NCBI GenBank assembly: GCA_016841955.1
Contig: JAENYE010000006.1
Location: 1-64,000 of the forward strand
Direction of reading: 5' to 3'
DNA length: 64,000 nucleotides
Origin: Methanobacteriota archaeon
Lineage (GTDB): Archaea > Halobacteriota > Methanomicrobia > Methanomicrobiales > Methanoculleaceae
In this document: positions 1 through 64,000 of the stretch, one piece after another
Layout: every line of letters starts with the position of its first letter
How positions within the stretch are numbered: position 1 is the stretch's first letter
The notes under the pieces: generated by a model
What the model was told of the DNA's origin: nothing
The model's input: the letters and a program-made list of their open reading frames with translations, nothing else
Database searches by the model: none
Position numbers and translations under genes: made by a program

Positions 1-56
<56 letters not shown>

Positions 57-151
57 CCCTCGCCCTGATCCTGCTCGGCAAGCATGACGACAAGCGGGAA
101 CTCGCTCCACGGCGACGTCGAAGTACAGCGTCCTCCTCTGATGCACCCGCG

Positions 152-180
152 AAAAACGGCGGGGAGGCGAATCTCCCCGC
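152..180 (-). terminator. Hairpin plus T-run terminator of the MFS gene
   Basis: An 8-bp inverted repeat (gcggggag at 159-166, ctccccgc at 173-180) is followed, reading the minus strand, by gccgttttt. It lies about 35 bases past the stop of the minus-strand permease gene, so it fits a transcript end for that gene. Confidence 0.6.
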
Positions 181-214
181 TCTCCTCTTCTGGTGATACG
201 CGGCGCGGGGGGGG

Positions 215-1708
215 TCACGCCCCGACGACCGCAGCCTCGATGGTCTCCTCTCCGAGGTTGTCGGCGTGAACCTCGTCCCTGCTTAAGAACGCGAGGGCGA
301 CGACGGCGAGCGAGACCGCGAAGACGGCGACGAAAACAAAATCGAACCCCGCGGCAAGCACGTCTATCCTGATCTCCGCCGGAGAGGACGCCGTGACGTG
401 GCGGTGCGACGCGACCGTGAGCATCGCCTGGATAAAAAGCATGCTGGTGAAGGAGATGCCGAGGGTTATCGGACCGGAGCGCTCCACGGAGATGAGGCTT
501 GAGACCATACCGTGCCTGTCGCGGGGGGCCATGTTCATCACCATGTTCGTGCCGGGCGAGAGCATGAGGCCGAGACCGAACCCCACGGCAGCGAGCGTGC
601 CGATGATGTAGTAAATCGTGCTCCCCGCCGAGAAGATGTGGAACATCAGGTACCCGGCGGAGACGACGAGCGCGCCGGCTATGCAGAGCCTCCGGTTCCC
701 GATGCTGTTTATGAGCATGCCGGAGAGGAAGCCGCTCGCCATCATGGCGAACGAAAGCGCGGTGAGGATGAGCCCGGAGGTCGACGGGTCAAAGCCCTTT
801 ACCAGTTCGAAGAAGAACGGGAGAAGGTAGTTGACGCCGCCGAAGAGGAAGTAGGAGAAGGCGAGCATGAGATTGACGTAGAGGAAGTTCCTGTTCGCAA
901 AGAGCCGGAAGTCAAGCAGCGGGTCGTCCGTCTTCTGCTCGTGGAGAACGAGATACCCGAGCGCGACACCTGCGGCTGCGAGTGCCGCGAGAATCGTCGG
1001 ATCCGTCCAGCCGAGTGCAGACCCTTCGCTGACGGCATAGATCAGGGACCCGAGTCCGACGAAGATCAGGACTGCCCCGAGCCGGTCGAACGGCGAGGGC
1101 GTGCCGGTTGTTGTCCGGCCTGCCGGTATCGCGTACGAGCCGAGCAGGATGGCCGCGACGCCGACCGGGACGTTGATGTAAAAGATCCAGTTCCAGGAGA
1201 GGTACTGCGTCAGGATGCCCCCGAGGATCGGGCCGGCCGCGGTCCCGAACGCCGCGAACGTGGTCACGACCCCCATCGCTTTCCCTTTCATCTTCATCGG
1301 GAGGAACGCCGCGACCAGGGCCGGGGCGATGGCGGCGATCATCGCTCCCCCGATCGCCTGGAGCACCCTTGAAGCGATCAGCATCCCGAACGAGTCAAAG
1401 ACCTCCGGGAAGAAACCGCAGAAGAACGAGCCTGCCGTGAAGACGCAGAATCCGGCGAGAAATACGGTCTTGAAACCAATCCTGTCCGCCACCTTGCCGA
1501 AGACGAGGACGCAGCCCGTCAGCACCAGCAGGTATGCCGTTGCAACCCAGCTGACCGTCGTCGAGGGGAGGTCGAAGATCGTCGAGATCGTCGGGAGGGC
1601 GATGTTCACGATCGTCCCGTCGAGCGACGTCATGAACATCGCGAGAGCAATCGAGACCATGAGCAGTGAGTACCGCTGCTGCGAGGCGTTGCCGTCCGAT
1701 GGATGCAT
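215..1708 (-). CDS. MFS multidrug efflux permease, DHA2 (EmrB/QacA) type
   Basis: A 497-residue polytopic membrane protein of the 14-helix drug:proton antiporter class. Visible family motifs are LDGTIVNIALP in the first helix (about residues 29-39), the loop 2-3 motif GKVADRIGFK (about 71-80), and the antiporter motif GPILGGILTQYLSW in helix 5. It should sit in the cytoplasmic membrane and export amphipathic compounds using the proton gradient; the substrate cannot be read from sequence. The ATG at 1708 is supported by an A/T-rich TATA-like box about 30 bases upstream, which implies a short or absent leader. It is a single-gene unit with a hairpin/T-run end. Confidence 0.9.
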   Translation of the reverse strand: MHPSDGNASQQRYSLLMVSIALAMFMTSLDGTIVNIALPTISTIFDLPSTTVSWVATAYLLVLTGCVLVFGKVADRIGFKTVFLAGFCVFTAGSFFCGFFPEVFDSFGMLIASRVLQAIGGAMIAAIAPALVAAFLPMKMKGKAMGVVTTFAAFGTAAGPILGGILTQYLSWNWIFYINVPVGVAAILLGSYAIPAGRTTTGTPSPFDRLGAVLIFVGLGSLIYAVSEGSALGWTDPTILAALAAAGVALGYLVLHEQKTDDPLLDFRLFANRNFLYVNLMLAFSYFLFGGVNYLLPFFFELVKGFDPSTSGLILTALSFAMMASGFLSGMLINSIGNRRLCIAGALVVSAGYLMFHIFSAGSTIYYIIGTLAAVGFGLGLMLSPGTNMVMNMAPRDRHGMVSSLISVERSGPITLGISFTSMLFIQAMLTVASHRHVTASSPAEIRIDVLAAGFDFVFVAVFAVSLAVVALAFLSRDEVHADNLGEETIEAAVVGA

Positions 1709-1729
1709 ATAGAACTCTGCCCGTTGATC

Positions 1730-1745
1730 AGGTTAAAATTTTTTG
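1730..1745 (-). promoter_or_regulatory. TATA-like box for the MFS gene
   Basis: The plus strand reads ggttaaaattttttg here; on the minus strand this is an A/T-rich box centred about 28 bases before the ATG at 1708. The spacing fits an archaeal TATA box with a nearly leaderless transcript. Confidence 0.5.
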
Positions 1746-1901
1746 AAACGGGTGCACCTGACTGGCCCGATTCCCTGACGGTGCCGTTAGATGTCTTTTC
1801 CGGCCGGATGGACGTTTTACCGGCAACTGCCGGCAGGCGGTAAGGTGCCCCGTTCTGCCGGGACGCTCGTGCGTACAGAGATGGGCGGCCGCAGGGATAA
1901 G

Positions 1902-2102
1902 TCAGGTAGGGCTGCGGCCGGTCTGTTCCGGGGAAGTATAGGCCAGCGTGCCCCTGACAAAAGAACGGTCGTAGATGAAATGGCCGACATAACTCACGTC
2001 GACAGCGCTGACGAAGTCGATCAGCCGCACGACGAGCGTGTTGTCTACGAGGATGTTGTCGGGTTTGATGTCCCCGTGGATGATTCCCGCTTCATGCACT
2101 TT
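1902..2102 (-). pseudogene. Fragment of a Ser/Thr protein kinase
   Basis: About 65 codons look like the middle of a Hanks-type kinase: a catalytic loop HGDIKPDN, then LIDF at the DFG position (followed by V, not G), then GTLAYTSPEQTGR, the APE-region form seen in very large multidomain kinases fused to AAA/GAF/histidine-kinase modules. The frame stops three codons after TGR, and no N-lobe (glycine loop, VAIK lysine) lies upstream, where an unrelated membrane protein gene begins at once. The piece is therefore a decayed remnant, truncated on both sides and missing the DFG glycine. Family recognition is by motif only. Confidence 0.7.
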
Positions 2103-2134
2103 TCCCGGAGGGTTGTCCGCGATACGGCGCCCCC

Positions 2135-2941
2135 TCATCCCTGCTCCGGGGAAGCGAACCGCTTGCGGATCAGCAGGTAATCGGCAGCGATCAGCACCGC
2201 GACCAGAGCCAGGGCAAGCGCTATCGCACCGGGGTTCGGCCGGGCCAGTGCCGCCGGATCGATACTCTGGAGCACCCCGAGCGTTCCCATGAGGTTCTGG
2301 AAGACGATCGTCGAGTAGATCTCCCGGACCGCGAAATAGAAGATGCTCGTCGCAAGGCCCGGGAGCATCAGAAAGACGATCATCATCGGGGTGTTGAACG
2401 GCGGGCTGTGGGCGATATGGTAGACCCCGAAGAAGATGGTTGCCATCACGATCCCGGTGACGAGTGCGAGGTGCTTCCCCGCCGGTTGTGCCAGGGATTC
2501 GCTCACCATGCCGATGGCCGCCCAGCAGACGAGGACCTCTGCGACGGACGTCGGGAAGACCTGGGCAAACCCGTTGAGGAAGACGACCGGGTCCGATGTC
2601 GGGAACCCGGAGAGAGTGTAGATGAGCGCCCCGACGATCCCTGCGAGAACAACCGCACCGAGCGCATACGGGACCGGGCGGAATCCAGTCCTGTCCGGGG
2701 AGAGGACGCCGGCCGAGATGAAGGCACGGATGGCAACGAGGGTTGCCAGGGTCCCGATGATGATGTTCGCCACGACGGCGTAGATCAGCCTTCCCGTCGG
2801 GTCCGGGTTCTGCAGCAGGAGAATCCTGCCCTCGAGCAGCCATGTGGCAAGGACCCAGACCAGGTAGAGCGCGACCGCGATGCCGAAGGCCTTTCCTCCG
2901 GAGAGCCCGGTGCTGTCGGGGACGGTTTCGACCGATGCCAT
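2135..2941 (-). CDS. CPBP/CAAX-protease-like polytopic membrane protein
   Basis: A 268-residue protein with about seven to eight hydrophobic segments. Weak resemblance to the CPBP (Abi/CAAX protease-like) family comes from a Glu in a helix (PTSVAEVLV, about residue 133), an FxxxH-like stretch FFGVYHIAH, and a later IVFQNLMGTLG helix. The canonical EExxxR motif is not evident, so it may be a degenerate or inactive member. Role unknown; membrane location is clear. It starts at the ATG at 2941 and ends just upstream of the kinase fragment in the same direction, which may mean the remnant is still co-transcribed. Confidence 0.65.
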   Translation of the reverse strand: MASVETVPDSTGLSGGKAFGIAVALYLVWVLATWLLEGRILLLQNPDPTGRLIYAVVANIIIGTLATLVAIRAFISAGVLSPDRTGFRPVPYALGAVVLAGIVGALIYTLSGFPTSDPVVFLNGFAQVFPTSVAEVLVCWAAIGMVSESLAQPAGKHLALVTGIVMATIFFGVYHIAHSPPFNTPMMIVFLMLPGLATSIFYFAVREIYSTIVFQNLMGTLGVLQSIDPAALARPNPGAIALALALVAVLIAADYLLIRKRFASPEQG

Positions 2942-3373
2942 GTAGATGAACTATATCGGAAGCGGTAGATAACCCTTTTCCGCCGGGCCTGGACCGGACT
3001 CTTTGGCGCTGTCCCTTCTCCGTCGCTCTTTAATCAGGGCCATCATGGATTTAACTCCGATGCTCCTGTGGAACGCAAGCCCCTCCGGGATCCGGGTACG
3101 GATCTGCTCGTCGTTCTTCCCGCAGGGAACACCGTTCGGGTCCGCCGCAATAAGGCAGTCGGCAAACGCTCCTGCCGTGCCGAACGGTGCATAAATATTG
3201 TCGGGCCCCGGTCTCTCGGGGCCCCTGTCCTGTAATCCCGGCGAACTTGCCACGGTGCCGGTTGGATGGCAACGGGAGCGGAATGGCGCTATTCCCGGGA
3301 TTTCCATCCCCTGGTGATGTGTATTCAAGATCGATCGGTTTAACCCCTATGATGGAAGACAGTACGGATACGT
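2942..3373. other. Intergenic region, no convincing gene
   Basis: A minus-strand frame at 2951-3328 stays open and its middle part (around GVPCGKNDEQIRTRIPEG) has a protein-like composition, but there is no good start signal and I recognise no family. A TATA-like ataaatatt lies at 3191-3199. Just before trkH the sequence cggtttaac (about 3335-3345) could serve as its box. Confidence 0.4.
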
Positions 3374-4846
3374 ATGGCGCGGTTCTCGGACTTCTCGGCC
3401 ATCGCCCCTGACCTGGGTCGCATCTTCCTCTTCATGGGTCTGATATCCTATCTCCCCCTGCTCATCGGTCTCTTCTACAGGGAGGATGGCGTCCTGCCGG
3501 CGATGGCTTCTGCTCCGACGGCTTTTATCGTGCTCGGCTTCCTCCTCACCCGGATTCCGGAGAGCGAGCGGGAGCCGCCGCTCTCCATCGCTCTCGGATC
3601 GGTGGCACTGACGTGGCTCGTCGCCTCGCTGATCGGTGCTCTTCCGTTCGTTCTGGGTATCGGGATGCCCTACACCGATGCGGTCTTCGAGGCGATGTCC
3701 GGGTGGACGTCGACGGGCCTGACCCTGATCCCCGATGTCGACGCCGTGCCCCGGACCATCCTCTTCTGGCGGTCTTTCACCCAGTGGGTGGGCGGAATCG
3801 GGATCGTCGCCTTTACCATCGCGCTGGCGAGCCGGTCGAGCCTGACGAGCTTCCGGCTCTACCGTTCCGAGGGCCGGAGCGAGACGCTGATGCCGAGCGT
3901 TGTGGCAACTGCGGTGCAGATGTGGCGCATCTACCTCTTCCTCACCGCGGCCGGGATCGGGTTGATCCTGCTTTCGGGAGTCTCCCTCTGGGACGCGATC
4001 AATATTTCCATGACCGCGATAGCCACCGGAGGGTTCTCGGTCCACTCGGAAGGGATTATGTACTACCAGAACCCGCTGCTCGAAGTGCTGATCGTTCCCA
4101 TCATGATTGCAGGCGCCCTACCCTTCAAGATCTACTACCTGCTGTACTACCGGAGACAGATCCGCCTCTTTGAGAACTCGCAGGCCCGCCTGCTCTTTCT
4201 GCTGATCGCGTCCGGCACGGGTCTGGTCACCTACGACCTGATTGTTCTCACGCAGGTTCTCCCCATCGAAGCCCTCAGGGAAGGGCTTTTCATGGTGACG
4301 AGCGCGGTCACCTGCACCGGGTTCAACAACACCAACCCGTTTGCCTGGTCCAGCGTCACGGTGCTCTTTCTCTCGGTATTCATGCTCATCGGCGGTTCAG
4401 CGGGGAGCACCGCCGGTGGAATCAAGTTGTCCCGGGTAAACCTCGGTATAAATACACTCCTGTGGTGGTTCCGCCGGCTATACACCAGCAGTCGAGTGCT
4501 TATTCCGTTTCGTCACGAAGGAAAAGGGGTAGGAAACAGCATCGCCGAGTATGAGGTTTCCAAGAACATGCTCGTCATCGTGCTCTTTATCCTGACCGTC
4601 TTTGTCGGTTCGATTCTGCTCCTGCACCTTGACCCTGCATCGGCGTTCGACTCGAGCGACGTGATCTTTGACGTGGTCTCTGCGATTGCGAACGTCGGGC
4701 TGTCCACCGGGTTCGTGAACCCGGAGATGAGTCTGGCCGCAAAATGGCTTTTCATCATGATCATGTGGGCAGGCCGGTTGGAGATTATCCCGGTGATCGC
4801 CCTTGTAATGGGAGTGTTCCGGCAGGTTAGCCTGAAACAGGCGTGA
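3374..4846 (+). CDS. trkH: TrkH-type potassium uptake channel subunit
   Basis: A 490-residue membrane protein with the four membrane-pore-membrane repeats of the Trk/Ktr/HKT superfamily. The four filter loops are visible: SGWTSTGLT, AIATGGFS, AVTCTGFN and ANVGLSTG, each with the conserved glycine, and the gating-loop sequence GGSAGSTAGGIK follows the third. It mediates K+ entry across the cytoplasmic membrane, normally with a cytoplasmic NAD/ATP-binding TrkA ring; no trkA lies next to it, so the partner must be encoded elsewhere. The ATG at 3374 gives a first helix at the normal place. Length is standard for the family. Confidence 0.95.
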   Translation: MARFSDFSAIAPDLGRIFLFMGLISYLPLLIGLFYREDGVLPAMASAPTAFIVLGFLLTRIPESEREPPLSIALGSVALTWLVASLIGALPFVLGIGMPYTDAVFEAMSGWTSTGLTLIPDVDAVPRTILFWRSFTQWVGGIGIVAFTIALASRSSLTSFRLYRSEGRSETLMPSVVATAVQMWRIYLFLTAAGIGLILLSGVSLWDAINISMTAIATGGFSVHSEGIMYYQNPLLEVLIVPIMIAGALPFKIYYLLYYRRQIRLFENSQARLLFLLIASGTGLVTYDLIVLTQVLPIEALREGLFMVTSAVTCTGFNNTNPFAWSSVTVLFLSVFMLIGGSAGSTAGGIKLSRVNLGINTLLWWFRRLYTSSRVLIPFRHEGKGVGNSIAEYEVSKNMLVIVLFILTVFVGSILLLHLDPASAFDSSDVIFDVVSAIANVGLSTGFVNPEMSLAAKWLFIMIMWAGRLEIIPVIALVMGVFRQVSLKQA

Positions 4847-5341
4847 TACCCGATCCCCGTCGTGCCGGGATCAGGCCCTTTCCCGTCGAGTCTGCAGGAC
4901 GGCGTGCAGCTGCTCGTCCGGGTGCGTGTCGCCTGCCCTGCTCACCAGAGTAGCAAGGAGACAGGGCTCAATCACTGTACAGCAAAAGGGTGACGCTACC
5001 CGTTTCGTGAACGGTGCTTTTGAGGTGCGTCTCTTCGGATGGATGGCGCTGACGCGATATTACCTTTTCCAGCCACCATTGGAGACAGATCTCATCACCT
5101 ACTGGTTTATGAGTGGATAGGCATGATGATCGGTTTTTAACCCGCTATCCGGCGAACTGGTGGCTGGTGAAGAGAGGCATCAAGGAACGGATGTGATCGG
5201 ACGGGAGAATGCCGATGCCGTCGATCAACCGGGCGGGCTGCATTGACTCATTGGGGATGGTACTCGACCTCTGCGACAGGGCGGATATCCGGGAGGATAG
5301 AATTATCTGCACTGAGATGATCAGGGCACCCGGCGATCGGT
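4847..5341. other. Intergenic region, no supported gene
   Basis: Two short plus-strand frames (4926-5120 and 5209-5466) have no recognisable motif and unremarkable start signals. The second overlaps the next gene in another frame. I see no RNA gene or clear repeat here. Confidence 0.4.
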
Positions 5342-5746
5342 ATGATCGGAGAAATGGTTGGAGAATTGACAGGCAAAGTGGTCGGAAAGCGTCTTACTCG
5401 CCATTACGGGGGAGACCTGAAGATCGAGAGGACCATAGAGTCGCAAGGAAAGATTCTCGACACTGAAGTGACCTTTATGGCCACATTCTGGTCGAAGGAG
5501 AGGCCCCAGGGCGGCATGTTCTCGAAGGGCAATGGGATCATGATGACCAAAACCGGTGAAAAGGTCGTGCTGCACGGGTCTGGGATAAGTATTCAGGGAA
5601 AAGGTCCCGGGTGGAGCATGCGGGGAATCCGGTATCTGCAGACCTCCTCGCCCGCCCTGAGCCGGCTCAATGATGTGGCGCTGGTCTTTGAGATCGAGTT
5701 CGATCCCGATGGAACGGTCCATGACAGGATGTGGGAGTGGAAATAA
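5342..5746 (+). CDS. Conserved hypothetical protein, 134 aa
   Basis: A 134-residue soluble protein without signal peptide or membrane segment. The sequence alternates hydrophobic and polar residues in a beta-rich pattern (for example DTEVTFMATFWSKERP and GIMMTKTGEKVVLHGSGIS) and ends in a tryptophan-rich MWEWK. I do not recognise the family. It stands alone, with unannotated stretches of about 500 bases on both sides. The codon pattern looks coding and the frame is uninterrupted, so I take it as real, but the function is unknown. Confidence 0.65.
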   Translation: MIGEMVGELTGKVVGKRLTRHYGGDLKIERTIESQGKILDTEVTFMATFWSKERPQGGMFSKGNGIMMTKTGEKVVLHGSGISIQGKGPGWSMRGIRYLQTSSPALSRLNDVALVFEIEFDPDGTVHDRMWEWK

Positions 5747-6232
5747 ATCCCTCCTCAAACCAACGCGGAATACCGAAGGGTTCTGGCGCACCGTGACGGA
5801 GCGCGCTCCTTAAAATCCGATATTCATTCCTGGAAGCCACAAAATCGGGGTGCGGGATACCGGATCCAAAGAGGGATTTCGGGCAGATCTGCTCCGGGGA
5901 ATATGTTTGCCGACATCCACTCCCCGGAGCCGGTGTTAAAATCGGAAAATATCGGTAATCCGGCCTTCTTCCAGACGGGGGGAGGGGCGAGTTTTCCCTC
6001 ACCCAAACGCCGGAATGCTTTCTTACCGGACCTGCGGTACGTCCGCTCCCCTGCTCTCTGCCGGGGGCTTTTGTTCTTCCGTAAAGAGATGGTCGACACC
6101 CAGGATCGTGTTCGACCATGCCGGGTCGTCGCCGATCAGAGACGGGTGCCGATTTCTTGTACGCGCACAATCCCGGATGAAAGTGTGTGATTTTTCTAAA
6201 ATTGCCCGCCACCCGCGACAAAGAATTCGGCA
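5747..6232. other. Intergenic region, no supported gene
   Basis: Several short open frames occur on both strands, none with recognisable motifs. A perfect 12-bp palindrome ggagcgcgctcc lies at 5798-5809 followed by ttaaaat, a possible transcript end for the preceding gene. Confidence 0.4.
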
Positions 6233-6243
6233 TGTTTTTAAAC
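6233..6243 (+). promoter_or_regulatory. TATA-like box before the C69 peptidase gene
   Basis: The run gtttttaaac is centred about 27 bases before the ATG at 6265, the spacing expected for a TATA box driving a leaderless archaeal transcript. This supports 6265 over the upstream in-frame ATGs at 6187 and 6232. Confidence 0.55.
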
Positions 6244-6264
6244 CCGGGTTGTTTCCATTTCTGT

Positions 6265-8085
6265 ATGCTAAAACGTATCGACAGAACCGACCTTATACGA
6301 AGCGGCCTGTGCCTGCTCGTTGCATTCCTGCTCCTGTCGGCAAATGCAACGGCATGCACCACGTTTGCGATAACCCCCGATGCATCCGAAGACGGATCGA
6401 TGTACGTCGGGCATACGAATGACGGAGTCGGAAAAGACTGGAGAAACGTCGACGATATAAGCCTTCTCTACGTCCCTGCGGCCGATCATGCGCCCGGAGC
6501 GCAAAGGCCGGTGTATTACGACCCGGACAGCGGTTCGGATGCGGCAGGAGGCAAGACAGCCGGCAATTCGAGCCTGATTCTCGGGTATATCGATCAGGTG
6601 CCGCACACCTACGCCTACTACACCGGATCCTACGGCATGATGAACGACCACCAGCTGCTCTCCGGCGAATGCACCGATTACGCGAAAGTCGAACTCAATG
6701 CAGTCGAAGGAAAGCGGATCTTTTACTCTTCGGAGCTCTCGAACATAGCGATGGAGCGGTGCACGAAAGCACGGGAGGCGGTCGAACTGGTCGGCGACCT
6801 GATTGATACCTACGGCTATTACGGAACCGGCGAGACGCTCATCTTCGCCGACCCGGAGGAGGCGTGGGTCATCGAGATGTGCTCGAGCCTCGATGAAGAG
6901 GACGGCGGGGGCCTCTGGGTCGCACAGAAGATCCCCGACGGAGAGGTCTTTGTCGCGGCAAACGAGTTCAGGATCCGCGAAGTTGTCCAGGGAGATCCGG
7001 ATATGCTGTACTCGAAAGATCTCTTCAGCAAGCTCGAAGAGGCCGGCGTGTGGTCTCCTGCAGACGCCCCTCTCGACTGGCTCGAGGCCGTCAGTTACGG
7101 CGAGTATTCGCACCCCTACTACTCGCTGATGCGGGTCTGGCGCATACAGGACCGACTCGCCCCGTCGCTCAACCTGAGCCCGTACGTTGAGAATTCATAC
7201 ACGAAGGCGTATCCGTTCACCGTCACGCCCGATGAGAAGGTCAACCTCACCGGGACATTCTCGCTCTTCCGGGATCACTACGAAGGAACCGATTTCGACC
7301 TCTCCGCAGGCGGTGCCGCAGGGCCGTTCGGGAACCCGTATCGGTATTTAGGGCCTGCCGATGCCCACACGGATTTCCAGAACGAGTCGTACATGGAGGT
7401 CCGCCCCGGGGCAAACCCGCGGCCGATCTCGGCGGTCTTCTGCAGTTACAGCTACATTGCCCAGGCACGGTCGTCTCTCCCCGACCCGGTGGGAGGCGTG
7501 CTCTGGTTTGGTCCGGCGGTCACGTACGAGACGGTCTACGCGCCGATGTACGCAGGCTCCGAGAACGTATCCGCCGCATACACGACCGGCGACCGGTTGA
7601 AATACGATTACAACACCGCGTACTGGACATTCGACCTCTTAACGAACTGGGCCATGCTTCGCTACGATGCGATGATCGACGCTATCGCCGCAGAGCAGGG
7701 CAAGCTCGAATCCGAGTCGATAGCCCTCGTCCAGGAGACCGACAGACAGGCGGTCGAGCTCATCGCTGCCGGCGACGAGGAAGGTGCGGCGCGTCTCCTT
7801 ACGAACTTCACCGTTACACGGGGCGATGAGATAATCGACGAGTGGCACGATCTCACGGGCACGCTGATCGTCACGTATGCAAACGGCCTCGTCACCGACC
7901 CCGAGACGGAGGCGGTCGAGGAGCCCGGGTATCCGGCGTGGTGGCTGAACGAGACCGGGTACCCGTACGGGCCGCGGGTCTACCAGCTTGACGACCTCCG
8001 CGCCACCGGCGGGCTGAACTATACCGGCAACACAGTCTGGGTTTCGAAGAATGCAACGTTTGCAGACATCCGGGAACTTATCTGA
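6265..8085 (+). CDS. Secreted C69-family dipeptidase (Ntn hydrolase)
   Basis: A 606-residue protein of peptidase family C69 (U34). A signal peptide (about residues 1-30, hydrophobic core CLLVAFLLLSANATA) is followed directly by CTTF, so processing would expose the N-terminal Cys nucleophile typical of Ntn hydrolases. The next stretch, DGSMYVGHTNDG, is also typical. These enzymes hydrolyse dipeptides; with a signal peptide it should act outside the membrane. Start chosen at 6265 because it leaves a clean signal peptide and sits the right distance from a TATA-like box. It is a single-gene unit followed by a T-run. Confidence 0.88.
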   Translation: MLKRIDRTDLIRSGLCLLVAFLLLSANATACTTFAITPDASEDGSMYVGHTNDGVGKDWRNVDDISLLYVPAADHAPGAQRPVYYDPDSGSDAAGGKTAGNSSLILGYIDQVPHTYAYYTGSYGMMNDHQLLSGECTDYAKVELNAVEGKRIFYSSELSNIAMERCTKAREAVELVGDLIDTYGYYGTGETLIFADPEEAWVIEMCSSLDEEDGGGLWVAQKIPDGEVFVAANEFRIREVVQGDPDMLYSKDLFSKLEEAGVWSPADAPLDWLEAVSYGEYSHPYYSLMRVWRIQDRLAPSLNLSPYVENSYTKAYPFTVTPDEKVNLTGTFSLFRDHYEGTDFDLSAGGAAGPFGNPYRYLGPADAHTDFQNESYMEVRPGANPRPISAVFCSYSYIAQARSSLPDPVGGVLWFGPAVTYETVYAPMYAGSENVSAAYTTGDRLKYDYNTAYWTFDLLTNWAMLRYDAMIDAIAAEQGKLESESIALVQETDRQAVELIAAGDEEGAARLLTNFTVTRGDEIIDEWHDLTGTLIVTYANGLVTDPETEAVEEPGYPAWWLNETGYPYGPRVYQLDDLRATGGLNYTGNTVWVSKNATFADIRELI

Positions 8086-8091
8086 CCTCTC

Positions 8092-8102
8092 TCTTTTTTC
8101 CC
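8092..8102 (+). terminator. Oligo-T terminator after the C69 gene
   Basis: A pyrimidine run tctcttttttc lies just past the stop at 8085, the usual form of an archaeal terminator. No strong hairpin precedes it. Confidence 0.4.
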
Positions 8103-8197
8103 GGGTTTCCGACCTCGCTTGACTGCCGGCACCGGCCGGGCGACACTGTTATATGACGTGAGCAGGATGGGGTGCACCCTGGAACGGAGGGAGATCC

Positions 8198-8956
8198 ATG
8201 AGACAAGTCATCCTGATTGCGGCGGTTGTATCCCTGCTCCTCCTCGTCGGTTGCGCCAGCGCCGGCGACGTGGGCACTGCCGGGATGCGGAACGGAACGA
8301 CGGTGCAGATCGAGAGCGGTGGCCAGAGTTACCCGGCCTACATCGCAGCGCCCGGGGACGGCGGGCCGTATCCGGCCGTGGTGCTGATTCACTCCTTCAA
8401 CGGACTGGAGCCCGGTTACCGGGATCTGGTCGACCGCTTTGCCGGGGAGGGGTTCGTCGTCATCGCTCCCGAGTGGCAGACCTTTAACGAGTCACCGGAG
8501 GATGCCGTGATGGAGGGGCTGATCCGGGACACGGTCACGTATCTCGGGACCCGGCCCGACGTCAACGCAAGCAGCATCGGCCTGACGGGGTTCTGCGCGG
8601 GCGGACGCTACACGATGCTCTTCCTGCCGCAGATTGAGGAGTTCGACTCGGCTGTCGCCTGGTACGGCTTCCCCTACTCCGGCGGGCAGGCGAACGGGAC
8701 CGCCCCTGTAGAACTGATCGACAACATCACCGACCCGATGCTGATCATTCACGGCACGGCGGACGAGGCGAGCCCGGTGGTCGATATCTACCGGTATGCG
8801 ACTGCTCTCGATACGGCCGGGAAGTACTTCGAGCTCAAGGTCTACCAGGGCGAGCCGCACGGGTTCATGATCGAAGACGGGCAGCTCTCGGAGAGCCCTG
8901 TCGCAGAGAACGCCTACGGGGAGATGGTCACGTTCTTCAACCGGACGCTTGGGTGA
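8198..8956 (+). CDS. Secreted dienelactone hydrolase family protein
   Basis: A 252-residue alpha/beta hydrolase. The N-terminus (about 1-22, ending LLLLVGCAS) is a signal peptide with a lipobox-like Cys, so the protein is probably exported and possibly lipid-anchored. The nucleophile elbow reads GFCAGG, giving the Cys nucleophile typical of dienelactone hydrolases. HGTADE supplies the Asp region and GEPHGF the catalytic His. The natural substrate is unknown; family members cleave lactones or esters. The start at 8198 is preceded by the purine-rich ggagggagatcc, a good ribosome-binding site. Confidence 0.88.
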   Translation: MRQVILIAAVVSLLLLVGCASAGDVGTAGMRNGTTVQIESGGQSYPAYIAAPGDGGPYPAVVLIHSFNGLEPGYRDLVDRFAGEGFVVIAPEWQTFNESPEDAVMEGLIRDTVTYLGTRPDVNASSIGLTGFCAGGRYTMLFLPQIEEFDSAVAWYGFPYSGGQANGTAPVELIDNITDPMLIIHGTADEASPVVDIYRYATALDTAGKYFELKVYQGEPHGFMIEDGQLSESPVAENAYGEMVTFFNRTLG

Positions 8957-8980
8957 GACGCTATTTTACTGGACATTTCT

Positions 8981-9342
8981 CATTTTTTGGCTCTGTTGAA
9001 ACCCTATCCTGATCTTCATCCTTACCCTGATGAGGCTGGTGCCGGACTAGGCTTGTCCTTGGGACGACCTTTCTTCTCGGGCATGTCCTCATACAGTGGA
9101 CCGTGGTGGCTATCGCCATTGGGGGTGGGGCTGACGTGGAGGGGGAGACCCCCTCCCCTGTCTCTAACTCGCGAAAATCCGCATGCCTCATCGACCCCAC
9201 CCCACCCGGCCTCCGGCCTCCTCCCCCGCCCTAGGGGCGGGGGCAGTCATGGCGATACTTGGTAGAAAGCCGTGCCCCTGAGTACCCCCTGATTGTGGCC
9301 ATCTGGAACAAACAGGTGGGGTTTCAACAAAGCCCATTTTTC
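8981..9342. mobile_element. Small non-autonomous TIR element with 8-bp target duplication
   Basis: Terminal inverted repeats ggctctgttgaaaccc (8989-9004) and gggtttcaacaaagcc (9319-9334) match at 15 of 16 positions. They are flanked by catttttt (8981-8988) and catttttc (9335-9342), a likely 8-bp target duplication with one mismatch. The 346-bp interior has no full transposase. On the minus strand, codons reading PEKKGRPKDKPSPAP followed by a stop may be the tail of a lost transposase or other gene. TIR sequence and duplication size resemble the IS6-like group, an inference only. It also contains one copy of the hairpin repeat. Confidence 0.65.
9093..9265 (+). repeat. Hairpin repeat family, copy A
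   Basis: It starts with agtggaccgtgg and ctatcgcc, followed by a G-rich then C-rich stretch, and ends near atggcgatact. The start matches the other three copies at 30388, 33747 (reverse) and 36474. The interior folds on itself: gagggggagaccccctc near 9138 and gcccta ggggc near 9229. It is the most diverged copy and lies inside the TIR element. Confidence 0.6.
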
Positions 9343-9367
9343 AATAGATTGTATATTGTTATGGTGT

Positions 9368-9408
9368 CACAGGGAGCAACCTGCGATCTCTTGCTACTGT
9401 TGCCTGTG
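9368..9408 (-). terminator. Hairpin downstream of the retron RT gene
   Basis: The arms cacagg (9368-9373) and cctgtg (9403-9408), extended inside by gcaac (9376-9380) and gttgc (9399-9403), form a bulged hairpin about 40 bases past the RT stop codon. It could end the retron transcript or stabilise its 3' end. No oligo-T run follows directly on the minus strand. Confidence 0.35.
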
Positions 9409-9446
9409 GCAGAAATGTCTATTGTAAATGTTATTATTGGAGTTCC

Positions 9447-11171
9447 TTAATCTTCTTTGCCCCCAGCCCCTACTTTGCCTGGTTGAGCTTCAATGATGAG
9501 ACTGTTCGCGTCAAGTGAATCTGCAACCTGCTGCATCCCATGAGTTTTTTTGCGAAAATTCGAATAAATTCTCATGAAGTCTCTTTGTGTTATGAAACAG
9601 TAGCACTTTTTAGATTGACATTCGTGTATAGCAGTATTAAGACGTGAACGTAGTCCAACATCGATATCTGAAGTAGTGACGGTTGTAACCACATTTATTC
9701 CACTACTATGGCAGACATCAAAGAATTGTCGGAAGTATGTGTCTTTTTGGGTTCTAGCTTCCAGTTTGGTTTTTATTATAAAGCAAACATGACACCCGCT
9801 TTTTCCTAATATTGTTTCATTGATACCTATATCACACACCTCGTGACCGTGATGGGTGCCACCTGTTTTACCAATATAATGGCCCAAAATAAATTTGATG
9901 CATTTATTATAATTCGGATCATCTTTCCTGAACAAACAGACTTTGCATTCTTCATTTGTAGGATGCTGTTTACACTTTTCTTGTAATGTGGTAAGATCTT
10001 CAAGGGAAAATTGTTCCATGGATAGAGGAGGGATGTCTCTGAACGAGCTCAATTTTTCAAATGGAAGTATTCTATTAACAAATGGACTTCTCGATAACGA
10101 TCTGATGTTAGTTTCGGTTTCTTTTAAGTTTCTAATGTTATTATCATACTCTGACCAGTCGATAGAGTGAAAGGCTTCTTTCAAAGTGTTTCCAAATTCG
10201 GGTTCTACATTAATTACATACGATATATACCCCAATAATCTTTCTTTAAAGAAGGGATCATTGATTCTGTTTTCTTTTACTGGCCCATTCTTCTTGATGT
10301 TATATAATATTGCTCGAAGTTTTCGTTTCTTATCTTTCCCTACGCTAAGATGTGAATTAACAACAATACCTGTAACCTTTTGGCAAGAACCTTGTGATAA
10401 CACTCGGGTTTTCTCTGGGTTCACCTCAAACCCATGTTGGGTGATTTTTTTAATTATAATGTTTTTGTATTTGGGCAATCTATTACTCCCCGATATGGTT
10501 ATATCATCCGCGTATCGAGAGTAATCCAAATTTCTTGCCTTACAAAATTTGGCAATTTTTTGATCCATTTGCCAAGCGATTAAATTAGATAGCATAGGGC
10601 TGGTAGGCGCACCCTGCGTTAACCTCATTCGGTAAGTACAGAGTTCTGCTAAATCTAGAGAAATTTGCTCATTATACCCCAACGAGTGAAAATAACCTTT
10701 AACTCGATTTAATTTTATACTTGGAAAAAAGTCCTTCAAGTCGATGCACAAGATACACTCTTTATTGATATGATTGGCTGCATTAGTGACTATAGATCGA
10801 TTAGGTACAAATCCATGTGCATATTTCCCTGCGTTCAGTTGTACCAATATATTTTTGTGAATCCATCTTTGGACTTTCTTTAAAGGTTTCGATGGAGCAT
10901 CAATTCTTCTAAGCTTACCGTTCTTTTTAGGAATCTCAAACGAGGAGTAAGCGCTTTTTTTATTCCTAATGAAAAATCTCAGTTGACTAGATGATGCTCC
11001 ACACAACTCGGATAGATGAATCAGATCAAAAATATAAGGAAGATCTTTACGTTTCAACCGCTTAAGGGCCTGAGTTTCGGTATCAATTACTTCTTCGTAA
11101 TTTATATCGTCCCTTTGCTTAAGATAGTCAACCAACTGAGAATGGTTGTAAATACTGCAGGCTTGCTCCAT
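9447..11171 (-). CDS. Retron reverse transcriptase with Cys-rich C-terminal domain
   Basis: A 574-residue protein. Residues about 75-330 are a reverse transcriptase: RT1 around GKLRRIDAP, CIDLKDFFPSI with the first catalytic Asp (144), QGAPTSP (186-192) and YADD (220-223). The two retron hallmarks are present: NAxxH as NAANH (130-134) and VTG (266-268). Residues about 390-574 form an extra domain with clustered cysteines (400, 409, 412, 424, 446, 460, 463) and a stretch VCDIGIN...CFIIKTK that could be a restriction-endonuclease-like core; this is inference. It would copy the RNA encoded just upstream into msDNA, probably for phage defence, with the C-terminal domain as likely effector since no separate accessory gene is adjacent. 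The gene is AT-rich against GC-rich neighbours, pointing to transfer. Confidence 0.9.
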   Translation of the reverse strand: MEQACSIYNHSQLVDYLKQRDDINYEEVIDTETQALKRLKRKDLPYIFDLIHLSELCGASSSQLRFFIRNKKSAYSSFEIPKKNGKLRRIDAPSKPLKKVQRWIHKNILVQLNAGKYAHGFVPNRSIVTNAANHINKECILCIDLKDFFPSIKLNRVKGYFHSLGYNEQISLDLAELCTYRMRLTQGAPTSPMLSNLIAWQMDQKIAKFCKARNLDYSRYADDITISGSNRLPKYKNIIIKKITQHGFEVNPEKTRVLSQGSCQKVTGIVVNSHLSVGKDKKRKLRAILYNIKKNGPVKENRINDPFFKERLLGYISYVINVEPEFGNTLKEAFHSIDWSEYDNNIRNLKETETNIRSLSRSPFVNRILPFEKLSSFRDIPPLSMEQFSLEDLTTLQEKCKQHPTNEECKVCLFRKDDPNYNKCIKFILGHYIGKTGGTHHGHEVCDIGINETILGKSGCHVCFIIKTKLEARTQKDTYFRQFFDVCHSSGINVVTTVTTSDIDVGLRSRLNTAIHECQSKKCYCFITQRDFMRIYSNFRKKTHGMQQVADSLDANSLIIEAQPGKVGAGGKED

Positions 11172-11180
11172 GGTATCAGA

Positions 11181-11343
11181 AAATTGGAGTCCCCCTTGCT
11201 AAACGTGAAGCGTTTTCACAGCGCACGCGTGCGCTGCGGAAAGGGTTCATGTTTACATTTGCCTACTATTACATTTGCACAGCGTAGCACCGCACATCTA
11301 TTGGTTTGGGCCAATAGCATTAAATCCAAGGGTGACTCCATTT
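11181..11343 (-). ncRNA. Retron msr-msd non-coding RNA
   Basis: About 163 bases directly before the RT start. The ends form the a1/a2 pair expected for a retron: on the plus strand aaattggagtcccccttg (11181-11198) and caagggtgactccattt (11327-11343) are inverted once transcribed, reading a1 AAATGGAGTCACCCTTG and a2 CAAGGGGGACTCCAATTT. Inside are a perfect 7-bp hairpin (11298-11317, ctattgg/ccaatag), fitting an msr stem-loop, and near the 3' end a 16-bp palindrome (11219-11234) plus a small gtgaa/ttcac hairpin, fitting an msd. The branching G would follow a1. Exact RNA and DNA ends are not determinable by eye. Confidence 0.75.
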
Positions 11344-11361
11344 GCCCCTTTTAAATTTAGA

Positions 11362-11372
11362 CTAAATATATG
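11362..11372 (-). promoter_or_regulatory. TATA box of the retron
   Basis: The minus strand reads catatatttag, centred about 25 bases before 11343, the first base of the a1 repeat. Box and RNA start match the archaeal TATA-to-start distance, so the RNA and the RT are probably one transcript beginning at a1. Confidence 0.6.
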
Positions 11373-11465
11373 TTGCGTTTTTGTTGGCTAACGCTCTATA
11401 CCCGAGTTATCCTAACTAGAGGGCTTAGGTACGACCTCTTAAGGAATTTGCCTGTATTTTTCTGA

Positions 11466-12236
11466 CTATGGTAAATGCACCTTATTACTCCGGCTGATCT
11501 TCTTCATCACCTTCTCCCAGGAACCCGTTATGAGGAAACTCTCCTCCATAAAGCCGATAACCCTCTCGAACTTCTTCATGGGGAAGGCCATCGTCAGGAC
11601 GTCCAGAGGGACGCATGGCCGTGCCGAGGGGTCGAACATCCCGAGCACCGCTTTCGGGTTCTCGTTCTGCTGCTCGAGCCAGGGGAAGTAAAAGACCGAG
11701 CTGCACCCGGCACCGAACGGGCAGACGACACCGTTCGGGTCGGCCTGGTCGAAGTTTGCAAGCGTGAAGAGGCCGGAGAGCACTTCGGGCCGGGCGAAGA
11801 AGACCACGGCGTCAGGGTTATCTCTGTCCGTGAGATGGTCCCAGCGCTTGAAGACGATGCTCTTTCCCTTCGTGGGTATCCGGGCGGTTCCTTGGTCGAG
11901 TTCGTCCACGATCTCCGGCGTCTGCTTGTAGCGCTCCCCCTCCATGACTCCGGGCTTCCCGTAGGAGAGGAAGTAGCGGAAGTCGGGGAACCGTTCGGCG
12001 TCGTAGCCGAGGTAGAACCTCCCCCCGCGGCACCCGATCGAGTCCTCGTCGAAGACGAGGCTCGCCCCTTTCCTCACCTTCACGAGGTCGCAGACGAAGC
12101 ACCTCCAGCCCTTCGGGGCGGGAGCTTTCTCCACCCCAACGGTCGCGCCCCCGACCTCGAAGGCGATCGGGAGTTCCGTCCCCGGGAAGTACTTCTCATG
12201 GAGCCGGATGTAGGCGTCGCGCAGTGCTGTGTCCAT
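11466..12236 (-). CDS. DUF169 family protein
   Basis: A 256-residue soluble protein of the DUF169 family common in methanogens. Typical features are the Cys-rich first half (WRCFVCDLV, SIGCRGGRFYLGY), a central RPEVLSGLFTLANFD, and the GCSSVFYFPW segment. Biochemical function is not established. It ends just upstream of the AT-rich retron island in the same direction, so the island boundary lies at about 11440-11466. A second, diverged DUF169 gene is at 62655. Start at the ATG at 12236. Confidence 0.85.
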   Translation of the reverse strand: MDTALRDAYIRLHEKYFPGTELPIAFEVGGATVGVEKAPAPKGWRCFVCDLVKVRKGASLVFDEDSIGCRGGRFYLGYDAERFPDFRYFLSYGKPGVMEGERYKQTPEIVDELDQGTARIPTKGKSIVFKRWDHLTDRDNPDAVVFFARPEVLSGLFTLANFDQADPNGVVCPFGAGCSSVFYFPWLEQQNENPKAVLGMFDPSARPCVPLDVLTMAFPMKKFERVIGFMEESFLITGSWEKVMKKISRSNKVHLP

Positions 12237-12402
12237 ATGACCCTGTTCCGGGGCGGCGGGGATTAAGATTCTGATCCGCTTCCCGGGTGGAGCGCGTGCA
12301 GCCAGCGGCCGTTCGCTGGTTCGTCCGGGTAGAGGGGTGCGGATGGGAGGATACCCGGCTGCCGGGCGTCACACATGGGCCGGTTTGGCGGGAAGAATCG
12401 AA

Positions 12403-12434
12403 ATGTTGATATTGTCAACCCGAGATTGTTGACG
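12403..12434 (+). promoter_or_regulatory. Dyad operator upstream of the DUF1673 operon regulator
   Basis: gttga and tcaac arms with a 5-bp spacer (12405-12419) form a perfect dyad, and a further half-site gttgac follows at 12428-12433, ending two bases before the ATG at 12436. The position over the start suggests a repressor site, plausibly autoregulation by the helix-turn-helix protein encoded next. Confidence 0.45.
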
Positions 12435-12435
12435 T

Positions 12436-12882
12436 ATGCCACTCCCCCTGAACGACAGGCAGTTTGCGTTCTGGAAGCTCCGCCGCAGCGGCCTCCCCAA
12501 CATCCGTATCGCAGACCGCTTCAGCATATCCCGCCAGGCGGTCTCGAAGGCGCTGCTTGCCATGGACCGGAAGGTCGAGGAGACGCTCCTTGAGATGGCG
12601 CAGGCGAACCAGATCGACGTCGAGCGCTTGAACGCGGAGAAAGGGGTTCTCTTTGGGCGTTCCGTCCCGTTCGATGCGGCTGCCGTCGTCTTCGTATCGG
12701 CAGATCGCGGGGTGCAGGTCTGGTACGAGCACGAGGGCGACTGCGGCGCATGCCCCCGGTATACCCGGTGCATCGAGCTCCTCTGGGGCTATGCTGACGA
12801 GCTGGGTATCGCGCTTACGAAGACCGACGACCCGACACGGATGGCCGATGAACTCTTCGCGAAACTGAGGGAACTCGTATGA
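12436..12882 (+). CDS. Helix-turn-helix regulator with CxxCxxxxxC motif
   Basis: A 148-residue protein. Residues about 5-45 form a helix-turn-helix of the sigma-region-4/Tfx kind (SGLPNIRIADRFSISRQAVS). The middle has a helical, possibly dimerising segment, and residues about 101-112 contain CGACPRYTRC, a possible metal or redox site. It is the first gene of an operon: its stop overlaps the next ATG by four bases. Probably a DNA-binding regulator of the DUF1673 genes that follow. A dyad over its start suggests autoregulation (inference). Confidence 0.8.
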   Translation: MPLPLNDRQFAFWKLRRSGLPNIRIADRFSISRQAVSKALLAMDRKVEETLLEMAQANQIDVERLNAEKGVLFGRSVPFDAAAVVFVSADRGVQVWYEHEGDCGACPRYTRCIELLWGYADELGIALTKTDDPTRMADELFAKLRELV

Positions 12883-13505
12883 TGCCTCTCATGGAGACGA
12901 TACGGGCGTACCTGGGCTGGTGCCCCCTGAAGGGGTCGATGCAGCCGGACCTGCCGGTGCGGCCGGGAACGACCGCGGCACCGGGCGGGCGGGACGGGCT
13001 CCTCCGGACCGAGCCCGGGTGGTGGAACCGCCACCACAACCAGCTGCTGGTCGCGGCGGTGGTCGCCTCGGCGGCGGCAGCGGCACTCTTTATCCTGATC
13101 GAGGACGTTTCAGGGTATCCGGCCGTCTGGATCGGCCTCGCCATGGGGGCAGCATCCACTCTCGGCTCTCTGCTCAGCTATCGGGAGCGGTATGCGCGGG
13201 TTGCCGCCGGCGAGTTTGTCAGGGCCAACATGACCCGGAGACAGCGCATCGTCAGGTACCTGAGGCTGCCGGTGGCTTCCGCTATCGTCATCGCCTGTAT
13301 GGCGTATTTTGTCCTGGGCGGCATGTCCGGCCAGATCCTCGGGTTCATACTGAGCTTGCCCCTCATCTTCTGGATCTGGTACGGTGCTACGATCCTGTGG
13401 GAGCGGCAGCACCGCACAACCCTGATAGCAGAGATTGGGTCGATGTATGTCCTGGGTACGGCGACGCAGGGCGAGCACGGCGGGGAGGAGCCCGTATGGC
13501 GATGA
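12879..13505 (+). CDS. DUF1673 membrane protein 1
   Basis: A 208-residue protein opening with METIRAYLGWCPL, the GWCP signature of the methanogen-specific DUF1673 family. After a Pro/Gly-rich spacer come two pairs of hydrophobic helices (about residues 64-100 and 128-168), so it is an integral membrane protein. The ATG overlaps the stop of the regulator gene (ATGA). Function unknown. It is the first of four consecutive family members in this operon, which have diverged strongly except at the N-terminal GWCP box. Confidence 0.75.
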   Translation: MMPLMETIRAYLGWCPLKGSMQPDLPVRPGTTAAPGGRDGLLRTEPGWWNRHHNQLLVAAVVASAAAAALFILIEDVSGYPAVWIGLAMGAASTLGSLLSYRERYARVAAGEFVRANMTRRQRIVRYLRLPVASAIVIACMAYFVLGGMSGQILGFILSLPLIFWIWYGATILWERQHRTTLIAEIGSMYVLGTATQGEHGGEEPVWR

Positions 13506-14197
13506 AGTTCTCCGAGGCGATACAGAGGATGGTGGGCTGGTGCCCGAACGCAGCAATGGCCGGAACCGGCCGGCGGCGGTATGCCGCTCCGGACGGCGAG
13601 GTCGGACTCGGGACGGCGGCAGGCGGCGAACGGGAAGTGGTGGAGGGTGTACTTGTGGATTACGGCTCAATCGGCACTCCGGCAACATATTTCATTCTGC
13701 TTGTTGCCGTCGCTCTTTTCGTCGGATGCTTCTTCGTTATGTTACCTGCAGTGGGCCTTCTTGTGCTGGCTATCATACTGGCTTACGCCGGTATGGAGTT
13801 GTACGGGGTCATGCGAAGGGCCTGTGTCGAGATCTCTTCGGACACGATTACCATCACGCGGCCGCTTTTTTGGCCTATCGTCATCCCGAAGGATGCCGTC
13901 GTGAAGGTGGAGGTGCGGGAGAACAAACTCACTACCCCCTACTGGCTCCTCGCGGCGGCAATGGCGATGATTTTCGTATCGGCGGCCGGCAGTATATACT
14001 ATGGATTGGATAATCCGGCCTCCATGCGATTTATTTCCGGACTTGGCGCCGCGATCTTTTTCCCCATGATCTCCTACCGTACCTATGCACGGACACATTA
14101 CCCGCGAATCCTGGCGATAACGACCGCGGAGAAGAAGATTGCTGCTATCTATACGGAAGACCCCGAACAGATTGCCCGGGTGCTGGAGGTTTCCTGA
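13496..14197 (+). CDS. DUF1673 membrane protein 2
   Basis: A 233-residue protein starting MAMKFSEAIQRMVGWCPN. The N-terminal 50 residues are nearly the same as in the fourth family gene of this operon (14673). Two helical pairs (about 62-98 and 142-180) flank a beta-rich stretch (CVEISSDTITITRPL), which resembles a membrane-bound PH-like domain. Start at 13496, 10 bases inside the preceding gene; an alternative ATG is at 13502. Function unknown. Confidence 0.75.
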   Translation: MAMKFSEAIQRMVGWCPNAAMAGTGRRRYAAPDGEVGLGTAAGGEREVVEGVLVDYGSIGTPATYFILLVAVALFVGCFFVMLPAVGLLVLAIILAYAGMELYGVMRRACVEISSDTITITRPLFWPIVIPKDAVVKVEVRENKLTTPYWLLAAAMAMIFVSAAGSIYYGLDNPASMRFISGLGAAIFFPMISYRTYARTHYPRILAITTAEKKIAAIYTEDPEQIARVLEVS

Positions 14198-14676
14198 TGA
14201 CGGTATTTCTGGAGTATATCAGGAAGAAGCTCGGGTGGTGCCCGAACGCTGACGCCATCAAACCTGTCCAGCGCACGAGCACGGAAGCGGGCTACGAAAG
14301 CGCCTGGAAGGGAAGGAGCCCGGAACCAAACCCCGGCCGGGAATCGGCCGGTACAGCAGGTGGAGATGAGAGCGGCTACAAGGATAACATGCTGCTGATC
14401 CTCCTTGCCCTGGCCTGGCTCTTCCCGGTCGTGTACCAGCGGGAGTTTCTCCCGCTCCTCGTCGTCCTGAGCGCCGTCGCCATGTATTATGACGCACAGA
14501 GTATCCGTGCCGGGAGCAACTTCGAGAAGGAGACGCTGCTTGGGGATATCGTCACCTGGCAGCCGATAACGTGGGGAGCGGCGACGCTCGTTGGCGGGAT
14601 CATCATCATGGCAATCTACCTCTTCCACCGAAGAGAGATCTACCGCGCAAACTTCGGCGGGGAGGCATCCGCATGA
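14197..14676 (+). CDS. DUF1673 membrane protein 3
   Basis: A 159-residue protein beginning MTVFLEYIRKKLGWCPN, again with the GWCPN box. A hydrophilic linker (about 20-60) precedes two or three hydrophobic segments (about 65-95 and 118-138). It is the shortest of the four paralogs. Its ATG shares a base with the stop of the previous gene and its own stop overlaps the next ATG, so translation is probably coupled across the operon. Function unknown. Confidence 0.75.
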   Translation: MTVFLEYIRKKLGWCPNADAIKPVQRTSTEAGYESAWKGRSPEPNPGRESAGTAGGDESGYKDNMLLILLALAWLFPVVYQREFLPLLVVLSAVAMYYDAQSIRAGSNFEKETLLGDIVTWQPITWGAATLVGGIIIMAIYLFHRREIYRANFGGEASA

Positions 14677-15419
14677 CGATGAAGTTCTCCGAGGCGATAC
14701 AGAGGATGGTGGGCTGGTGTCCGAACGCGGCAGCCCTCGGCACCGGCCGGCGGCGGTATGCCGTGCCGGACGGCGAGGTCGGGATCGGGACGGCGGCCGG
14801 CGGCAGCCGGGAGGTGGTGGAGGACGTATTCGTGGATTACGCCAGCCCTCGTTTCATACCTCTGATGCCGTTTGCCTTCCTTGGGTTCTTCATACTCTTC
14901 GTGGTATCCCTCCTGATCCCCTCCTTGTGGCCTGGGCTCATCTATACCCTCCTGGCCGTCTCCTTTATAGCTTGGGCCGCACTGCGCCTCTATCTCGATC
15001 CCTATCGAACTGTGATAGAGTCCTGCGGGAATTCCGTCATCGTCCGAAGATCGCGTACCCGGCCGCTCGTCTTCGGAAAGGACACGATCAGATCGGTCGA
15101 GGTGAAAGATGCCGATCGTCCCGTGCCCCGCTGGGTGTCCGTGCCGCTCTGGCTTCTCACGGTTGCGGTGATACTCTTCGTCACCGTAGGGGAAGAGTTG
15201 ATGCGGTATCCGGGCGGCCAGGCCGTCTACCCCGATTTCGGCTTTCAGGCTCTCTTAGCGGCCGGCTGGATGGTGTTTATGCTGGAGTTGCTCTATCGTT
15301 CCCTGGTCAGTCTGCAGTATCGCGGCTACCTCAGGGTAAGGCCGGGGTCCGGGGGTTACCTCCACGTCTACACGGATGACCCGGACAGGCTTGCCGCGCT
15401 GTTCGACGCCCCGCAATGA
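14673..15419 (+). CDS. DUF1673 membrane protein 4
   Basis: A 248-residue protein starting MTMKFSEAIQRMVGWCPN. Its first 50 or so residues, and the underlying DNA, are close to those of the gene at 13496, including the RRRYA-PDGEVG stretch, which shows a duplication within the operon. Two helical pairs flank a beta-rich segment with RSRTRPLVFGKDTIRSVEV. The ATG overlaps the previous stop by four bases. It is the last gene of the five-gene operon. Function unknown. Confidence 0.75.
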   Translation: MTMKFSEAIQRMVGWCPNAAALGTGRRRYAVPDGEVGIGTAAGGSREVVEDVFVDYASPRFIPLMPFAFLGFFILFVVSLLIPSLWPGLIYTLLAVSFIAWAALRLYLDPYRTVIESCGNSVIVRRSRTRPLVFGKDTIRSVEVKDADRPVPRWVSVPLWLLTVAVILFVTVGEELMRYPGGQAVYPDFGFQALLAAGWMVFMLELLYRSLVSLQYRGYLRVRPGSGGYLHVYTDDPDRLAALFDAPQ

Positions 15420-15526
15420 CAAAGCGTACCTTTTGAAGGCAACAACCCAATATACACAGTGGCGACATTCGATGGACCTCCATACCGAATACACTCCCAT
15501 AAACCCGATCCGACGGAGCAGCCGGA

Positions 15527-16345
15527 ATGACCGATAGCAGCGCCGACGCTCAAAAGTCCTCCCCGCCCCTGCTCGAGTTTGAGAACGTCAGCGTCGTCAG
15601 GGAAGGCCGGAAGCTCCTCGACTCGGTATCGCTCACGGTCCGCGAGGGGGAGCATATCGCTCTCCTCGGGCCGAACGGTGCCGGAAAATCGTCGCTCATC
15701 CGGACGATCGCCCGGGATTACTACCCCTCCTGCCGGGGATCGGACGTCACCTTCAGGTTCCGGGGACTGGACCGGTGGGACGCCTTCGACCTGCGGTCCC
15801 ACCTCGGTGTCGTCTCCGGCGACCTCCAGCACACCTTCACCCGCGGGATATCGGCCCGCGAGGTCGTGCTCTCGGGGTTCTTCTCGAGTGTCGGGCTCTT
15901 CCTCTCCCACGAAGTGACCCCCGCGATGGAGCAGAAGGCCGACGAGATCCTCGAGTTCCTCGAGGTCGCTCACCTCGCGGACCGCCCGATGACCGGGATC
16001 TCCTCGGGCGAGGCACGCAGGATCCTGATCGGGAGGGCGCTGGTCCACGACCCGGGCACCCTTGTCCTCGACGAACCCACGAACAGCCTTGATTTGCACG
16101 CGCTCCACACCTTTCGAAAGACACTCCGGAAGATCGCACGGTCGGGCACCGGCATCATCCTCGTGACCCATAACCTCCACGACATCATCCCGGAGATCTC
16201 CCGGGTCATCCTCATGCGGGACGGCGCCGTCCGGATGGACGGCGAAAAGGCGGAGGTGCTGACCGACGAAGCCGTCGGCGGGCTCTTCCGCGTCCCGGTC
16301 CGCGTCCGGGAGGAGGACGGCTACTACTACGCGACGGGCTACTGA
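15527..16345 (+). CDS. Stand-alone ABC transporter ATP-binding protein
   Basis: A 272-residue ATPase with Walker A GPNGAGKSS (about residues 47-55), signature ISSGEARR instead of LSGGQ, Walker B LVLDEPTNSLD and a switch His in VTHNLHD. The overall pattern is that of import-type or ModF-like ATPases. No permease or binding-protein gene is adjacent, so it either joins a permease encoded elsewhere or acts as a soluble ABC protein. Upstream is the end of the DUF1673 operon, 107 bases away. The ATG at 15527 follows a purine-rich cggagcagccgga. Confidence 0.85.
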   Translation: MTDSSADAQKSSPPLLEFENVSVVREGRKLLDSVSLTVREGEHIALLGPNGAGKSSLIRTIARDYYPSCRGSDVTFRFRGLDRWDAFDLRSHLGVVSGDLQHTFTRGISAREVVLSGFFSSVGLFLSHEVTPAMEQKADEILEFLEVAHLADRPMTGISSGEARRILIGRALVHDPGTLVLDEPTNSLDLHALHTFRKTLRKIARSGTGIILVTHNLHDIIPEISRVILMRDGAVRMDGEKAEVLTDEAVGGLFRVPVRVREEDGYYYATGY

Positions 16346-16736
16346 ACGCCCCTCGCATTCCGCTGTTTTTCGATCGACATAACGTTTATGGCCGGTGACG
16401 ATCCCCCTGCCCGCTCATACCCGTGACATCTCCGTGCAGGGGATGGGGAACCTGAGAGAGGGAGAGAAGGAATGGTCGAGATTGGCTCCAAACTCTTCAC
16501 CGAGGCGGCACAGCGCGTCCGAACTGGTGAAAAACGCGAGACTGGCGGAGGACGCCGGGTTCTCGTTTTTGTAGTCCCTGCCCGTCGGAGCGGCCCTTCC
16601 CGTGATTGGGATGTCCGGGCCGGCAGAGCACGGAAGGAAGTGCGGAAACCGCTGGGATGGCTTGAGAAAAGGGAGGCGGGGTGTTTTCCCCGAGGCTCCT
16701 CATTCGCGAATGGGCGACGGCCGACGTGAGATATCG
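16346..16736. other. Intergenic region, weak small ORF only
   Basis: A T-run (ctgtttttcg, about 16362) may end the ABC gene transcript. A plus-strand frame at 16472-16729 has a fair ribosome-binding site (gagagaagga) but an Arg/Gly-rich, low-complexity product typical of chance frames in GC-rich DNA. Nothing else recognised. Confidence 0.4.
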
Positions 16737-16892
16737 CTAGTGCGACCTGCGTGCCCTTTTTCCGAGATACCACCCGATAACCGCACCGACTGCAGTGCCC
16801 GCAACCACGCCGGGCAGTCCGGCAAGCATCAGTCCCGCGATCATCCCGAGTGCCGCTCCGACGCCGGCATATCCGCCTGCAAAATCTGCCAT
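16737..16892 (-). CDS. Small glycine-zipper membrane protein, 51 aa
   Basis: A 51-residue protein almost entirely made of a hydrophobic helical hairpin rich in small residues (GGYAGVGAALGMIAGLM and GVVAGTAVGAVIGW), ending in a basic tail GKRARRSH. The regular Gly/Ala spacing is a glycine-zipper pattern that packs helices in membranes. I start at 16892, where MADF follows an aggt element; upstream codons to 16997 look non-coding. It is transcribed divergently from the gene at 16973. Function unknown. Confidence 0.55.
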   Translation of the reverse strand: MADFAGGYAGVGAALGMIAGLMLAGLPGVVAGTAVGAVIGWYLGKRARRSH

Positions 16893-16972
16893 ACCTATCC
16901 GGTGTGCCCCTCCGCCGTAAGTAACTGCCTGGACAACATTTAAGATGCCGGTGCAGCATCCCGTTTCCCGGG

Positions 16973-18139
16973 ATGACAGAGAATGCGAATACCGCAACCG
17001 TCCGGGAACTCATGACGGAGTTCGCCGGGCTGACCGGGCTTGACCCGCCGGGAGCCAGCCCGCGGCGCTACCTCTGGACGGACGCTTACGCGGTCTGCAA
17101 CTACCTCGAACTCTTCCGCCGGACGGGTGACGCGTCCTACCGGGACCTCACCCTCCGCCTCATCGACCAGGTGCACCACACCCTCGGCCGACACCGCGAC
17201 GACGACCGCCGAACCGGCTGGATCAGCGGCCTTCCCGAAGAGGAGGGCGAGGCGCATCCCACCCGGGGAGGCCTGCGGATAGGAAAACCGCAGAACGAAC
17301 GCAAGGCCGGCGAACCGTTCGACGAGCGGCTTGAGTGGGACCGGGACGGGCAGTATTACCACTACCTGACGAAGTGGATGCACGCGCTCAACCGGGTGAG
17401 CCGGGTCACTTCCAACCCGGTCTACGTGCAGTGGGCGGTGGAGCTTGCGCAGGCGGCCCACGCCGCGTTCACCTACGTCCCCTCCTCCGGCGGCAGGAAG
17501 AGGATGTACTGGAAGATGAGCATCGACCTCTCCCATCCTCTCGTCTCCACCGTGGGTCAACACGACCCGCTTGACGGGTTCGTCACCTACAGCGAACTCC
17601 AGATGACGGCGGCCGGGGAGTCGGTATACCCCGATCTCTCCCCCGAGATCGCCGACATGGCCGGGATCTGCCGGGGCAGAAACCCTGCCACGGACGACCC
17701 GCTCGGCATCGGCGGCCTCCTGTTCGATGCCGGAAGGATAGCGCAGCTGATGATAAAGGGCGGCTTCGCGTACGCAGGTCTGCTGGACTCCGTCCTCGAC
17801 GCGGCCCTTGTCGGCCTCGCCGCCTTTGCCGAGGCCGGCACCCTCCGGCACCCCCCGGATTACCGTCTTGCCTTCCGGGAGCTCGGGCTCTCGATCGGCC
17901 TATCGGGTGTGGGTGCTCTCGCGGAACGGGTCCGGGAGAACCCGGACCTCTTTGGACAGCAGGGTTCCGTGCAGCGGCGGATAGAGTTCCTCATGGAATA
18001 CGTGCCGCTTGCGGACGCGATCGAGCAGTTCTGGATGGACGCAAGAAACAGGGAAGCCGGCACCTGGGCCCGGAACCGGGAGATCAACATGGTGATGCTC
18101 GCCACCAGCCTCGCTCCCCGGGAGTTTCTGGCGATTTAG
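16973..18139 (+). CDS. Conserved hypothetical, alpha-helical 388-aa protein
   Basis: A 388-residue soluble protein with repeated helix-loop-helix segments: RYLWTDAYAVCNYLELFRRTGD, KWMHALNRVSRVTSNPVYVQWA and GGFAYAGLLDSVLDAALVG. Aromatic and acidic residues recur at helix starts. The pattern resembles the (alpha/alpha)6 barrels of glycoside-processing proteins, but no catalytic motif can be named. A TATA-like acatttaaga about 30 bases before the ATG suggests a nearly leaderless transcript. It stands alone. Function unknown. Confidence 0.75.
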   Translation: MTENANTATVRELMTEFAGLTGLDPPGASPRRYLWTDAYAVCNYLELFRRTGDASYRDLTLRLIDQVHHTLGRHRDDDRRTGWISGLPEEEGEAHPTRGGLRIGKPQNERKAGEPFDERLEWDRDGQYYHYLTKWMHALNRVSRVTSNPVYVQWAVELAQAAHAAFTYVPSSGGRKRMYWKMSIDLSHPLVSTVGQHDPLDGFVTYSELQMTAAGESVYPDLSPEIADMAGICRGRNPATDDPLGIGGLLFDAGRIAQLMIKGGFAYAGLLDSVLDAALVGLAAFAEAGTLRHPPDYRLAFRELGLSIGLSGVGALAERVRENPDLFGQQGSVQRRIEFLMEYVPLADAIEQFWMDARNREAGTWARNREINMVMLATSLAPREFLAI

Positions 18140-18236
18140 GGTGGTGGAAGGAAACCATACTGCGAACGATTGCTGTAGGCGGCCCGAGGGCGTTCGTTGC
18201 GGTCCTTCCCGCTCCTGCGGGATCCCGCCGCCCATA

Positions 18237-18246
18237 CTTTTTTAAG
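18237..18246 (+). promoter_or_regulatory. TATA-like box before the flavin-binding protein
   Basis: actttttttaag at about 18236-18247 lies roughly 45 bases before the ATG at 18285. This allows a leader of about 20 bases. Confidence 0.4.
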
Positions 18247-18284
18247 CAGAAGCGATAAGGCTGGGTTCAAACAGGGGAATAGCC

Positions 18285-18704
18285 ATGTCAGCCAAATTGG
18301 TGGATTATTTCAACAAACAGCCGAGGATCGGCGTCCTCAGTACCTCGAACAAAGAAGGAAGGGTTGATGCGGCGGTCTTCGGCTCGCCGATGATGGTCGA
18401 CGAGAAGACCGTCGTCATGGGGCTTGGAGAGAACCGCACGTTTGCCTACCTGCAGGAGAATCCCAACGCCGTGTTCACGATCGTGGAGCAGGGAGAGACG
18501 TTTATGGACTGGAAGGGGCTCCGGGTCTACCTGAAGATGAAGGAGTATGCGACTTCCGGAGAGAAGCTGGATGCCTACCGGAGACAGGTCGCCGAGGTCG
18601 CGGGCGAGGATGCGGCGGCGATGATCCATGCCTCGGTGACGTTCGAGGTCGGTGAAGTGCGACCTCTCATCGATATGGGCCAGGGCTGGGAGAAATCCAT
18701 CTGA
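18285..18704 (+). CDS. Pyridoxamine 5'-phosphate oxidase-like FMN-binding protein
   Basis: A 139-residue single-domain split-barrel protein. The opening MSAKLVDYFNKQPRIGVLSTSNKEGRVD carries the typical start of the PNPOx-like superfamily, with the GVLST strand and the VDAAVFGSPMMV strand that bind FMN. The later ENRTFAYLQENPNAVF is the conserved NP-containing helix. Members bind FMN or F420 and catalyse diverse redox reactions; the substrate cannot be predicted. It is a single-gene unit. Confidence 0.85.
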   Translation: MSAKLVDYFNKQPRIGVLSTSNKEGRVDAAVFGSPMMVDEKTVVMGLGENRTFAYLQENPNAVFTIVEQGETFMDWKGLRVYLKMKEYATSGEKLDAYRRQVAEVAGEDAAAMIHASVTFEVGEVRPLIDMGQGWEKSI

Positions 18705-18789
18705 GCCCGGGACTGACGACCGGCCGGGCACCCGAGAGCAGGTATAAGAAGAAGACGGGTATAGGAGGGCGTGACAGGAGGACCTAACT

Positions 18790-18960
18790 ATGTTTGATTT
18801 ACACGGCCGCCATTCGGCCGTGACGGCGCATCGTCGGGTAGCGGTATCCGCCCCGATGCCCGGTGCCTCCTGTTTTCCCATGGTGTCCGGAGGACTGTCT
18901 GTCGACGCAAGGGGCAGGCAATCGTTCTCGGGGAACCGGTCTACTCCGAGAGGAGCGTGA
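18790..18960 (+). CDS. Possible small protein with strong expression signals, 56 aa
   Basis: A 57-codon frame beginning MFDLHGRHSAV. It has a TATA-like ggtataagaa (18741-18750) and a strong ribosome-binding site ggagg (18778-18782) eight bases before the ATG. The product has no recognisable motif and is Arg/Gly/Ser-rich, so it may be a chance frame or the 5' stump of a lost gene. It overlaps the 3' end of pfkA on the other strand by 20 bases. Confidence 0.3.
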   Translation: MFDLHGRHSAVTAHRRVAVSAPMPGASCFPMVSGGLSVDARGRQSFSGNRSTPRGA

Positions 18961-19912
18961 ATATCCGCCGTAAGTTCTTATCAAGCGGTTTCTTCTTCTG
19001 CCAGGTATCTTCAAGCGGCGTGCACGTGAGGTCTCCGCCGACCTCTCCCACCATGCACCCGCTCCGGCCCTCGATCAGCGCCTCGACGGCGGCAACACCG
19101 AGGAGGCTCCCGAGCACCCGGTCGCGCAGCGTCGGGGGCCCACCCCGCTGGAGGTGCCCGAGGACGACGACGCGGGAGTCGAAGTCAAGGTGCTCTCCGA
19201 CCTCACGGGCGATCCGGAAGGAGATGCCCGGCGTCTCTCCCTCCGCCACCACCACGATCGCGCTCTTCTTCCCGATGGTAAACCCCTCGCGTATGCGCTC
19301 GCTGAGCCGGGCCATCGAAACCTCTTCTTCCGGGATGACCAGTTCCTCGGCGCCGCCGGCGATGCCGCTCTCGAGCGCCAGGAACCCGGCCGTGCGCCCC
19401 ATCACCTCGATGAAGAAGAGGCGCTCGTGGGACCGGGCCGTGTCGCGGATGCGGTCGATCGCCTGGACCGCACAGTTCGCCGCCGTATCAAACCCGATGC
19501 AGTAGTCGGTCCCGTAGACGTCGTTGTCGATGCTCCCCGGCACTCCCACGAGCGCCGCCGTATCCGCGTCGGCGGCAAGCATGGTTGCACCGTGGAATGT
19601 TCCCTCGCCCCCGATCAGGACGACGCCGTCAAGCTTCAGCCGCTCGATAGCCGCCGCCGCCTTGAGCCTCCCTTCCCTGGTGTAGAACTCCGGGTTCCGG
19701 GAGGTCTCAAGGATGGTACCGCCCAGGTGGATGATGTTCCGGATAGCCGTCCGGTCGAGCGGCACCGCGTCGCCGCCGATGAGCCCGGTATACCCCCGGC
19801 GTATCCCGACGATGGTGAGGTTGTTTGCAAGCGCGGTGCGCACCGCCGCCCTGATGCAGGCGTTCATGCCCGGGGCGTCACCGCCGCTCGTCAGGATGCC
19901 GATGCGCCTCAT
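18941..19912 (-). CDS. pfkA: ATP-type 6-phosphofructokinase, bacterial PfkA family
   Basis: A 323-residue phosphofructokinase that phosphorylates fructose 6-phosphate to the 1,6-bisphosphate. SGGDAPGMN (10-18) forms the nucleotide site and PGSIDND (125-131) carries the catalytic Asp. GGEGT (101-105) has Gly where PPi-dependent enzymes have Asp, and PGSIDND has Gly where they have Lys, so ATP is the predicted donor. Length matches bacterial PfkA. Many methanogens use ADP-dependent PFK instead. It overlaps the end of pgk by four bases (ATGA), so the two are translationally coupled. Bacterial origin by transfer is inferred. Confidence 0.92.
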   Translation of the reverse strand: MRRIGILTSGGDAPGMNACIRAAVRTALANNLTIVGIRRGYTGLIGGDAVPLDRTAIRNIIHLGGTILETSRNPEFYTREGRLKAAAAIERLKLDGVVLIGGEGTFHGATMLAADADTAALVGVPGSIDNDVYGTDYCIGFDTAANCAVQAIDRIRDTARSHERLFFIEVMGRTAGFLALESGIAGGAEELVIPEEEVSMARLSERIREGFTIGKKSAIVVVAEGETPGISFRIAREVGEHLDFDSRVVVLGHLQRGGPPTLRDRVLGSLLGVAAVEALIEGRSGCMVGEVGGDLTCTPLEDTWQKKKPLDKNLRRIFTLLSE

Positions 19913-21120
19913 GGTGTCCCTGCATCATCGAGCGCCATGACACCCGGGAGCGGCTTTCCCGAAAGCATCGTCAGCGCGGCCCCGCCGCCCGTCGAGACAT
20001 GGGTCATCTGGTCGGCAAGCCCGAACCGTTCCACCGCATCCGTGGTCGAACCGCCGCCGATAACCGTGGTGCCCCGGAGGTTGGCGAGAACCGCGGCGAC
20101 CCGGCGCGTCCCCTCCGCAAACTCCGGGATCTCAAAGACACCCATCGGCCCGTTCCAGACGACGGTTCGCGAACTCGCAAGTTCGTGAGAGAAATCGTCG
20201 GCAGCCCCGGGTCCGATATCCGCAATGACCCGGCCATCCGGGATCTCTGTGGCAGGCACAACCCGGGTCGGGATGCCCGTTTCCAGCCTCTCCGCGACGA
20301 CGACGTCCCGGGGCAGGAGGAGGCGGACGCCGCGTTTCGTTGCCTTCGCGGAGATCTCCCTGACGGCGTCCAGGCGGTCGGTCTCGACGTGCGATGCGCC
20401 GGTCCCGTACCCCTGGCTCGCAAGGAACGTCGCCGCCATGCCTCCGCCGATGATGAGGGTGTTCACCCGGGAGATGATGTTCTCGAGGACCTCCAGTTTG
20501 TCGCTCACCTTGGCCCCGCCGATCACGGCGGCAAACGGCCGTTCGGGGTCTTCCAGGATGCGCGTAAATGTGCCGATCTCCCTCTCCAGCAGGAGCCCGG
20601 CCACCGCCGGCAGATACTCCGGGACGCCCACAACCGACGCATGGACCCGGTGGGAGGCACCGAAGGCGTCGTTGACGTAGATCTCCGCGAGGCTGGCGAG
20701 TTTCTCCGCAAAGGCGGGTTCGTCTTTCTTCTCCTCCGGGTGGAACCGAAGGTTCTCGAGGAGAACGATATCCCCGCCGCTCATCTCCGCTACCGCGCTC
20801 TCCACCTCCGGCCCGACGCAGTCCCGGAGCGCGACGACCGGCCAGCCGAGCAGTGCGGAGAGCCGGTTTGCCACGAGGGTGAGGCGTAACCGCTCTACGA
20901 CCCTGCCCTGCGGCCGGCCCAGGTGGGAGCAGAGGATGACACGTGCGTCCCGCTCGCAGAGGTAGCGTATCGTCGGCAGGCTGGCCCTGATGCGGGTATC
21001 TTCGGCGATGGCGCCGTCTTCGTCGAGCGGCACGTTGAAATCGGCACGGACGAGCACCCGCTTACCCCTCACATCGATCTCCCGTATGGTCTTCTTCCGT
21101 CTTGGTATCACGTTCTGCAT
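19909..21120 (-). CDS. pgk: Phosphoglycerate kinase
   Basis: A 403-residue glycolytic/gluconeogenic kinase interconverting 1,3-bisphosphoglycerate and 3-phosphoglycerate with ADP/ATP. The family sequences are clear: VLVRADFNVPLDEDG near the N-terminus, CSHLGRPQG, LLENLRFHPEE, NDAFGASHR, VIGGAKVSDKLEV, WNGPMGVFE and the terminal GGGSTTDAV with STGGGA. The ATG at 21120 fits family length; a frame extending to 21258 would add non-conserved residues and start upstream of the predicted transcript start. First gene of the pgk-pfkA operon. Its compact form and close pairing with pfkA look bacterial. Confidence 0.93.
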   Translation of the reverse strand: MQNVIPRRKKTIREIDVRGKRVLVRADFNVPLDEDGAIAEDTRIRASLPTIRYLCERDARVILCSHLGRPQGRVVERLRLTLVANRLSALLGWPVVALRDCVGPEVESAVAEMSGGDIVLLENLRFHPEEKKDEPAFAEKLASLAEIYVNDAFGASHRVHASVVGVPEYLPAVAGLLLEREIGTFTRILEDPERPFAAVIGGAKVSDKLEVLENIISRVNTLIIGGGMAATFLASQGYGTGASHVETDRLDAVREISAKATKRGVRLLLPRDVVVAERLETGIPTRVVPATEIPDGRVIADIGPGAADDFSHELASSRTVVWNGPMGVFEIPEFAEGTRRVAAVLANLRGTTVIGGGSTTDAVERFGLADQMTHVSTGGGAALTMLSGKPLPGVMALDDAGTP

Positions 21121-21268
21121 ACCGGCATACCCCCGGAGCAGTGACGAACGACAGGGCTTCTTTGCCGTGACCAGGGTGTGTGGGCGGGCTGCACCTTCCT
21201 GTCCGGCTCCCTGCTGTCTTCCGGCCGTTCCCCACTGAATTACGGTGCTCCAGTGCATGCGTACCCGG

Positions 21269-21280
21269 GCATATATAGTG
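21269..21280 (-). promoter_or_regulatory. TATA box of the pgk-pfkA operon
   Basis: The minus strand reads cactatatatgc. With the usual 25-base distance the transcript would begin near 21247, giving pgk a leader of about 125 bases. I see no known riboswitch in that leader. Confidence 0.5.
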
Positions 21281-21568
21281 TTCGCCGCGGCATTCCGGGT
21301 GGAGGTTCCTTACCGTTACCGCCGGGTGCGGCCAGGGTGCCAGGGCTCCGGACCTTTGCGGACATCCCCCTGTCCCCCTTTCCGGATGCGGGCCTGAGTT
21401 TCCTGATCGGGAGCAACCGCACCGCCTCCGGGTCCCCGGCGTCGAAAGCCGGCAGTGCCAACGCGCATAAAGCGATGGCCTGCGGTAACGTCGGAATGAT
21501 TGCGCCGGATATTATCCGGTTCCCCGCACGGGCCGGCGGCCGGTCTGATTCCCGCTCTTCCGGGAGTC
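21281..21568. other. Intergenic region, nothing recognised
   Basis: The stretch between the pgk promoter and the PRC-barrel gene. Open frames exist on both strands but none has a recognisable product or a proper start signal. Confidence 0.4.
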
Positions 21569-21958
21569 TCACCGCTCCATGCGGCGCTCCCAGTAGGGCG
21601 TGTAACCGTAGTGGCTGTACATCCCGATGAGCCACTCGCGTTCGGCGGTCGTCGGCCAGTTATCCTTGTCAAAGCCCGGCGCGTTCTCCAGCCGCTCTTT
21701 GGGCACGTCCAGGACAAATGCGCCGTCGGTCGCGTTGTACTGAAGAGCCTCCCAGGGGATGGCGAAGAGTTTGTCGCCGAGCCCCATGATGCCCCCGAAC
21801 GAGAGGGCGGCATAGGCGATGCAACCCTCGTTGGTATCGATCACGACGTCCTTGATGCTCCCGAGGTCTTCACCCCGTGGGTTCCTGACCGGATAATCCG
21901 CAATATCCTTTCCCCGTATAATATTCCGTGTCCCCATCTGTGTGGCAGATCCTCTCAT
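21569..21958 (-). CDS. PRC-barrel domain protein
   Basis: A 129-residue protein with an N-terminal PRC barrel of about 75 residues: GKDIADYPVRNPRGEDLGSI, then VVIDTNEGCIAYAALSFGG, then LFAIPWEAL. This is the fold of photosynthetic reaction centre H subunit, RimM and CdpB-like archaeal proteins. The C-terminal part (WPTTAEREWLIGMYSHYGY) is an acidic/aromatic extension with a charged tail. Members bind protein or RNA partners; the role here is unknown. An alternative start is M8 at 21937. A purine-rich ggag lies before the first ATG. Confidence 0.8.
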   Translation of the reverse strand: MRGSATQMGTRNIIRGKDIADYPVRNPRGEDLGSIKDVVIDTNEGCIAYAALSFGGIMGLGDKLFAIPWEALQYNATDGAFVLDVPKERLENAPGFDKDNWPTTAEREWLIGMYSHYGYTPYWERRMER

Positions 21959-22029
21959 CTACATCACATCTCCAGGATCGTGGAACATGCTGTCCCACGG
22001 CGAGAGAGTCAATAGAGGTCGGGCATTAT

Positions 22030-22380
22030 TTAATTCTTGTGATAATATAATAATCTGGACATGGAAAAGGGATCGCTCTCCGGGATGGTAGCCGGAAGCG
22101 GCATTGCCCGGAGCACGACCGGCTGCTTCGCCTCCTTCTTCCTCCTCCATTCGCCGCCCGGTCCCTTCTCGTAGACCTGCTCCACCGCCGCCCAGGCGAC
22201 CTTGTGGGCAACCTCCTCACGAGACTCTTCGGGGTTTCGCCGCTCCGAGGGGTCGGCATACTGCTCCCAGGCACTGTTGAACGCTTCACGGTAGATCTCC
22301 CGGCCGTGCTCGGGAAGCAGATCCCTCATCAGTCGGGGCAGGTCTTCGTTACTCGCATAATACGGCGTAATCTCACCCAT
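22030..22380 (-). CDS. ChaB family protein
   Basis: A 116-residue protein. The first 75 residues match the ChaB fold: SNEDLPRLMRDLLPEHGREIY, AFNSAWEQY and REEVAHKVAWAAVEQVYEK, a compact helical domain originally linked to a cation antiporter. The remaining 40 residues are a basic tail without motif. Start fixed at the ATG at 22380, just before the conserved domain; the frame continues upstream only as a shadow of the PAS gene. It follows the PAS gene by 41 bases on the same strand and may be co-transcribed. Confidence 0.8.
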   Translation of the reverse strand: MGEITPYYASNEDLPRLMRDLLPEHGREIYREAFNSAWEQYADPSERRNPEESREEVAHKVAWAAVEQVYEKGPGGEWRRKKEAKQPVVLRAMPLPATIPESDPFSMSRLLYYHKN

Positions 22381-22421
22381 TCCAGTGCGCCCGGGTGTGC
22401 CTCGACCGGTATAGAAATGTT

Positions 22422-23663
22422 TCAGGTGCTCGTGGGCAAGTCGGGCCGGCACGACATACCATCGGCCGAACCGGACTTGGGGGGCGGGGCCTGCAGCTGA
22501 GCGTCGTCTCCCAGATGATAGTGTTTTCTCAGGTACTGCCTGACGCTCAGCGACGCGACGTACCCCCGGTCCAGTTCCGTGACGATTCCATCGATGATCC
22601 GTGCCTGTTCGGAGATCTTCCGGGTGACCTCGCCGTCCTGTATGTCTGCAAGACCGATGATGACGGCGAGCGGGTTCCTGATGCGATCGCCAAGGCATGC
22701 GAGTTGCTCAATGTTCCGGTCGAGCTGCGAACAGACTTCCTGATGCAGGTGTTCATCGGTCTTTTGATGCGCAACCGCGATGATCCCGGTGAGGTGCCCC
22801 TCAACGTCGCCCACCGATGATAATTCGAACATCACGGCAACCGGTTGATCCTGCGCGTCCATGAGGGTCGCCTCCATCCCGCGCACTCCTCCTGCCGGAT
22901 CGGAGCACCCCGCCGATCCTCTGGAGACGCGATCCAGGAAGCAGGCTTTCTGGAATTGGGCAACAGAATCCCGGGCCATTATGGAAGAGAGGTGTTTTCC
23001 TGCCAGATCAACCGGGTTATGCCCGAGGAGCCCCTTCACCGAGGGGCTCACAGATGTTATCGTAAGGCCGGGATCGAGGGATAGGACCAGGTCGGAAGAG
23101 AAGGCCGTCAGGAAGTCATACCTTTGCCGGTACTCCTGAAGGCTCGTCTCCGACCGGTCGGAACCCTGGCTGACATGGTAGGTATCCAGGCGCGCACCCC
23201 GGGCCGGCCCGGTGGGGATCACTGTGCTCGAGTACTCCACCCAGATCCTTCTAGCCGGGGCACGGGACATGCAGTATCGCCTTGCCGGAATATTCTCACA
23301 AAAGAAGCAGGACACGATGAAATCCTCTTTTAGATCTTCGCCGTCCAGCAGATTCGGGGAGATGCAGAAGGAAATGAACTCTACGGCATTCATGCCGATT
23401 GTTTCGTACCCGCTCATTCCGAAGAGCCCCTCCATGGCTTTGTTCATCCAGGCGACGGTCTGATCCGGGCCGATCAGCACGATTCCATCCTCCTGACGGT
23501 CAACCAGCAGCGCCAGGAGATTCCGGGTAGATACCGCAGCGTGGGAGTCATCCTGCGCATAGCAACTTCCGCGGTAAATCAGCGCCTCGGCTACCTGCTC
23601 TCTTTCTGATTTCTGCTTACCGGTCCTGTGACAGCCCATACCCGTCGCCCCGGAGTAATGCAT
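22422..23663 (-). CDS. PAS-domain sensor with degenerate histidine-kinase core
   Basis: A 413-residue cytoplasmic sensor. Two PAS domains are likely: about residues 45-150 (DGIVLIGPDQTVAWMNKAME) and 175-290 (VLSLDPGLTITSVSPSVKGLLGH). A dimerisation-like helix follows with CLGDRIRNPLAVIIGLADI (about 347-365). Asp stands where the phosphoacceptor His is expected, and no HATPase domain follows; the protein ends with SVRQYLRKHY and a polar tail. It therefore probably senses a ligand but does not itself phosphorylate. A TATA-like box about 25 bases before the ATG suggests a leaderless transcript. Confidence 0.8.
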   Translation of the reverse strand: MHYSGATGMGCHRTGKQKSEREQVAEALIYRGSCYAQDDSHAAVSTRNLLALLVDRQEDGIVLIGPDQTVAWMNKAMEGLFGMSGYETIGMNAVEFISFCISPNLLDGEDLKEDFIVSCFFCENIPARRYCMSRAPARRIWVEYSSTVIPTGPARGARLDTYHVSQGSDRSETSLQEYRQRYDFLTAFSSDLVLSLDPGLTITSVSPSVKGLLGHNPVDLAGKHLSSIMARDSVAQFQKACFLDRVSRGSAGCSDPAGGVRGMEATLMDAQDQPVAVMFELSSVGDVEGHLTGIIAVAHQKTDEHLHQEVCSQLDRNIEQLACLGDRIRNPLAVIIGLADIQDGEVTRKISEQARIIDGIVTELDRGYVASLSVRQYLRKHYHLGDDAQLQAPPPKSGSADGMSCRPDLPTST

Positions 23664-23680
23664 CCGATCCCCGAAGTATA

Positions 23681-23694
23681 CATTAAAAATAACC
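23681..23694 (-). promoter_or_regulatory. TATA-like box of the PAS sensor gene
   Basis: The plus strand reads cattaaaaataacc, so the minus strand has an A/T box centred about 25 bases upstream of the ATG at 23663. Confidence 0.5.
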
Positions 23695-23765
23695 TGTATA
23701 AATGGCTTTCTTACGGTTTCGCCGAAGGAATACAGGTGTTCTGAAAAATTACAACATGATTGGAC

Positions 23766-23812
23766 CTGTACAATAGTACTGTACAGTTTCCGTCAGAATG
23801 TAATATTTTCTT
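23766..23812 (+). promoter_or_regulatory. Dyad and TATA box before the UbiA gene
   Basis: The arms ctgtac (23766-23771) and gtacag (23781-23786) form a perfect dyad with a 9-base spacer. About 15 bases on, gtaatatttt (23800-23809) is a TATA-like box 25 or so bases before the ATG at 23832. The dyad just upstream of the box could be an activator or repressor site. Confidence 0.4.
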
Positions 23813-23831
23813 TTCCTGGATCGTATACAGT

Positions 23832-24602
23832 ATGCAAGCACAGGATCTCATCATCTCAATTCTTGTGGTTACGCTTTCGGGAGCCCTCAAACTGCAATTC
23901 GCCTATGGGTTCCTCGGCAACCACGTGCCGATCACCGAATTTGCCTCCGCGGCGCTCATTGCATATGCGGCCTATGCGTTCGATCGGGGTGTGGAGAATA
24001 AGGAGGATGAGAAGCGCGGAAGCCGGTTCAGGAAAACACTCCTGGTGACGGCATTCATCGCCACAGTCGGCGCATTCGTCTTCTACCCGAACCCCGCCCT
24101 TCTCGTGCCGTTCCTCGTCGCATACCTGTATGCGAAGGGCATCGGGGGGTACAGGCTGAAGGGGAGCAGGGGAATGAAAAACTGCATCGTTGCTCTCACC
24201 TGGTCGCTTGGCATCCTGATATTCCTCGGGACCATCAGCCTGCCGGTCATGCTGGTCTGCCTCTTCTTCTTCTGCAAAAGTTTTGTCAATACCGTCATCT
24301 ATGACGTCCGCGATGTCGATAAAGATAGAATGGCGGGTATCCTGACGATCCCGACGGCTCTGACCCGGATGCAGGTCACCACCCTGCTGCTCGGTCTCAG
24401 CCTGGTCGCCCACGTGGCGGTCTTCGGTGCATATTTTTCAGGTATTATCGCCGGTATCGACGTTCTGCTCATCAGTTCGGTTCACAGCACCTTCTACATC
24501 GTCGCCTACTGCAACCGGTTTGAGATGTTTCGGAACGCGCTCATCGACGGGGAATGGATCATCTATACCTGCTATACGATCCTGCGCGATTGCGTCCTGT
24601 AA
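23832..24602 (+). CDS. UbiA-family prenyltransferase
   Basis: A 256-residue polytopic membrane enzyme of the UbiA superfamily, which transfers prenyl groups to an acceptor. Two Asp-rich sites are visible: YAFDRGVENKEDE (about 45-57) and YDVRDVDKDRMAG (about 155-170), which would hold Mg2+-diphosphate. The acceptor cannot be deduced; archaeal members act in lipid or quinone synthesis. Start chosen at 23832 because a TATA-like box lies about 25 bases upstream; the in-frame extension from 23760 would cover that box. The 3' end overlaps the convergent regulator gene by 31 bases. Confidence 0.82.
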   Translation: MQAQDLIISILVVTLSGALKLQFAYGFLGNHVPITEFASAALIAYAAYAFDRGVENKEDEKRGSRFRKTLLVTAFIATVGAFVFYPNPALLVPFLVAYLYAKGIGGYRLKGSRGMKNCIVALTWSLGILIFLGTISLPVMLVCLFFFCKSFVNTVIYDVRDVDKDRMAGILTIPTALTRMQVTTLLLGLSLVAHVAVFGAYFSGIIAGIDVLLISSVHSTFYIVAYCNRFEMFRNALIDGEWIIYTCYTILRDCVL

Positions 24603-25333
24603 TAGTGGATGAGATCCTTTCCAAACTTTATTGCTTCTGGAGATGTTGCGATGAGGTCCCGCGTGAAATCGTAACTTCCCGACTTGTAGAAGAACCCGAT
24701 CGAGAGGAAGGTGTCCGTGACGGTGGCAGCGATCCTGGGAGCCCCAGGAGTGAGGTAGATCTCAAGATTATCGTAGTTTCCGAGCGGGTAGGCCGAAATG
24801 ATGTCGAGGACCTCCTGCGTGACCACGAGAGAGATCGTATCGATGCTCTCCGCCAGGGTCTTGAAGAACTCGGGATAATCGGGGAAGAGAATCGGGGAGA
24901 CACCGTAAATCTCCCGGGTATTTCTCAGATAATCGGTAAATATGCGGTGCGGTTTTAAGATGTCGGACGGCTCCGAGGCGATAACCTGGGCATCGCGGAT
25001 CTCGCAGAGGCGGAGGGCGAACTCGTCCGGAAATACGATGGCATGGTCCGGAAAGGCTTCATAAAGCATCCGGAGGGTGTCGATGCTCTCCTTGAACCGC
25101 TCGAAGATGATGAGGTTGGCGTGCCCCCTATCGGTCAGCGAGACCTCGCCGTCAGCCTCCTTGACGAAGCCCACCTTCTTGAGGTAACTGACGGTAAAAG
25201 CGTAGGTTGAGGAGGGTATATGCCTTTTAATCTCGTCTTTGGGCTCCTCCCGCAGAAGTGCGTCCAGAACCTCGATCCGGCGCTCACTCGAAAAGATCCT
25301 CATGAAATCGGTGATTTTCATGTACCTATTCAT
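24572..25333 (-). CDS. FilR1/DUF1724-type winged-helix regulator
   Basis: A 253-residue transcriptional regulator of the methanogen type. Residues about 1-80 form a winged helix (RRIEVLDALLREEPKDEIKR then SSTYAFTVSYLKKVGFV and DGEVSLTDRG). The remainder matches the FilR1 middle domain (DUF1724), seen in LRMLYEAFPDHAIVFPDEFALRL and YGVSPILFPDYPEFFKTLA, thought to bind a ligand. It is divergent from the radical SAM gene at 25499 with 165 bases between them, so it may regulate that gene. Target and ligand are unknown. Confidence 0.85.
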   Translation of the reverse strand: MNRYMKITDFMRIFSSERRIEVLDALLREEPKDEIKRHIPSSTYAFTVSYLKKVGFVKEADGEVSLTDRGHANLIIFERFKESIDTLRMLYEAFPDHAIVFPDEFALRLCEIRDAQVIASEPSDILKPHRIFTDYLRNTREIYGVSPILFPDYPEFFKTLAESIDTISLVVTQEVLDIISAYPLGNYDNLEIYLTPGAPRIAATVTDTFLSIGFFYKSGSYDFTRDLIATSPEAIKFGKDLIHYYRTQSRRIV

Positions 25334-25498
25334 ATTTCGTCGGTAGCGTCAGATTAATCTTGTTCTTTGTAGAGACGATATACTGAGTACCCGGCGGAGC
25401 CGATCGTTTCCCGGCTGCGTCGAAGGGTCTGCACCGCGACCGCTCCTGCAGGTCCCGATCTCCGAACCGGGCAGCAGGCGAGGATCTTCTTTACACCC

Positions 25499-26608
25499 AT
25501 GAACGTCAATTGGCGAGCCATACCCCAGGCGAACAACACTCTCGCCGTTCTCTCCGCGGCATGCGAGGGTTACGGCTACCACCTTGAGGTCACTGACGAA
25601 CCGCGCCCCGATGTCACCATCTACAGCACAAACTCCGTCAACGAACGCTTCTACCGTGACGAGATCGCGGGGGCCGGTTGTATAACGATCGCGGGGGGGC
25701 CTCATCCCTCCGCCTGCTACAGCGAGGTGGCGGAGTACGCCGACTACGTCGTCGTCGGGGAAGGCGAGTACACCCTCCCGGCGCTCCTTGCCGCCATCGA
25801 AGAGGGGAGGGGCCCGCCCCCCGGCGTCGCCACAGCCGCCGGCTACACGCCTGCCCGCCACACCGTCCTCCTCGACGGCCACCCGCCCTTCTCGCGGATC
25901 AAGGGGTTCGTCGAGATCACCCGGGGATGCCCGTTTTCCTGCGGATACTGCCAGACGCCCCGCCTCTTCGGGCGATGCATGCGTCACCGCTCCATAGACG
26001 AGATCGCTCGCTATGCCTCACGCTACCGGGATATCCGGTTCGTCACCCCGAACGCGTTCGCCTACGGCTCGGACGGCATCCACCTCCGGCTTGATCGAGT
26101 GGAGCGGCTCCTCCGGAGCCTCGACGGCAGGATCTACTTCGGCACCTTCCCCGGCGAGGTGCGCCCGGAGTGTGTCTCGCGGCAGTCCATCGAGCTCGTC
26201 CTCGACCACTGCGCCAACACCCGCCTGCACTTCGGGGCCCAGTCGGGGAGCGACCTGGTGCTCCGCCGCCTGCACCGGGGGCATACCGTGGAAGACGTCG
26301 TGCGTGCCGTCGACCTCTGCCGGGAGCACGGGCTCGTCCCGATCGTTGATTTCATCCTTGGGTTGCCGTTCGAGAGTGACGACGACCAGCGCGCGACGCT
26401 CGATCTCGTGAGACAGGTCACCCGGGGCGGGAAGGCACACATCCACTATTTCATGCCGCTGCCCGGGACCCCGCTCCAAAACGACCGGCCCCGCCCGCTC
26501 CTTCCGGAGACGGAAAAGGTTCTTGGCAAACTGGCGCTCGGCGGCAGGATTACCGGCTCGTGGATGGATCATGAGATAAGGTTTTTTAGACGCACTTCTC
26601 ACCTATAG
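25499..26608 (+). CDS. B12-binding/radical SAM domain protein (MJ1487-like)
   Basis: A 369-residue protein with an N-terminal cobalamin-binding-like Rossmann domain (about 10-110: ITIAGGPHPSACYSEVAEYAD, VVGEGEYTLPALL) followed by a radical SAM domain. The cluster motif is CPFSCGYC (about 143-150), then a TIM-barrel pattern including HFGAQSGSD and the closing ILGLPFES and HYFMPLPGTP. Such proteins catalyse radical reactions, often methylations, with S-adenosylmethionine; the substrate is unknown. Three bases separate its stop from the next gene, suggesting an operon. Confidence 0.85.
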   Translation: MNVNWRAIPQANNTLAVLSAACEGYGYHLEVTDEPRPDVTIYSTNSVNERFYRDEIAGAGCITIAGGPHPSACYSEVAEYADYVVVGEGEYTLPALLAAIEEGRGPPPGVATAAGYTPARHTVLLDGHPPFSRIKGFVEITRGCPFSCGYCQTPRLFGRCMRHRSIDEIARYASRYRDIRFVTPNAFAYGSDGIHLRLDRVERLLRSLDGRIYFGTFPGEVRPECVSRQSIELVLDHCANTRLHFGAQSGSDLVLRRLHRGHTVEDVVRAVDLCREHGLVPIVDFILGLPFESDDDQRATLDLVRQVTRGGKAHIHYFMPLPGTPLQNDRPRPLLPETEKVLGKLALGGRITGSWMDHEIRFFRRTSHL

Positions 26609-26611
26609 TGC

Positions 26612-27253
26612 ATGACGGATGTGCTACTCTTAGCAGATCTGCACGGTAACTACGGAAAGCTTGACGCTTTTCTCAGCTACGACTACGATGCAGTCATCAT
26701 TGCAGGCGACATCACCAATTTCGGTCCACTTGAGCCTGTAGATTCGGTACTCTCCAACTTTGACGTACCGTGTTTCGCGATCCCCGGCAACTGCGATCCC
26801 CGCGAGATCATCGACGTGCTCGAGCGCTCAGATGCGGTCTGTCTGCACAACTCGTGGATCGCCCTTGGCAAGATAACGCTCGCAGGTCTTGGGGGTTCGA
26901 ACAGGACCCCGTTTGATACGCCGTTCGAGCTGACGGAAGAAGAGATCGATAAAGAACTCACCCGGATTGCCAACCACATGGACAAAAACGTTCACAACGT
27001 CCTGCTCAGCCACGCCCCGCCGTACGAGGCGCTGGACGCCGTCGGCGATAGCCACGTCGGGAGCCAGAGCATCAGGAAGCACATGACCCGGTTCGACCTG
27101 GTCTGCTGTGCCCACATCCACGAGGCACGGGGCATCACCGAGGTCGACGGTGTCACCGTCGTCAACCCCGGACCCGCCTCAGAAGGCTACGGCGCTATCA
27201 TCCACTTCGGGAAGGAGCCAAAAGATATCCATATCGACCTTATCGCTGTTTAG
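26612..27253 (+). CDS. Calcineurin-like metallophosphoesterase
   Basis: A 213-residue single-domain phosphoesterase. All five metal-binding motifs are present: DLHGN (9-13), GDITNFG, GNCDP, SHAPP, and CAHIHE. It should hydrolyse phosphomono- or diesters with two metal ions in the cytoplasm; the substrate is not identifiable. It lies three bases after the radical SAM gene and converges with the CYTH gene, overlapping it by 14 bases at the 3' ends. Confidence 0.9.
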   Translation: MTDVLLLADLHGNYGKLDAFLSYDYDAVIIAGDITNFGPLEPVDSVLSNFDVPCFAIPGNCDPREIIDVLERSDAVCLHNSWIALGKITLAGLGGSNRTPFDTPFELTEEEIDKELTRIANHMDKNVHNVLLSHAPPYEALDAVGDSHVGSQSIRKHMTRFDLVCCAHIHEARGITEVDGVTVVNPGPASEGYGAIIHFGKEPKDIHIDLIAV

Positions 27254-27770
27254 ACAACAGCATCTCAAGATACGAGGTGTAGATCGGTGGACCGTCTACA
27301 CCTAATTCTTTTGCAATCGCTCCGATCCGGTCGGCAGCATCCTCTTTATCGTCTTCTGTCAGGATCTCGATCTCGACGAACGTCCCGAGCCCCTCAACGT
27401 CGTCGAGCGTAACCGTCACGTCCCCTATCTCGTAGAACTCCCGCATCTTTGAGACGGTGGCGGCACGCCGGAAACCGAGACGGGAGAGGATCTCCTCGAG
27501 GGTTTCTCCCGAGGCCACCGCGAGGTTGAACTCCTCGCGGGCCTTTGCGCCCCCGACCCGGACCTTCGGGCCTTTGTAGGTCACGGTAAATCCGGCATCG
27601 TCGTACCTGACCCGCAACGCCTCGTCGGTCTTCCCGAAATCACGGTGGGGGGCGTTATAGTAGACATCGCGTTCCTGCTGTCTTAGGCCCATCTGCACTC
27701 CCTTCCGGTTGAGCCGGGCCCTGACGTCCTCCTGGTCTCTGACCGCAAACTTTGCTTCTACTTCGAGCAT
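27240..27770 (-). CDS. cyaB: CYTH-domain protein (class IV adenylate cyclase/ThTPase type)
   Basis: A 176-residue CYTH domain covering the whole protein. The signature ExExK reads EVEAKF (residues 3-8). The other tunnel residues are in ALRVRYDD, TVTYKGPK, REEFNL, and the closing VEGLGTFVEIEI. Members act as class IV adenylate cyclases or triphosphatases; archaeal CyaB-like enzymes are of uncertain substrate. Convergent with the phosphoesterase gene. Confidence 0.85.
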   Translation of the reverse strand: MLEVEAKFAVRDQEDVRARLNRKGVQMGLRQQERDVYYNAPHRDFGKTDEALRVRYDDAGFTVTYKGPKVRVGGAKAREEFNLAVASGETLEEILSRLGFRRAATVSKMREFYEIGDVTVTLDDVEGLGTFVEIEILTEDDKEDAADRIGAIAKELGVDGPPIYTSYLEMLLSKQR

Positions 27771-27812
27771 GTCAGTCGCGTCAGATCGTCTCTCCGGAAC
27801 GATGATAAACCC

Positions 27813-29318
27813 TCACTGCACGGCCCGGGCCGGACCGGAGACCTTCTGCCGGACCAGGTCTCTCTGCTGCCGTGCGGCGGCGAGGAGGGCGTCGTCCCCG
27901 AGACGCTCCGCAGAGACAATCGCGCGCTGTGTCAGCATCAGGGCCGTATCGTAATCCTCACGGTGGTAGAACCGGATCCCCAGTTCCAGGTTCAGGTCCG
28001 CGGCTTTCCCGTACTCCCGCGCGTGGAAGAAGTGGCAGGCAAGCGAGAGGAGGACGTGCAGTCTGCCGGAGAGGCGGTGCATGGAACGTTCGAAGCAATC
28101 CGCCGCACGGGCATTGAGCGCCACCCTTGCATCGGCGGAGAGTTCCCGCCTGCAATGCTCCTGCAGGAGGGGGTGCGCGAAAGCATACTCCCCGCCCGGG
28201 AGTCTCCGGAATATGCCGCTCTCCTGCATCCGGTCCGTCATCAGCGTCACGTTCGCCCCCTGGAGATCGAGCATGCATGCCATGACCGGCACCGGGAACG
28301 GGGGGTTTAGGACGCAGAGTTCCTCCGCCCACGCTCTCGCGGACCCGGGGAGCGCAGCAAAGGCAAGTCCTGCGGGGTCCTCTGCCCCGGCGAGCACGTC
28401 CGCGATGTTTCCCCGGGATGGTGCAAGGTCCCGGCGGCGCAGGACGTTGAAGCAGGCCATGAGGCTGAACGGGTCGCCCGAGGTCTCCTCGAGGAGGCCG
28501 GCGGCTGCGTCGTCGATGGAGAGACCGAACCGTCTCTCCCCCATCTCCCGGATCTCGTGCCGCTGCATCACAAAGAGCGGCACTTCCGGTATCCCGGAAT
28601 CCCGAAGTTCCTCCCGCATCGTTGCATATCCGGAGCCGGGCCCATCCTCCCCCCGGCAGGTGAAGGCAAGGAGGATACCGGGCGGGAGGTCGTGCACGAT
28701 ATCCCGGAGGAGGCGGCGGTCGAGACTCGAGGCGAGATGGACGTCGTCCAGCAGGACTGCCGCAACACGGCCGGTCCCGGCCATCAGTCTCCCGAGCTCC
28801 CTGAGCAGCTCTTCGAACGCCTGGTATACCCGGTCGTACCCGACCTCGGGCGACCGGGCGAAGATGCCGATGATCTCCTCGCCGGTCTTCGAGAGCAGGC
28901 CGACCGGCTCCACCGGGGCGGCATACTTCTCGAAGACGTCGTCGGCATACCGGATCGCCTCGTTCAGGCCCTCGACATCGAGGGTATCCCCGGACCTCGC
29001 GGATGCGGCAGATCGCCGCAGGCCCTTCAGCAGTTCCCGGAACGCAGAGAAGATCATCCCCGGGAGGTCGAAGACCTCTCCCCTGAGGACGGGAGACTGC
29101 CGCCCGCCGGGGCGTTCCTGCACCTCGTGTGCGAGCCGGTTTAAGAGAGAGCTCTTCCCGATGCCGGGCGGGCCGGAGATCATCACCGCCTGTCCGTGCT
29201 CTCCTGCCCGCGAGAGGATGCCCGAAAGCTGCTCAAGTTCCTCCTGCCTGCCGCAGAACTCCTCCGGGGGGGAGGGGGCATACGAGATACCCTCTGCCCG
29301 TTGCTGCACCTCATCCAT
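27813..29318 (-). CDS. STAND-like AAA ATPase with helical repeat tail
   Basis: A 501-residue ATPase. FCGRQEELEQL and the Walker A GPPGIGKSS lie near the start (about 20-60), Walker B AVLLDDVHLA near 190-200, and a winged-helix/helical arm follows. The C-terminal 120 residues look like TPR helices (ACHFFHAREYGKAADLNLEL, YDTALMLTQRAIVSAERLG). This layout resembles MalT/STAND-type signalling ATPases that switch between ADP- and ATP-bound states, though no output domain is obvious. The ATG at 29318 is preferred over an upstream in-frame GTG at 29336. It stands alone. Confidence 0.78.
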   Translation of the reverse strand: MDEVQQRAEGISYAPSPPEEFCGRQEELEQLSGILSRAGEHGQAVMISGPPGIGKSSLLNRLAHEVQERPGGRQSPVLRGEVFDLPGMIFSAFRELLKGLRRSAASARSGDTLDVEGLNEAIRYADDVFEKYAAPVEPVGLLSKTGEEIIGIFARSPEVGYDRVYQAFEELLRELGRLMAGTGRVAAVLLDDVHLASSLDRRLLRDIVHDLPPGILLAFTCRGEDGPGSGYATMREELRDSGIPEVPLFVMQRHEIREMGERRFGLSIDDAAAGLLEETSGDPFSLMACFNVLRRRDLAPSRGNIADVLAGAEDPAGLAFAALPGSARAWAEELCVLNPPFPVPVMACMLDLQGANVTLMTDRMQESGIFRRLPGGEYAFAHPLLQEHCRRELSADARVALNARAADCFERSMHRLSGRLHVLLSLACHFFHAREYGKAADLNLELGIRFYHREDYDTALMLTQRAIVSAERLGDDALLAAARQQRDLVRQKVSGPARAVQ

Positions 29319-29460
29319 GATCCTGCCCGTCCCCACTCAGGCCCGAGCATACTTCAACGTTTGGGGGGTGCCTCCCGGAAGAACGTACGGCCGGAGCCCG
29401 GTTTCTCACAACCACACGGCCTTCTGCAGGAGTGCCTGCCCGCCGGGGTGTTCGGTAGAC

Positions 29461-29470
29461 AGTATAAATA
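29461..29470 (+). promoter_or_regulatory. TATA box of the FKBP gene
   Basis: agtataaata lies about 110 bases before the FKBP ATG, implying transcript start near 29490 and a leader of roughly 85 bases. The leader carries a ribosome-binding site aaggtga at 29562-29568. Confidence 0.5.
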
Positions 29471-29574
29471 CCATTCCATCCAAATAAAGTGAGACAACGA
29501 GATGCAGGCATGCGGCAGGCCGGTGCGGGAGGCGTACCGGGGCCGTAATGCATCTGCTATCCAAGGTGAATGGA

Positions 29575-30306
29575 ATGGCACTTCAGGAAGGAGATTTTAT
29601 CAGGCTCAGATACACCGGTCGCGTCGGTGAGAATATCTTCGATACCACGGATGAGGAGAACGCAAAGGAAGAGGGGATCTACAACCCGCAGGCGGAGTAC
29701 GGTCCGGTCACCGTCCGCCTGGGGAGCCACCACATCATCATCGGCCTTGAGGACGAGCTGATCGGTAAAGAGGTCGGCGCCGAGGGAGAGGTCGACGTCC
29801 CGCCCGAGAAGGCGTTCGGGGCACACGAGGAAGAGGGCGTGAAGTCCGTCCCGATCACGCAGTTCCGCGAGAAACCGAAGCGGGGAACGCGGATCGAGGT
29901 TGAAGGCCGCGAGGGCGTCGTCGTCGACGTCATCGGAAGGCGTGCGGTCGTCGACTTCAATCACCCGCTTGCCGGGAAGACCCTGAACTACTCCTACGCG
30001 ATCCTTGAGAAGGTCGAGGATCCGGCAGAACAGATCAAGGGCCTCATCAAGCTCTTCTCGGGCCGGACCGACATCGGGATCAGCATCGCCGACGGGACGG
30101 CCGAACTGGAGCTGCCCCCCGCGATCGCATACGACCGGCGCTGGATGGTCTGGCGGGGCACCCTGGTCCGCGAGATCTTCGAATACTATCCCGATATCAA
30201 CGATGTCGTCATGAAGGAGACGATCTCCCGCCCAGCCGAGCCGGAAGCGGCGCCCGAGATTACCGAAACCCCCGAAACTGAAGAAACGGAAGAGTCAGAG
30301 GAGTAA
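29575..30306 (+). CDS. FKBP-type peptidyl-prolyl isomerase (SlyD-like chaperone)
   Basis: A 243-residue folding catalyst. The FKBP core GDFIRLRYTGR...GSHHIIIGLEDELIG is interrupted by an insert-in-flap domain (VDVPPEKAFGAHEEEG to VVDFNHPLAGKTL), as in archaeal long FKBPs and SlyD. A further domain (about 150-225) and an acidic Glu/Thr-rich tail follow. It should isomerise proline bonds and act as a holdase chaperone in the cytoplasm. Start at 29575 rather than 29548, because aaggtga lies six bases before it and the FKBP fold begins there. Confidence 0.92.
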   Translation: MALQEGDFIRLRYTGRVGENIFDTTDEENAKEEGIYNPQAEYGPVTVRLGSHHIIIGLEDELIGKEVGAEGEVDVPPEKAFGAHEEEGVKSVPITQFREKPKRGTRIEVEGREGVVVDVIGRRAVVDFNHPLAGKTLNYSYAILEKVEDPAEQIKGLIKLFSGRTDIGISIADGTAELELPPAIAYDRRWMVWRGTLVREIFEYYPDINDVVMKETISRPAEPEAAPEITETPETEETEESEE

Positions 30307-30325
30307 TCTCCCTCGCTCTTGCGGT

Positions 30326-30347
30326 TTGTTTTTTTGAAGAGTTTTTT
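30326..30347 (+). terminator. Double oligo-T terminator after the FKBP gene
   Basis: Two seven-base T-runs (gtttttttgaagagtttttttg) follow the stop by about 20 bases, a strong archaeal terminator signature. Confidence 0.65.
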
Positions 30348-30387
30348 TGCGTTGACAGGTGCGTCCTAGGAACTGTCACCACTGAGG

Positions 30388-30517
30388 ACAAAGCCCCGTA
30401 CACTGGACCGTGGGGATATCGCCGTGAGGGGGGTGGGGACAGGGGAGGGGGATGCTCCCCCCTCCCCGTCAGCCCCTCCCCTGTGTGGCGATATCCACCT
30501 GAAATCCGCAGACGGTG
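30388..30517 (+). repeat. Hairpin repeat family, copy B
   Basis: Begins acaaagccccgtacactgg and ends cacctgaaatccgcag. The outer arms ggggatatcgcc (about 30412-30423) and ggcgatatcc (30487-30496) are complementary. Inside, a G-rich block and a C-rich block (about 30428-30482) pair to make a long imperfect hairpin. It is the shortest copy, lacking the central chain of small hairpins found in copies C and D. The rest of the 30307-30710 gap has nothing I recognise. Confidence 0.7.
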
Positions 30518-30710
30518 ACATGCGACCGAAGAGAGCAGCGTAATCCGATTAAGAATCTCAAAAAGTTTCGAGGCACAATCCCCTTAACGGCCGACCTCTC
30601 CAGACCCCCATCCCCGACAAACCACATCCACCCGATCCCCACCAAACTAGGAACGTCCGCCGCCGGCAGTACCCTTCTTTAGGTACCGGGCCGAATGTAT
30701 TCTGGAACCA

Positions 30711-32609
30711 ATGGCGACACTACAGGGAATGAGCGGGGTCGATCTTCGGGCGCTGGTGGCGGAGGCTGCCGATCGCCTCCCGCTCTGGGTCGGCAAGATC
30801 TACCAGTTCGACGCGAAGACCCTTGGTATCAGGCTGAACGGGGAAGACCGGGCAAAATACCTGCTGCTCGTCGAGACGGGACGGCGCGCCCACTTCACCG
30901 CGGAGTTTCCTGTGCCCCCAAAGAACCCGCCGAGTTTTGCGATGCTGCTCCGGAAGCACCTCGAGGGCGGGAAGGTGCTCGGCATCCGCCAGCTCGGGCT
31001 CGAGCGCACCCTGAGCATCGATATCGGGAAACGGGACACGACCTATCACCTCATCTTCGAACTCTTCGACGAAGGGAACGCGGTCCTCTGCGACGAAGAC
31101 TATACGATCGTCAAGCCCCTCTGGCACCACCGGTTCAAAACCCGGGAGGTGGTCCCGGGCGCAGTCTACGCCTTCGAGGGTTCCGACTGCTCGGCGCTCC
31201 CCCCTGTTGAGTTCCGGAAGATGCTCGCACAGTCCGACCGCGACATCGTCAGGACGCTTGCCGTCGGATGCATGCTCGGCGGCGCGTATGCCGAAGAGGT
31301 CTGCCGGACGGCGGGCGTCGAGAAGGGCGCCGCCGCCGCAGAGGTGGATACGGAGGCGGTCCGGGAAGCGTTCGAACGGCTGCTGGCCGACGTCGGGAGG
31401 CGCCGGGAGCCGGTGATAACGTCGTCCGGGTGCTGGCCGGTGGTGCTTGCCGGCGAGGCGGTTCGCGAGCGGTTTGCGACGTTCAGCGAGGCCCTGGATG
31501 CGTTCTACCCGAAGGTGGCGGGCAAGAAGGAGGAGGCCGGGGCCGAGAAACCTCGCCTCTCCCAGGCAGAGGTGATCCGCCGGCGCCAGGCGGAGGCTAT
31601 CAAGGGATTTGAGAAGAAGATCGAGCGCTATCAGCGGATCGTGGAGGTGCTCTACGAGAACTACACCCCTGTTGCCGGGATCATAACGACGCTCGACGAA
31701 GCGAGCAAAGGCCGCTCGTGGCAGGAGATCGAACAGATCCTCAAATCGAACAGCGAGAATACGGCGGCAAAGATAGTCCGTGCGGTCCACCCCGCCGAGG
31801 CGGCGGTGGAACTCGACCTCGGAGAGGAGCGGGTGAAGGTCTATGTTCACGAGACGATCGAGCAGAACCTCGGCCGCTACTACGACCTGATCAAGAAGTT
31901 CAAGAAGAAGAAGACGGGCGCACTCGCGGCGATGGAACGGATGGTCCCCGAGAAGCCGCGGCGGAAACAGAACCTTGCCCTCTTAAAGAAGCGGTGGTAC
32001 CACCGGTTCCGCTGGTTCACCACCACCGACGGGACCCTTGTCATCGGCGGCCGGGACGCCTCACAGAACGAAGAACTTGTCAAGAAGTACATGGAGGGCG
32101 GGGACCTCTTCGTCCACGCCGACGTCCACGGCGGGAGCGTCGTCATCGTGAAGGGCACGACCGAACACCTGGACGAGGCCGTGCAGTTCGCCGCATCCTA
32201 CTCCAACGCCTGGAAGGCCGGGCACTTCACGGCGGACGTCTACGCCGCCCGGCCCGACCAGGTGAGCAAGACGGCCGAGTCCGGGGAGTACGTGGCGAGA
32301 GGCGCCTTCATCGTCCGGGGCGAGCGGCAGTACTTCAGGAACGTCCCCCTCGGGGTGGCGATCGGTCTTGCGATGGCACCTGAGGTCGCCGTCATCGGCG
32401 GCCCGTCCGGGGCCGTCACCGGGCGTTCGAAAGTGTGGGTGGAACTCCGTCCCGGGCAGTTCGAACCGAACGACACCGCAAAGAAGGTTGTCCGGGCACT
32501 CAGGGAGAAACTCACGGAGGACGAGTGGAAAGGGCTCAAGAACGCCCTGAACACCGAGGCGGTCGCCGCATTCGTCCCGCCGGGGGGCTCCGATATCGTG
32601 GAACCATGA
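30711..32609 (+). CDS. rqcH: Archaeal RqcH/NEMF ribosome quality-control protein
   Basis: A 632-residue NFACT family protein, relative of eukaryotic NEMF/Rqc2 and bacterial RqcH (FbpA). Domains in order: NFACT-N (about 1-200), helix-hairpin-helix (about 200-260), a long coiled coil (about 285-430, AEAIKGFEKKIERYQRIVEVL and YYDLIKKFKKKK), and the NFACT-R/DUF814 domain (about 440-560, KRWYHRFRWFTTTDG and DLFVHADVHGGSVV), then a C-terminal part. It binds the large ribosomal subunit with a stalled peptidyl-tRNA and supports rescue or tailing. Its stop overlaps the start of pelota by four bases, an operon with clear shared purpose. Confidence 0.93.
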   Translation: MATLQGMSGVDLRALVAEAADRLPLWVGKIYQFDAKTLGIRLNGEDRAKYLLLVETGRRAHFTAEFPVPPKNPPSFAMLLRKHLEGGKVLGIRQLGLERTLSIDIGKRDTTYHLIFELFDEGNAVLCDEDYTIVKPLWHHRFKTREVVPGAVYAFEGSDCSALPPVEFRKMLAQSDRDIVRTLAVGCMLGGAYAEEVCRTAGVEKGAAAAEVDTEAVREAFERLLADVGRRREPVITSSGCWPVVLAGEAVRERFATFSEALDAFYPKVAGKKEEAGAEKPRLSQAEVIRRRQAEAIKGFEKKIERYQRIVEVLYENYTPVAGIITTLDEASKGRSWQEIEQILKSNSENTAAKIVRAVHPAEAAVELDLGEERVKVYVHETIEQNLGRYYDLIKKFKKKKTGALAAMERMVPEKPRRKQNLALLKKRWYHRFRWFTTTDGTLVIGGRDASQNEELVKKYMEGGDLFVHADVHGGSVVIVKGTTEHLDEAVQFAASYSNAWKAGHFTADVYAARPDQVSKTAESGEYVARGAFIVRGERQYFRNVPLGVAIGLAMAPEVAVIGGPSGAVTGRSKVWVELRPGQFEPNDTAKKVVRALREKLTEDEWKGLKNALNTEAVAAFVPPGGSDIVEP

Positions 32610-33631
32610 AGGCTGAAGTCCGGGAGATGAAGAAGCAGTTCGGCGAGATCCGTCTCTTCCCGGAGACGCTTGACGACCTCTGGCACCTCTCCCACCTGGT
32701 CGTGCCGGGGGATCTCGTCTTTGCGACGACCTTCCGGAGCGTGGAGGCGGCAACCGATAAGGTCCGGCCGGAGAAAGTCGAGAAGCGGCCGGTCCGGCTC
32801 GGGATCCGGGTCGAGAAGGTGGAGTTCCACCAGCACACGAACCGCCTCCGTATCGCCGGTGTCATCGAGAGCGGGGTGGACGTCACCGCGCACCATACCT
32901 TCAACGTTGAAGCTGGGTTCGAGATCTCGGTCATCAAACGGTGGCGGTCCGTCGACTGCGAGCGGATCCGGCGGGCCGTCGATGCCTCCGCATACGGCGT
33001 GGTTCATGTAGTGAGCGTCGAGGAAGGGGAGGCGCAGGTCTACCGCCTGCGCCAGTTCGGCCCGGAGTGGGTGACCACCGTCACGGTCGGGAGCAGCAAG
33101 GGTGCCGACGCCGGCGCCCGGTCGGTGCTCTTCGAGAAGACGCTTGAAACACTCGCCGCGGTCACCGGACCCCTGGTCGTCGCAGGCCCGGGGTTCGTGA
33201 AGGACGAGTTCGCGAATTACGTGAAAGTCCGTGCGCCCGATATCGCGGAACGGATGGTCGCCGTCGAGACACGGCGTATCGGACGGGGCGCCGTGCAGGA
33301 GGTCATCGGGCAGGGAATCCTCGAGCGGCTGCTCGGCGACCTTCACCTTGCGCGGGAGGTCAGGCTGATGGACGAAGTCCTGCACCGGATCGCTACCGAA
33401 GGTGCCGTCGCCTACGGCATCGAAGAAGTCCGCAAAGCAATCGCCTACGGTGCGGCGGAGACGGTGCTGGTCTCCGACACCCTGCTCCGGGACGAGGAGG
33501 CTACGGGTGTCATCGAGCAGGCCGAGCGTGTCAACGCAACGGTCGTGGTGATGAGCACCGAGTTTGAACCCGGGGAGCGTCTCGCGGCCATCGGCGGCGC
33601 CGCGGCGCTCCTGCGGTATAAGATCGAGTGA
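32606..33631 (+). CDS. pelA: Ribosome rescue factor aPelota (Dom34)
   Basis: A 341-residue homologue of eRF1 without the GGQ/NIKS release motifs. It has the N-terminal Sm-like domain (about 1-130, GDLVFATTFRS then HTFNVEAGFEISVIK), the central domain (about 130-255, GVVHVVSVEEGEAQVYRLRQ and PLVVAGPGFVKDEF) and the C-terminal ABCE1-interacting domain (YGIEEVRKAIAYGAAETVLVS). It enters the A site of stalled ribosomes and, with ABCE1 encoded nearby, splits them. The start at 32606 overlaps the rqcH stop. Length is standard. Confidence 0.95.
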   Translation: MKAEVREMKKQFGEIRLFPETLDDLWHLSHLVVPGDLVFATTFRSVEAATDKVRPEKVEKRPVRLGIRVEKVEFHQHTNRLRIAGVIESGVDVTAHHTFNVEAGFEISVIKRWRSVDCERIRRAVDASAYGVVHVVSVEEGEAQVYRLRQFGPEWVTTVTVGSSKGADAGARSVLFEKTLETLAAVTGPLVVAGPGFVKDEFANYVKVRAPDIAERMVAVETRRIGRGAVQEVIGQGILERLLGDLHLAREVRLMDEVLHRIATEGAVAYGIEEVRKAIAYGAAETVLVSDTLLRDEEATGVIEQAERVNATVVVMSTEFEPGERLAAIGGAAALLRYKIE

Positions 33632-33746
33632 GGTTCGGGAGGACTTTCATTCTAGAGGGAACTGTCCATGCTACAAGAGTTCAAGAAATCCGTGGTGATT
33701 TGCTGTGCGACGTTCTGCATAACGCAGTTCTTCGAGGCGCGACTAT

Positions 33747-33962
33747 ACATCAAGACACGGATTTCCGCTGCATCTCGCCATGGGGGGTGGGGACAAAGGG
33801 GAGTGCGAGCGCAGCGAGCATGAGAAACCCGAAGGGTTTTGGGGGGGGTCTCCCCCTCCCCACCTGACGGTGGTCGAACTCCGTTCCTGCGGAACGTCGT
33901 CCTCCCCTGCAACCCCTCCCCCACGAGGCGATATTCCCACGGTCCAGTTTACGGGGCTTTGT
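33747..33962 (-). repeat. Hairpin repeat family, copy C
   Basis: On the minus strand this copy reads from aagccccgtaaactggaccg through a chain of small hairpins (gttcc-gca-ggaac, ccacc-gtca-ggtgg, aaaccc-ttc-gggttt) to gcggaaatccgtg. It is very close in sequence to copy D. Chance open frames inside have no sign of being real genes. It lies between pelota and the EMC6-like gene. Confidence 0.75.
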
Positions 33963-34170
33963 CCCAGCTCCCAACAAATGTCGTAGATCACCCCCGCTCC
34001 GCCGCCCCTCCGACTCCTCCGGGTCGGGGGTACCTACCTTTATAACCGGAGAACGCCCTATAATGTAGTAATTCCGTCGATCCTGGGAGTGGCCGGGAGC
34101 CTGTTTTCTCCGCCGGGCCGCCGTCCAGAAGTTATTTCCCTTTCAGGAATGGCGTAACACTGGTGTCACG
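33963..34170 (+). promoter_or_regulatory. Promoter region of the EMC6-like/ABCE1 unit
   Basis: A TATA-like cctttataacc lies at about 34036-34046, with a second A/T box (ccctataatgta) at 34060-34071. Either would give a leader of 75-110 bases before the ATG at 34171. The preceding gap (33632-33746, after pelota) shows no gene. Confidence 0.45.
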
Positions 34171-34533
34171 ATGAGCGATAATGCGGTAGCAGCAGAGGTT
34201 GAAAAGACACGGCCGCGGACTCGTGCCGAGAAACAGGTCGAGCACAGAAATCGGATAAAGCGGACGCTTGTAGCCTGCTTCATGGGCATCCTGGCAGGAG
34301 GACTCTCGTTCTACCTCTCCGGCACCCCCGACCCGGCGAGCGGGCTCCAGCAGAACGCCATCATCGGCATCCTCCTCCTGATGGCGGGCGTCGTCTTCCA
34401 GAAACACATCTTCATGCTTCTTAGGATCGACTACATGGAGCTGACCAGCAAGGACTGGTTCTACCAGGGTTTCATGACGTTCGCGCTCTGGTTCATGACC
34501 TGGACGATCCTCTTGACCACCACCGTCCTGTGA
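34171..34533 (+). CDS. EMC6-like membrane protein
   Basis: A 120-residue protein with a basic N-terminal tail and three hydrophobic segments (about 42-60, 68-86 and 103-120). The layout and RIKRTLVACFMGILAGGLSFYL resemble archaeal EMC6-like proteins related to the eukaryotic ER membrane insertion complex. It should help insert or stabilise membrane proteins; this is inferred from family only. It lies six bases before the ABCE1 gene, so the two are likely co-transcribed. Confidence 0.7.
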   Translation: MSDNAVAAEVEKTRPRTRAEKQVEHRNRIKRTLVACFMGILAGGLSFYLSGTPDPASGLQQNAIIGILLLMAGVVFQKHIFMLLRIDYMELTSKDWFYQGFMTFALWFMTWTILLTTTVL

Positions 34534-34539
34534 TCTCCC

Positions 34540-36312
34540 ATGCGTATTGCTGTTGTACATCGTGATCGATGTCACCCCGCCAAGTGCGGCACCGAGTGCA
34601 TCCTCTACTGCCCGCGTGTCCGGACCGGCGACGAGACCGTCGTCATCGGCGAGGACCAGAAAGCAGTCATATCCGAGGAGCTCTGTGTCGGATGCGGCAT
34701 CTGCGTGAAGAAGTGCCCGTTCGAGGCCCTCGATATCGTCAACCTCCCCGAACAACTCGACCAGCCGACCCACCGCTACGGCCAGAACGGCTTCGTCCTC
34801 TATGGCCTCCCGATCCCCGTCGAGGGGAAAGTCACCGGCATCCTCGGGCCGAACGGTATCGGCAAGAGCACGTCGGTGAAGATCCTCTCGGGCACGCTCG
34901 TCCCGAACCTGGGGAGGACCGACGCCGAGGTCTCCTGGAAGGAAGTCCTCGACCTCTACCAGGGGACCGAGCTCTTCGACTACATTCAGTTGCTCTCGCA
35001 GAAGAACGTGAAGGTTGCCGTGAAGCCGCAGTACATCGACCAGATCCCGAAGGTCTTCTCCGGGTCGGTGCGCGATCTCCTCGCGACCACCGACGAGCGC
35101 GGCAGGCTCGACTACTACATCGACCGGCTATCGCTCAGGGCGGTTGTCGACCGGCCGATCGCGACCCTCTCCGGCGGCGAGCTGCAACGGGCGGCGATCA
35201 CCGCCTGCCTCGCGCGTGACGCCGACTTCTATTTCCTCGACGAGATCACGCCTTACCTCGACGTCTACCAGCGGATGGCCGCCGCGAACCTTATCCGGGA
35301 ACTTGCCCTGGAGCGGCCGGTCGTGATCGTCGAGCACGACCTCGCCATCCTCGATATGCTTGCCGATACCGTGCATATCGCCTACGGAGAACCGGCGGTC
35401 TTCGGCGTCATCACCCACCCGAAAGGCGTCCGGGTGGGGATCAACCAGTACCTGGAAGGCTTCCTCCCGGAGGAGAACGTCAGGTTCAGGACGTATGCGG
35501 TGACGTTCGATACCCGGGCCCACGCTGCTGAGACGACCCGGGAGGTGCTGCTCGAGTTCCCGGCGATGACAAAGCGTTTTACGCAGTTCTCGCTCACCGT
35601 CGACGGCGGGGAGATCCGGAGCGGCGAGGTCCTCGGGGTCCTCGGTGCGAACGGCATCGGAAAGAGCACGTTCGCCCAGCTCCTCGCCGGGGTGCTCGAA
35701 CCCGACACCGGGGCGATGGACACCCGGGTGCGGATCTCCTACAAGCCGCAGTACGTCAAAGGCGACTCGGAGGCGACCGTCGAGGAGATTCTCCGGCAGA
35801 CGACGACGAAGTTCGACACTTCATACTACCAGCACGAGATCCTGGAGCCCCTCTCTCTCTCGCAGCTCCTCCAGGCGCCGGTGAACACGCTCTCCGGCGG
35901 CGAACTCCAGCGCGTGGCGATAGCAATCTGCCTCTCGCGCGACGCCGACCTCTACATCCTGGACGAGCCGAGCGCGCACCTCGATGTGGAGCAGCGGGTG
36001 AAGATCTCCCGGATGATCCGCAAGCACGCCGAAGGGCGGGACGCGAGCACGCTCGTGATCGACCACGACATCTACGTGATCGACATGATTAGCGACCGGA
36101 TCCTGGTCTTCGAGGGCGAGCCGGGCGTGCACGGCAAGGCCGCCGGCCCGTTCGATATGGCGCCGGGCATGAACCGGTTCCTCGAGGCGCTCGGGATCAC
36201 CTTCCGGCGGGACAAGAGCGGGAGGCCGCGGATCAACAAACCGGGTTCGTTCCTGGACCGGGAACAGGTCGCGGCCGGGGAATACTACTACGCGGATATC
36301 TCGAAGTCGTGA
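34540..36312 (+). CDS. abcE1: ABCE1 (Rli1) ribosome-recycling ATPase
   Basis: A 590-residue twin-ATPase with two N-terminal Fe-S clusters: CHPAKCGTECILYCP (about 11-25) and CVGCGICVKKCP. NBD1 has Walker A GPNGIGKST and signature LSGGELQR; NBD2 has GANGIGKST and LSGGELQR with Walker B LYILDEPSAHLD. It splits ribosomes into subunits after termination or with Pelota on stalled ribosomes. The NBD1 Walker B/D-loop reads FYFLDEITPYLD rather than the usual DEPSSYLD, an unusual substitution. The EMC6-like gene is six bases upstream. Confidence 0.95.
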   Translation: MRIAVVHRDRCHPAKCGTECILYCPRVRTGDETVVIGEDQKAVISEELCVGCGICVKKCPFEALDIVNLPEQLDQPTHRYGQNGFVLYGLPIPVEGKVTGILGPNGIGKSTSVKILSGTLVPNLGRTDAEVSWKEVLDLYQGTELFDYIQLLSQKNVKVAVKPQYIDQIPKVFSGSVRDLLATTDERGRLDYYIDRLSLRAVVDRPIATLSGGELQRAAITACLARDADFYFLDEITPYLDVYQRMAAANLIRELALERPVVIVEHDLAILDMLADTVHIAYGEPAVFGVITHPKGVRVGINQYLEGFLPEENVRFRTYAVTFDTRAHAAETTREVLLEFPAMTKRFTQFSLTVDGGEIRSGEVLGVLGANGIGKSTFAQLLAGVLEPDTGAMDTRVRISYKPQYVKGDSEATVEEILRQTTTKFDTSYYQHEILEPLSLSQLLQAPVNTLSGGELQRVAIAICLSRDADLYILDEPSAHLDVEQRVKISRMIRKHAEGRDASTLVIDHDIYVIDMISDRILVFEGEPGVHGKAAGPFDMAPGMNRFLEALGITFRRDKSGRPRINKPGSFLDREQVAAGEYYYADISKS

Positions 36313-36473
36313 AACGGTCCGGGAATTTTTCTTCTTTTCCACGAGGCTGCCGGGGGTACAGGCATGTTAGGGCTGGTTCGGACGGATTCTTGGAATGCCT
36401 GAGTGGCCGGATTATCCGGCGATCGCTGGCTACCCTCTTTTGACGAGATTGATGGGACGTTGAAGGCGTGAAA
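36313..36473 (+). terminator. Pyrimidine-rich region after ABCE1
   Basis: ggaatttttcttcttttcc at 36324-36342 directly follows the stop and is the likely transcript end. The remaining 130 bases before the repeat hold no recognisable gene. Confidence 0.45.
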
Positions 36474-36728
36474 AAAGCCCGATGAAGTGGACCGTGGGAG
36501 TATCGCCATGGGGGAGGGGTTGCAGGGGAGGACGACGTTCCGCAGGAACGGAGTTCGACCACCGTCAGGTGGGGAGGGGGGAGCATCCCCCCTCGAAACC
36601 CTTCGGGTTTCTCATGCTCACTCCGTTCGCACTCCCCATTGTCCCCACCCCCCTTAATGGCGATAAGCGACTGGCCAAAGGGCAGGAGCTTGAGCACCGC
36701 TAGGTGCGCAGTCCACTGGAAATCCGTA
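36474..36728 (+). repeat. Hairpin repeat family, copy D
   Basis: Starts aagcccgatgaagtggaccg and ends ccactggaaatccg. Shared outer arms: gtggaccgtgggagtatcgcc at the left and tggcgataagcgactgg near the right, partly complementary. Inside are the same small hairpins as in copy C (gttcc-gca-ggaac near 36538, ccacc-gtca-ggtgg near 36559, aaaccc-ttc-gggttt near 36596). An extra 45 bases near 36675-36715 are unique to this copy. Opposite orientation to copy C. Confidence 0.75.
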
Positions 36729-36785
36729 TCCGGAATGTGTGACTGATCGGTCTCCGCCGCCTGTCTCAAACGCCCGTCTCTCCGC

Positions 36786-37955
36786 TCACCCGGGGATCAC
36801 CGCCCCGAGCCACTCCTCAAAGGACGCCCACACTCCCTCGAGCAACCCAACAGGCTCTCCGGGTGTCTCCTCCGGCGGTGCCCCGGCGCCGGAGGAGACG
36901 TTCACGGTGGCCTCCGGCGCCTGCTGCACGGGGACAGCTCTCAGGTCGAGGGTGGCGGAGCCCGTCATCGGCGGGATGTAGCCTACGTTCCCGGGAACGA
37001 CGAACCAGCACCGCCCGGCGGCATCGAAGAAGAGTTTCTTGACGAAGTTCGAACGAAGGCCGTCCCCCGACGTGATATGCAGGGTGACACCCGATGAGTT
37101 CCACGCGTATATCCCGTTATCGGACGCGACAAACAGCATTCCCCCGGGTGTCGCCGCGAGATCGTTGATGGCGACCGGGAACGTGCTCAGGTCCCCGGCG
37201 CCGAGGACCGGGGTAACTCCCCCGTCAGGGGTATACCGGAGGACCGTCGTACGGTTGAAGAGGTACACGCCCCCGAACGGGTCGACCCGCACCTCGGAGA
37301 CGCCGGAAAGCGGCTCGTCGCGGTAGGTAACCTGCTCGAAACGGACCTCCCCGGTCCGATCCTTGAGCACCCGGATTCCGTCGTTCTCGGACCCGATGAC
37401 GAGCGCATCGCTCGCTGCATCGACCACCATGCTCACAACGGTATAACACCCGAGGCCTTCGGGCCCGAGCGGCTTATACCACGTCCAGTCATCGTCATGG
37501 CAGCGGTGGAGGCCCGCGCGCCCCGTGGCAATCCACATCTCGTCCCCCCACCGCACCATGCGGTTGATGTTGCGGTTCTTGAGGAACTGCTGGTCCTGGA
37601 TGGCCCGGTATCCCGTCCCGTCTCCGATCTGCAGCCCGCTCGGATACCCTATCCAGAGGTGACCCTCCGCGTCGAGGGCGACCGCAGTCACCATGACATC
37701 GAGGGGCGCGAGCATGCCGTAGGCCGTCTCTCCCGGGTGCCTCGGATTGATCGAGGACCAGGTGCCGTTTGCCGTGTACACGGAGATGCCGCTGTCGGTC
37801 GCAAAGATGACATCTCCGTACCGGCCGTTGATCGCCTCATTCACTCCGGCAGATGCGATGCCTGAATTGTAATCGGGTGCTTCGATGTAAAGAGCCGATG
37901 AAATGGGGATGAAGAGGGATGCCGCTGCCACAAAGAGTATCAGAGCGCGATGCAT
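36786..37955 (-). CDS. Secreted beta-propeller protein
   Basis: A 389-residue protein with a signal peptide (about 1-21, ALILFVAAASLFIPISSA). Repeats of about 45 residues carry the two-component-regulator-propeller pattern: GDVIFATDSGISVY, GHLWIGYPSGLQIG, DEMWIATGRAGLHRC, DALVIGSENDGIRVL and GMLFVASDNGIYAWNSSG. It thus forms an extracellular propeller. The C-terminal region is Pro/Glu-rich and ends in a short amphipathic helix. It starts 16 bases inside cheD, so it belongs to the chemotaxis operon. A sensory or surface role linked to chemotaxis is inferred; no membrane anchor is seen. Confidence 0.78.
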   Translation of the reverse strand: MHRALILFVAAASLFIPISSALYIEAPDYNSGIASAGVNEAINGRYGDVIFATDSGISVYTANGTWSSINPRHPGETAYGMLAPLDVMVTAVALDAEGHLWIGYPSGLQIGDGTGYRAIQDQQFLKNRNINRMVRWGDEMWIATGRAGLHRCHDDDWTWYKPLGPEGLGCYTVVSMVVDAASDALVIGSENDGIRVLKDRTGEVRFEQVTYRDEPLSGVSEVRVDPFGGVYLFNRTTVLRYTPDGGVTPVLGAGDLSTFPVAINDLAATPGGMLFVASDNGIYAWNSSGVTLHITSGDGLRSNFVKKLFFDAAGRCWFVVPGNVGYIPPMTGSATLDLRAVPVQQAPEATVNVSSGAGAPPEETPGEPVGLLEGVWASFEEWLGAVIPG

Positions 37956-38431
37956 GTCCCGTCCGCCCTCTTGATAATGAGGCGACCCTTCTTCTCCGGC
38001 CAGTAATACACGGACCGCCCAACCTTTCCGCCGGTCTCCTCGTGCTTGATCCTGATACCCTGAACGTTGAGCAGGTCCTTCACTGCGGCAGCGTTTCGCT
38101 CGCCGATATTAAGGGAGTTCGCTGAATACTCAAACATGCTCGCACCGCCGACGACGATTGCGGTGATCGAGAATTTCGCGCTTCCGAATCTCTCCATCTC
38201 CTCGAGGAGGACGCTCAGGGCAGTATCAGCAAACTTGCCGGGACGGTCGGTGTTCCCGCGGCTTTCAGGGAGCATGATATGAGCGAACCCCGCAAGAGAC
38301 TTCCGCTGGTCGTGCAGGATGAGCGCGATGCAGGAACCAAGCCCGATTGTCCCCATCGGGCATGTCCCAACCCTGTGTTCACCCATGCCAAGGATTACAG
38401 CCGTTCCTTCACCAAAAAAATTGTTCTCCAT
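37940..38431 (-). CDS. cheD: CheD chemoreceptor glutamine deamidase
   Basis: A 163-residue CheD protein. The catalytic Cys lies in GLGSCIAL (about 31-38) and the His in FAHIMLPES (about 49-57). It deamidates Gln residues of methyl-accepting receptors and is regulated by binding CheC. The gene lies 17 bases after cheC and overlaps the propeller gene at its 3' end. Length is normal for the family. Confidence 0.92.
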   Translation of the reverse strand: MENNFFGEGTAVILGMGEHRVGTCPMGTIGLGSCIALILHDQRKSLAGFAHIMLPESRGNTDRPGKFADTALSVLLEEMERFGSAKFSITAIVVGGASMFEYSANSLNIGERNAAAVKDLLNVQGIRIKHEETGGKVGRSVYYWPEKKGRLIIKRADGTCIAL

Positions 38432-38448
38432 GATATCCCGGAGGCTGG

Positions 38449-39063
38449 CTATGGGAGTGGCTCCATCAGGCGTTCCAGCATGTGGAATAACTGCCGCATG
38501 AGTTCGGCGTTCGGAAGCAGGTAGATACCCCCGTAGACGGGCGGCGCTAGGCTCGTGAGCTCGGTGTTGAAGATCAGGACATCGTTCACGTCGCCGGCCA
38601 TCTGCGCGATGACGGATTCAAAGGCAGCGTGCGCCATATCGATGGCCAGCGCCGGGGGAGACGGCAGCATGACAATACCCAGCAGTTCAGCGGTCGCATC
38701 AAGGAACGCCGATATCATGATGTTCCCGATCTCGATTGCGGCGCTCTGGTCCATCTCGTTGATCTCACGGTCGGTATCGGTGGTGCCGAGCATCTGGTTC
38801 GTCAGCTGGATGACGGTCTCCCGGGGCATGCTGACGACGACATACCCTCCGTCCGCGACCTCCCCCTGAATCTGGAAGACGACCACGGCCGATATCTCGT
38901 TGCTGATATGGTTGTGCAGCTGGGCGATATCGACGGCCTGCACCTCCGGCACCGTCATCTCAATCGGGCACATCAGCATCTGCGATAGGGTCGTTGCCGC
39001 GTGTGCTGCACCGATATTTCCAAACTCTGCCAGCGCATCCATCTGAATCGGATCTAGTTCCAT
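38449..39063 (-). CDS. cheC: CheC CheY-P phosphatase/CheD regulator
   Basis: A 204-residue CheC with the two conserved active-site motifs: EFGNIGAAHAATTL near the N-terminus (about 13-26) and EIGNIMISAFLDA in the middle (about 111-123), each with the Glu and Asn needed for CheY-P dephosphorylation. CheC also binds CheD. It lies 12 bases after cheA in the operon. Confidence 0.92.
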   Translation of the reverse strand: MELDPIQMDALAEFGNIGAAHAATTLSQMLMCPIEMTVPEVQAVDIAQLHNHISNEISAVVVFQIQGEVADGGYVVVSMPRETVIQLTNQMLGTTDTDREINEMDQSAAIEIGNIMISAFLDATAELLGIVMLPSPPALAIDMAHAAFESVIAQMAGDVNDVLIFNTELTSLAPPVYGGIYLLPNAELMRQLFHMLERLMEPLP

Positions 39064-39075
39064 GAAAGATCTCTC

Positions 39076-41034
39076 CTAAACCATTGTATTTACATCGAGT
39101 ACCGGCACGACATCGCCGTCTCCGGGGATGGTGATCCCGCTGATCCCGCGGCAGTTGCCCGCAATCCTGGAGAGCGGTTTCACCACCACCTCCTGCTGGC
39201 CATCCACGGTATCGACGGTAATACAGCATCTCCTGCCGTCATTCTGCAGCACGACCAGCGTGTCGCTCTTCTCTGCCCGGCCGAACATATCCTCCAGGCG
39301 GTGCAGGGGGAGGGTCTGGTCCCGGAGCAGGATCGCCTCGCTGTTGCCTATCCGGTGGATCGCCTCCATTTTTGTCTGCGCCACCTCGACGACGTTGCCG
39401 ACCGGGATAGCGCACCGCATCCCGTTGATATGCACCATCATGACGTCGATGATCGCCATCGTCGGGGGCAGCACCAGCTCGAATTTCGTTCCCCTGCCTA
39501 CCTCGGTCTCGACCTTGATCGTTCCCTTGAGTGATGCGATCGTCTTTTTGACCACATCGAGCCCGACACCCCTGCCGCTGATGTCGGTGATCGTATCGGC
39601 CGTGCTGAACCCGGGCTCGAAGAGCAGGCTGACAAGGTCGTCTTTTGCTGCGCTCGCCGCAGCCTCGGGCGTCATGAGACCTTTACTAACAGCCTTCTTC
39701 CGGAGTTTCTCGGGATCGATGCCGGCACCATCGTCCTCGATCTCGATGATGACGTTATCCTTATCCCTTCTTGCCGTCATCCTGAGCGACCCTTTCGGCG
39801 GTTTTCCACAGGTTTTACGGATCTCCGGCGTCTCGATACCGTGATTCACCGCGTTCCTGATTATATGCAGGAGCGGGTCGGAGAGCCCGTCCATCATGCT
39901 CCTGTCAAGCTCGGTCTCGCCGCCCTCGATGGTGAACTCGACCTCCTTTCCGTCGTGGTTTGCGACGTCCCGCACGACCCGGGGAAGGCGGTTGAAGATG
40001 CGCTCGAGCGGCATCATCCGGATTCCCATCATGAGGTTCTGGAGGTCGGAGACCGACCGACCGACCATGCTCAGCGCCTCGTCGAACTCCTTGATGCCGT
40101 GCTTCTTCGCGATCAGTTCCAGCCGTCCGCGGTTGATCACTAGGTCCTCCACCAGGTTCATCATCCGGTCGAGCCGCTGGATATCGACGCGGATATTCTT
40201 GATCTCCCGGCTCTTCTCGCTTTTCGTTACCCTCTGCACCTGTGCCGACGGCACTGCGGTTTGCGGTTCGAGGTTCTGTTCGGGCGTTCGGTCCTCCTCG
40301 TTCATGCCCGGGGAAACCGCCGGCGGCGATTGCGAGGCGGAGAGATCAAGAAGGGAGATCTCGGTGCCGGAAGCGACGGTCCTGAGCGCATCCTCCCCTG
40401 CCCCGCTCTCAATGAGAATCTCGAACGGGCCGTCGAACTTCCCGTCCTCGAGGAGTTCCTGCGAGGGGGTTGTCGAGAGGATCGTCCCGATCTCCTGGAG
40501 GTTCTGCAGGAGCAGCATGGCCCGGATGTCCTTCATGGTGCTGGACGGGTCGATGGCGACCGTTAACGTGTAGGCCGGACGGCAGTCGCCCTCTCCTGCC
40601 GGTTCGGGGGGAGCCGCTTCATAAGATGCTTCCGGCTCATCCCGGGACTCTTCTTCGGTAAATGCCCGGAGTTCCTGTACAAGGCTGCCGGACTGCTCGT
40701 CGGACGGGTTTCCTCCCGCCTCGATGGCATCCAGCATCCCCTCGATCGTGTCGGTGCAGGTGAGCAGAAGGTCGGTAAGAGATGCGGTCACCTCCCGCTG
40801 ACCGTTGCGGATGAGTGAGAAGACGTCTTCCATCGAGTGACAGAGGTGCTCCATCGCGTCAAAGCCCATCGATGCGGACATCCCCTTGAGCGTATGTGCC
40901 GATCGGAAGATCTCGTCGATGGCTGTCTGCTGGTCTTCCCCGCTCTCAAGAGCAAGGAGATTGTTCACGATGTTCTCGTGGTTCTCCCGCGACTCCTCAA
41001 CGAACAGCTTCCTGTATCCCTCTTCATCAAACAT
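39076..41034 (-). CDS. cheA: CheA chemotaxis histidine kinase
   Basis: A 652-residue kinase. Domains: P1 (about 1-105) with the phosphoacceptor His 47 in RSAHTLKG; P2 CheY-binding domain (about 145-230); P3 dimerisation (about 280-340, DRMMNLVEDLVINRGRLEL); P4 ATPase (about 340-515, with HIIRNAVNHGIETPE, DDGAGID and SGRGVGLDVV boxes); P5 CheW-like (about 515-652). It phosphorylates CheY and CheB when receptors signal. Its 5' end overlaps the cheB stop by eight bases. Confidence 0.95.
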   Translation of the reverse strand: MFDEEGYRKLFVEESRENHENIVNNLLALESGEDQQTAIDEIFRSAHTLKGMSASMGFDAMEHLCHSMEDVFSLIRNGQREVTASLTDLLLTCTDTIEGMLDAIEAGGNPSDEQSGSLVQELRAFTEEESRDEPEASYEAAPPEPAGEGDCRPAYTLTVAIDPSSTMKDIRAMLLLQNLQEIGTILSTTPSQELLEDGKFDGPFEILIESGAGEDALRTVASGTEISLLDLSASQSPPAVSPGMNEEDRTPEQNLEPQTAVPSAQVQRVTKSEKSREIKNIRVDIQRLDRMMNLVEDLVINRGRLELIAKKHGIKEFDEALSMVGRSVSDLQNLMMGIRMMPLERIFNRLPRVVRDVANHDGKEVEFTIEGGETELDRSMMDGLSDPLLHIIRNAVNHGIETPEIRKTCGKPPKGSLRMTARRDKDNVIIEIEDDGAGIDPEKLRKKAVSKGLMTPEAAASAAKDDLVSLLFEPGFSTADTITDISGRGVGLDVVKKTIASLKGTIKVETEVGRGTKFELVLPPTMAIIDVMMVHINGMRCAIPVGNVVEVAQTKMEAIHRIGNSEAILLRDQTLPLHRLEDMFGRAEKSDTLVVLQNDGRRCCITVDTVDGQQEVVVKPLSRIAGNCRGISGITIPGDGDVVPVLDVNTMV

Positions 41035-42061
41035 AATTCACCTCAAGCCGACTGACTGCACTCGCGATCTCGTTCGCAAGACTCCCGAGCGGGACCACCT
41101 GGTCGACGCAGTTCCTGGCAAGGGCGGATCGCGCCATCCCGTATACGAGACAGTCTTCCTCAGCGCATACCATCGTGGTGCCGCCCGCGGCCTTCAATGC
41201 GAGAGTTCCCTCGCCGCCGTCGTTCCCCATCCCCGAGAGGAGCACGGAGACGGTGCGCGGACCGAAGACGTGCGCTGCGGAGGTGAAGGTCGTATCAACG
41301 GCAGGCCGGACCGCATGCAGGCGGGGAGCGGTCGAGTGGATGACCCGCCCATGGTTTCTCCCGGCGCCTGAAACGACCCGTGAGATGACGGAGTGGAATC
41401 CTGCCTTTGAGATCAGGACCGTCCCGGTCTGCAGGGTGTCTCCGTTCCCGGTCTCTCTCACCGGCAGGGGCGAGATCCGGCTCAGGCGCTCGGCGAGCGA
41501 TGCGGTGAACCCCTCGGGCATATGCTGGGTGACAATCACCGCTGCAGGCAGATCCGGCGGGAGCGCAGAGAGGAGCGCGTCAAGCATCGGCGGTCCTCCG
41601 GCCGAAGAGCCTATCAGCACCACCGCATCCGCCTCTTCCTGGCGGACCGCGGGGGGCCTTACAATCGTCGGGAGCAAGACAAGGTTTCTGATCTTCTGGA
41701 CGAGTTCTCTCTCGATGCCTCTGACGTTCGGGACATCCCTCGGTTTGAGCATGAAGTCGTCCGCCCCAAGCCGAAGTGCCCTGTGGGTCATATCGGCCTG
41801 CCTCGACGTCAGTGTGCTCAGGACGATCACCTTCGGCCTTGCGCTCTCCTTCCTGAGCGCTTCGAGCACCTCGAGACCACCCATACGGGGCATCTCGATG
41901 TCTAGGGTGACGACATCGGGCTTCAGCTCCGCTATCTTCCCGAGGGCGTCGATTCCGTTGACCGCCGTCCCGACGACCTCGATATCCTGGCTATCTTTAA
42001 GCAGATCCCGGAGAATCGTCCGGATAAAGAGTGAATCGTCGACGATCAGAACCCGTATCAT
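41027..42061 (-). CDS. cheB: CheB protein-glutamate methylesterase
   Basis: A 344-residue two-domain protein. The receiver domain (about 1-120) has DD at 8-9 and the phosphoacceptor Asp 54 in LDIEMP. The methylesterase domain (about 155-344) has the catalytic Ser in GSSAGGPP, His in TQHMPEGF and Asp in GMGNDG. It demethylates chemoreceptors when phosphorylated by CheA. The true start is 42061 (MIRVLIVDDS), two bases after cheY. A frame extending to 42190 overlaps cheY and is not conserved. Confidence 0.94.
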   Translation of the reverse strand: MIRVLIVDDSLFIRTILRDLLKDSQDIEVVGTAVNGIDALGKIAELKPDVVTLDIEMPRMGGLEVLEALRKESARPKVIVLSTLTSRQADMTHRALRLGADDFMLKPRDVPNVRGIERELVQKIRNLVLLPTIVRPPAVRQEEADAVVLIGSSAGGPPMLDALLSALPPDLPAAVIVTQHMPEGFTASLAERLSRISPLPVRETGNGDTLQTGTVLISKAGFHSVISRVVSGAGRNHGRVIHSTAPRLHAVRPAVDTTFTSAAHVFGPRTVSVLLSGMGNDGGEGTLALKAAGGTTMVCAEEDCLVYGMARSALARNCVDQVVPLGSLANEIASAVSRLEVNYV

Positions 42062-42063
42062 GG

Positions 42064-42426
42064 TTACGCACTGAGGACGTTCTTGACTTCTTCGAGAACC
42101 TTTGGAGCCTGGAACGGTTTGACGATGTAGCCTCTCGCACCGCTCTTGACGGCGAGTTTGACCATCTGCTCCTGACCGACCGCCGTGCACATGATGACCT
42201 TTGCTGAGGGGTCGGAGGCCTTGATGGCCTTGAGCGCTTCGATCCCGTTCACGTTCGGCATGACAACGTCCATCGTGACGAGGTCGGGCTTGAGTTCCCG
42301 GTATCTGGCGAGAGCCTCCGCCCCGTCCGCTGCCTCACCGACGATGTCGTGCCCGCCGGAGAAGAGGATATTCTTCAGCAGCGTCCTCATAAACATTGTA
42401 TCATCGACAATTAGGATTCTCCCCAT
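42064..42426 (-). CDS. cheY: CheY response regulator
   Basis: A 120-residue stand-alone receiver: acidic pair DD (8-9), phosphoacceptor Asp 53 in TMDVVMP, Thr in MCTAV (about 81) and Lys in VKPF (about 103). Phospho-CheY would contact CheF at the archaellum switch. It is the first gene of the cheY-B-A-C-D operon, with a TATA-like box about 38 bases before the ATG. Confidence 0.95.
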   Translation of the reverse strand: MGRILIVDDTMFMRTLLKNILFSGGHDIVGEAADGAEALARYRELKPDLVTMDVVMPNVNGIEALKAIKASDPSAKVIMCTAVGQEQMVKLAVKSGARGYIVKPFQAPKVLEEVKNVLSA

Positions 42427-42458
42427 CGAACACCACTCACTGTTTATTTGGAAAAAAC

Positions 42459-42470
42459 GCTATATATGTT
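42459..42470 (-). promoter_or_regulatory. TATA box of the cheY-B-A-C-D operon
   Basis: The minus strand reads aacatatatagc. With standard spacing transcription would start near 42440, leaving a leader of about 14 bases. It implies the che operon is transcribed separately from cheF and the archaellum genes. Confidence 0.5.
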
Positions 42471-42495
42471 TTCTTATTCTAAAGAAATAATAGTA

Positions 42496-43302
42496 TCATT
42501 CCATTGGTGATTTTACTGTCTCTGAGATATATCTGACGCCTTTTGCGGTTAATTGTACTTCCTTCCTGATGTAGAGCACTTCTGCAAGCCCCATGCCGAG
42601 GAGTTTCTCGTAGGCGACATCGAGGTCTTTATGCGAGAGTTTGAGCATGTTCTCGATGGTGCTCGAATCCATCCCGCTGTAGACCAGCATGGCCACCTGC
42701 CCGGTCAGGGGGTCAATCTCCTCGCCGACCTCGGTGTCGTGTGTTGCTTCCTTGAGGAAGTTGTAGAGGACCTGGAGCGTCGTCATCGGGCAGAGGACGA
42801 AACTCGTCACGACTTCGTTCTCGCTGAGGTGATCGATCTTCACGACATCGAGGTCCTTCTCCTGGATTTCCCTGGATGTGAGTTCGATGCCGGCCACATC
42901 TTCAAGGGGGATGCAGACCTGGTTCTCCTGGCTGACGAACCAGATGCCGGTCTTCATGACGGCGATCGCTCCTTTCTCCCACCGGGCGTCCTGGATAAGC
43001 ACCCCCCCGCGGATTGCGGGCGACATGAAGAAAGCGTTCAACCGGTAGGCGCTGGCCTGCGTGATGATAAATTTCTTTAAGACCGAGAGAACCTTCTCAA
43101 CCGACGCGATACGGTAGATGAGCTCTCCCTCTGGACCGGCGGTGATCACCACCTGGTTCTTCTTTCCCTCGAGATCGACCACGGATTTGTAGGGGATCTC
43201 TCTCTCCAGGGGAGCATCGATGCGGAAACGGTCCTCACCGATGCCCATCGTCGTCGGGATCCACTTGCCTTCGTGCTCGACCTTTACCGGAACCGATTTC
43301 AT
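42496..43302 (-). CDS. cheF: CheF archaellum-switch adaptor
   Basis: A 268-residue protein of the archaeal CheF (DUF439) family that links phospho-CheY to the archaellum motor. It has an N-terminal beta-rich domain (about 1-80, RFRIDAPLEREIPYKSVVDLEG), a second beta-rich middle part (AIRGGVLIQDARWEKGAIAV), and a winged-helix-like C-terminus (STIENMLKLSHKDLDVAYEKL). Location between the archaellum genes and cheY fits this role. Length is standard. Confidence 0.88.
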   Translation of the reverse strand: MKSVPVKVEHEGKWIPTTMGIGEDRFRIDAPLEREIPYKSVVDLEGKKNQVVITAGPEGELIYRIASVEKVLSVLKKFIITQASAYRLNAFFMSPAIRGGVLIQDARWEKGAIAVMKTGIWFVSQENQVCIPLEDVAGIELTSREIQEKDLDVVKIDHLSENEVVTSFVLCPMTTLQVLYNFLKEATHDTEVGEEIDPLTGQVAMLVYSGMDSSTIENMLKLSHKDLDVAYEKLLGMGLAEVLYIRKEVQLTAKGVRYISETVKSPME

Positions 43303-43334
43303 CTTCTTCCTCTACTGTTTTCCATCAAAGAGCA

Positions 43335-44474
43335 TCATCGTTCTGCTTTCATCGTCGCGAGGACATCCTCAAGCTCCGCTACAAGGTCTTTCGCATGGTA
43401 CTTCTCTCCTCTCAACTCGCGGATCAGGCTGATATCCTCAACGAACTTCCTTTTCTTAGTGTCGGACTTGAGTTCGCTGATCAGGTCGTCGTCGACCGCG
43501 CCGCCGGACGCAAAGGAGACCATGTCGAAATCCTCTTTCGTCTCCTCCTCTATCTCCCCAAGGATCTCTTCGTCCGGGACGGCCTCTTCCGCGTCAACCT
43601 CTTCTTCCTCTTCCTCCTCGCCTTCAATCTCGATCTCGTCGAGGTCCAGTTCGTCGAGCGCGGAGAGTTCTTCACTCAGTGCGCTCATATCCGGCATATC
43701 GTCGCCTTCGGGCAGTTCCGGGATGTCTGCGGTTATCTGCGGAAGGGTGGTGCCTGCATCCCCGGCATCTCCGGCGAGATCGATGTCGGACGTGAGTTCG
43801 AGGTCTTCGAGGTCGCTCTGGTGAGTCTTGAGGATCTCCGATATGGCGTCTGCATCTTCCCCGGAGAGGAGGGAGATCTGGTTAGACTCAAACATCGTCC
43901 CGGGAACGGACGTTCCGCCATCGAGGTCGATGCCTTCGAGCGTGTCGAGGTCGAGATCCGCAAGCGAGGCAAGGGGGTCGACCGCGCCCCCGCCGGCCTT
44001 CGGCGGGGCCGGGGTTATGGGCGGATCGGGGGCCGTGCCGCCGACCGCCTGGTCGAGCATGGCATCGAGCTCCGCGAACTGGTTCTTCTTCTCACCTTCA
44101 GGGGCACGGGCGTGGGCGATCGTCCCCCGAACCGATGCCGCGAAGGTTCCGAGCATGCCGGGGAGGCTGGAGAGGTCGATCCCGGCGAAAGAGCGTCTCC
44201 GGATGAGGGGCGGTTTCTCCGTCGTTGCGCCCGGTTTTTTCGCTTCAGGAGCATCGGGCTGTTCCTTCTTCTCCTTCCGCTCCCGAAGCGCGGAGCGCAG
44301 CTTTGAGGGTTTTAATTCCGCAAGGTTGAGCGCCCCGGTGACGACGAGCGCGAGAAACCCCGCGAGCACAGTGCCTGCGACGACGACCTCGACCGGGGCG
44401 TCGACGACGATGATCAGGGAGCCTGTACCGACGGTGATCAGGAACAGAAGCGGACGACGTAGGTTTTCTCTCAC
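43335..44474 (-). CDS. Acidic two-TM archaellum-locus protein, unknown
   Basis: A 379-residue protein with two adjacent hydrophobic segments near the start (about residues 5-45: RRPLLFLITVGTGSLIIVV, VVVAGTVLAGFLALVV). A long hydrophilic region follows, rich in Asp/Glu (including a run of about eight Glu near residue 300), and then a short C-terminal helix with KFVEDISLIRELRGEKYHAKDL. I start at the GTG at 44474, because ggaggtg precedes it and flaJ ends there; an ATG at 44489 is possible. Position suggests a scaffold around the motor, comparable to ArlX or ArlC/D, but I do not recognise the family. Confidence 0.65.
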   Translation of the reverse strand: MRENLRRPLLFLITVGTGSLIIVVDAPVEVVVAGTVLAGFLALVVTGALNLAELKPSKLRSALRERKEKKEQPDAPEAKKPGATTEKPPLIRRRSFAGIDLSSLPGMLGTFAASVRGTIAHARAPEGEKKNQFAELDAMLDQAVGGTAPDPPITPAPPKAGGGAVDPLASLADLDLDTLEGIDLDGGTSVPGTMFESNQISLLSGEDADAISEILKTHQSDLEDLELTSDIDLAGDAGDAGTTLPQITADIPELPEGDDMPDMSALSEELSALDELDLDEIEIEGEEEEEEEVDAEEAVPDEEILGEIEEETKEDFDMVSFASGGAVDDDLISELKSDTKKRKFVEDISLIRELRGEKYHAKDLVAELEDVLATMKAER

Positions 44475-44475
44475 A

Positions 44476-46074
44476 TCACACCTCCACAAATGCTGGAATC
44501 GTAAAGAATGCGCTCACGGCGATCGGTGCAATGATGTAGGTGATGCCGGTGACCACACAGAGCAGGCTTGCGAAGAAGTAGTACAGGTATCGGTCGCCGC
44601 CCATGACAATCTTTCCTGCAAGCATATTTGCAATGGTCAGCATTAAGAGGATCGTCACCACGTAGGTGCGCATGATGTCTTCGGGGAAGTTTACGAAGAT
44701 GTTCAAGGACGTTGCCATCGAACCGCCGAGCGAGGACGTTCCTCCCGTGAGTGCTGCCGAGGTCTCTGCAAAGTGGTCCATCACCTCCGTCACCGCACGG
44801 GACATGGTGAGGAGGATCTCGAAGAGGAATACGAAGATGCCGATCATCGCACCGTGCATCGGCACAAGCAGGACGACAAACCCCTTCACCATCATGTCGC
44901 GCTTCCTCCTGAGCAGCACCTGCTCGAGCATCGACGAGCCGACGATCTTCCCGATCTCGTCGGGAGACCCGCCGAGGGCCACCGCGTCCCGGAAGATGTT
45001 CATGTACTTGTAGATCAGGTAACTGCCGGTCTCCCCGATGAACTTCCTCCAGCTCCCGGCCTCGTCGAGTCCGAGGTTCAGCTTCGACGAGACCGAGTTG
45101 ATGAACGGCTCCAGGTGGACCAGCGACTTCCGGTCCACCTCCTGGAGCGCATCGCCGGTGGTGATCCCTTTCCCGCCCATGATCGACCCGAGGCTCCGGA
45201 TGAACGTGGAGAAGTCGTTGTCCCGGTTGACGACGTTGGCGTCGTCGATGTAGCCGATGACCCCGAGCGGCATCAGGAGCAGGCCGGCGAGCATGAAGAT
45301 GATACCGGCGTTGGCGCCGACGAGGATGAGCAACAGTGCGATCATGGCGGTGACCAGCACGACCGGGCGTTCCAGTCTCCTGATGATGCCCTGCTCCTTC
45401 GAGCAGGCCCCGGGGAGCCCGTGCGTGCGGGGGTCGTCGGGGACGGCCCGGTACATGATCACGAGGCCGAAGACCGATATTGCGAGGATGATCATGTAGG
45501 AGGAGTTCAGCGCCGATTCGATCCCTTCGGGGGCGTAGATTGCCACCGATATCATGATGATGATCGCGACGAGCGCCCCGGAAAGGAGCATCGCGATGTA
45601 GGCGTCGCCCCACTTCTTCAGGAGTTCGATCCCCTGCTCGAACGAGTTCCGGTAGATGCTCCGGATGCTCGAGAGTTCCGTGCCGATGAAGTCGTCGTCC
45701 GGGACGCCGGAGTCGATGGAGTTTGCGTAGCGGTTGAGCATGTTCCGGAGAGTTTCGTTCCTGCACCGCTCCGCGACCGCCCGGAGCCCCCCGGCATAAC
45801 TCTGGCCCCACCCGGCGACCAGACGCTGCACCTTCGCGATGTAGCGCGACGGGATGTACTCGAACCGCTCGGAGGTGTACTGGAAGATCTCGGGCCGTGT
45901 CACGGCTGCCGTGGTGATCGCGGCCATGTAGGTGTACATGAGGAGCAGATCCTGCTCCATCTTCTTGTTCTCGAGGATGGAGGACCGGAGTTCGTCGAGG
46001 TGCGCAGCCTGCTCCTCAAACGGTATCTTCCCCTGGTTTGCTGTCCGCAGCCGCTCGGTCACACCCTCAAACAC
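44476..46074 (-). CDS. flaJ: Archaellum membrane platform protein FlaJ (ArlJ)
   Basis: A 532-residue polytopic protein of the type IV pilus/archaellum platform family. Two cytoplasmic domains, each ending in a T2SF-like helical bundle (LERPVVLVTAMIALLLILV region and VLLRRKRDMMVKGFVVLLVPMHG), are separated by membrane helices; about nine hydrophobic segments in all. It anchors the FlaI ATPase and drives filament assembly and rotation. It uses a GTG start at 46074 with a gaggtgt ribosome-binding site overlapping the flaI stop. Confidence 0.93.
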   Translation of the reverse strand: MFEGVTERLRTANQGKIPFEEQAAHLDELRSSILENKKMEQDLLLMYTYMAAITTAAVTRPEIFQYTSERFEYIPSRYIAKVQRLVAGWGQSYAGGLRAVAERCRNETLRNMLNRYANSIDSGVPDDDFIGTELSSIRSIYRNSFEQGIELLKKWGDAYIAMLLSGALVAIIIMISVAIYAPEGIESALNSSYMIILAISVFGLVIMYRAVPDDPRTHGLPGACSKEQGIIRRLERPVVLVTAMIALLLILVGANAGIIFMLAGLLLMPLGVIGYIDDANVVNRDNDFSTFIRSLGSIMGGKGITTGDALQEVDRKSLVHLEPFINSVSSKLNLGLDEAGSWRKFIGETGSYLIYKYMNIFRDAVALGGSPDEIGKIVGSSMLEQVLLRRKRDMMVKGFVVLLVPMHGAMIGIFVFLFEILLTMSRAVTEVMDHFAETSAALTGGTSSLGGSMATSLNIFVNFPEDIMRTYVVTILLMLTIANMLAGKIVMGGDRYLYYFFASLLCVVTGITYIIAPIAVSAFFTIPAFVEV

Positions 46075-46075
46075 G

Positions 46076-47929
46076 TCACACCTCGATGGTGAGCAGTCCC
46101 TGCTTCTTGATCTTCGTGGTCATATGGAAGAGGTCCCAGAACTGGGTGTACCCTGCCTTATGGAGCCGTTCAAGAATTTTGGCGCGTTTATCGACTTCGT
46201 CGTAGATGTCGGCCCGCCGGTTCTCGGGGATGCCGAGCATCGTTGCGATCTTGTTCTCGAGGAGGTAACTGCTCCCTTTCCCGGTGAAGGTGAAGGTGTC
46301 GGTCGCAGGGTCCCAGACGAACGCTGCCATGAAGGAGAACCCCTGGGTCTCGGGGTCGTAGCCGACGAGCTCGTTGACGCTGAGCATCCGCCGTACTGTC
46401 CCCCCCTGGGGAAGTTTCACGGCGCTCTGGATAATAACTAGGTTGAGGTTGTCGACGTAGGTCTTCGGGATGCTGATCGGGTCTCCGCAGAGACGCTGGA
46501 TCAGTTTCTCGACGGACGCGGCGTGAAAGGTGCTCATCACCGGGTGGCCGGTCTGCATCGCGGAGAAGGCGACGGACCCTTCCACACCACGGATCTCACC
46601 GACCAGGATCTGGTTTGGGCGCTGACGGAGGGCGGCTTTCAGGAGGTCGAACATCGTGATCTCCGAGCCTTCGCCCTCGCCCTTCCCCTTGGCTTTCGCG
46701 ACCTCACGGGTCCAGTTCCTGTGGGGGACCGTCAGCTCCGGGGTATCCTCGATGGTGACGATCTTGTTCTCGGGCGAGAGGAAGGTCGTCAGCGCGTTTA
46801 AGGTCGTCGTCTTGCCGCTTGCCGTCTCGCCGGAGACGAACATCGACATCCCGTACTCGAGGCAGATCCAGAGATAGGCGGCCATCATGTAGTTGCATGC
46901 TCCGCTCTCGATAACCTGCAGGATGCTCAGGGGGACCTCGTTTACCTTACGGATGGTGAAGTTGCTCCCGTGCTTGCTGATCTCGGTCCCGTAGACGATG
47001 TTGATACGCGAGCCGTCGGGGAGGGTTGCGTCCACGATGGGGCTTCTGTAGGTCAGCGGCCGTTTGATCCGCTCGGCGAGCTTGATGACGAAGGTGTCGA
47101 GCTCCTTTGAGTCCCGGAACCCGACGACCGATTTGAGTCCCTTGAAGATCTTGTGCTCGATGAAGATCGGTCCGACGCCGTCGCAGGTGATATCCTCGAT
47201 ATACTGGTCGGAGAGGAACGGTTTGAGGGTCCCCATCTCGATCTTGTCGCGGATTATCATATACTCGAGTGCCTTGTACTCCTGTTGCGAGAGGATGATC
47301 CGCCCGTCGGCGAGCGTGGGGTGCCCTGACGCCAGTGGTTTTGCCGGCGCACCGATCTCCGAGGTGAGGAACGTTTTGATCCGGAGTTTGAGGTCTTTTG
47401 ACGTCCCGCCGGCGAGCAGGGACTCGTCGATCACCTCGCCCGGCCGCTGGATGTATACCAGCTGCCGGATGAAATTCTTCAGCACCTCGATACGCGCCTG
47501 CTCGGTCACCGGCTCCTCGTCGAGAGCATCGATCATATCGATCAGTTTCTCCTCTACCGTCGGGAGGATCTCTTTGACGGAATGGAGGAACGACGGCTCG
47601 ATCGGGATGTACCAGTTCCGGACATCGTTTTGGTCCGGGAAGATGTGGATGAACGTCGTCTCGTTCACCGGGTAGATGATGTTCGGGTTCTCCATCGATT
47701 TCAAGTCCCGCTTCAGCTCCGAGAGGAAGAGCGGGATGCCGACGGTGTTGACCGGCAGGATGTGGAGGTACTCGAGGAGGTGAGGGCTCGCTTTGACGTA
47801 GTCCCGGGCGTTTGCCGGGAGCATACGGTAGAGGGCACAGGACTCTACGTTGTTGTAGCAGTCGTTTCCCTCGTCGATGAGCTCGGGCTCGAAGGGGAGG
47901 GTCACCGTTGCTTCCAGCGCCGATCCCAT
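46076..47929 (-). CDS. flaI: Archaellum motor ATPase FlaI (ArlI)
   Basis: A 617-residue secretion/rotation ATPase of the PilT/GspE superfamily. The N-terminal domain (about 1-210) is the FlaI-specific three-helix bundle and beta domain. The catalytic part has Walker A SGETASGKTT (366-375), Asp box IEDTPEL, Walker B QILVGEIRG and the His box TGHPVMSTFHA. It powers archaellin assembly and rotation. The start at 47929 follows flaH by five bases; the frame extends upstream only as a shadow of flaH. Overlap with flaJ is minimal. Confidence 0.94.
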   Translation of the reverse strand: MGSALEATVTLPFEPELIDEGNDCYNNVESCALYRMLPANARDYVKASPHLLEYLHILPVNTVGIPLFLSELKRDLKSMENPNIIYPVNETTFIHIFPDQNDVRNWYIPIEPSFLHSVKEILPTVEEKLIDMIDALDEEPVTEQARIEVLKNFIRQLVYIQRPGEVIDESLLAGGTSKDLKLRIKTFLTSEIGAPAKPLASGHPTLADGRIILSQQEYKALEYMIIRDKIEMGTLKPFLSDQYIEDITCDGVGPIFIEHKIFKGLKSVVGFRDSKELDTFVIKLAERIKRPLTYRSPIVDATLPDGSRINIVYGTEISKHGSNFTIRKVNEVPLSILQVIESGACNYMMAAYLWICLEYGMSMFVSGETASGKTTTLNALTTFLSPENKIVTIEDTPELTVPHRNWTREVAKAKGKGEGEGSEITMFDLLKAALRQRPNQILVGEIRGVEGSVAFSAMQTGHPVMSTFHAASVEKLIQRLCGDPISIPKTYVDNLNLVIIQSAVKLPQGGTVRRMLSVNELVGYDPETQGFSFMAAFVWDPATDTFTFTGKGSSYLLENKIATMLGIPENRRADIYDEVDKRAKILERLHKAGYTQFWDLFHMTTKIKKQGLLTIEV

Positions 47930-47934
47930 TGCTC

Positions 47935-48684
47935 TCACACCTTCGCGACCGAGATCGGGATGATCTTGATGCCGTACCCGGGGTGGACCTCGAAACTGAT
48001 GATGTTTCCAGTGGTCTTTCGTGCGCCGCGGACCTTGACGACCTCGAGCATCATGACGTACTTGCCGCCGACGAGCGCCTTCTTCATGAAGAGATGGGCG
48101 TCGCAGATCGAGCGGATCCGGACAAGGGAGTCCTCGACGAATGCGTAGGTGTGGAGGGTCACGAGGATGGTCTTGCCGTGGTCGACGAGGTTCTTGCAGT
48201 TCGTGAAGAACGTGAGGACCGTGTCCTGCTTGGCGTACTCGGTGAAGAGGGTGAGCGAGTCGATGACGATCACGTCTGCTCTGCTCTGCTCCATGTAGTG
48301 GATCATCCGCTCGAGCGTTCCCTGCATCTTCTCCTTTGTCCACTCAAACCCCACCACATGCATGGGAAAGACCCGGAGGTAACCCCAGGCGAAGTAGTTG
48401 GAGATATCGAGGCTCATCGACTCCATCTGGGAGAGGAAACTCTTGCTCGTGTTCTCGGTCGAGAAGAGGTCAACGTTGAACCCCTGCTTCAGGGCACCCC
48501 AGACGATCTGCTGGGTGAGCACGCTCTTTCCTGTGTCGTTCTCACCCTCGATGAGGGTGAGCGACGAGAGCGGGAGGCCGTCGGCGATCTTCTTGTCGAG
48601 CTCGGAGTTCCCGGTCGAGAGGATCGTCCGATCGGGCATATCGAGAATACTGCTGTCTGCGTCTTCGCTCGTGGCCATTCTCAT
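47935..48684 (-). CDS. flaH: Archaellum ATP-binding protein FlaH (ArlH)
   Basis: A 249-residue RecA/KaiC-like protein with Walker A EGENDTGKSVL (about 46-56) and Walker B VIVIDSLTLF. It binds ATP but is usually not an active ATPase; it forms a ring at the FlaI base and controls the motor complex. Its ATG directly abuts the flaF stop, with caggtga as ribosome-binding site. Confidence 0.93.
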   Translation of the reverse strand: MRMATSEDADSSILDMPDRTILSTGNSELDKKIADGLPLSSLTLIEGENDTGKSVLTQQIVWGALKQGFNVDLFSTENTSKSFLSQMESMSLDISNYFAWGYLRVFPMHVVGFEWTKEKMQGTLERMIHYMEQSRADVIVIDSLTLFTEYAKQDTVLTFFTNCKNLVDHGKTILVTLHTYAFVEDSLVRIRSICDAHLFMKKALVGGKYVMMLEVVKVRGARKTTGNIISFEVHPGYGIKIIPISVAKV

Positions 48685-49158
48685 TCACCTGGGTATGTAT
48701 GCTGAGCTGGACACCCCGTTTGGGGTGACGATCTGGACCCATGTGGGGTTGATTTCTTCCTGGTACGTGACGGAGAGGTTAAGGGTCTCGCCAGGGTCGA
48801 GCTCGCCGGGGTGGACCTCGTCCGGGGCTATGCTCACCCTGTCCCAGTGGTTCACGCCGTCCTTATAGGGGATGTAGACCGGAACGCCCCCACTCTGGAG
48901 GTAGACGTCGATGGACGAGATCTCGACGACCGGCTCGCTCCCGGTGTTCATCACCTCGACGTAGAGGGTTGGGTCGGCAATTGTCGTGTTCTGGATTTCT
49001 ATCGCCGTCCGCATCTTGGCCTCCTGGTAGGTGGCGAGGTTGCTCTGCGCTTCGACCATCACCTCCGTGGTGGCGAGGGTGCCGCCGATCAGGACATAGG
49101 CGGTGGCGACCAGGAGAAGGATGCCGACTCCGGATGCGACGAGGGGTCCCGCACTCAT
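48685..49158 (-). CDS. flaF: Archaellum stator protein FlaF (ArlF)
   Basis: A 157-residue protein with one N-terminal membrane helix (about 5-30, GPLVASGVGILLLVATAYVL), a linker of coiled-coil character (VMVEAQSNLATYQEAKMRTAIEI), and a beta-sandwich domain (YVEVMNTGSEPVVEISSIDVY). This is the layout of the FlaF/FlaG stator proteins that bind the S-layer. Assignment as F rather than G rests on N-terminal similarity and is less sure than the family. Confidence 0.75.
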   Translation of the reverse strand: MSAGPLVASGVGILLLVATAYVLIGGTLATTEVMVEAQSNLATYQEAKMRTAIEIQNTTIADPTLYVEVMNTGSEPVVEISSIDVYLQSGGVPVYIPYKDGVNHWDRVSIAPDEVHPGELDPGETLNLSVTYQEEINPTWVQIVTPNGVSSSAYIPR

Positions 49159-49160
49159 GG

Positions 49161-49655
49161 CTAATCACTCGCGGTGAAGGTGGTCGACCGTGAGAGCCCT
49201 GTAGGGAGGACGAACTGGAAGTAGACGATTCCCTCCTTGGCGGGGATCTTTGTGGTCTGTGCCTCGATGTAGAGGGTCTCGCCGGGGTCCCAGTAGTTGT
49301 TGGCGTCCTCGAGGATCTCGTAGGTCCAGGTTCCGTCGGCGAGCACCGCCGCCAGCGTTAACCGGATGAAATCGCCCTGGCCCCCGAGGAAGACATCGGC
49401 CTTCTGTACGTCGGCATCGGCGATCCTGCCGGCGCCGATGTTCTTCAGCCAGATCCGGGCGGTTTCGTTCCCGGCGCTGGCGTATGTCGTGACGATCTTC
49501 ACGTCCGTGCTCAACCGTTCGTCCACCTTGTGGGAGGACGACGAAATCGTACCCGAGAGCGTGTAGATCACTGGAAATACTGCGTTAATGAGGACGCCGG
49601 CCGATATGATGGCGGCGATAAGGAACATCGCTGTGGTGAAGGTTTCGCTCGACAT
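49161..49655 (-). CDS. flaG: Archaellum stator protein FlaG (ArlG)
   Basis: A 164-residue protein starting MSSETFTTAMFLIAAIISAG, matching the hydrophobic start of FlaG, then a beta domain (STDVKIVTTYASAGNETARIW, IVYFQFVLPTGLSR). FlaG forms filaments capped by FlaF and anchors the stator in the periplasm. It ends two bases before flaF. F and G could be swapped, but the pair is certain. Confidence 0.75.
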   Translation of the reverse strand: MSSETFTTAMFLIAAIISAGVLINAVFPVIYTLSGTISSSSHKVDERLSTDVKIVTTYASAGNETARIWLKNIGAGRIADADVQKADVFLGGQGDFIRLTLAAVLADGTWTYEILEDANNYWDPGETLYIEAQTTKIPAKEGIVYFQFVLPTGLSRSTTFTASD

Positions 49656-49658
49656 TCA

Positions 49659-50477
49659 TCATATCCTGTCCAGCAACTCGATCCAGGTATCACCGGCGTC
49701 CCGCTCCTGTGAAGATGTCGTGTCTGCATTGCGGTCCTCGGGGCGACGGGGGGCGAGCATCAGCACCTCGATCATGTCCCGGTCAAGCGTCGCGTCGTCG
49801 GGGTCGAGGATCCGGTTTAGGACGTAGAGTTCGGAGACGAACTCGTTTGGGCCGATATCCCGGAAGTCGCCCGTAGTCTCGGGGGCCATCCGCATGATGT
49901 CGTGAATCTGGTCGGAGACCTCCTCATTGATGTAGCCCATGGACTGGTAGGCGTCGATCATGATCGCTATATGCTCGTGTCCATACTTCCTGCATCCCTG
50001 GTGCACCCACTCAAAGAGCCGGTGGACTTTCTGCAGTTTGAGTTTTCCTGCAGGTTTTGCCTGCATGATAGGGAGTGCGTCGCTAGGGGAGAACTGAGCG
50101 CCCGGGGAGAGCTGAGCCGTTGCGAGGTCGGCCGGGAAGAGCCCGGTGTCCATGTTGAGGCTCTCCTGGCCCGAATTTTTCGGCTGACTGCTCATACTGG
50201 CGGATGCACCGTCCCGCTCGGGCTCCTCATTGTTCTCATCCTTACCCACCTCGGCAAGGTCCGGCGGCTCGAACCTGTTCCCTGCGTAGGATGCGGCGGC
50301 GCTGGTGAACGGGTTGTCCAGCTCGTTCATCCGCTCCCGGAGATCGATGAGCAGCCGCTTGATCGAGGTCTTGACAAAGTCCAGCTCCTTCTCGAGAGTC
50401 TCGAGACGGACCTCCGGGTCCTCGGAGGACGCGCCGGAGAGTATTTTATCGATTTGAGCCTGGTCTACCCCCACCAT
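49659..50477 (-). CDS. flaD: Archaellum cytoplasmic ring protein FlaD/E-like (ArlD/E)
   Basis: A 272-residue protein with an N-terminal coiled coil (about 15-50, DPEVRLETLEKELDFVKTSI), an acidic Ser/Pro-rich linker (about 65-140), and a C-terminal FlaD/E domain (KLQKVHRLFEWVHQGCRKYG then LYVLNRILDPDDATLDRDMI). It forms part of the cytoplasmic collar around the motor in euryarchaea and may link to CheF. The ATG at 50477 is preferred over 50495, because a TATA-like box lies about 25-30 bases upstream. First gene of the archaellum operon. Confidence 0.85.
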   Translation of the reverse strand: MVGVDQAQIDKILSGASSEDPEVRLETLEKELDFVKTSIKRLLIDLRERMNELDNPFTSAAASYAGNRFEPPDLAEVGKDENNEEPERDGASASMSSQPKNSGQESLNMDTGLFPADLATAQLSPGAQFSPSDALPIMQAKPAGKLKLQKVHRLFEWVHQGCRKYGHEHIAIMIDAYQSMGYINEEVSDQIHDIMRMAPETTGDFRDIGPNEFVSELYVLNRILDPDDATLDRDMIEVLMLAPRRPEDRNADTTSSQERDAGDTWIELLDRI

Positions 50478-50501
50478 AATATTTGAATATATCATTGTTA
50501 T

Positions 50502-50515
50502 AGTTAATAAATATT
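50502..50515 (-). promoter_or_regulatory. TATA box of the archaellum operon
   Basis: The minus strand reads atatttattaac, centred roughly 30 bases before the ATG at 50477. The rest of the 50516-50793 gap has an inverted G/C-rich stretch near 50680-50720 but no gene I can support. Confidence 0.45.
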
Positions 50516-50793
50516 ATTCATGTAGATATTGATTCTCTGGTCGCTTTAACGCCTTCTGAAGGTTGTGTCGAAGCAATTTCGTTGAACGGTCCTCGGGGTT
50601 GGCGATGGTCCGATCGAATTCGCGGCGGAGTTGCCGGGGCAGCGGTGGGTCCGGCCTGTAGAAAAAGGGTTCTCTCAACCCTCCGCGGCCTCGGGTCGGG
50701 AGGGGGGTGTTCCTCTCCGGCAAATGTGTTCTGAGGCGACCTCATTGTCCGATTGGGATATTTAGACCCTTTTATCGATTGTGTAAATCCCAC

Positions 50794-51984
50794 CTATAAA
50801 ATCTGGGCGTACACGCTCATGATCCTCTTTGCAACATTCTCCCACGTATACCGTTCCGCATATCGGAGGATAGCCTCCCGGTCCCACTCTCTGTCCAGCG
50901 CCATCAGGATCTTCTCACCCAGATCCCCGGGGTCAGCGGGCTCGACTACCAGGCCGTACCTGTCGGATTTGATGACCTCCGGCACTCCGCCGACCCTTGT
51001 CCCCACGAAGGGCTTCCCGCAGCCGAGGGCCTCGAACATGACTGTCGGGTTGCCCTCGTTGAGACTCGGCAGGACAAAGAGGTCGCAGGCGTTCATCCAG
51101 AGAGGTATCTCGTCGTGCGGCTTCCCACCGGCGAGCACGACGTAGTCCTCAAGCCCGAGCGAGCGAACCTGCCGTTCAAGAGCAGGACGGAGTTTCCCGG
51201 CACCGACGATCACGCACAGTATGTCTCTTCTTTCCCGAACGATCTTCTGGACGGCTTCGACAAGATGCGTCTGGCCCTTGACAGGCTCCAGGTTTCCCAC
51301 CGTGAGGATGATCTTCTTGTCCTGAGGAAGGTTAAGCGCCCTTCTGCACTCTGAAGAGTCACGGGGATGGAAGAGGTCGTTCCTGAACCCGTTTGGTATG
51401 ACCGTGACCGGTGTTGCGACTTCCAGTTTTTGGATGCACGCGAAATTGCTCTGACTGACGGTGATAATATGGTCAGCAGTGTTGAGCACGTATCCGATCT
51501 TCTCCCGCCATTCATCGTCTTTGAAGGGAAGGGAGTAAATATCGTAGCCGTGCGCGGTGACCACGAAGGGGACGCTGTACTCTTCCTTGAGGCGGGCACC
51601 GACGTAGCCGGCGGACCAGGCGAAGTGGGCGTGGATTAGGTCGAATTTAGTCCCGTATTTCTGGATCAGGGATTTGACATGAGAATAATGCCTCTTGCCC
51701 AGTTTTTTGTAGTTTCGATCTGTGGGAATATACCAGATGGGAATTGGATATACATGCGTATTCTCTGGGATACGGGTTCGGTCTATTTTATATGCAGAGA
51801 AAAAACGTTCGAGTTGCGGAATCGGGAGATAGTTTCCTGCCTCAGCAAACGGATTCGTCCTTACAAAGACGTTTACCGATGAAAAACCGGGAGCAAGTAT
51901 GTCGATCGGATCCTTCTGGAAACTATTGTACGAATGGCAGATCACGGCTAGATTTACATTATCTGTCCCGCTTTCTAAGGACAT
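50794..51984 (-). CDS. GT4-family glycosyltransferase
   Basis: A 396-residue two-domain (GT-B) enzyme. The acceptor domain (about 1-190) has LIHAHFAWSAGYVGARL and VVTAHGYDIYSLP; the donor domain has VIPNGFRNDLF, ILTVGNLEPVKG and the signature FVLPSLNEGNPTVMFEALGCGKP with the nucleotide-sugar-binding Glu. It would transfer a sugar in glycan assembly, probably on lipid-linked oligosaccharide for archaellin or S-layer. The start at 51984 precedes the conserved region; upstream codons belong to a gene fragment. The AT content is higher than in neighbours, especially toward 51700-52000. Confidence 0.85.
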   Translation of the reverse strand: MSLESGTDNVNLAVICHSYNSFQKDPIDILAPGFSSVNVFVRTNPFAEAGNYLPIPQLERFFSAYKIDRTRIPENTHVYPIPIWYIPTDRNYKKLGKRHYSHVKSLIQKYGTKFDLIHAHFAWSAGYVGARLKEEYSVPFVVTAHGYDIYSLPFKDDEWREKIGYVLNTADHIITVSQSNFACIQKLEVATPVTVIPNGFRNDLFHPRDSSECRRALNLPQDKKIILTVGNLEPVKGQTHLVEAVQKIVRERRDILCVIVGAGKLRPALERQVRSLGLEDYVVLAGGKPHDEIPLWMNACDLFVLPSLNEGNPTVMFEALGCGKPFVGTRVGGVPEVIKSDRYGLVVEPADPGDLGEKILMALDREWDREAILRYAERYTWENVAKRIMSVYAQIL

Positions 51985-52149
51985 GGTGTTGCGACGCTCC
52001 TCAATACGACCGTTTCCCCGATCCCCAGATACGCAATCCTCTCTCCGCCCGCGAACGGGTTTTTCCCGTCTATGATCACCGGCGGGGCCATGAACCTCTT
52101 CACTGTCTTTATAGTCGTCGAATCGGCCATGTTGCCCCCGATATGACAT
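51985..52149 (-). pseudogene. C-terminal fragment of a nucleotide-sugar dehydrogenase
   Basis: About 50 codons on the minus strand (frame open 51975-52169) read TIKTVKRFMAPPVIIDGKNP and AYLGIG, matching the last residues of UDP-sugar dehydrogenases (PVIIDG...Y.GIG). No catalytic Cys or Rossmann part precedes it, because the DUF354 gene occupies the upstream DNA. It is therefore a remnant left by gene replacement. Confidence 0.6.
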
Positions 52150-53277
52150 TTACCCCTTGGTGGATTCACCCGTTACCCAGACTCGGATGCAGTTTTGCAT
52201 CTCTGGATCTTCTTTTACTTTCACAAAACTTTGGGGATAATTCTCAACAAACCAGATCATGAATGCGGTTATGTCAAGTTTATCCTGCAAGAGTACCTTT
52301 CGTCGGAGTTTCCATTCTTCTTTTAATCCTGGCATCCGAACAAGTTCCACTGCTTTCGCGGTAGCGTCCGAAGCGGAGCTGCAGTTGAATATTAGTCTAT
52401 ATTTCTCCTCAAGTTCGAGAAAATTACCCATGTCATTTTTACCTACGAATGAGTTACATCGAACCGCTGGTGTGCCTAGGACAGCGGCTTCTGTTGTCAT
52501 TGTTTGGGAGTCGGATACCAGTAATGTTGCATGGCAGAGGAAGTCGTGAATCTTGTCGGGAGTAATTGGCATGCGATATCTCTCGAACTCGCTGGGAAGA
52601 GGCGACTCCGACGATATGAAAACTTTTGAGTGCTTTTCCAGTTCATGAACGAGTTTCCTTTTCTCCTCGTCACTGAATCCCCCCTGACCGATATCATGGT
52701 AAGCGCCCCATGCTACAAAACGAATCAGGACGTACTTTTCGTTGGGTGACAGGCCTGTATCTCGAATTACTTGAGGATCCGGTGAGAAATACCTGGGATG
52801 CAGAGAAGCAAACTCCTTATAACTGTTAATTCTGACCTCTTTTCGCCCATAGTTATGTTTCACGGAGGCAAGTGTCAGAATAACATCGGAAAACGGCAAC
52901 GTGATTGCATCGGCAATCGGGTATTTTACCGCTTCAGGCTCGGAATCGGTAAATACTATTGACCGTTTGCCAAAAATTTTTGCAGCATGCACTATCGCCG
53001 GATTTAAGACGCCCATGCATATCTGCGGGTCGAACTTTTTTACGGCCCTGATGATCTCATATTCACGGCCGGCCCATTCTCTAATTAAATCAAGTTTTCC
53101 TGCCCCCTTTTTCCCGATGGGGATGTAAGGGATGTTATATGCATTAAGCAGCCGGGTAGTTACATCCTTCTCTCTTCCAATGACCAAAAATTCATGCCCT
53201 CGTTCTCTCATCTCCCGGATAAAGTTCTTGAACAGGTGCACATGGCCGGGATGGCCCATGTCGATAAGAATTCTCAT
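52150..53277 (-). CDS. DUF354 glycosyltransferase-like protein
   Basis: A 375-residue protein of the DUF354 family, related to GT-B glycosyltransferases. It opens with the Rossmann start MRILIDMGHPGHVHLFKNF and has IVFTDSEPEAVKYPIADAIT and the C-terminal LVSDSQTMTTEAAVLGTP, resembling MurG/WecB donor sites. It probably acts in surface glycan synthesis. Start at 53277; the upstream extension is the antisense shadow of neighbouring DNA. Stretches of this gene are AT-rich compared with the archaellum genes, suggesting transfer. Confidence 0.85.
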   Translation of the reverse strand: MRILIDMGHPGHVHLFKNFIREMRERGHEFLVIGREKDVTTRLLNAYNIPYIPIGKKGAGKLDLIREWAGREYEIIRAVKKFDPQICMGVLNPAIVHAAKIFGKRSIVFTDSEPEAVKYPIADAITLPFSDVILTLASVKHNYGRKEVRINSYKEFASLHPRYFSPDPQVIRDTGLSPNEKYVLIRFVAWGAYHDIGQGGFSDEEKRKLVHELEKHSKVFISSESPLPSEFERYRMPITPDKIHDFLCHATLLVSDSQTMTTEAAVLGTPAVRCNSFVGKNDMGNFLELEEKYRLIFNCSSASDATAKAVELVRMPGLKEEWKLRRKVLLQDKLDITAFMIWFVENYPQSFVKVKEDPEMQNCIRVWVTGESTKG

Positions 53278-53308
53278 TAAGTTCTCCCTTGCCCGCCACC
53301 TGTCATGG

Positions 53309-54259
53309 TCAGTACCACCCGCCGTTCTTCTCTGCCTGCATATCAAACAGCATTGCAAAGAGCAGGAACTGCGCTCCCAGACCGAAGACCAGAATCGCGA
53401 TGACCGCCGGCACGAAGATGGGGTATCCCTGGACAAACTTGAAGTGCAGGGCGTAGACCCCGACCAGCAACCCGAGAACCGTAAAGATCGCACCGAAAAA
53501 GTAATAGAACACCAGTGGGTGGAATCCCATGATGACGTACTTCGTCTTCATCCTCCAGAGAAAGTCCTTGAGAAGGAGCCTGGAGAGGCGCACGATGTAA
53601 CTGCTGTACTTGATTCCGGACCGTTCGAGCCCATAACGGGCAGGGTGGGGGACGTTCTTTACACGGAACCCGTAGACGTTGAGCCGCACGAGGATATCGT
53701 TGCAGTAGCCGTATCGCGGGTAGACGGCATCGAGCGGGATCGTCTCAAGCGCCCGCCGCGAGATCGCCGTATAGCCGTTCTGGGGATCGACCAGCTGCCA
53801 GTAGCCCGACGCGATCTTGGTGAGCAGGGTCAGTGCCGCGTTCCCGGCGAATCGCCACCTGCTCATTTCCTTCCGGAAATCGGGGTTGATCAGCCGGTTC
53901 CCAACGGCATAGTCGGCTTTTCCATCGACGATCGGGTCCAATAATTCCGGGAGAAACGTCGGGTCCATCTGGTTGTCGCCGGCCATGACGGCGACGATAT
54001 CCGGATCTTCGGCAAGCGCCGCCGTATAACCGGTGACGATCGCGGCCCCGACGCCGGAGTTCGTTTCGTGCCGGAGGGAGACGATCCGTGGATCCCGCGC
54101 TGCCTGTTCTCTGATCGTCATGGACGTCTGGTCCGAGGAGCAGTCGTCCACGACGTAGACCCGGTCAACAAACTCCGGCATAGTATCGAGTGTCGGCCCG
54201 ATCAGGAGTTCCTCGTTGTACGCAGGGACGACCACTGCGATCCGGCGTTCTCGGTACAT
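53309..54259 (-). CDS. GT2 dolichol-phosphate sugar transferase with TM anchor
   Basis: A 316-residue GT-A glycosyltransferase. The catalytic domain (about 1-230) has VVVPAYNEELLIG, VVDDCSSDQT, the metal-binding MAGDNQMDP and the acceptor loop DPQNGYTAISRRA. Two C-terminal membrane helices (about 245-312: FYYFFGAIFTVLGLLVGVY, VIAILVFGLGAQFLLFA) anchor it. Such enzymes load a sugar on dolichol phosphate (DPM1-like). It precedes the DUF354 gene by 31 bases and is likely in its operon. Confidence 0.9.
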   Translation of the reverse strand: MYRERRIAVVVPAYNEELLIGPTLDTMPEFVDRVYVVDDCSSDQTSMTIREQAARDPRIVSLRHETNSGVGAAIVTGYTAALAEDPDIVAVMAGDNQMDPTFLPELLDPIVDGKADYAVGNRLINPDFRKEMSRWRFAGNAALTLLTKIASGYWQLVDPQNGYTAISRRALETIPLDAVYPRYGYCNDILVRLNVYGFRVKNVPHPARYGLERSGIKYSSYIVRLSRLLLKDFLWRMKTKYVIMGFHPLVFYYFFGAIFTVLGLLVGVYALHFKFVQGYPIFVPAVIAILVFGLGAQFLLFAMLFDMQAEKNGGWY

Positions 54260-54750
54260 GACGACTGTGCTCCGTCTGCACCCGCCAGGGCAGGTGCCGG
54301 AGGTCTTCCGGCCGCGGCTGCCCTGACGGGGTGCACTACTCGCTACCTATATTCTCTTGTAGTCAGGGATAACCATATCGCTTTCCAGAGCAGTGCATAT
54401 GTTCCCTGTTGGTGAAAAAGGGTGTATTCCAGTAGTTAATGGCGATTCGGGTGCCGGTGTGCAGATAGAGCAAAGTCAGAAATTTCCAATCGGAGGATGC
54501 GGCGCGGTCCGGGTGCTCGGGCACCGGCATACGGTCTTCCCGATTTTCAGCGCTCTTTTGGAGAATATGTACTGCCGGGCTGTTCGAGGGCATCGAGATG
54601 TTGTGTCAGCCCTCCCTTTTATTCTTAATGCCAGATATATATCTTCCGTATTCGGGGAAAGAAATTTTTACGAAGATATTAAAATTGACGAGTCTAAAAA
54701 CTACTAATTCATAGATCAGCTCCTCTTTACGCATCATCAGGGCGGTTATC
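54260..54750. other. Intergenic, divergent promoters
   Basis: An AT-rich stretch from about 54595 to 54720 holds several TATA-like boxes, including gatatatatctt at 54632-54643 for the plus-strand gene at 54751. One 104-codon frame (54393-54707) reads without motif and crosses the putative promoter, so I do not call it. Confidence 0.4.
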
Positions 54751-56676
54751 ATGAGTTCACGACGACGAAGGTCAACAACAAAGCCTCAGCCGGATCGGGC
54801 AGAGGAAACCCGGGACCGGCCGGAGCAGGGGGCGGCCTCCTGTTTCCTGAATAGAAACCTCATTCCGGTGCTCATCTTCCTCTTCGCGCTCTTTTTCATC
54901 ACGACGTTCTCGAACCCGGCGCTCTTCCTGAACGACGAGTGGATCACCGTCAGCCAGCTCCACCAGCTCGGTGAGGGGCACCAGGTAACCATCAACGAGG
55001 GGAAGTACGGCACGTTCCTGAACGGGACGCCGGGCCCCTACTTCGAGGCCCGCCACAACCTCCTCGGCTACACGATGATGCTGCCCGTTCTCTCTCTCCC
55101 CGCACTCTGGTTCTTCGGACTTTTCGGCGACCAGTTCAGGCTGGCCATCGTGCTCCTCTGGTCGCTCCTCCCGGTCGTGATGGCGGTGCTGATCGACGCC
55201 TATCGCCCGCAATACGCCCGGTGGCGTGGGATCCGGTGGACGTGGCTCGTGATCGGCGCTGCGTTCATCGGGCTGCTCGCGAACCTCGCCTTTTACTACC
55301 CCTGGCCGTTCACCGCGTCGGATGCACCCGTGGAGAGCGCAGCGGTGATCTTCACCAACCACCTCCTCTTTGCCGGGCTTGCGGTGATGATCTACCTCAC
55401 GTGCAGGACTCTCTTTGAGGATACGTGGTTCTCGATCTTCGGGACGATCGCCTGCATCTCCTGCTCTTCGTATATCTTCTGGGCATCGAACGCGAAGGAT
55501 CACATGCTGCTGGTAGCGATGATGGCGGTGGTCATCCTCTTCCTGGTGCGCTATATCCGATACGGAGGCCTCAGGGATGCTGCTCTTGGGTTTGCGTTCA
55601 TCGGGCTGCTCGCGTGGGCGAGACCGGAGGTCGGGTTTACGATCTTTGTCTTTGCTGCGCTCTACTACGTCGGGCTCCAGATCTCCCGCGGCCTCCTGCA
55701 GATGCCTCCGCTGGAGGCGGTCAAGGCGCTCTGCGCACCCCTTGCCACGCTTGCAGGGGCCGTGCCGCTCCTCGTGAACAACGCGCTCGTGACGGGAAAC
55801 CCGCTGGTGCCTGCCTTCTACGTTTACGAGAAGGGGCTCTGGAGCGGCGCATCCGGAGAGGAAGCGATCATCGGAGCGGCCGGGGCCGCAAACGGCATCG
55901 TCCAGTCGGTCCCGGCGCCGTCGGGAGGGGTTACCGGATTCCTCTCGGTCCTCGCAAACCACTTCACCCCGTCGTGGTCGACCCTGCCCGGCGATGTCGT
56001 CGGCATCCTCTTCGCTCCCGCATCCGGGAATATGAGTCTCGTCGCGGTCTCGCCGCTGATCGTCCTCGCGATCGTCCTGCTCCCGGTGCTTTACCTGGAC
56101 TACCGGAGGGGCGAACGATCGCCCAACCTCCCGGTGGTGCTCTTCTTCGTCGTCGTATCCTGCGCCGTCTGGGTCGCATACGCCCGGAGTCTTCCGGGGC
56201 TGAACGCCAGCCACGGCATCATCCCGGACATCCGGTACCTTGCTCCCTTCTACCTGCCCGCCGGACTGCTCGGGGTCTATGCCGTATCGCGCCTGAACGG
56301 CGCCGTCGACCCGAAGCAGAGGACGCTCCGGCAGATCGCCGTCATCAGTGTCTCCGCCCCGGCGCTGCTCGTCGCCATGATGCTCATCCAGCCCTACGGC
56401 GGCCAGTACGCCGGCTACACGATGTTCTTTACCTGGATTGTGCTCATACTGCTCGCGATAACCCTCGTCCTCATCGCGGCGAGGAAACGCTTCGGCATAC
56501 CGCACACCTGGATCGCGGCGGCCCTGCTCCTCCTCGTCGCGGTCCCGTTCGCGTGGCAGTTGATGATGGTCTTCCTCTACTCCGTGGCGAAGTTCAACGG
56601 CTACCCGCTCTGGATCCCGCTCGTTGAGGCGTTCTTCCAGCACTCTATCGGGGTTTCCGGACTGGACACCCTCTGA
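54751..56676 (+). CDS. GT-C-like multispanning glycosyltransferase
   Basis: A 641-residue membrane protein. A basic N-terminal tail is followed by a helix (about 36-55) and then FLNDEWITVSQLHQLG, an acidic first-loop motif typical of GT-C enzymes that use dolichol-phosphate sugars. Eleven or more further helices follow, with SSYIFWASNAKDHMLL and HGIIPDIRYLAPFYLP in loops. It may transfer sugars to protein or lipid-linked glycan outside the membrane. Its neighbours on the other strand are GT2 and DUF354 genes and two archaellins, which supports a glycosylation role. Confidence 0.72.
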   Translation: MSSRRRRSTTKPQPDRAEETRDRPEQGAASCFLNRNLIPVLIFLFALFFITTFSNPALFLNDEWITVSQLHQLGEGHQVTINEGKYGTFLNGTPGPYFEARHNLLGYTMMLPVLSLPALWFFGLFGDQFRLAIVLLWSLLPVVMAVLIDAYRPQYARWRGIRWTWLVIGAAFIGLLANLAFYYPWPFTASDAPVESAAVIFTNHLLFAGLAVMIYLTCRTLFEDTWFSIFGTIACISCSSYIFWASNAKDHMLLVAMMAVVILFLVRYIRYGGLRDAALGFAFIGLLAWARPEVGFTIFVFAALYYVGLQISRGLLQMPPLEAVKALCAPLATLAGAVPLLVNNALVTGNPLVPAFYVYEKGLWSGASGEEAIIGAAGAANGIVQSVPAPSGGVTGFLSVLANHFTPSWSTLPGDVVGILFAPASGNMSLVAVSPLIVLAIVLLPVLYLDYRRGERSPNLPVVLFFVVVSCAVWVAYARSLPGLNASHGIIPDIRYLAPFYLPAGLLGVYAVSRLNGAVDPKQRTLRQIAVISVSAPALLVAMMLIQPYGGQYAGYTMFFTWIVLILLAITLVLIAARKRFGIPHTWIAAALLLLVAVPFAWQLMMVFLYSVAKFNGYPLWIPLVEAFFQHSIGVSGLDTL

Positions 56677-56680
56677 ACCC

Positions 56681-56693
56681 GACTTTTTTCTTT
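56681..56693 (+). terminator. Oligo-T terminator after the GT-C gene
   Basis: gacttttttcttt directly after the stop codon at 56676 is a plain archaeal T-run terminator. Confidence 0.5.
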
Positions 56694-57120
56694 GTGGCGG
56701 TCGCCCCGGAGTTCCTGCAACGGGTGGAAGGGGAGAATCGCACCCATTAGATAGAGGTCGTCTCTGGCATCTTGATACGAGAGGGAAAGTATCTGGCGGT
56801 GCTCATACTCCGTCCGAAGACCTCGGTCTTCTCTTCCGTTTACCCGTCTTGCAGGGACCTCTCGGGGTATCCCGGGACCCAAGGTGCTCCACCGTAGTTG
56901 ATGCCCCTCCCGGCTCCTTCAACTGTTGAGCCTGCGGCCGTGCCGAGAGTATGTCCCCCTTTAAGATCATCTTCAGGACGGGACGAGACGAGCATGCCCG
57001 GATATCAAGTGCACGACAGTATACGGGTGGGAAGATCGTCACCCCTCGGCCGGCCGGCGGTTCGTCCCGGGTAGGCGTAGCGCCGGCATCGCCGGGCGGG
57101 GGATTGCACGAAGTGCAGGG
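56694..57120. other. Intergenic region, nothing recognised
   Basis: Between the convergent GT-C and archaellin genes. No frame has a recognisable product, and I see no tRNA-like or repeat structure. Confidence 0.4.
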
Positions 57121-57134
57121 AAAAGAAAAAAAGA
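57121..57134 (-). terminator. T-run terminator of the archaellin operon
   Basis: The plus strand reads aaaagaaaaaaaga, so the minus strand transcript of the archaellin genes meets a T-rich run directly after the stop codon at 57135. Confidence 0.55.
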
Positions 57135-57764
57135 TTAGTAGAGGATGTTTACAGGGTTGATCGCCGGCGGGACCGTCTTCTTCAACGCGAAGACCGCACC
57201 CACGGAGGGCTGCAGGTTGACCGTGAACGGCGTGTTTACGGTCGTGGTCGCAGTTGGGACCGAGACGCCGATGACGAACTGCTCCCCGGGTTCGAGGAGA
57301 GTGTCGTCATTTGCGTTAATCTTCTCAATGATACCCCATTCGCCCATGTTGCCTGCAGTTCCGTCCATGGTTGCCGCTGCAGCCTTCAGGGCCGTAATCA
57401 GGGTGTCCCCGGTTTCCGTAGAATACAGGACGTCGGGAGACCGTGTCTGCTCATCGGTGTAAGTAACAACCATCTTGCTGACGTCAAGCCCGGTGCCGCC
57501 TGCGGTGTTGCCGACGGTGAACTTAACATACTGAAGACCAGTTGCTGGGCTCGTCGCCAGTCCGTAGACGTTGCCGATGATCTCCATGCTGGAACTTGCC
57601 TGCTGTACACCTGTGTGGACGACCTCCTGGCTCTTCTGTGTCGTGAAGAAGCCGGCGCCGAGCACCACGTACGAGAAGACCGCGGCCACGACGATGAACG
57701 CGATCAGGACGATCGCCGCCTCAAGCCCGGTGAATGCATCATCATGCTGGAATAAAGATCTCAT
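57135..57764 (-). CDS. flaB1: Archaellin (flagellin) FlaB1
   Basis: A 209-residue archaellin. A class III signal peptide (DDAFTG, cleaved by FlaK/ArlK after Gly 13) is followed by the conserved hydrophobic helix LEAAIVLIAFIVVAAVFSYV (14-33) that builds the filament core. The outer domain is beta-rich, Thr/Ala-rich, and has potential N-glycosylation sites (for example NDD at 152 is followed by T). It assembles into the archaellum filament. It follows flaB2 by 12 bases. Its first 134 coding bases are identical to flaB2. Confidence 0.93.
   Translation of the reverse strand: MRSLFQHDDAFTGLEAAIVLIAFIVVAAVFSYVVLGAGFFTTQKSQEVVHTGVQQASSSMEIIGNVYGLATSPATGLQYVKFTVGNTAGGTGLDVSKMVVTYTDEQTRSPDVLYSTETGDTLITALKAAAATMDGTAGNMGEWGIIEKINANDDTLLEPGEQFVIGVSVPTATTTVNTPFTVNLQPSVGAVFALKKTVPPAINPVNILY
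57607..57740 (-). repeat. 134-bp identical block, copy in flaB1
   Basis: Matches 58216-58349 at every base while the flanking coding sequence differs. It covers codons for the signal-peptide core and N-terminal helix. Confidence 0.9.
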
Positions 57765-57776
57765 CTTTCATCACCT

Positions 57777-58373
57777 CTAGTACAGCTCGTAGTTATGGTC
57801 CGTAATCAACGCTGCGGGTGCGGTTTTCGTCATCCCGAGCGCAGCACCGATATCCGGCTTAATGTCGACGTTGAACCGGTCGTTGGGCTGGATCCGGTTT
57901 GCATCAGCGAATTCACCGGTCAGCGGGATCGTGATCATAACCATCTCATGCTTCTCGAGGAGGTTGTCCACGTTGACTTCGGTTCCCACGAATTCGCGGG
58001 TGACCGGGGTGAAGGTTCCGGCATCGTCAGAGTCCTCATCAACGAACGTCACGACATGGTTCTCTGTCGCTACTGTGTAGGTCACTTTCTTCATGTCGAC
58101 CGGCGAGCCGCCGGCTGCAATCTGCAGATAGAAGCTCACCTGGCCAAGAGCGGTTGCGCTCGATGCCTGGGCGATGACCGGCCCGGATATCTCGAGCGTC
58201 GAACTCGTCTGTGCCACACCTGTGTGGACGACCTCCTGGCTCTTCTGTGTCGTGAAGAAGCCGGCGCCGAGCACCACGTACGAGAAGACCGCGGCCACGA
58301 CGATGAACGCGATCAGGACGATCGCCGCCTCAAGCCCGGTGAATGCATCTTCGTTTCTCACCAATTTACTCAT
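57777..58373 (-). CDS. flaB2: Archaellin (flagellin) FlaB2
   Basis: A 198-residue archaellin with the same signal and helix (NEDAFTG, then LEAAIVLIAFIVVAAVFSYV) and an unrelated-looking C-terminal outer domain (residues about 55-198). It is the promoter-proximal gene of the archaellin pair, with aggagg nine bases before the ATG and a strong TATA box. Both archaellins probably form the same filament. Confidence 0.93.
   Translation of the reverse strand: MSKLVRNEDAFTGLEAAIVLIAFIVVAAVFSYVVLGAGFFTTQKSQEVVHTGVAQTSSTLEISGPVIAQASSATALGQVSFYLQIAAGGSPVDMKKVTYTVATENHVVTFVDEDSDDAGTFTPVTREFVGTEVNVDNLLEKHEMVMITIPLTGEFADANRIQPNDRFNVDIKPDIGAALGMTKTAPAALITDHNYELY
58216..58349 (-). repeat. 134-bp identical block, copy in flaB2
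   Basis: Partner of 57607-57740; identity begins and ends sharply at codon-level differences, as after gene conversion or a recent partial duplication. Confidence 0.9.
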
Positions 58374-58397
58374 AAAACGTTTCCTCCTGTTACCGGA

Positions 58398-58422
58398 GTC
58401 CGGACGAGCGCCTCATCCGGAC
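58398..58422 (-). promoter_or_regulatory. Leader hairpin before flaB2
   Basis: The inverted arms gtccgga and tccggac flank an 11-base loop. It lies between the predicted transcript start (about 58434) and the aggagg site, so it is in the 5' leader of the archaellin mRNA and could modulate stability or translation. Confidence 0.45.
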
Positions 58423-58453
58423 CAATACGGTTCTTTGGAGTATATGCGCAAAC

Positions 58454-58470
58454 CGGTATAAAAGGTTATT
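58454..58470 (-). promoter_or_regulatory. TATA/BRE promoter of archaellin operon
   Basis: The minus strand reads aaccttttataccgg, a very good TATA box with an upstream purine/pyrimidine BRE-like flank. The transcript start would be near 58434, with a leader of about 60 bases. Confidence 0.65.
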
Positions 58471-58727
58471 CAATTGAAGGGGGATTTGAGACATGCCTGT
58501 TTTGGTAACAGATGCGTCTAACACGCCTTTTGTCGGCCGCCATCGGGATCAGGCAAGTATTTGTAGCCGGAGGTGCAACGATACCTATAACCGAAATACT
58601 GTGCGGCCAGCCCCTGATTTTGGGAAATAACGTTTTCCCGCGGGAAAAATTCTGTATTTTTCCGTTGCCGGAGGGCGAGGGGCTGGAGGTGCCGCACAGG
58701 CAGGTTTCAACGGAAAAGGAACAGGGT
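58471..58727 (+). other. Upstream region of the Pro/Thr-linker protein gene
   Basis: The frame of the next gene stays open back to 58512, but these codons are not protein-like. A TATA-like acctataacc lies at 58581-58590 and gcaggtttcaacggaaaagga before the ATG carries a purine-rich run. Confidence 0.35.
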
Positions 58728-59399
58728 ATGACGAAGAAACAGGATTTCATCTATGTCGTTCTGGCAATCGCGGTCGTTCTCGTGATGGCCCTGGTCATCA
58801 AGCCGGCAGCGACCGGTGAGATGCCGGGGTTATGGGGGCCCGGGGAGCCGGAGCCGACGGCCACCCCGATCTCGACGCCCACGATCCCCTCCGCGACCAC
58901 GGTGCCGACTCCCACCCCGGTCCCCACCTGGGACGGGAAGCCGCGGGAGATCGGGTTCGTCGACCCGGCAACCTACCAGATTTCAATCGACGAGAACCGC
59001 CTGAACATGACTGTTCTGCCGGCCGGGACCGCGCCCGGCACCACCCGGTGGGTGACCTACGCGACGATCGACGGGCAATCGTCGGGGACCACCGGGATCG
59101 TCCGGGTCCCGTTCCCAATGTGGCGGCTCGACTACTCGGATATCACGACCACGAACGACGAGATCCCGTTCTTCAACTGCCAGGTCATGGACGCCGAAGA
59201 CCCGAACCGGTTCGTCCGGATCGTCACCCTCAACTTCGCCGATTTCCTGGCGATGAAGGACAAGCCCGAGTTCAAGAAGGACCGGTGGGTGAGCACCTTC
59301 TACGAGGGATACCACGATTACTACTTCGTCATCAACACCCGGCGCATCGGCTCCTACAACTTGAAGATCCAGGTGCCTGAAAGGTACGTAGGTGCCTGA
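58728..59399 (+). CDS. Membrane-anchored protein with Pro/Thr linker
   Basis: A 223-residue protein. One N-terminal membrane helix (about 6-24, FIYVVLAIAVVLVMALVI), then a Pro/Thr-rich linker (about 38-68, with PTPTPVPTW), then a 150-residue beta-rich extracellular domain (DPATYQISIDENRLNMTV, FVRIVTLNFADFLAM, YYFVINTRRIG). It is exported and anchored by its N-terminus. The domain is unknown to me. Start at 58728 immediately before the helix. Transcribed away from the archaellin promoter. Confidence 0.72.
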   Translation: MTKKQDFIYVVLAIAVVLVMALVIKPAATGEMPGLWGPGEPEPTATPISTPTIPSATTVPTPTPVPTWDGKPREIGFVDPATYQISIDENRLNMTVLPAGTAPGTTRWVTYATIDGQSSGTTGIVRVPFPMWRLDYSDITTTNDEIPFFNCQVMDAEDPNRFVRIVTLNFADFLAMKDKPEFKKDRWVSTFYEGYHDYYFVINTRRIGSYNLKIQVPERYVGA

Positions 59400-59428
59400 T
59401 CGGATGGATGCGTGAAACTGAGGTACCA

Positions 59429-59458
59429 TATAGGTATCATGTATATAGGTATCATGTA
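59429..59458. repeat. Two tandem 15-bp repeats
   Basis: tataggtatcatgta occurs twice in tandem (59429-59443 and 59444-59458), preceded by a partial copy. It lies between convergent genes; role unknown. Confidence 0.75.
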
Positions 59459-59488
59459 GTACACGGGCCGGTGCGGATGGTGCCGGGA

Positions 59489-59530
59489 CGAGTCTTTTTT
59501 TGGGGTGCACCCGGCGGAGCGGCGGGTGCA
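59489..59530 (+). terminator. T-run and hairpin after the linker protein gene
   Basis: A T7 run (agtctttttttgg) is followed by a hairpin with arms gtgcacccg and cgggtgcac (about 59503-59530). Further on, gcacc-gtca-ggtgc recalls the small hairpins of the repeat family. Confidence 0.45.
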
Positions 59531-59652
59531 CGAGCACCGTCAGGTGCGAGTGCGGCTTTCCGATAGGTATGCCGCTCCAGACGTTCCAGCCGTCGCGCTT
59601 CCCACATCGGGCCGCCACGGTCCATCGGGGAACAAAAGTTCCCGGACGGTCT

Positions 59653-60537
59653 TCACTGCTCAGCGAGCCAATGGCGGGCGATGAACTCCCGCACGACCTG
59701 CGCCGCCACCGCCGCCGTCTGCCCCGAATCGAACGGAGCGACCTCCACGTAATCGAAGCCAGCGGCATGCGGTGCGAGGGTCCGTACGACCTCCCTGATC
59801 TCGAGCGGCGTCATCCCGAACGGCTCGGGCGTCCCGAGGCCGGGGGTGAGGCAGCAGTCGATCGCGTCGGCATCGATCGAGAGGTAGACACTTCTTTCGC
59901 CGATCCGCTCCCGGACTTCCCGGAGGACGGCGTCGATGCCCCGGTCCCGCACCGTATCGGCGGAGTAGAGCCGCGTCCTCTCCGCCGCAACCGCGAACTG
60001 CCCGCGGTCGCCGCTCCGGGCCCCGATAATGACGACGTCCTCGACCATATCGAGGACGCGCCGGGTAACGCACCCGTGGCTGTAGGGCGTCCCGTCGAGT
60101 TCGTCCCGCAGGTCCAGGTGCGCGTCGCAGACGACGTAGACCTCCGGCTGTACGGCCCTGACCGCGCCGATTGTGGCGGTGTGCTCGCCGCCGAGCATCA
60201 CCGGCACCTTTCCGTCGCGGATGATATCGCCCGCGACGTCGGCCACCTGCCCGACGACTTCCTCCGGCAGTCGGGAGACCCCAAGGTCGCCGAGGTCCGT
60301 GACCGGGACTTCGGAGAAATCAATCCCGGTCGAAGGCTCGTAGGACTCGAAGTTGAACGAGACCTCCCGGATTGCCCGGGGTCCAAACCGCGTCCCCGGT
60401 TTAAACGACGTCGTGCCGTCGTAAGGCACGCCGAAGACGGCGTAGCGGGCGTCCTCATACGATGCGTCCGCATCCGCAAAATGGAGATGGGCGAGCTCGT
60501 GCATGCCCGTCTTTGCAAGCCAGAAAAGGTCACTCAA
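59653..60537 (-). CDS. speB: Agmatinase-family ureohydrolase
   Basis: A 294-residue ureohydrolase with all metal ligands: GGEHT, CDAHLDLRDE (two Asp and His), and SIDADAID. It would cleave agmatine to putrescine and urea, or act on an agmatinyl group. It overlaps aIF5A by eight bases and is translated after it. In Haloferax an agmatinase-like enzyme has been tied to deoxyhypusine formation on aIF5A from an agmatine-derived intermediate; that link here is inference from the operon. Alternative start M12 (60504) would lose the overlap. Confidence 0.92.
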   Translation of the reverse strand: MSDLFWLAKTGMHELAHLHFADADASYEDARYAVFGVPYDGTTSFKPGTRFGPRAIREVSFNFESYEPSTGIDFSEVPVTDLGDLGVSRLPEEVVGQVADVAGDIIRDGKVPVMLGGEHTATIGAVRAVQPEVYVVCDAHLDLRDELDGTPYSHGCVTRRVLDMVEDVVIIGARSGDRGQFAVAAERTRLYSADTVRDRGIDAVLREVRERIGERSVYLSIDADAIDCCLTPGLGTPEPFGMTPLEIREVVRTLAPHAAGFDYVEVAPFDSGQTAAVAAQVVREFIARHWLAEQ

Positions 60538-60907
60538 GCTTCTTCTTGCCCATGGATGATATGTACGGGATCTCCTTCCCGGGTTCGAGGCTGCCGGCCT
60601 GCTCTTCGGTCAGTTCGAGCTCGAACATCTCGAAATCCTTGACGTCCATGAGCTGGACGGCTGTGCCGGCGATCGAGATGACCTGAGCCATCTTCCGCTC
60701 CACAATAGGGACATAGGTCTTCGCCGATACCGGCTGGACGATCGAGCGCTTGACGCCGTCGAAGATGCCGATGCAGTCTATGCGAGACTTTGCCGCCCCG
60801 TGCTTCCCGGGTTTAGAGGTAGCAATGGAGACAATCTTGCAAGGCTCATCTTCAACGACGACGTAACGTCCCTCTTTCAGCTTCCCAACTTCTGTCTGTT
60901 CCTTCAT
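60530..60907 (-). CDS. eif5A: Translation factor aIF5A
   Basis: A 125-residue archaeal IF5A. The hypusine-site Lys is K35 in SKPGKHGAAK. The second domain is an OB fold ending in EIPYISSMGKK. It relieves ribosome stalling and needs deoxyhypusine or hypusine. First gene of the aIF5A-agmatinase operon; the ATG at 60907 is followed by typical KEGRYVVVEDEPCKIVSI. Confidence 0.96.
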   Translation of the reverse strand: MKEQTEVGKLKEGRYVVVEDEPCKIVSIATSKPGKHGAAKSRIDCIGIFDGVKRSIVQPVSAKTYVPIVERKMAQVISIAGTAVQLMDVKDFEMFELELTEEQAGSLEPGKEIPYISSMGKKKLE

Positions 60908-60984
60908 ATTGTCTCACTCGGTAAACGCGTGATTAATGTATCTGGATTACAGTACATAAATACACCGTAAAACGAGGAGAGTTG

Positions 60985-61761
60985 ATGGAGTTCATCCGGG
61001 CATGTGACGACGTGGCGGGGGCTGTTTCCGATGCCGTGGCCGGCATGGTCGGAACGCCGGAGGCAGGGGCGTACGTTAAGATGGGCGCGGACGGCACGCC
61101 CACCAAAAAGATAGACCAGGTCGCAGAAGATATCATCGTGGACTATTTCGCGCGTCATCCGTTCTGCCGGCGCCTGATCAGCGAGGAACTCGGATGCGCC
61201 GAGATGGGCGGGGAGAAAGGAACCATCTTCCTCGACCCGGTCGACGGCACCTACAACGCCGTGGTCGGGATCCCCTTCTACGCCCTCTCCATCGCGTATG
61301 CAGAAGAGGGGGTCGTGCAGGCGGGATACGTCCAGAACCTCGCCACGGGCGAGACATTCCAAGCCATCCGGGGACGGGGCGCCTGCCTTGACGGGCATCC
61401 CATCCGTGTCTCTGGGGTATCGCTCCTCGAAGAGAGTGCCATGAGCGTCTACGGCCGGAAGTTCGACCCGACCAGGGTCCAGGAGATCGGCAGGAAGATC
61501 CGGCGGTGGCGCCTTCTCGGTGCATCGGCGCTCGAGCTCTGCTACGTCGGGTGCGGCCGTATCGACGGCTTTGTCGACGTGCGAGGAACGCTCCGCGTCA
61601 CCGACGCGGCGGCTGGGATGCTGGTCTGCGAGGAAGCAGGCGGAACGGTCTCCGATCTCGAAGGGGGCGCCCTTATCTTCCCCGACGAGGTCTCCGTCGG
61701 GCGGAGCCTCGTTGCCACGAACGGCATCGTGCACAACAAGGTCATCGAGTATCTGAGGTGA
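60985..61761 (+). CDS. Inositol-phosphatase/FBPase-like (IMPase) family phosphatase
   Basis: A 258-residue Li+-sensitive-type phosphatase. Metal motifs are SEELG, LDPVDGTYN and the late TDAAAGMLV. It may dephosphorylate inositol 1-phosphate, fructose 1,6-bisphosphate, or NADP. The NAD kinase gene starts seven bases after its stop; in Methanocaldococcus MJ0917 the equivalent two domains are fused into one NADP phosphatase/NAD kinase. The ATG at 60985 follows ggaga; a TTG three bases upstream is unlikely. Confidence 0.9.
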   Translation: MEFIRACDDVAGAVSDAVAGMVGTPEAGAYVKMGADGTPTKKIDQVAEDIIVDYFARHPFCRRLISEELGCAEMGGEKGTIFLDPVDGTYNAVVGIPFYALSIAYAEEGVVQAGYVQNLATGETFQAIRGRGACLDGHPIRVSGVSLLEESAMSVYGRKFDPTRVQEIGRKIRRWRLLGASALELCYVGCGRIDGFVDVRGTLRVTDAAAGMLVCEEAGGTVSDLEGGALIFPDEVSVGRSLVATNGIVHNKVIEYLR

Positions 61762-61768
61762 ACCGCTT

Positions 61769-62581
61769 ATGAAGATTGTCCTGGTATCGCGTATCGACGA
61801 TGCGGATGCACTCCGCTACACCGCGTCGCTCGTCCGGGAACTCGAAGGCCTGGGGCACGACGTCGCTCTCGAAGAGAGTACGGCAAAGCACCTCGACGAA
61901 GAGGGTATCCCGTTCGAGGAGATCGGCGGCGACCTGGTCGTGGTCGTCGGCGGCGACGGGTCGGTCCTCCTCACCGTCCACCAGATGAAGAAGCAGGTCC
62001 CGGTTCTCGGGATAAACTGGGGTGAGGTGGGGTTCCTCGCGGACCTGGAACCCGACGAAGCACGCGCGTTCTTCGCCGCCCACCCGGATGGGTTCCGGGT
62101 CGAGCACCGGATGCGGGTCAGTCTCTCCGTCAACGGGAAACGGCTCGGCGATGCCCTCAATGAAGGGCTCGTCGTCACCGACCGGCCGGCGAAGATGCTC
62201 CGGTTCGGCGTCTACGTCGACGGGACCCCCGCAGAGCGGTTCAGGGCAGACGGCCTGCTCGTATCGACCCCGACCGGGTCGACCGCCTACGCCATGAGCG
62301 CAGGAGGACCGATCGTCGACCCGCAGATCGAAGGGTTCCTCCTTGTACCGCTTGCGCCCTACATGCTCTCGTCCCGTCCTCACCTCATCAGCACCGGGAG
62401 GAACCTCGAGATCACCCTTGAGACCGAGAAACCTGCGCACCTCGTTATCGACGGTCAGAGCTCGTTCGAACTGGAGAAAGAGGCTACTATCTCGGTTGAG
62501 AAGTCGGATCAGCCTGCCCTCTTCGTCCATACGGGCAAACCCTTCTTTGAGAAGGTAAACCACAAACTGCGCAACCTCTGA
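61769..62581 (+). CDS. nadK: NAD kinase
   Basis: A 270-residue NAD kinase. The GGDG motif is in VVVGGDGSVL (about 59-67), the NE motif lies in DALNEGLV, and the second domain carries LVSTPTGSTAYAMSAGG. It phosphorylates NAD to NADP using ATP or polyphosphate. It is co-transcribed with the upstream IMPase-like gene, giving opposite activities in NADP balance if that gene is an NADP phosphatase. Confidence 0.94.
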   Translation: MKIVLVSRIDDADALRYTASLVRELEGLGHDVALEESTAKHLDEEGIPFEEIGGDLVVVVGGDGSVLLTVHQMKKQVPVLGINWGEVGFLADLEPDEARAFFAAHPDGFRVEHRMRVSLSVNGKRLGDALNEGLVVTDRPAKMLRFGVYVDGTPAERFRADGLLVSTPTGSTAYAMSAGGPIVDPQIEGFLLVPLAPYMLSSRPHLISTGRNLEITLETEKPAHLVIDGQSSFELEKEATISVEKSDQPALFVHTGKPFFEKVNHKLRNL

Positions 62582-62654
62582 CCCTGCCGGTACCCCGAAC
62601 AGAGATTTTATGAGTGAATACGGGGACTCTCTCCACAGAGGAGTGAGCACGAAT

Positions 62655-63371
62655 ATGGAAGACCAGATGCGCACGGAGATCCCCTACGCGGAGATCGCAG
62701 AGACGCTCAAGAATGCCCTCGACCTGCGGGGCTCGCCGGTCGCGGTCAAACTCGCAAAGAACCCCGACGGCATCCCCGAAGGGGTCGGGCCGATCGAAGA
62801 GACGGTTCGCCACTGCCAGATGATCAGCAGGGCCCGGCTGAACGGCGAGATCTTCTATGCGACCGCCGACAAACACGTCTGCATGGGTGGGGGCTGGGCC
62901 CTCGGGCTGAAGGAGCTCACGCAGAGCCTCCGCTCGGGAGAGTTCTACTACAAGCTCGGCAAGTTCGAGAGCTGGGCCGCCTGTATGCGGACCATCCGGC
63001 AGGTGCCGCACGTCCCGGAACTCGAGACCTACGCGACGGTCTACGCGCCGCTCGAGAAGACGCCGTTTGACCCACACGTCGTCGTCATCGTCGCCGAACC
63101 CCGGACGATGCTGAAAATCGCGCAGACCGCGCTCTACCAGCTCGGCGGACGGATAGAATCCACGATGTCGGGGATCCAGTCGGTCTGTGCGGACGTGACC
63201 GCGCAGCCCTACCTCACCGGCAGGATCAACTACTCCCTCGGGTGCGACGGCTCGCGCCGGTTCTCAGGGATCGAGAACGACGAGCTCGTCATGGGCATCC
63301 CCGGCGAGATCCTCCCGGAGTTTGCCCGTTCCCTCATGATCGTCACCGGTGCGCCCGGGTCGGTGCGGTAA
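62655..63371 (+). CDS. DUF169 family protein, second copy
   Basis: A 238-residue soluble protein with the DUF169 pattern: SPVAVKLAKNPDGIP, CQMISRARLNGEIFYAT, KHVCMGGGWALGL, and GIQSVCADVTAQPYLTG. It is diverged from the copy at 11466. Cys residues are conserved and may bind a cofactor; function unknown. Start chosen at 62655; an in-frame ATG at 62610 overlaps a TATA-like attttatga and is less likely. A ribosome-binding run gaggag lies about 15 bases upstream. Confidence 0.85.
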   Translation: MEDQMRTEIPYAEIAETLKNALDLRGSPVAVKLAKNPDGIPEGVGPIEETVRHCQMISRARLNGEIFYATADKHVCMGGGWALGLKELTQSLRSGEFYYKLGKFESWAACMRTIRQVPHVPELETYATVYAPLEKTPFDPHVVVIVAEPRTMLKIAQTALYQLGGRIESTMSGIQSVCADVTAQPYLTGRINYSLGCDGSRRFSGIENDELVMGIPGEILPEFARSLMIVTGAPGSVR

Positions 63372-63493
63372 CAAAGCCGCTGTCCCCCTCTATTTTTACG
63401 GCACACTTCGCGTCGAAGGACCTGTTCTCGGGTAAAAGGCTTATCTCTCCGGCAGGTCAACTATTCAGCAGGTGGTTTTTTTTGCAGGTATCC

Positions 63494-63982
63494 ATGAAGC
63501 TCGAGATGAAGGACCAGCCCGGACAGCTGGTCGCAGCCCTTCAACCGATCTCGGCCGTCGGGGGAAATATCATCGCGGTTATCCACCAGAGGGAGACCTC
63601 GACGACCGCGGAAACGCTGGACGTCCAGATCGTGCTGGAACTCCCCGAGGGGCGCCTTGAGAATCTCCTCGAACTGCTCCGGGAGCAGGGCGTCAGCGTC
63701 GTGCGCATCGGCGAGGAGCGGCTTCTCTATGAATGCACGCTGATCGTGATCGGTCATCTGATGCACACGGACCTCTCCGACACCGTCGACCGGATCGACA
63801 GGACCGGCTCGGCCGAGGTGACGGAACTCTCCCTCGCTATGCCGGCGATCAACTCCCCCTCTTCCGCCCGCATCATCATCCGTTCGACCACCCGGGCGGA
63901 GATGAAGAAGGCGATCAGAATCCTGCGCGACGTCGCGGGACAGAAGAACCTCCTCATCATTGAGCCACTGGAGGATGCATGA
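63494..63982 (+). CDS. ACT-domain regulatory protein
   Basis: A 162-residue protein of two ACT-like parts: the first is typical (MKLEMKDQPGQLVAALQPIS then VVRIGEERLLYE), the second is TLIVIGHLMHTDLSDTVDRI with SARIIIRSTTRAEMKKAIRIL. ACT domains bind amino acids. The next gene starts inside its stop codon, so it probably regulates that gene's product; in methanogens similar proteins often precede homoserine dehydrogenase. Start at 63494; codons upstream are not conserved-looking. Confidence 0.85.
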   Translation: MKLEMKDQPGQLVAALQPISAVGGNIIAVIHQRETSTTAETLDVQIVLELPEGRLENLLELLREQGVSVVRIGEERLLYECTLIVIGHLMHTDLSDTVDRIDRTGSAEVTELSLAMPAINSPSSARIIIRSTTRAEMKKAIRILRDVAGQKNLLIIEPLEDA

Positions 63983-64000
63983 TGATACGGATCGCACTCC
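63979..64000 (+). CDS. Start of a downstream gene (partial), possibly homoserine dehydrogenase
   Basis: The ATG at 63979 overlaps the ACT gene stop (ATGA) and reads MMIRIAL before the window ends. The opening is compatible with a Rossmann enzyme. Homoserine dehydrogenase is suggested by context only; too little sequence is present to support it. Confidence 0.45.

Follow-up and report, generated by a model that had tools for sequence, protein, structure and literature searches.

The general plan of Retron-Eco1 (Ec86) comprises the a1/a2 repeats, a priming G, msr hairpins, and an msd hairpin, and this plan is shared with the locus described here. The Ec86 effector is a separate, ribosyltransferase-type protein (PMC12948488), and type III-A retrons comprise a PRTase plus a DNA-binding protein (PMC12548924). 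Fused effectors are found in about a third of surveyed retron RTs, and Retron-Eco2 (Ec67), of type I-C, is an RT-Toprim fusion; by itself the fused Toprim domain is toxic, and the complex keeps it in check (PMC12405507). The accessible literature presents retrons as chiefly bacterial and covers archaea solely through RT sequences. Methanosarcina acetivorans was reported to have a putative retron RT as early as 2003 (Rest and Mindell 2003, cited in PMC6868368), so that archaeal retron RTs as such are not new; in the accessible part of this literature, the M. acetivorans case consists of the RT, and its RNA, covariation, and C-terminal domain are not described. The same literature, with Mestre 2020 and Khan 2024 lying outside it, describes neither an archaeal msr-msd with covariation nor a retron with a four-Cys H-x-G-x-E-x2-D...K...Q domain.

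The 64,000-nucleotide stretch of DNA analyzed here (the window), from a methanogenic archaeon of the Methanomicrobiales, contains what we consider, with a probability of roughly 0.9, to be a complete retron with a TATA-driven RNA, an RT, an msDNA, and a fused effector. The features that carry this reading are legible in the DNA itself, namely the RT family, the RNA architecture, covariation, the promoter position, a modular C-terminus, and deletion scars in sister species. The RT gene (9447–11171, minus strand) encodes 574 aa, of which aa 1–345 (10137–11171, minus strand) form a retron RT domain with matches in PADLOC, NCBIfam, Pfam (RVT_1), and the PDB. The NCBIfam model retron_St85_RT scores 267 bits (cutoff, 235); the best PADLOC model is RT_III-A (5e-105), with RT_XIII close (8e-101), and the Ec86 RT is the closest solved structure by sequence (2e-67). 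The RT motifs comprise NAxxH (region X) at 130, YADD at 220, and VTG (region Y) at 266. With these motifs, an a1/a2-bounded msr-msd upstream of the RT, and a conserved G after a1, the locus falls within the retron class on every sequence feature testable in this analysis. The retron interval has ~37% GC compared with 60–65% in the host, no second such gene occurs among 40 genomes of the family, and no separate effector gene was detected with Pfam among the neighbors tested.

The initial annotation, made from the window alone, had proposed an msr-msd RNA bounded by near-perfect inverted repeats, with an inner 7-bp hairpin as an msr stem and a TATA box about 25 bases before a1. The repeats are confirmed, with 15 of 17 bases complementary between a1 (AAATGGAGTCACCCTTG; 11327–11343, minus strand), which forms the 5' end of the msr, and a2 (CAAGGGGGACTCCAATT; 11182–11198, minus strand), which forms the 3' end of the retron RNA, 9 nt upstream of the RT gene start (counted from 11181). 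When the 64-kb window was scanned for 17-nt arms forming 15 or more Watson–Crick pairs over a span of 100–220, a1/a2 was the single pair returned. Under a first-order Markov null, such pairs number 1.7 on average in 64 kb and 0.05 in the local 2.1 kb, and the probability of one in the 300 nt upstream of the RT is P = 0.001; thus, a1/a2 is unremarkable for the window and remarkable at its position. A claim based on the repeat alone was ruled out, since such pairs are not rare per 64 kb, and the case for the RNA is one of position and structure, not of the repeat by itself. The expected count of about 1.7 is also what would favor a chance inverted repeat beside an RT that uses no msr-msd, e.g., a DRT/UG-type RT. 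That explanation is nevertheless extremely improbable, given that retron-specific RT models match, that the VTG and NAxxH motifs are present, and that the repeats covary and are conserved in 11 loci, as described below.

Folding of the a1-to-a2 RNA, a check suggested in the initial annotation, gave z = −3.07, with 1 of 200 shuffles as good. The inner 7-bp hairpin (CTATTGG/CCAATAG) is msr stem-loop 1 (11298–11317, minus strand); it folds in the window, and across the loci 6 of its 8 pairs are changed on both sides, which supports its assignment as an msr stem. Stem-loop 2 (TGTGYGGTG...CAYGCA; 11276–11296, minus strand) is the most conserved element, its sequence and structure being kept in 11 loci. 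The small stem-loop 3 (ATG-TAAA-CAT; 11249–11258, minus strand) is weak in the window, and its counterpart in the relatives, helix 4, covaries. The long msd hairpin (11200–11255, minus strand), with 28-nt arms that are 82% complementary, is the template of the predicted msDNA, whose strand also forms a hairpin with 28-nt arms (z = −4.97). A terminal msd hairpin, AAACG...CGTTT (11201–11215, minus strand), adjoins a2 and corresponds to AAARCG..CGYTTT in the relatives (helix 5, with covarying pairs); in the window, the long msd hairpin competes with both stem-loop 3 and this terminal hairpin. The branching G that the initial annotation had suggested looking for just after a1 is found at 11326 (minus strand), directly 3' of the a1/a2 stem, and is predicted, by analogy with known retrons, to act as the 2'-OH primer. 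An Rfam scan of the window matched 0 families.

Ten related loci emerged from whole-genome and contig searches, each of them in a methanogen-type archaeon. One (L002) belongs to the same order as the window (Methanomicrobiales), L003–L008 and L010 to one other family, L090 to the Methanosarcinales archaeon METP1, and L088 to a Methanosarcina MAG with a broken RT frame. The last (L088:3835-5510, plus strand) has a perfect 18-bp a1/a2 and several breaks in the RT frame, which may reflect either a recent pseudogene or assembly errors. In an RT tree from which L088 was left out and in which viral-contig retron RTs and the archaeal L009 RT were included, the window RT and those of nine relatives formed one methanogen clade (support 100/99), with the viral-contig and L009 RTs outside it. 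The retron-like L009 RT (L009:2-2009, minus strand) is preceded by a gene of 299 aa with no Pfam match, whose product might, as a guess from its sequence, be an NDT-like retron effector. A scan of viral contigs with a single protein yielded nothing.

The same RNA lies upstream of the RT at all ten related loci, which, with the adjacent retron RT, supports the msr-msd reading. In the 11-locus alignment, the named structure has 38 pairs in 5 helices, with 93.9% of cells paired and 20 pairs changed on both sides. Its covariation score is 0.357, whereas shuffles give 0.187 and none of 500 reaches the observed value, and when the partners were slid by 1–3 columns as a control, pairing fell to 37–55%. 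The a1/a2 stem, with 96.7% of cells paired, has both-side changes at 8 of 11 pairs; thus, the lack of covariation in related loci that the initial annotation had regarded as telling against the RNA is not observed. RNAalifold alone gives 18 of 32 pairs doubly changed. G 11326 is invariant across the 11 loci, as is much of stem-loop 2. With a covariance model, the window RNA reaches 99.7 bits, below the 155.5 bits of a Methanosarcina member (L103), and there are 0 matches among 75 distant viral-contig retron loci. The model also recovered two msr-msd copies in one Methanosarcina-family genome (L105:1501-1677 and L107:1501-1664, both minus strand; 79 and 50.5 bits), with a decayed a2 and no RT remnant nearby, which may be either orphan relics or trans-acting copies. 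A weak match of 20 bits (L106) was judged spurious because of its poor pairing and the absence of an RT.

The TATA-like box CATATATT (11365–11372, minus strand) has its center 25 nt upstream of where a1 begins (11343), at the distance that had been proposed. TATA-like 8-mers lie 23–28 nt upstream of the first paired a1 base in 11 of 11 loci, and their summed score peaks within this zone and exceeds those of all 2000 shuffles, a count to be taken as descriptive because the scoring scheme was set after inspection of the loci.

In most sister species, the flanking hydrolase and DUF169 genes are directly joined, with junctions near 8927–8957 and 11470–11497. Three sisters (L110, L111, and L121) differ in that position 9347 of the window is joined to 11312–11317 at a shared CAATAG, which occurs in the window as a left copy (9342–9347, plus strand) and as a right copy inside msr stem-loop 1 (11312–11317, plus strand). 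These sisters are without 1964 bp (9348–11311), including the msd, a2, and the RT, and still have the promoter region together with a1 and one half of stem-loop 1; their a1 matches the a2 complement at 12–13 of 17 positions versus 15 in the window, and the TATA box is broken in all three. The junction is best read as a deletion scar with an eroding a1 and TATA box, since every relative has a1 as a component of its retron. We considered and set aside the reading that the 1964 bp were inserted with duplication of a 6-bp target, in which a1 and the promoter would be host sequence; it would explain why CAATAG occurs once in the sisters and twice in the window, flanking the interval, but the insert would have to supply an a2 able to pair with an a1 already present in the host, a1 and the promoter belong to the retron in every relative, and in about fifteen further sisters the junction is another one, near 11470–11497, and a1 is absent. 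An insertion is therefore very unlikely. The retron adjoins a MITE-like element of 346 bp (window 8989–9334) that is bounded by 16-bp terminal inverted repeats (GGCTCTGTTGAAACCC) and has many copies across the genus.

The deletion scars also bear on whether the window holds a retron by descent that is itself decaying, with an RNA and RT no longer functional together. Its occurrence in one copy across 35 species of the genus, the three sister scars, the orphan or broken Methanosarcina relatives (L105, L107, and L088), and the two a1/a2 mismatches in the window would all fit such a state. Decay is nonetheless improbable here, as the RT frame is intact with all catalytic motifs and the C-terminal motif residues kept, and a1/a2, both msr hairpins, the priming G, and the TATA box are preserved, whereas the true scars have lost pairing and TATA.

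The C-terminal extension (9447–10136, minus strand) contains a putative effector domain that is conserved in the methanogen relatives. Its conserved core (9537–10010) contains four Cys followed by H-x-G-x-E-x2-D...K...Q; comparison with Pfam, PADLOC, NCBIfam, and PDB sequences gave no credible match, and alignments against viral contigs gave 0 relatives. The domain is common to seven intact members and an eighth, frame-broken one. A nested sub-branch (L007, L008, and L010) carries an unrelated C-terminal domain on the same RNA and RT, and profile comparison of the two types gave a probability of 0.3 on a scale of 100. The replaced C-terminus of L007:892-2607 (minus strand) and L008:1396-3111 (plus strand) has a PD-(D/E)XK-like look (GKLDF...AEFKLA...QLPLYL). 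The third member, in the Methanosarcinaceae family (L010:1435-3981, plus strand), has a degraded PD-(D/E)XK-like site followed by a nitrilase-like domain at aa 576–844 (PADLOC CARF_m7--CARF_nitrilase, 1.9e-91), an apparent retron–nitrilase fusion. Such swapping of one slot on a constant RNA–RT core is the pattern that would be expected of an effector, and the C-terminal domain of the window is probably one. It may be a nuclease of the PD-(D/E)XK-like kind: the E, D, K, and Q residues are invariant, and the acidic residue before X-K is absent, the residue two before the Lys being hydrophobic where E/D is usual in PD-(D/E)XK. Since the AlphaFold2 models of the domain are unreliable (pLDDT 40 and 41 in two runs), the nuclease reading is a motif-based one. 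A stand-alone Methanosarcina protein of 473 aa (L133:1285-2703, minus strand) has a C-terminal domain that is a distant homologue (~20% identity) and keeps the four Cys and the H-x-G-x-E-x2-D...K...Q residues; it adjoins a small putative nucleotidyltransferase (weak Polbeta match), and the pair is possibly another conflict system.

Alternatively, the domain might be a nucleic-acid-binding or dimerization module rather than a toxic effector, with the effector located elsewhere. The cysteines are zinc-finger-like, no catalytic family is recognized, and the structure is not predictable, all of which suits a module of this kind. We consider this possible but doubtful, because the slot is exchanged for unrelated domains, one PD-(D/E)XK-like by motif and one of the CARF–nitrilase kind, as effectors are, because the distant homologue forms the C-terminus of a separate protein whose neighbor is a putative nucleotidyltransferase, and because no partner gene was found among the neighbors tested.

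With the C-terminal domain taken as a fused effector, the following mechanism is proposed, in which transcription, the priming G, the msDNA, the effector chemistry, and the role in defense are what we infer. The TATA promoter would start the RNA at about a1; the RNA would fold via the a1/a2 stem and the two msr hairpins, and the RT would bind the hairpins. Priming from the 2'-OH of G 11326, the RT would copy the msd hairpin into a branched DNA–RNA of roughly 60 nt. The effector would reside in the same polypeptide as the zinc-binding-like C-terminal domain with H-x-G-x-E-x2-D...K...Q, possibly a PD-(D/E)XK-like nuclease, and the RNA/DNA hybrid probably keeps this domain inactive, a restraint modeled on that of Toprim-fused retrons. 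The hybrid is probably used in virus defense: damage to it by a virus would free the domain and stop the cell, as in the RT-fused Retron-Eco2.

A covariation-backed msr-msd with a TATA promoter makes archaeal msDNA and immunity directly testable. The easiest test host would be M. acetivorans, which is a tractable archaeon and whose putative retron RT is probably the relative L004. The effector swap on a constant RNA–RT core is a natural experiment in the control of the effector by the hybrid, and the sister scars reveal what erodes once partner parts are lost.

Among described systems, type III-A provides the best-scoring RT model, RT_III-A (5e-105), with RT_XIII nearly equal (8e-101), and likewise has its msr-msd upstream of the RT. 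However, membership fails on the PRTase partner: the window has neither a PRTase nor a DNA-binding partner among the neighbors tested by Pfam, and carries a fused C-terminal domain instead. Retron-Eco2 (Ec67) is alike as a working model, with RT and effector in one polypeptide and an RNA/DNA self-inhibitor, whereas no model gives a Toprim match in the window C-terminus, and the PADLOC I-C models score lower and align over the RT. RT-TIR (type XII) and RT-protease (type XI) are also single-gene retrons with fused C-terminal effectors, but their RT models score lower, and no TIR or protease match is present in the window. Retron-Eco1 (Ec86), the closest solved RT (2e-67), differs in its separate effector and bacterial promoter, in contrast to the fused domain and TATA-like box of the window. 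It is fairly likely that the locus represents a methanogen-specific retron type outside the present ones and thereby an archaeal branch of retron immunity, with a III-A-like RT and an interchangeable C-terminal effector in a single gene and a TATA-driven msr-msd, and we hold with similar confidence that its interchangeable effectors would comprise the four-Cys H-x-G-x-E-x2-D...K...Q, PD-(D/E)XK-like, and CARF–nitrilase-like domains.

Follow-up and report, generated by a model that had tools for sequence, protein, structure and literature searches.

Coordinated variation of a putative repressor, its operator and a short leader on membrane proteins suggests an undescribed link between the membrane and gene control in methane-making archaea

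The operon described here appears to encode an autorepressor that is read out, by docking or titration, by the membrane proteins encoded behind it, all of which carry the same short leader at their N-termini; on this reading, to which we give a probability of about 0.5, the system would work like the SdpR/SdpI pair of Bacillus. The parts of the reading differ in strength. The operon, the operator, the leader and the matching of leader, regulator and operator are established from the sequences, whereas repression, docking, the direction of the switch and a protective role are inferred. That the first gene product is a local autoregulator of a tagged set of membrane proteins is very probable, and direct docking of the leader to the regulator stands at about even odds; these gradings, like the low one given below to a broader proposal, are matters of judgement. 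The operon lies in a stretch of 64,000 nucleotides (the window) from a genome whose nearest named relatives belong to Methanoculleus, and the regulator/operator/leader system to which it belongs is undescribed in the literature searched.

The operon extends from position 12436 to 15419 of the plus strand and consists of five same-strand genes without gaps (Table 1), each overlapping the next, by 4, 10 (or 4), 1 and 4 bases from gene 1 to gene 5, with 13496 and 13502 equally possible as the start of gene C. The original prediction, which had described a five-gene operon with overlaps at every junction and two paralogs sharing a nearly identical N-terminus, was correct on these points: genes C and E run for their first 40 bases without a mismatch (from 13502 and 14679, at a shared ATGAAG), beyond which identity drops. 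Its further suggestion, that the set forms a dedicated membrane system of an undescribed kind served by its own regulator, gains support from the recurrence of the arrangement in the window's order and in other methanogens of the phylum; the papers searched name only the family and its MGWCP motif. Its description of the set as four DUF1673 proteins survives in part. Against the cut-off of 30.4 bits for DUF1673 (PF07895), B (33.9) and E (33.8) score above and C (27.0) and D (26.1) below, and gene D aligns to positions 1-37 of the profile only, i.e., to the leader. The description is misleading because the common element, as judged from the sequences, is not DUF1673 itself; it is a short leader, consisting of a helix and a GWCP tip, that is fused to different bodies at the N-terminus of the last four gene products (B to E).

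Table 1. Positions of the operon genes and associated sequence elements within the window
Feature	Position	Strand	Remarks
TATA-like element TTGATATT	12406..12413	+	directly 5' of operator
Putative operator, class I near-palindrome GTCAACCCGAGATTGTTGAC	12414..12433	+	2 nt before start codon
Tfx/EnfR-like HTH regulator (gene 1)	12436..12882	+	148 aa; HTH about residues 7-57
Cys103-x2-Cys106-x5-Cys112 of regulator	12742..12771	+	in 143/143 orthologues
Leader-tagged membrane protein B (gene 2)	12879..13505	+	208 aa; DUF1673 body, 33.9 bits
GWCP tip, gene B leader	12915..12926	+	
Leader-tagged membrane protein C (gene 3)	13496..14197	+	233 aa (or 231 aa from 13502); body family shared with E
GWCP tip, gene C leader	13535..13546	+	
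Leader-tagged small membrane protein D (gene 4)	14197..14676	+	159 aa; resembles DUF1673 by leader only
GWCP tip, gene D leader	14233..14244	+	
Leader-tagged membrane protein E (gene 5)	14673..15419	+	248 aa; PH-like domain predicted, interrupted by two transmembrane hairpins; leader predicted cytosolic
GWCP tip, gene E leader	14712..14723	+	

An ABC ATPase gene (15527-16345, plus strand; best NCBIfam match ModF, below cut-off), which in most relatives within the genus is found ~90-110 bp 3' of the last leader gene, is a possible functional partner and was left out of the system because it is without a leader and lies beyond a gap. No Rfam family was matched within positions 9000-16500 of the window. 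None of the regulator, gene E and the DUF169 protein is covered by a PADLOC model, and identity with a known anti-phage system is therefore not supported. On the minus strand, positions 9447-11171 encode a retron-type reverse transcriptase, here found in a methanogen, that has additional C-terminal sequence and no Rfam match nearby; it scores 267 bits with the retron_St85 model (cut-off 235) and 349 bits with PADLOC RT_III-A. Farther along the same strand, a PfkA-like phosphofructokinase ORF (18941-19912) overlaps the end of a phosphoglycerate-kinase-like ORF (19909-21258), as read by eye; the two are possibly a sugar-metabolism pair.

The regulator is present in 84 of the 199 genomes of the window's order and, by profile search, in 71 of 392 genomes of the phylum. 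Stretches around the matches were fetched for 146 regulators, three of which were partial and were dropped; the remaining 143 full-length proteins are those of the loci with G handles plus the window, L031-L035 being excluded as duplicates of the same genome regions under second ids. C103, C106 and C112 are invariant in all 143, and after 136 of them the next gene, mostly at a spacing of -4 or -1, opens with the leader; as many as 12 leader genes may follow a single regulator. The other seven lack a leader by pattern in the first gene: two (L158 and L207) end at contig ends, two have variant tips (GRCP in L068, LWCP in L182), and three intact regulators (L193, L235 at 601, and L241) have no recognisable leader gene adjoining them. 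As a true member of the Tfx family the regulator was rejected, at 13.1 bits against a TIGR00721 cut-off of 60.25, and we file it as Tfx-like: the Tfx model matches 23 of 27 relatives at E up to 0.1 (best 7.1e-6), and the SdpR model matches three of the 27, with a best E of only 0.059. SdpR is of the ArsR type, and the window regulator, having no ArsR-type Pfam match, is not assigned to the SdpR/SdpI system. Structure models of the regulator and of gene E were built on shallow alignments (6 and 13 rows) and are of low confidence (mean pLDDT 57.4 and 56.5), and Foldseek returned no match at E 0.001 for either, so that only topology and the second-look list were used, and cautiously. The EnfR structures 8hno/8hnp take four of the top five rows for the regulator model, as weak matches with E of 0.2-0.5; the Tfx/EnfR fold itself is marked by a flag, a stem helix and an alpha+beta note-head, in an X-shaped dimer.

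Immediately before the regulator, the original prediction had placed a dyad over the first start, at 12403-12434; the dyad is real, and the conserved element within it is narrower, a 20-mer at 12414-12433 that ends 2 nt before the ATG. A near-palindrome ending at the regulator start was found in 140 of the 143 upstream regions, and in 135 of these 140 sites it ends 2 nt before the start codon; shuffled versions of the upstream sets yield 0.075 such sites on average. A TATA-like stretch lies within 12 nt of the operator at 139 of the 140 orthologous sites, the copy in the window being weaker than most. Within the 2.43-Mb genome, GTCAACN8GTTGAC occurs once only, at the window site. Among the matches listed for the 35 genomes of the genus there are 30 perfect class I sites, in 28 genomes; 29 stand 2 nt before a regulator or truncated regulator, the remaining site is no more than 6 nt from a regulator fragment, and none of those listed lies away from a regulator or fragment. 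At L258:2403, a class I operator precedes a degraded regulator start, shortly 5' of another regulator, and a secreted-type protein follows. The window's regulator likely binds its 20-mer operator, because the element is conserved and co-varies with the recognition helix, and an operator placed behind the TATA box and ahead of the start codon would suit a repressor.

Regulators, operators and leader tips fall into two matched classes. In class I the HTH reads ISRQAVS, the operator GTCAAY..RTTGAC and the leader tip GWCP, whereas in class II the corresponding elements are ITRQGVSQ, GTAAAY..RTTTAC and GLC[R/P]K. Mixed operators exist as well (18 of the form GTCAAY..RTTTAC and 7 of the form GTAAAY..RTTGAC, most in genomes outside the order), and a GTAAAY..RTTTAC-type site is found at three class I regulators, namely L193 (with otherwise class II features), L225 and L241. 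The class of the leader on the first gene equals that of the regulator in 136 of 136 cases. Over all genes the tips count 329 W and 6 L behind class I regulators, and 46 L and 1 F behind class II; one of the six L tips, the GLCP of gene 4 in L231, is a real exception, and the other five have the look of chance frames. Three families of bodies are represented under each class, and in these the tip fits the regulator in all 146 genes (56/56, 74/74 and 16/16). When trees of these bodies were built without the leader, from 56 of 59, 74 of 79 and 16 of 17 members (those with no clear leader and those beyond the length limits being left out), regulator class proved to change 3, 1 and 1 times, every time with the matching change of tip, i.e., five independent switches with one direction of agreement, for which a two-sided sign test by our own arithmetic gives only 0.06. 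The class-specific residues of the regulator include some in the recognition helix (32, 35 and 38) and some beside the Cys motif (107, 108, 115 and 116), among others. Class II regulators are acidic at 107/108 and class II leader tips are basic, which hints at a contact between regulator and leader; since the class II regulators look like one group, this link between residues and tip may rest on a single event.

Could the leader instead act as a signal for targeting or insertion, recognised by an unlinked factor such as a translocon, an insertase, a protease or a membrane domain, with the regulator acting only locally and the classes differing by inheritance of whole operons? We regard this as unlikely, though it is the most serious of the alternatives: the leader sits at the very N-terminus, preceding the first transmembrane segment, as such a signal might, and the class II regulators could represent a single ancient operon type. 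The distribution of leaders argues the other way. A leader profile gave 121 matches in 28 of the 35 genomes of the genus, of which 114 lie close to a regulator or a fragment of one and the other 7 are on regulator-less contigs of two fragmented assemblies (G142 and G157); of the seven genomes without a match, six have no regulator and one has a truncated regulator; and in 12 more distant genomes, picked for having the regulator, 61 of 61 matches lie inside regulator operons. Leaders are thus seen only in operons of the regulator, save for the seven on fragmentary contigs, and the tip has changed with the regulator in three body families. Both classes, moreover, can stand side by side in a single genome (L095, L167), and the targeting explanation therefore needs two unlinked readers.

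The identical 5' ends of genes C and E, the variable number of leader genes and the shuffling of leader and body combinations within the genus would all be expected if recombination between tandem genes had spread one 5' end across each operon, with no regulatory role for the leader. Such concerted evolution is improbable, because the same tip is found in distant genera and in one-gene operons, and because two gene D-type bodies from class II operons have retained a class I-like leader helix and differ at the tip, which is GLC; this argues against simple copying of whole leaders. The leader Cys, present in 376 of 376 aligned leaders, also points away from it, although by construction, because a leader match required the Cys.

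What follows the leader differs widely from protein to protein. Clustering of the proteins minus their leaders gave several unrelated groups. An earlier idea, with DUF1673 proteins as the sole followers of the regulator, was dropped. Pfam matches on leader-tagged proteins comprise SdpI (63.7 and 61.9 bits) with DUF1648, Yip1 (59.7), Polysacc_synt_3 (74.4), DUF6159 (45.7) and DUF1673; the operon of the window has no SdpI and no Yip1 among its proteins. DUF1673 itself was found in at least 66 of the 199 genomes of the order and at least 54 of the 392 of the phylum. An ordinary autoregulated operon, serving a membrane family specific to the lineage and involving no signals from client to regulator or back, would suit DUF1673 as a known expanded Methanosarcina family with an MGWCP motif and is very unlikely, the bodies not being one family and yet all bearing the leader. 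For the body shared by C and E, the low-confidence model of gene E has the topology strand-hairpin-four strands-hairpin-two strands-helix, the PH-like superfamily being marked by seven strands and a C-terminal helix, and the top rows of its second-look list are mostly PH, PTB and FERM domains, with Z reaching 10.4 over 99 residues; the body is predicted to be a membrane-embedded PH-like domain interrupted by two transmembrane hairpins. Most K and R of gene E are in even loops, and the leader should therefore face the cytosol. A polysaccharide flippase (Polysacc_synt_3, 74 bits) with a GWCP leader lies 3' of the regulator in a Methanosarcina-like genome (L229:1361-2974, plus strand). Leader-tagged proteins in L226, L237 and L222 resemble the soluble core of the oligosaccharyltransferase AglB, with Pfam matches, seen for L222, that are sub-threshold only, and contain a WWDYxD-like stretch that we take to be an AglB-type feature.

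Under the autorepressor reading, the gene 1 product would act as a Tfx/EnfR-like repressor: by occupying the palindrome that separates the TATA box from the gene's start codon, it would shut off its own operon. That operon would supply several membrane proteins with unrelated bodies, each showing the same leader, an amphipathic helix ending in GWCP, to the cytosol, where the regulator could read it as an address. Engagement or overproduction of a client would lead that client's leader to capture or release the regulator and so tune transcription, much as the autorepressor SdpR is captured by SdpI in Bacillus. The bodies (SdpI, PH-like, Yip1, flippase, DUF6159 and DUF1673) may protect or remodel the membrane, and the list of clients suggests a system that guards against membrane-active agents. 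A bolder proposal, which we consider a long shot, is a leader-addressed regulon in which acquiring the leader, of ~16 residues, makes any membrane protein a client whose state a dedicated repressor reads, the leader Cys and the three invariant Cys of the regulator form a four-cysteine metal site at the membrane, and a cell can hold two orthogonal sets of address, repressor and operator.

Distal operator sites bear on the reach of the regulator. Thirteen were read among the matches listed, in 15 fetched regions (a site in L253, beside an apparent regulator fragment at a contig end, being left out), and nine of them precede an untagged Yip1 gene, assigned by Pfam for one of the nine and by sequence likeness for the rest; the other four precede a putative lipoprotein (one), a secreted-type protein (one) or nothing clear (two). 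All nine Yip1 sites are in family f5 of the order (L245, L246, L247, L248, L249, L250, L251, L252 and L254). A target, therefore, need not carry the leader.

Several known systems share parts of this arrangement. The Bacillus sigma-W bacteriocin-resistance set (YfhL/SdpI, YdbST and YknWXYZ) contains the same kinds of protein, namely SdpI/YfhL, PH-like and Yip1, YdbS and YdbT being PH-like and YknW Yip1-like; the system described here differs in being archaeal, without a sigma factor and leader-tagged, and the likeness is one of protein kinds. Within that set, protection from SdpC comes from YfhLM and YknWXYZ, and protection from amylocyclicin from YdbST. In Bacillus subtilis, too, an autorepressor adjoins a polytopic membrane protein, SdpI, which sequesters SdpR at the membrane, and some of the tagged clients are SdpI proteins; here, in contrast, the regulator is Tfx-like, the clients are many and unrelated as opposed to one, and a short leader is their common element. 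EnfR of Thermococcus onnurineus, a Tfx repressor of solved structure, has as its binding site a pseudo-palindrome that spans -44 to +3 relative to the translation start. Our regulator has a similar length, an N-terminal sigma-4-like HTH and the weak full-length match to the EnfR structures noted above, whereas it falls far below the Tfx cut-off, has the Cys-x2-Cys-x5-Cys motif and precedes its own membrane operon as opposed to EnfR's codh cluster. DUF1673 (arCOG06827) is named in two papers, one of them giving the motif, and is described there, in one table row and one sentence, as a membrane family with an 'MGWCP motif' that is expanded in Methanosarcina. The leader is common to that family and our system, and for genes B and E so is the body profile above the cut-off; in the mentions of family and motif we found no tie to a regulator or operator, whereas in our system the motif belongs to a leader that is portable between several unrelated folds and linked to both. 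The published statements on DUF1673, on sequestration by SdpI, on EnfR binding and on protection by the sigma-W set come collectively from PMC4158269, PMC4390880, PMC8144471, PMC1626106, PMC10350532 and PMC10570040.

The joint change of putative repressor and tag suggests an undescribed link between the cell membrane and gene control in methane-making archaea. If the autorepressor reading is true, a short peptide carried by unrelated membrane proteins and changing with the repressor would constitute a modular coupling of the membrane to transcription, in a domain of life for which few routes from membrane events to transcription are known. A large family of genomic 'dark matter' would also become a system open to testing, its operator, regulator and peptide all being defined, and one that extends to the genetically tractable Methanosarcina.
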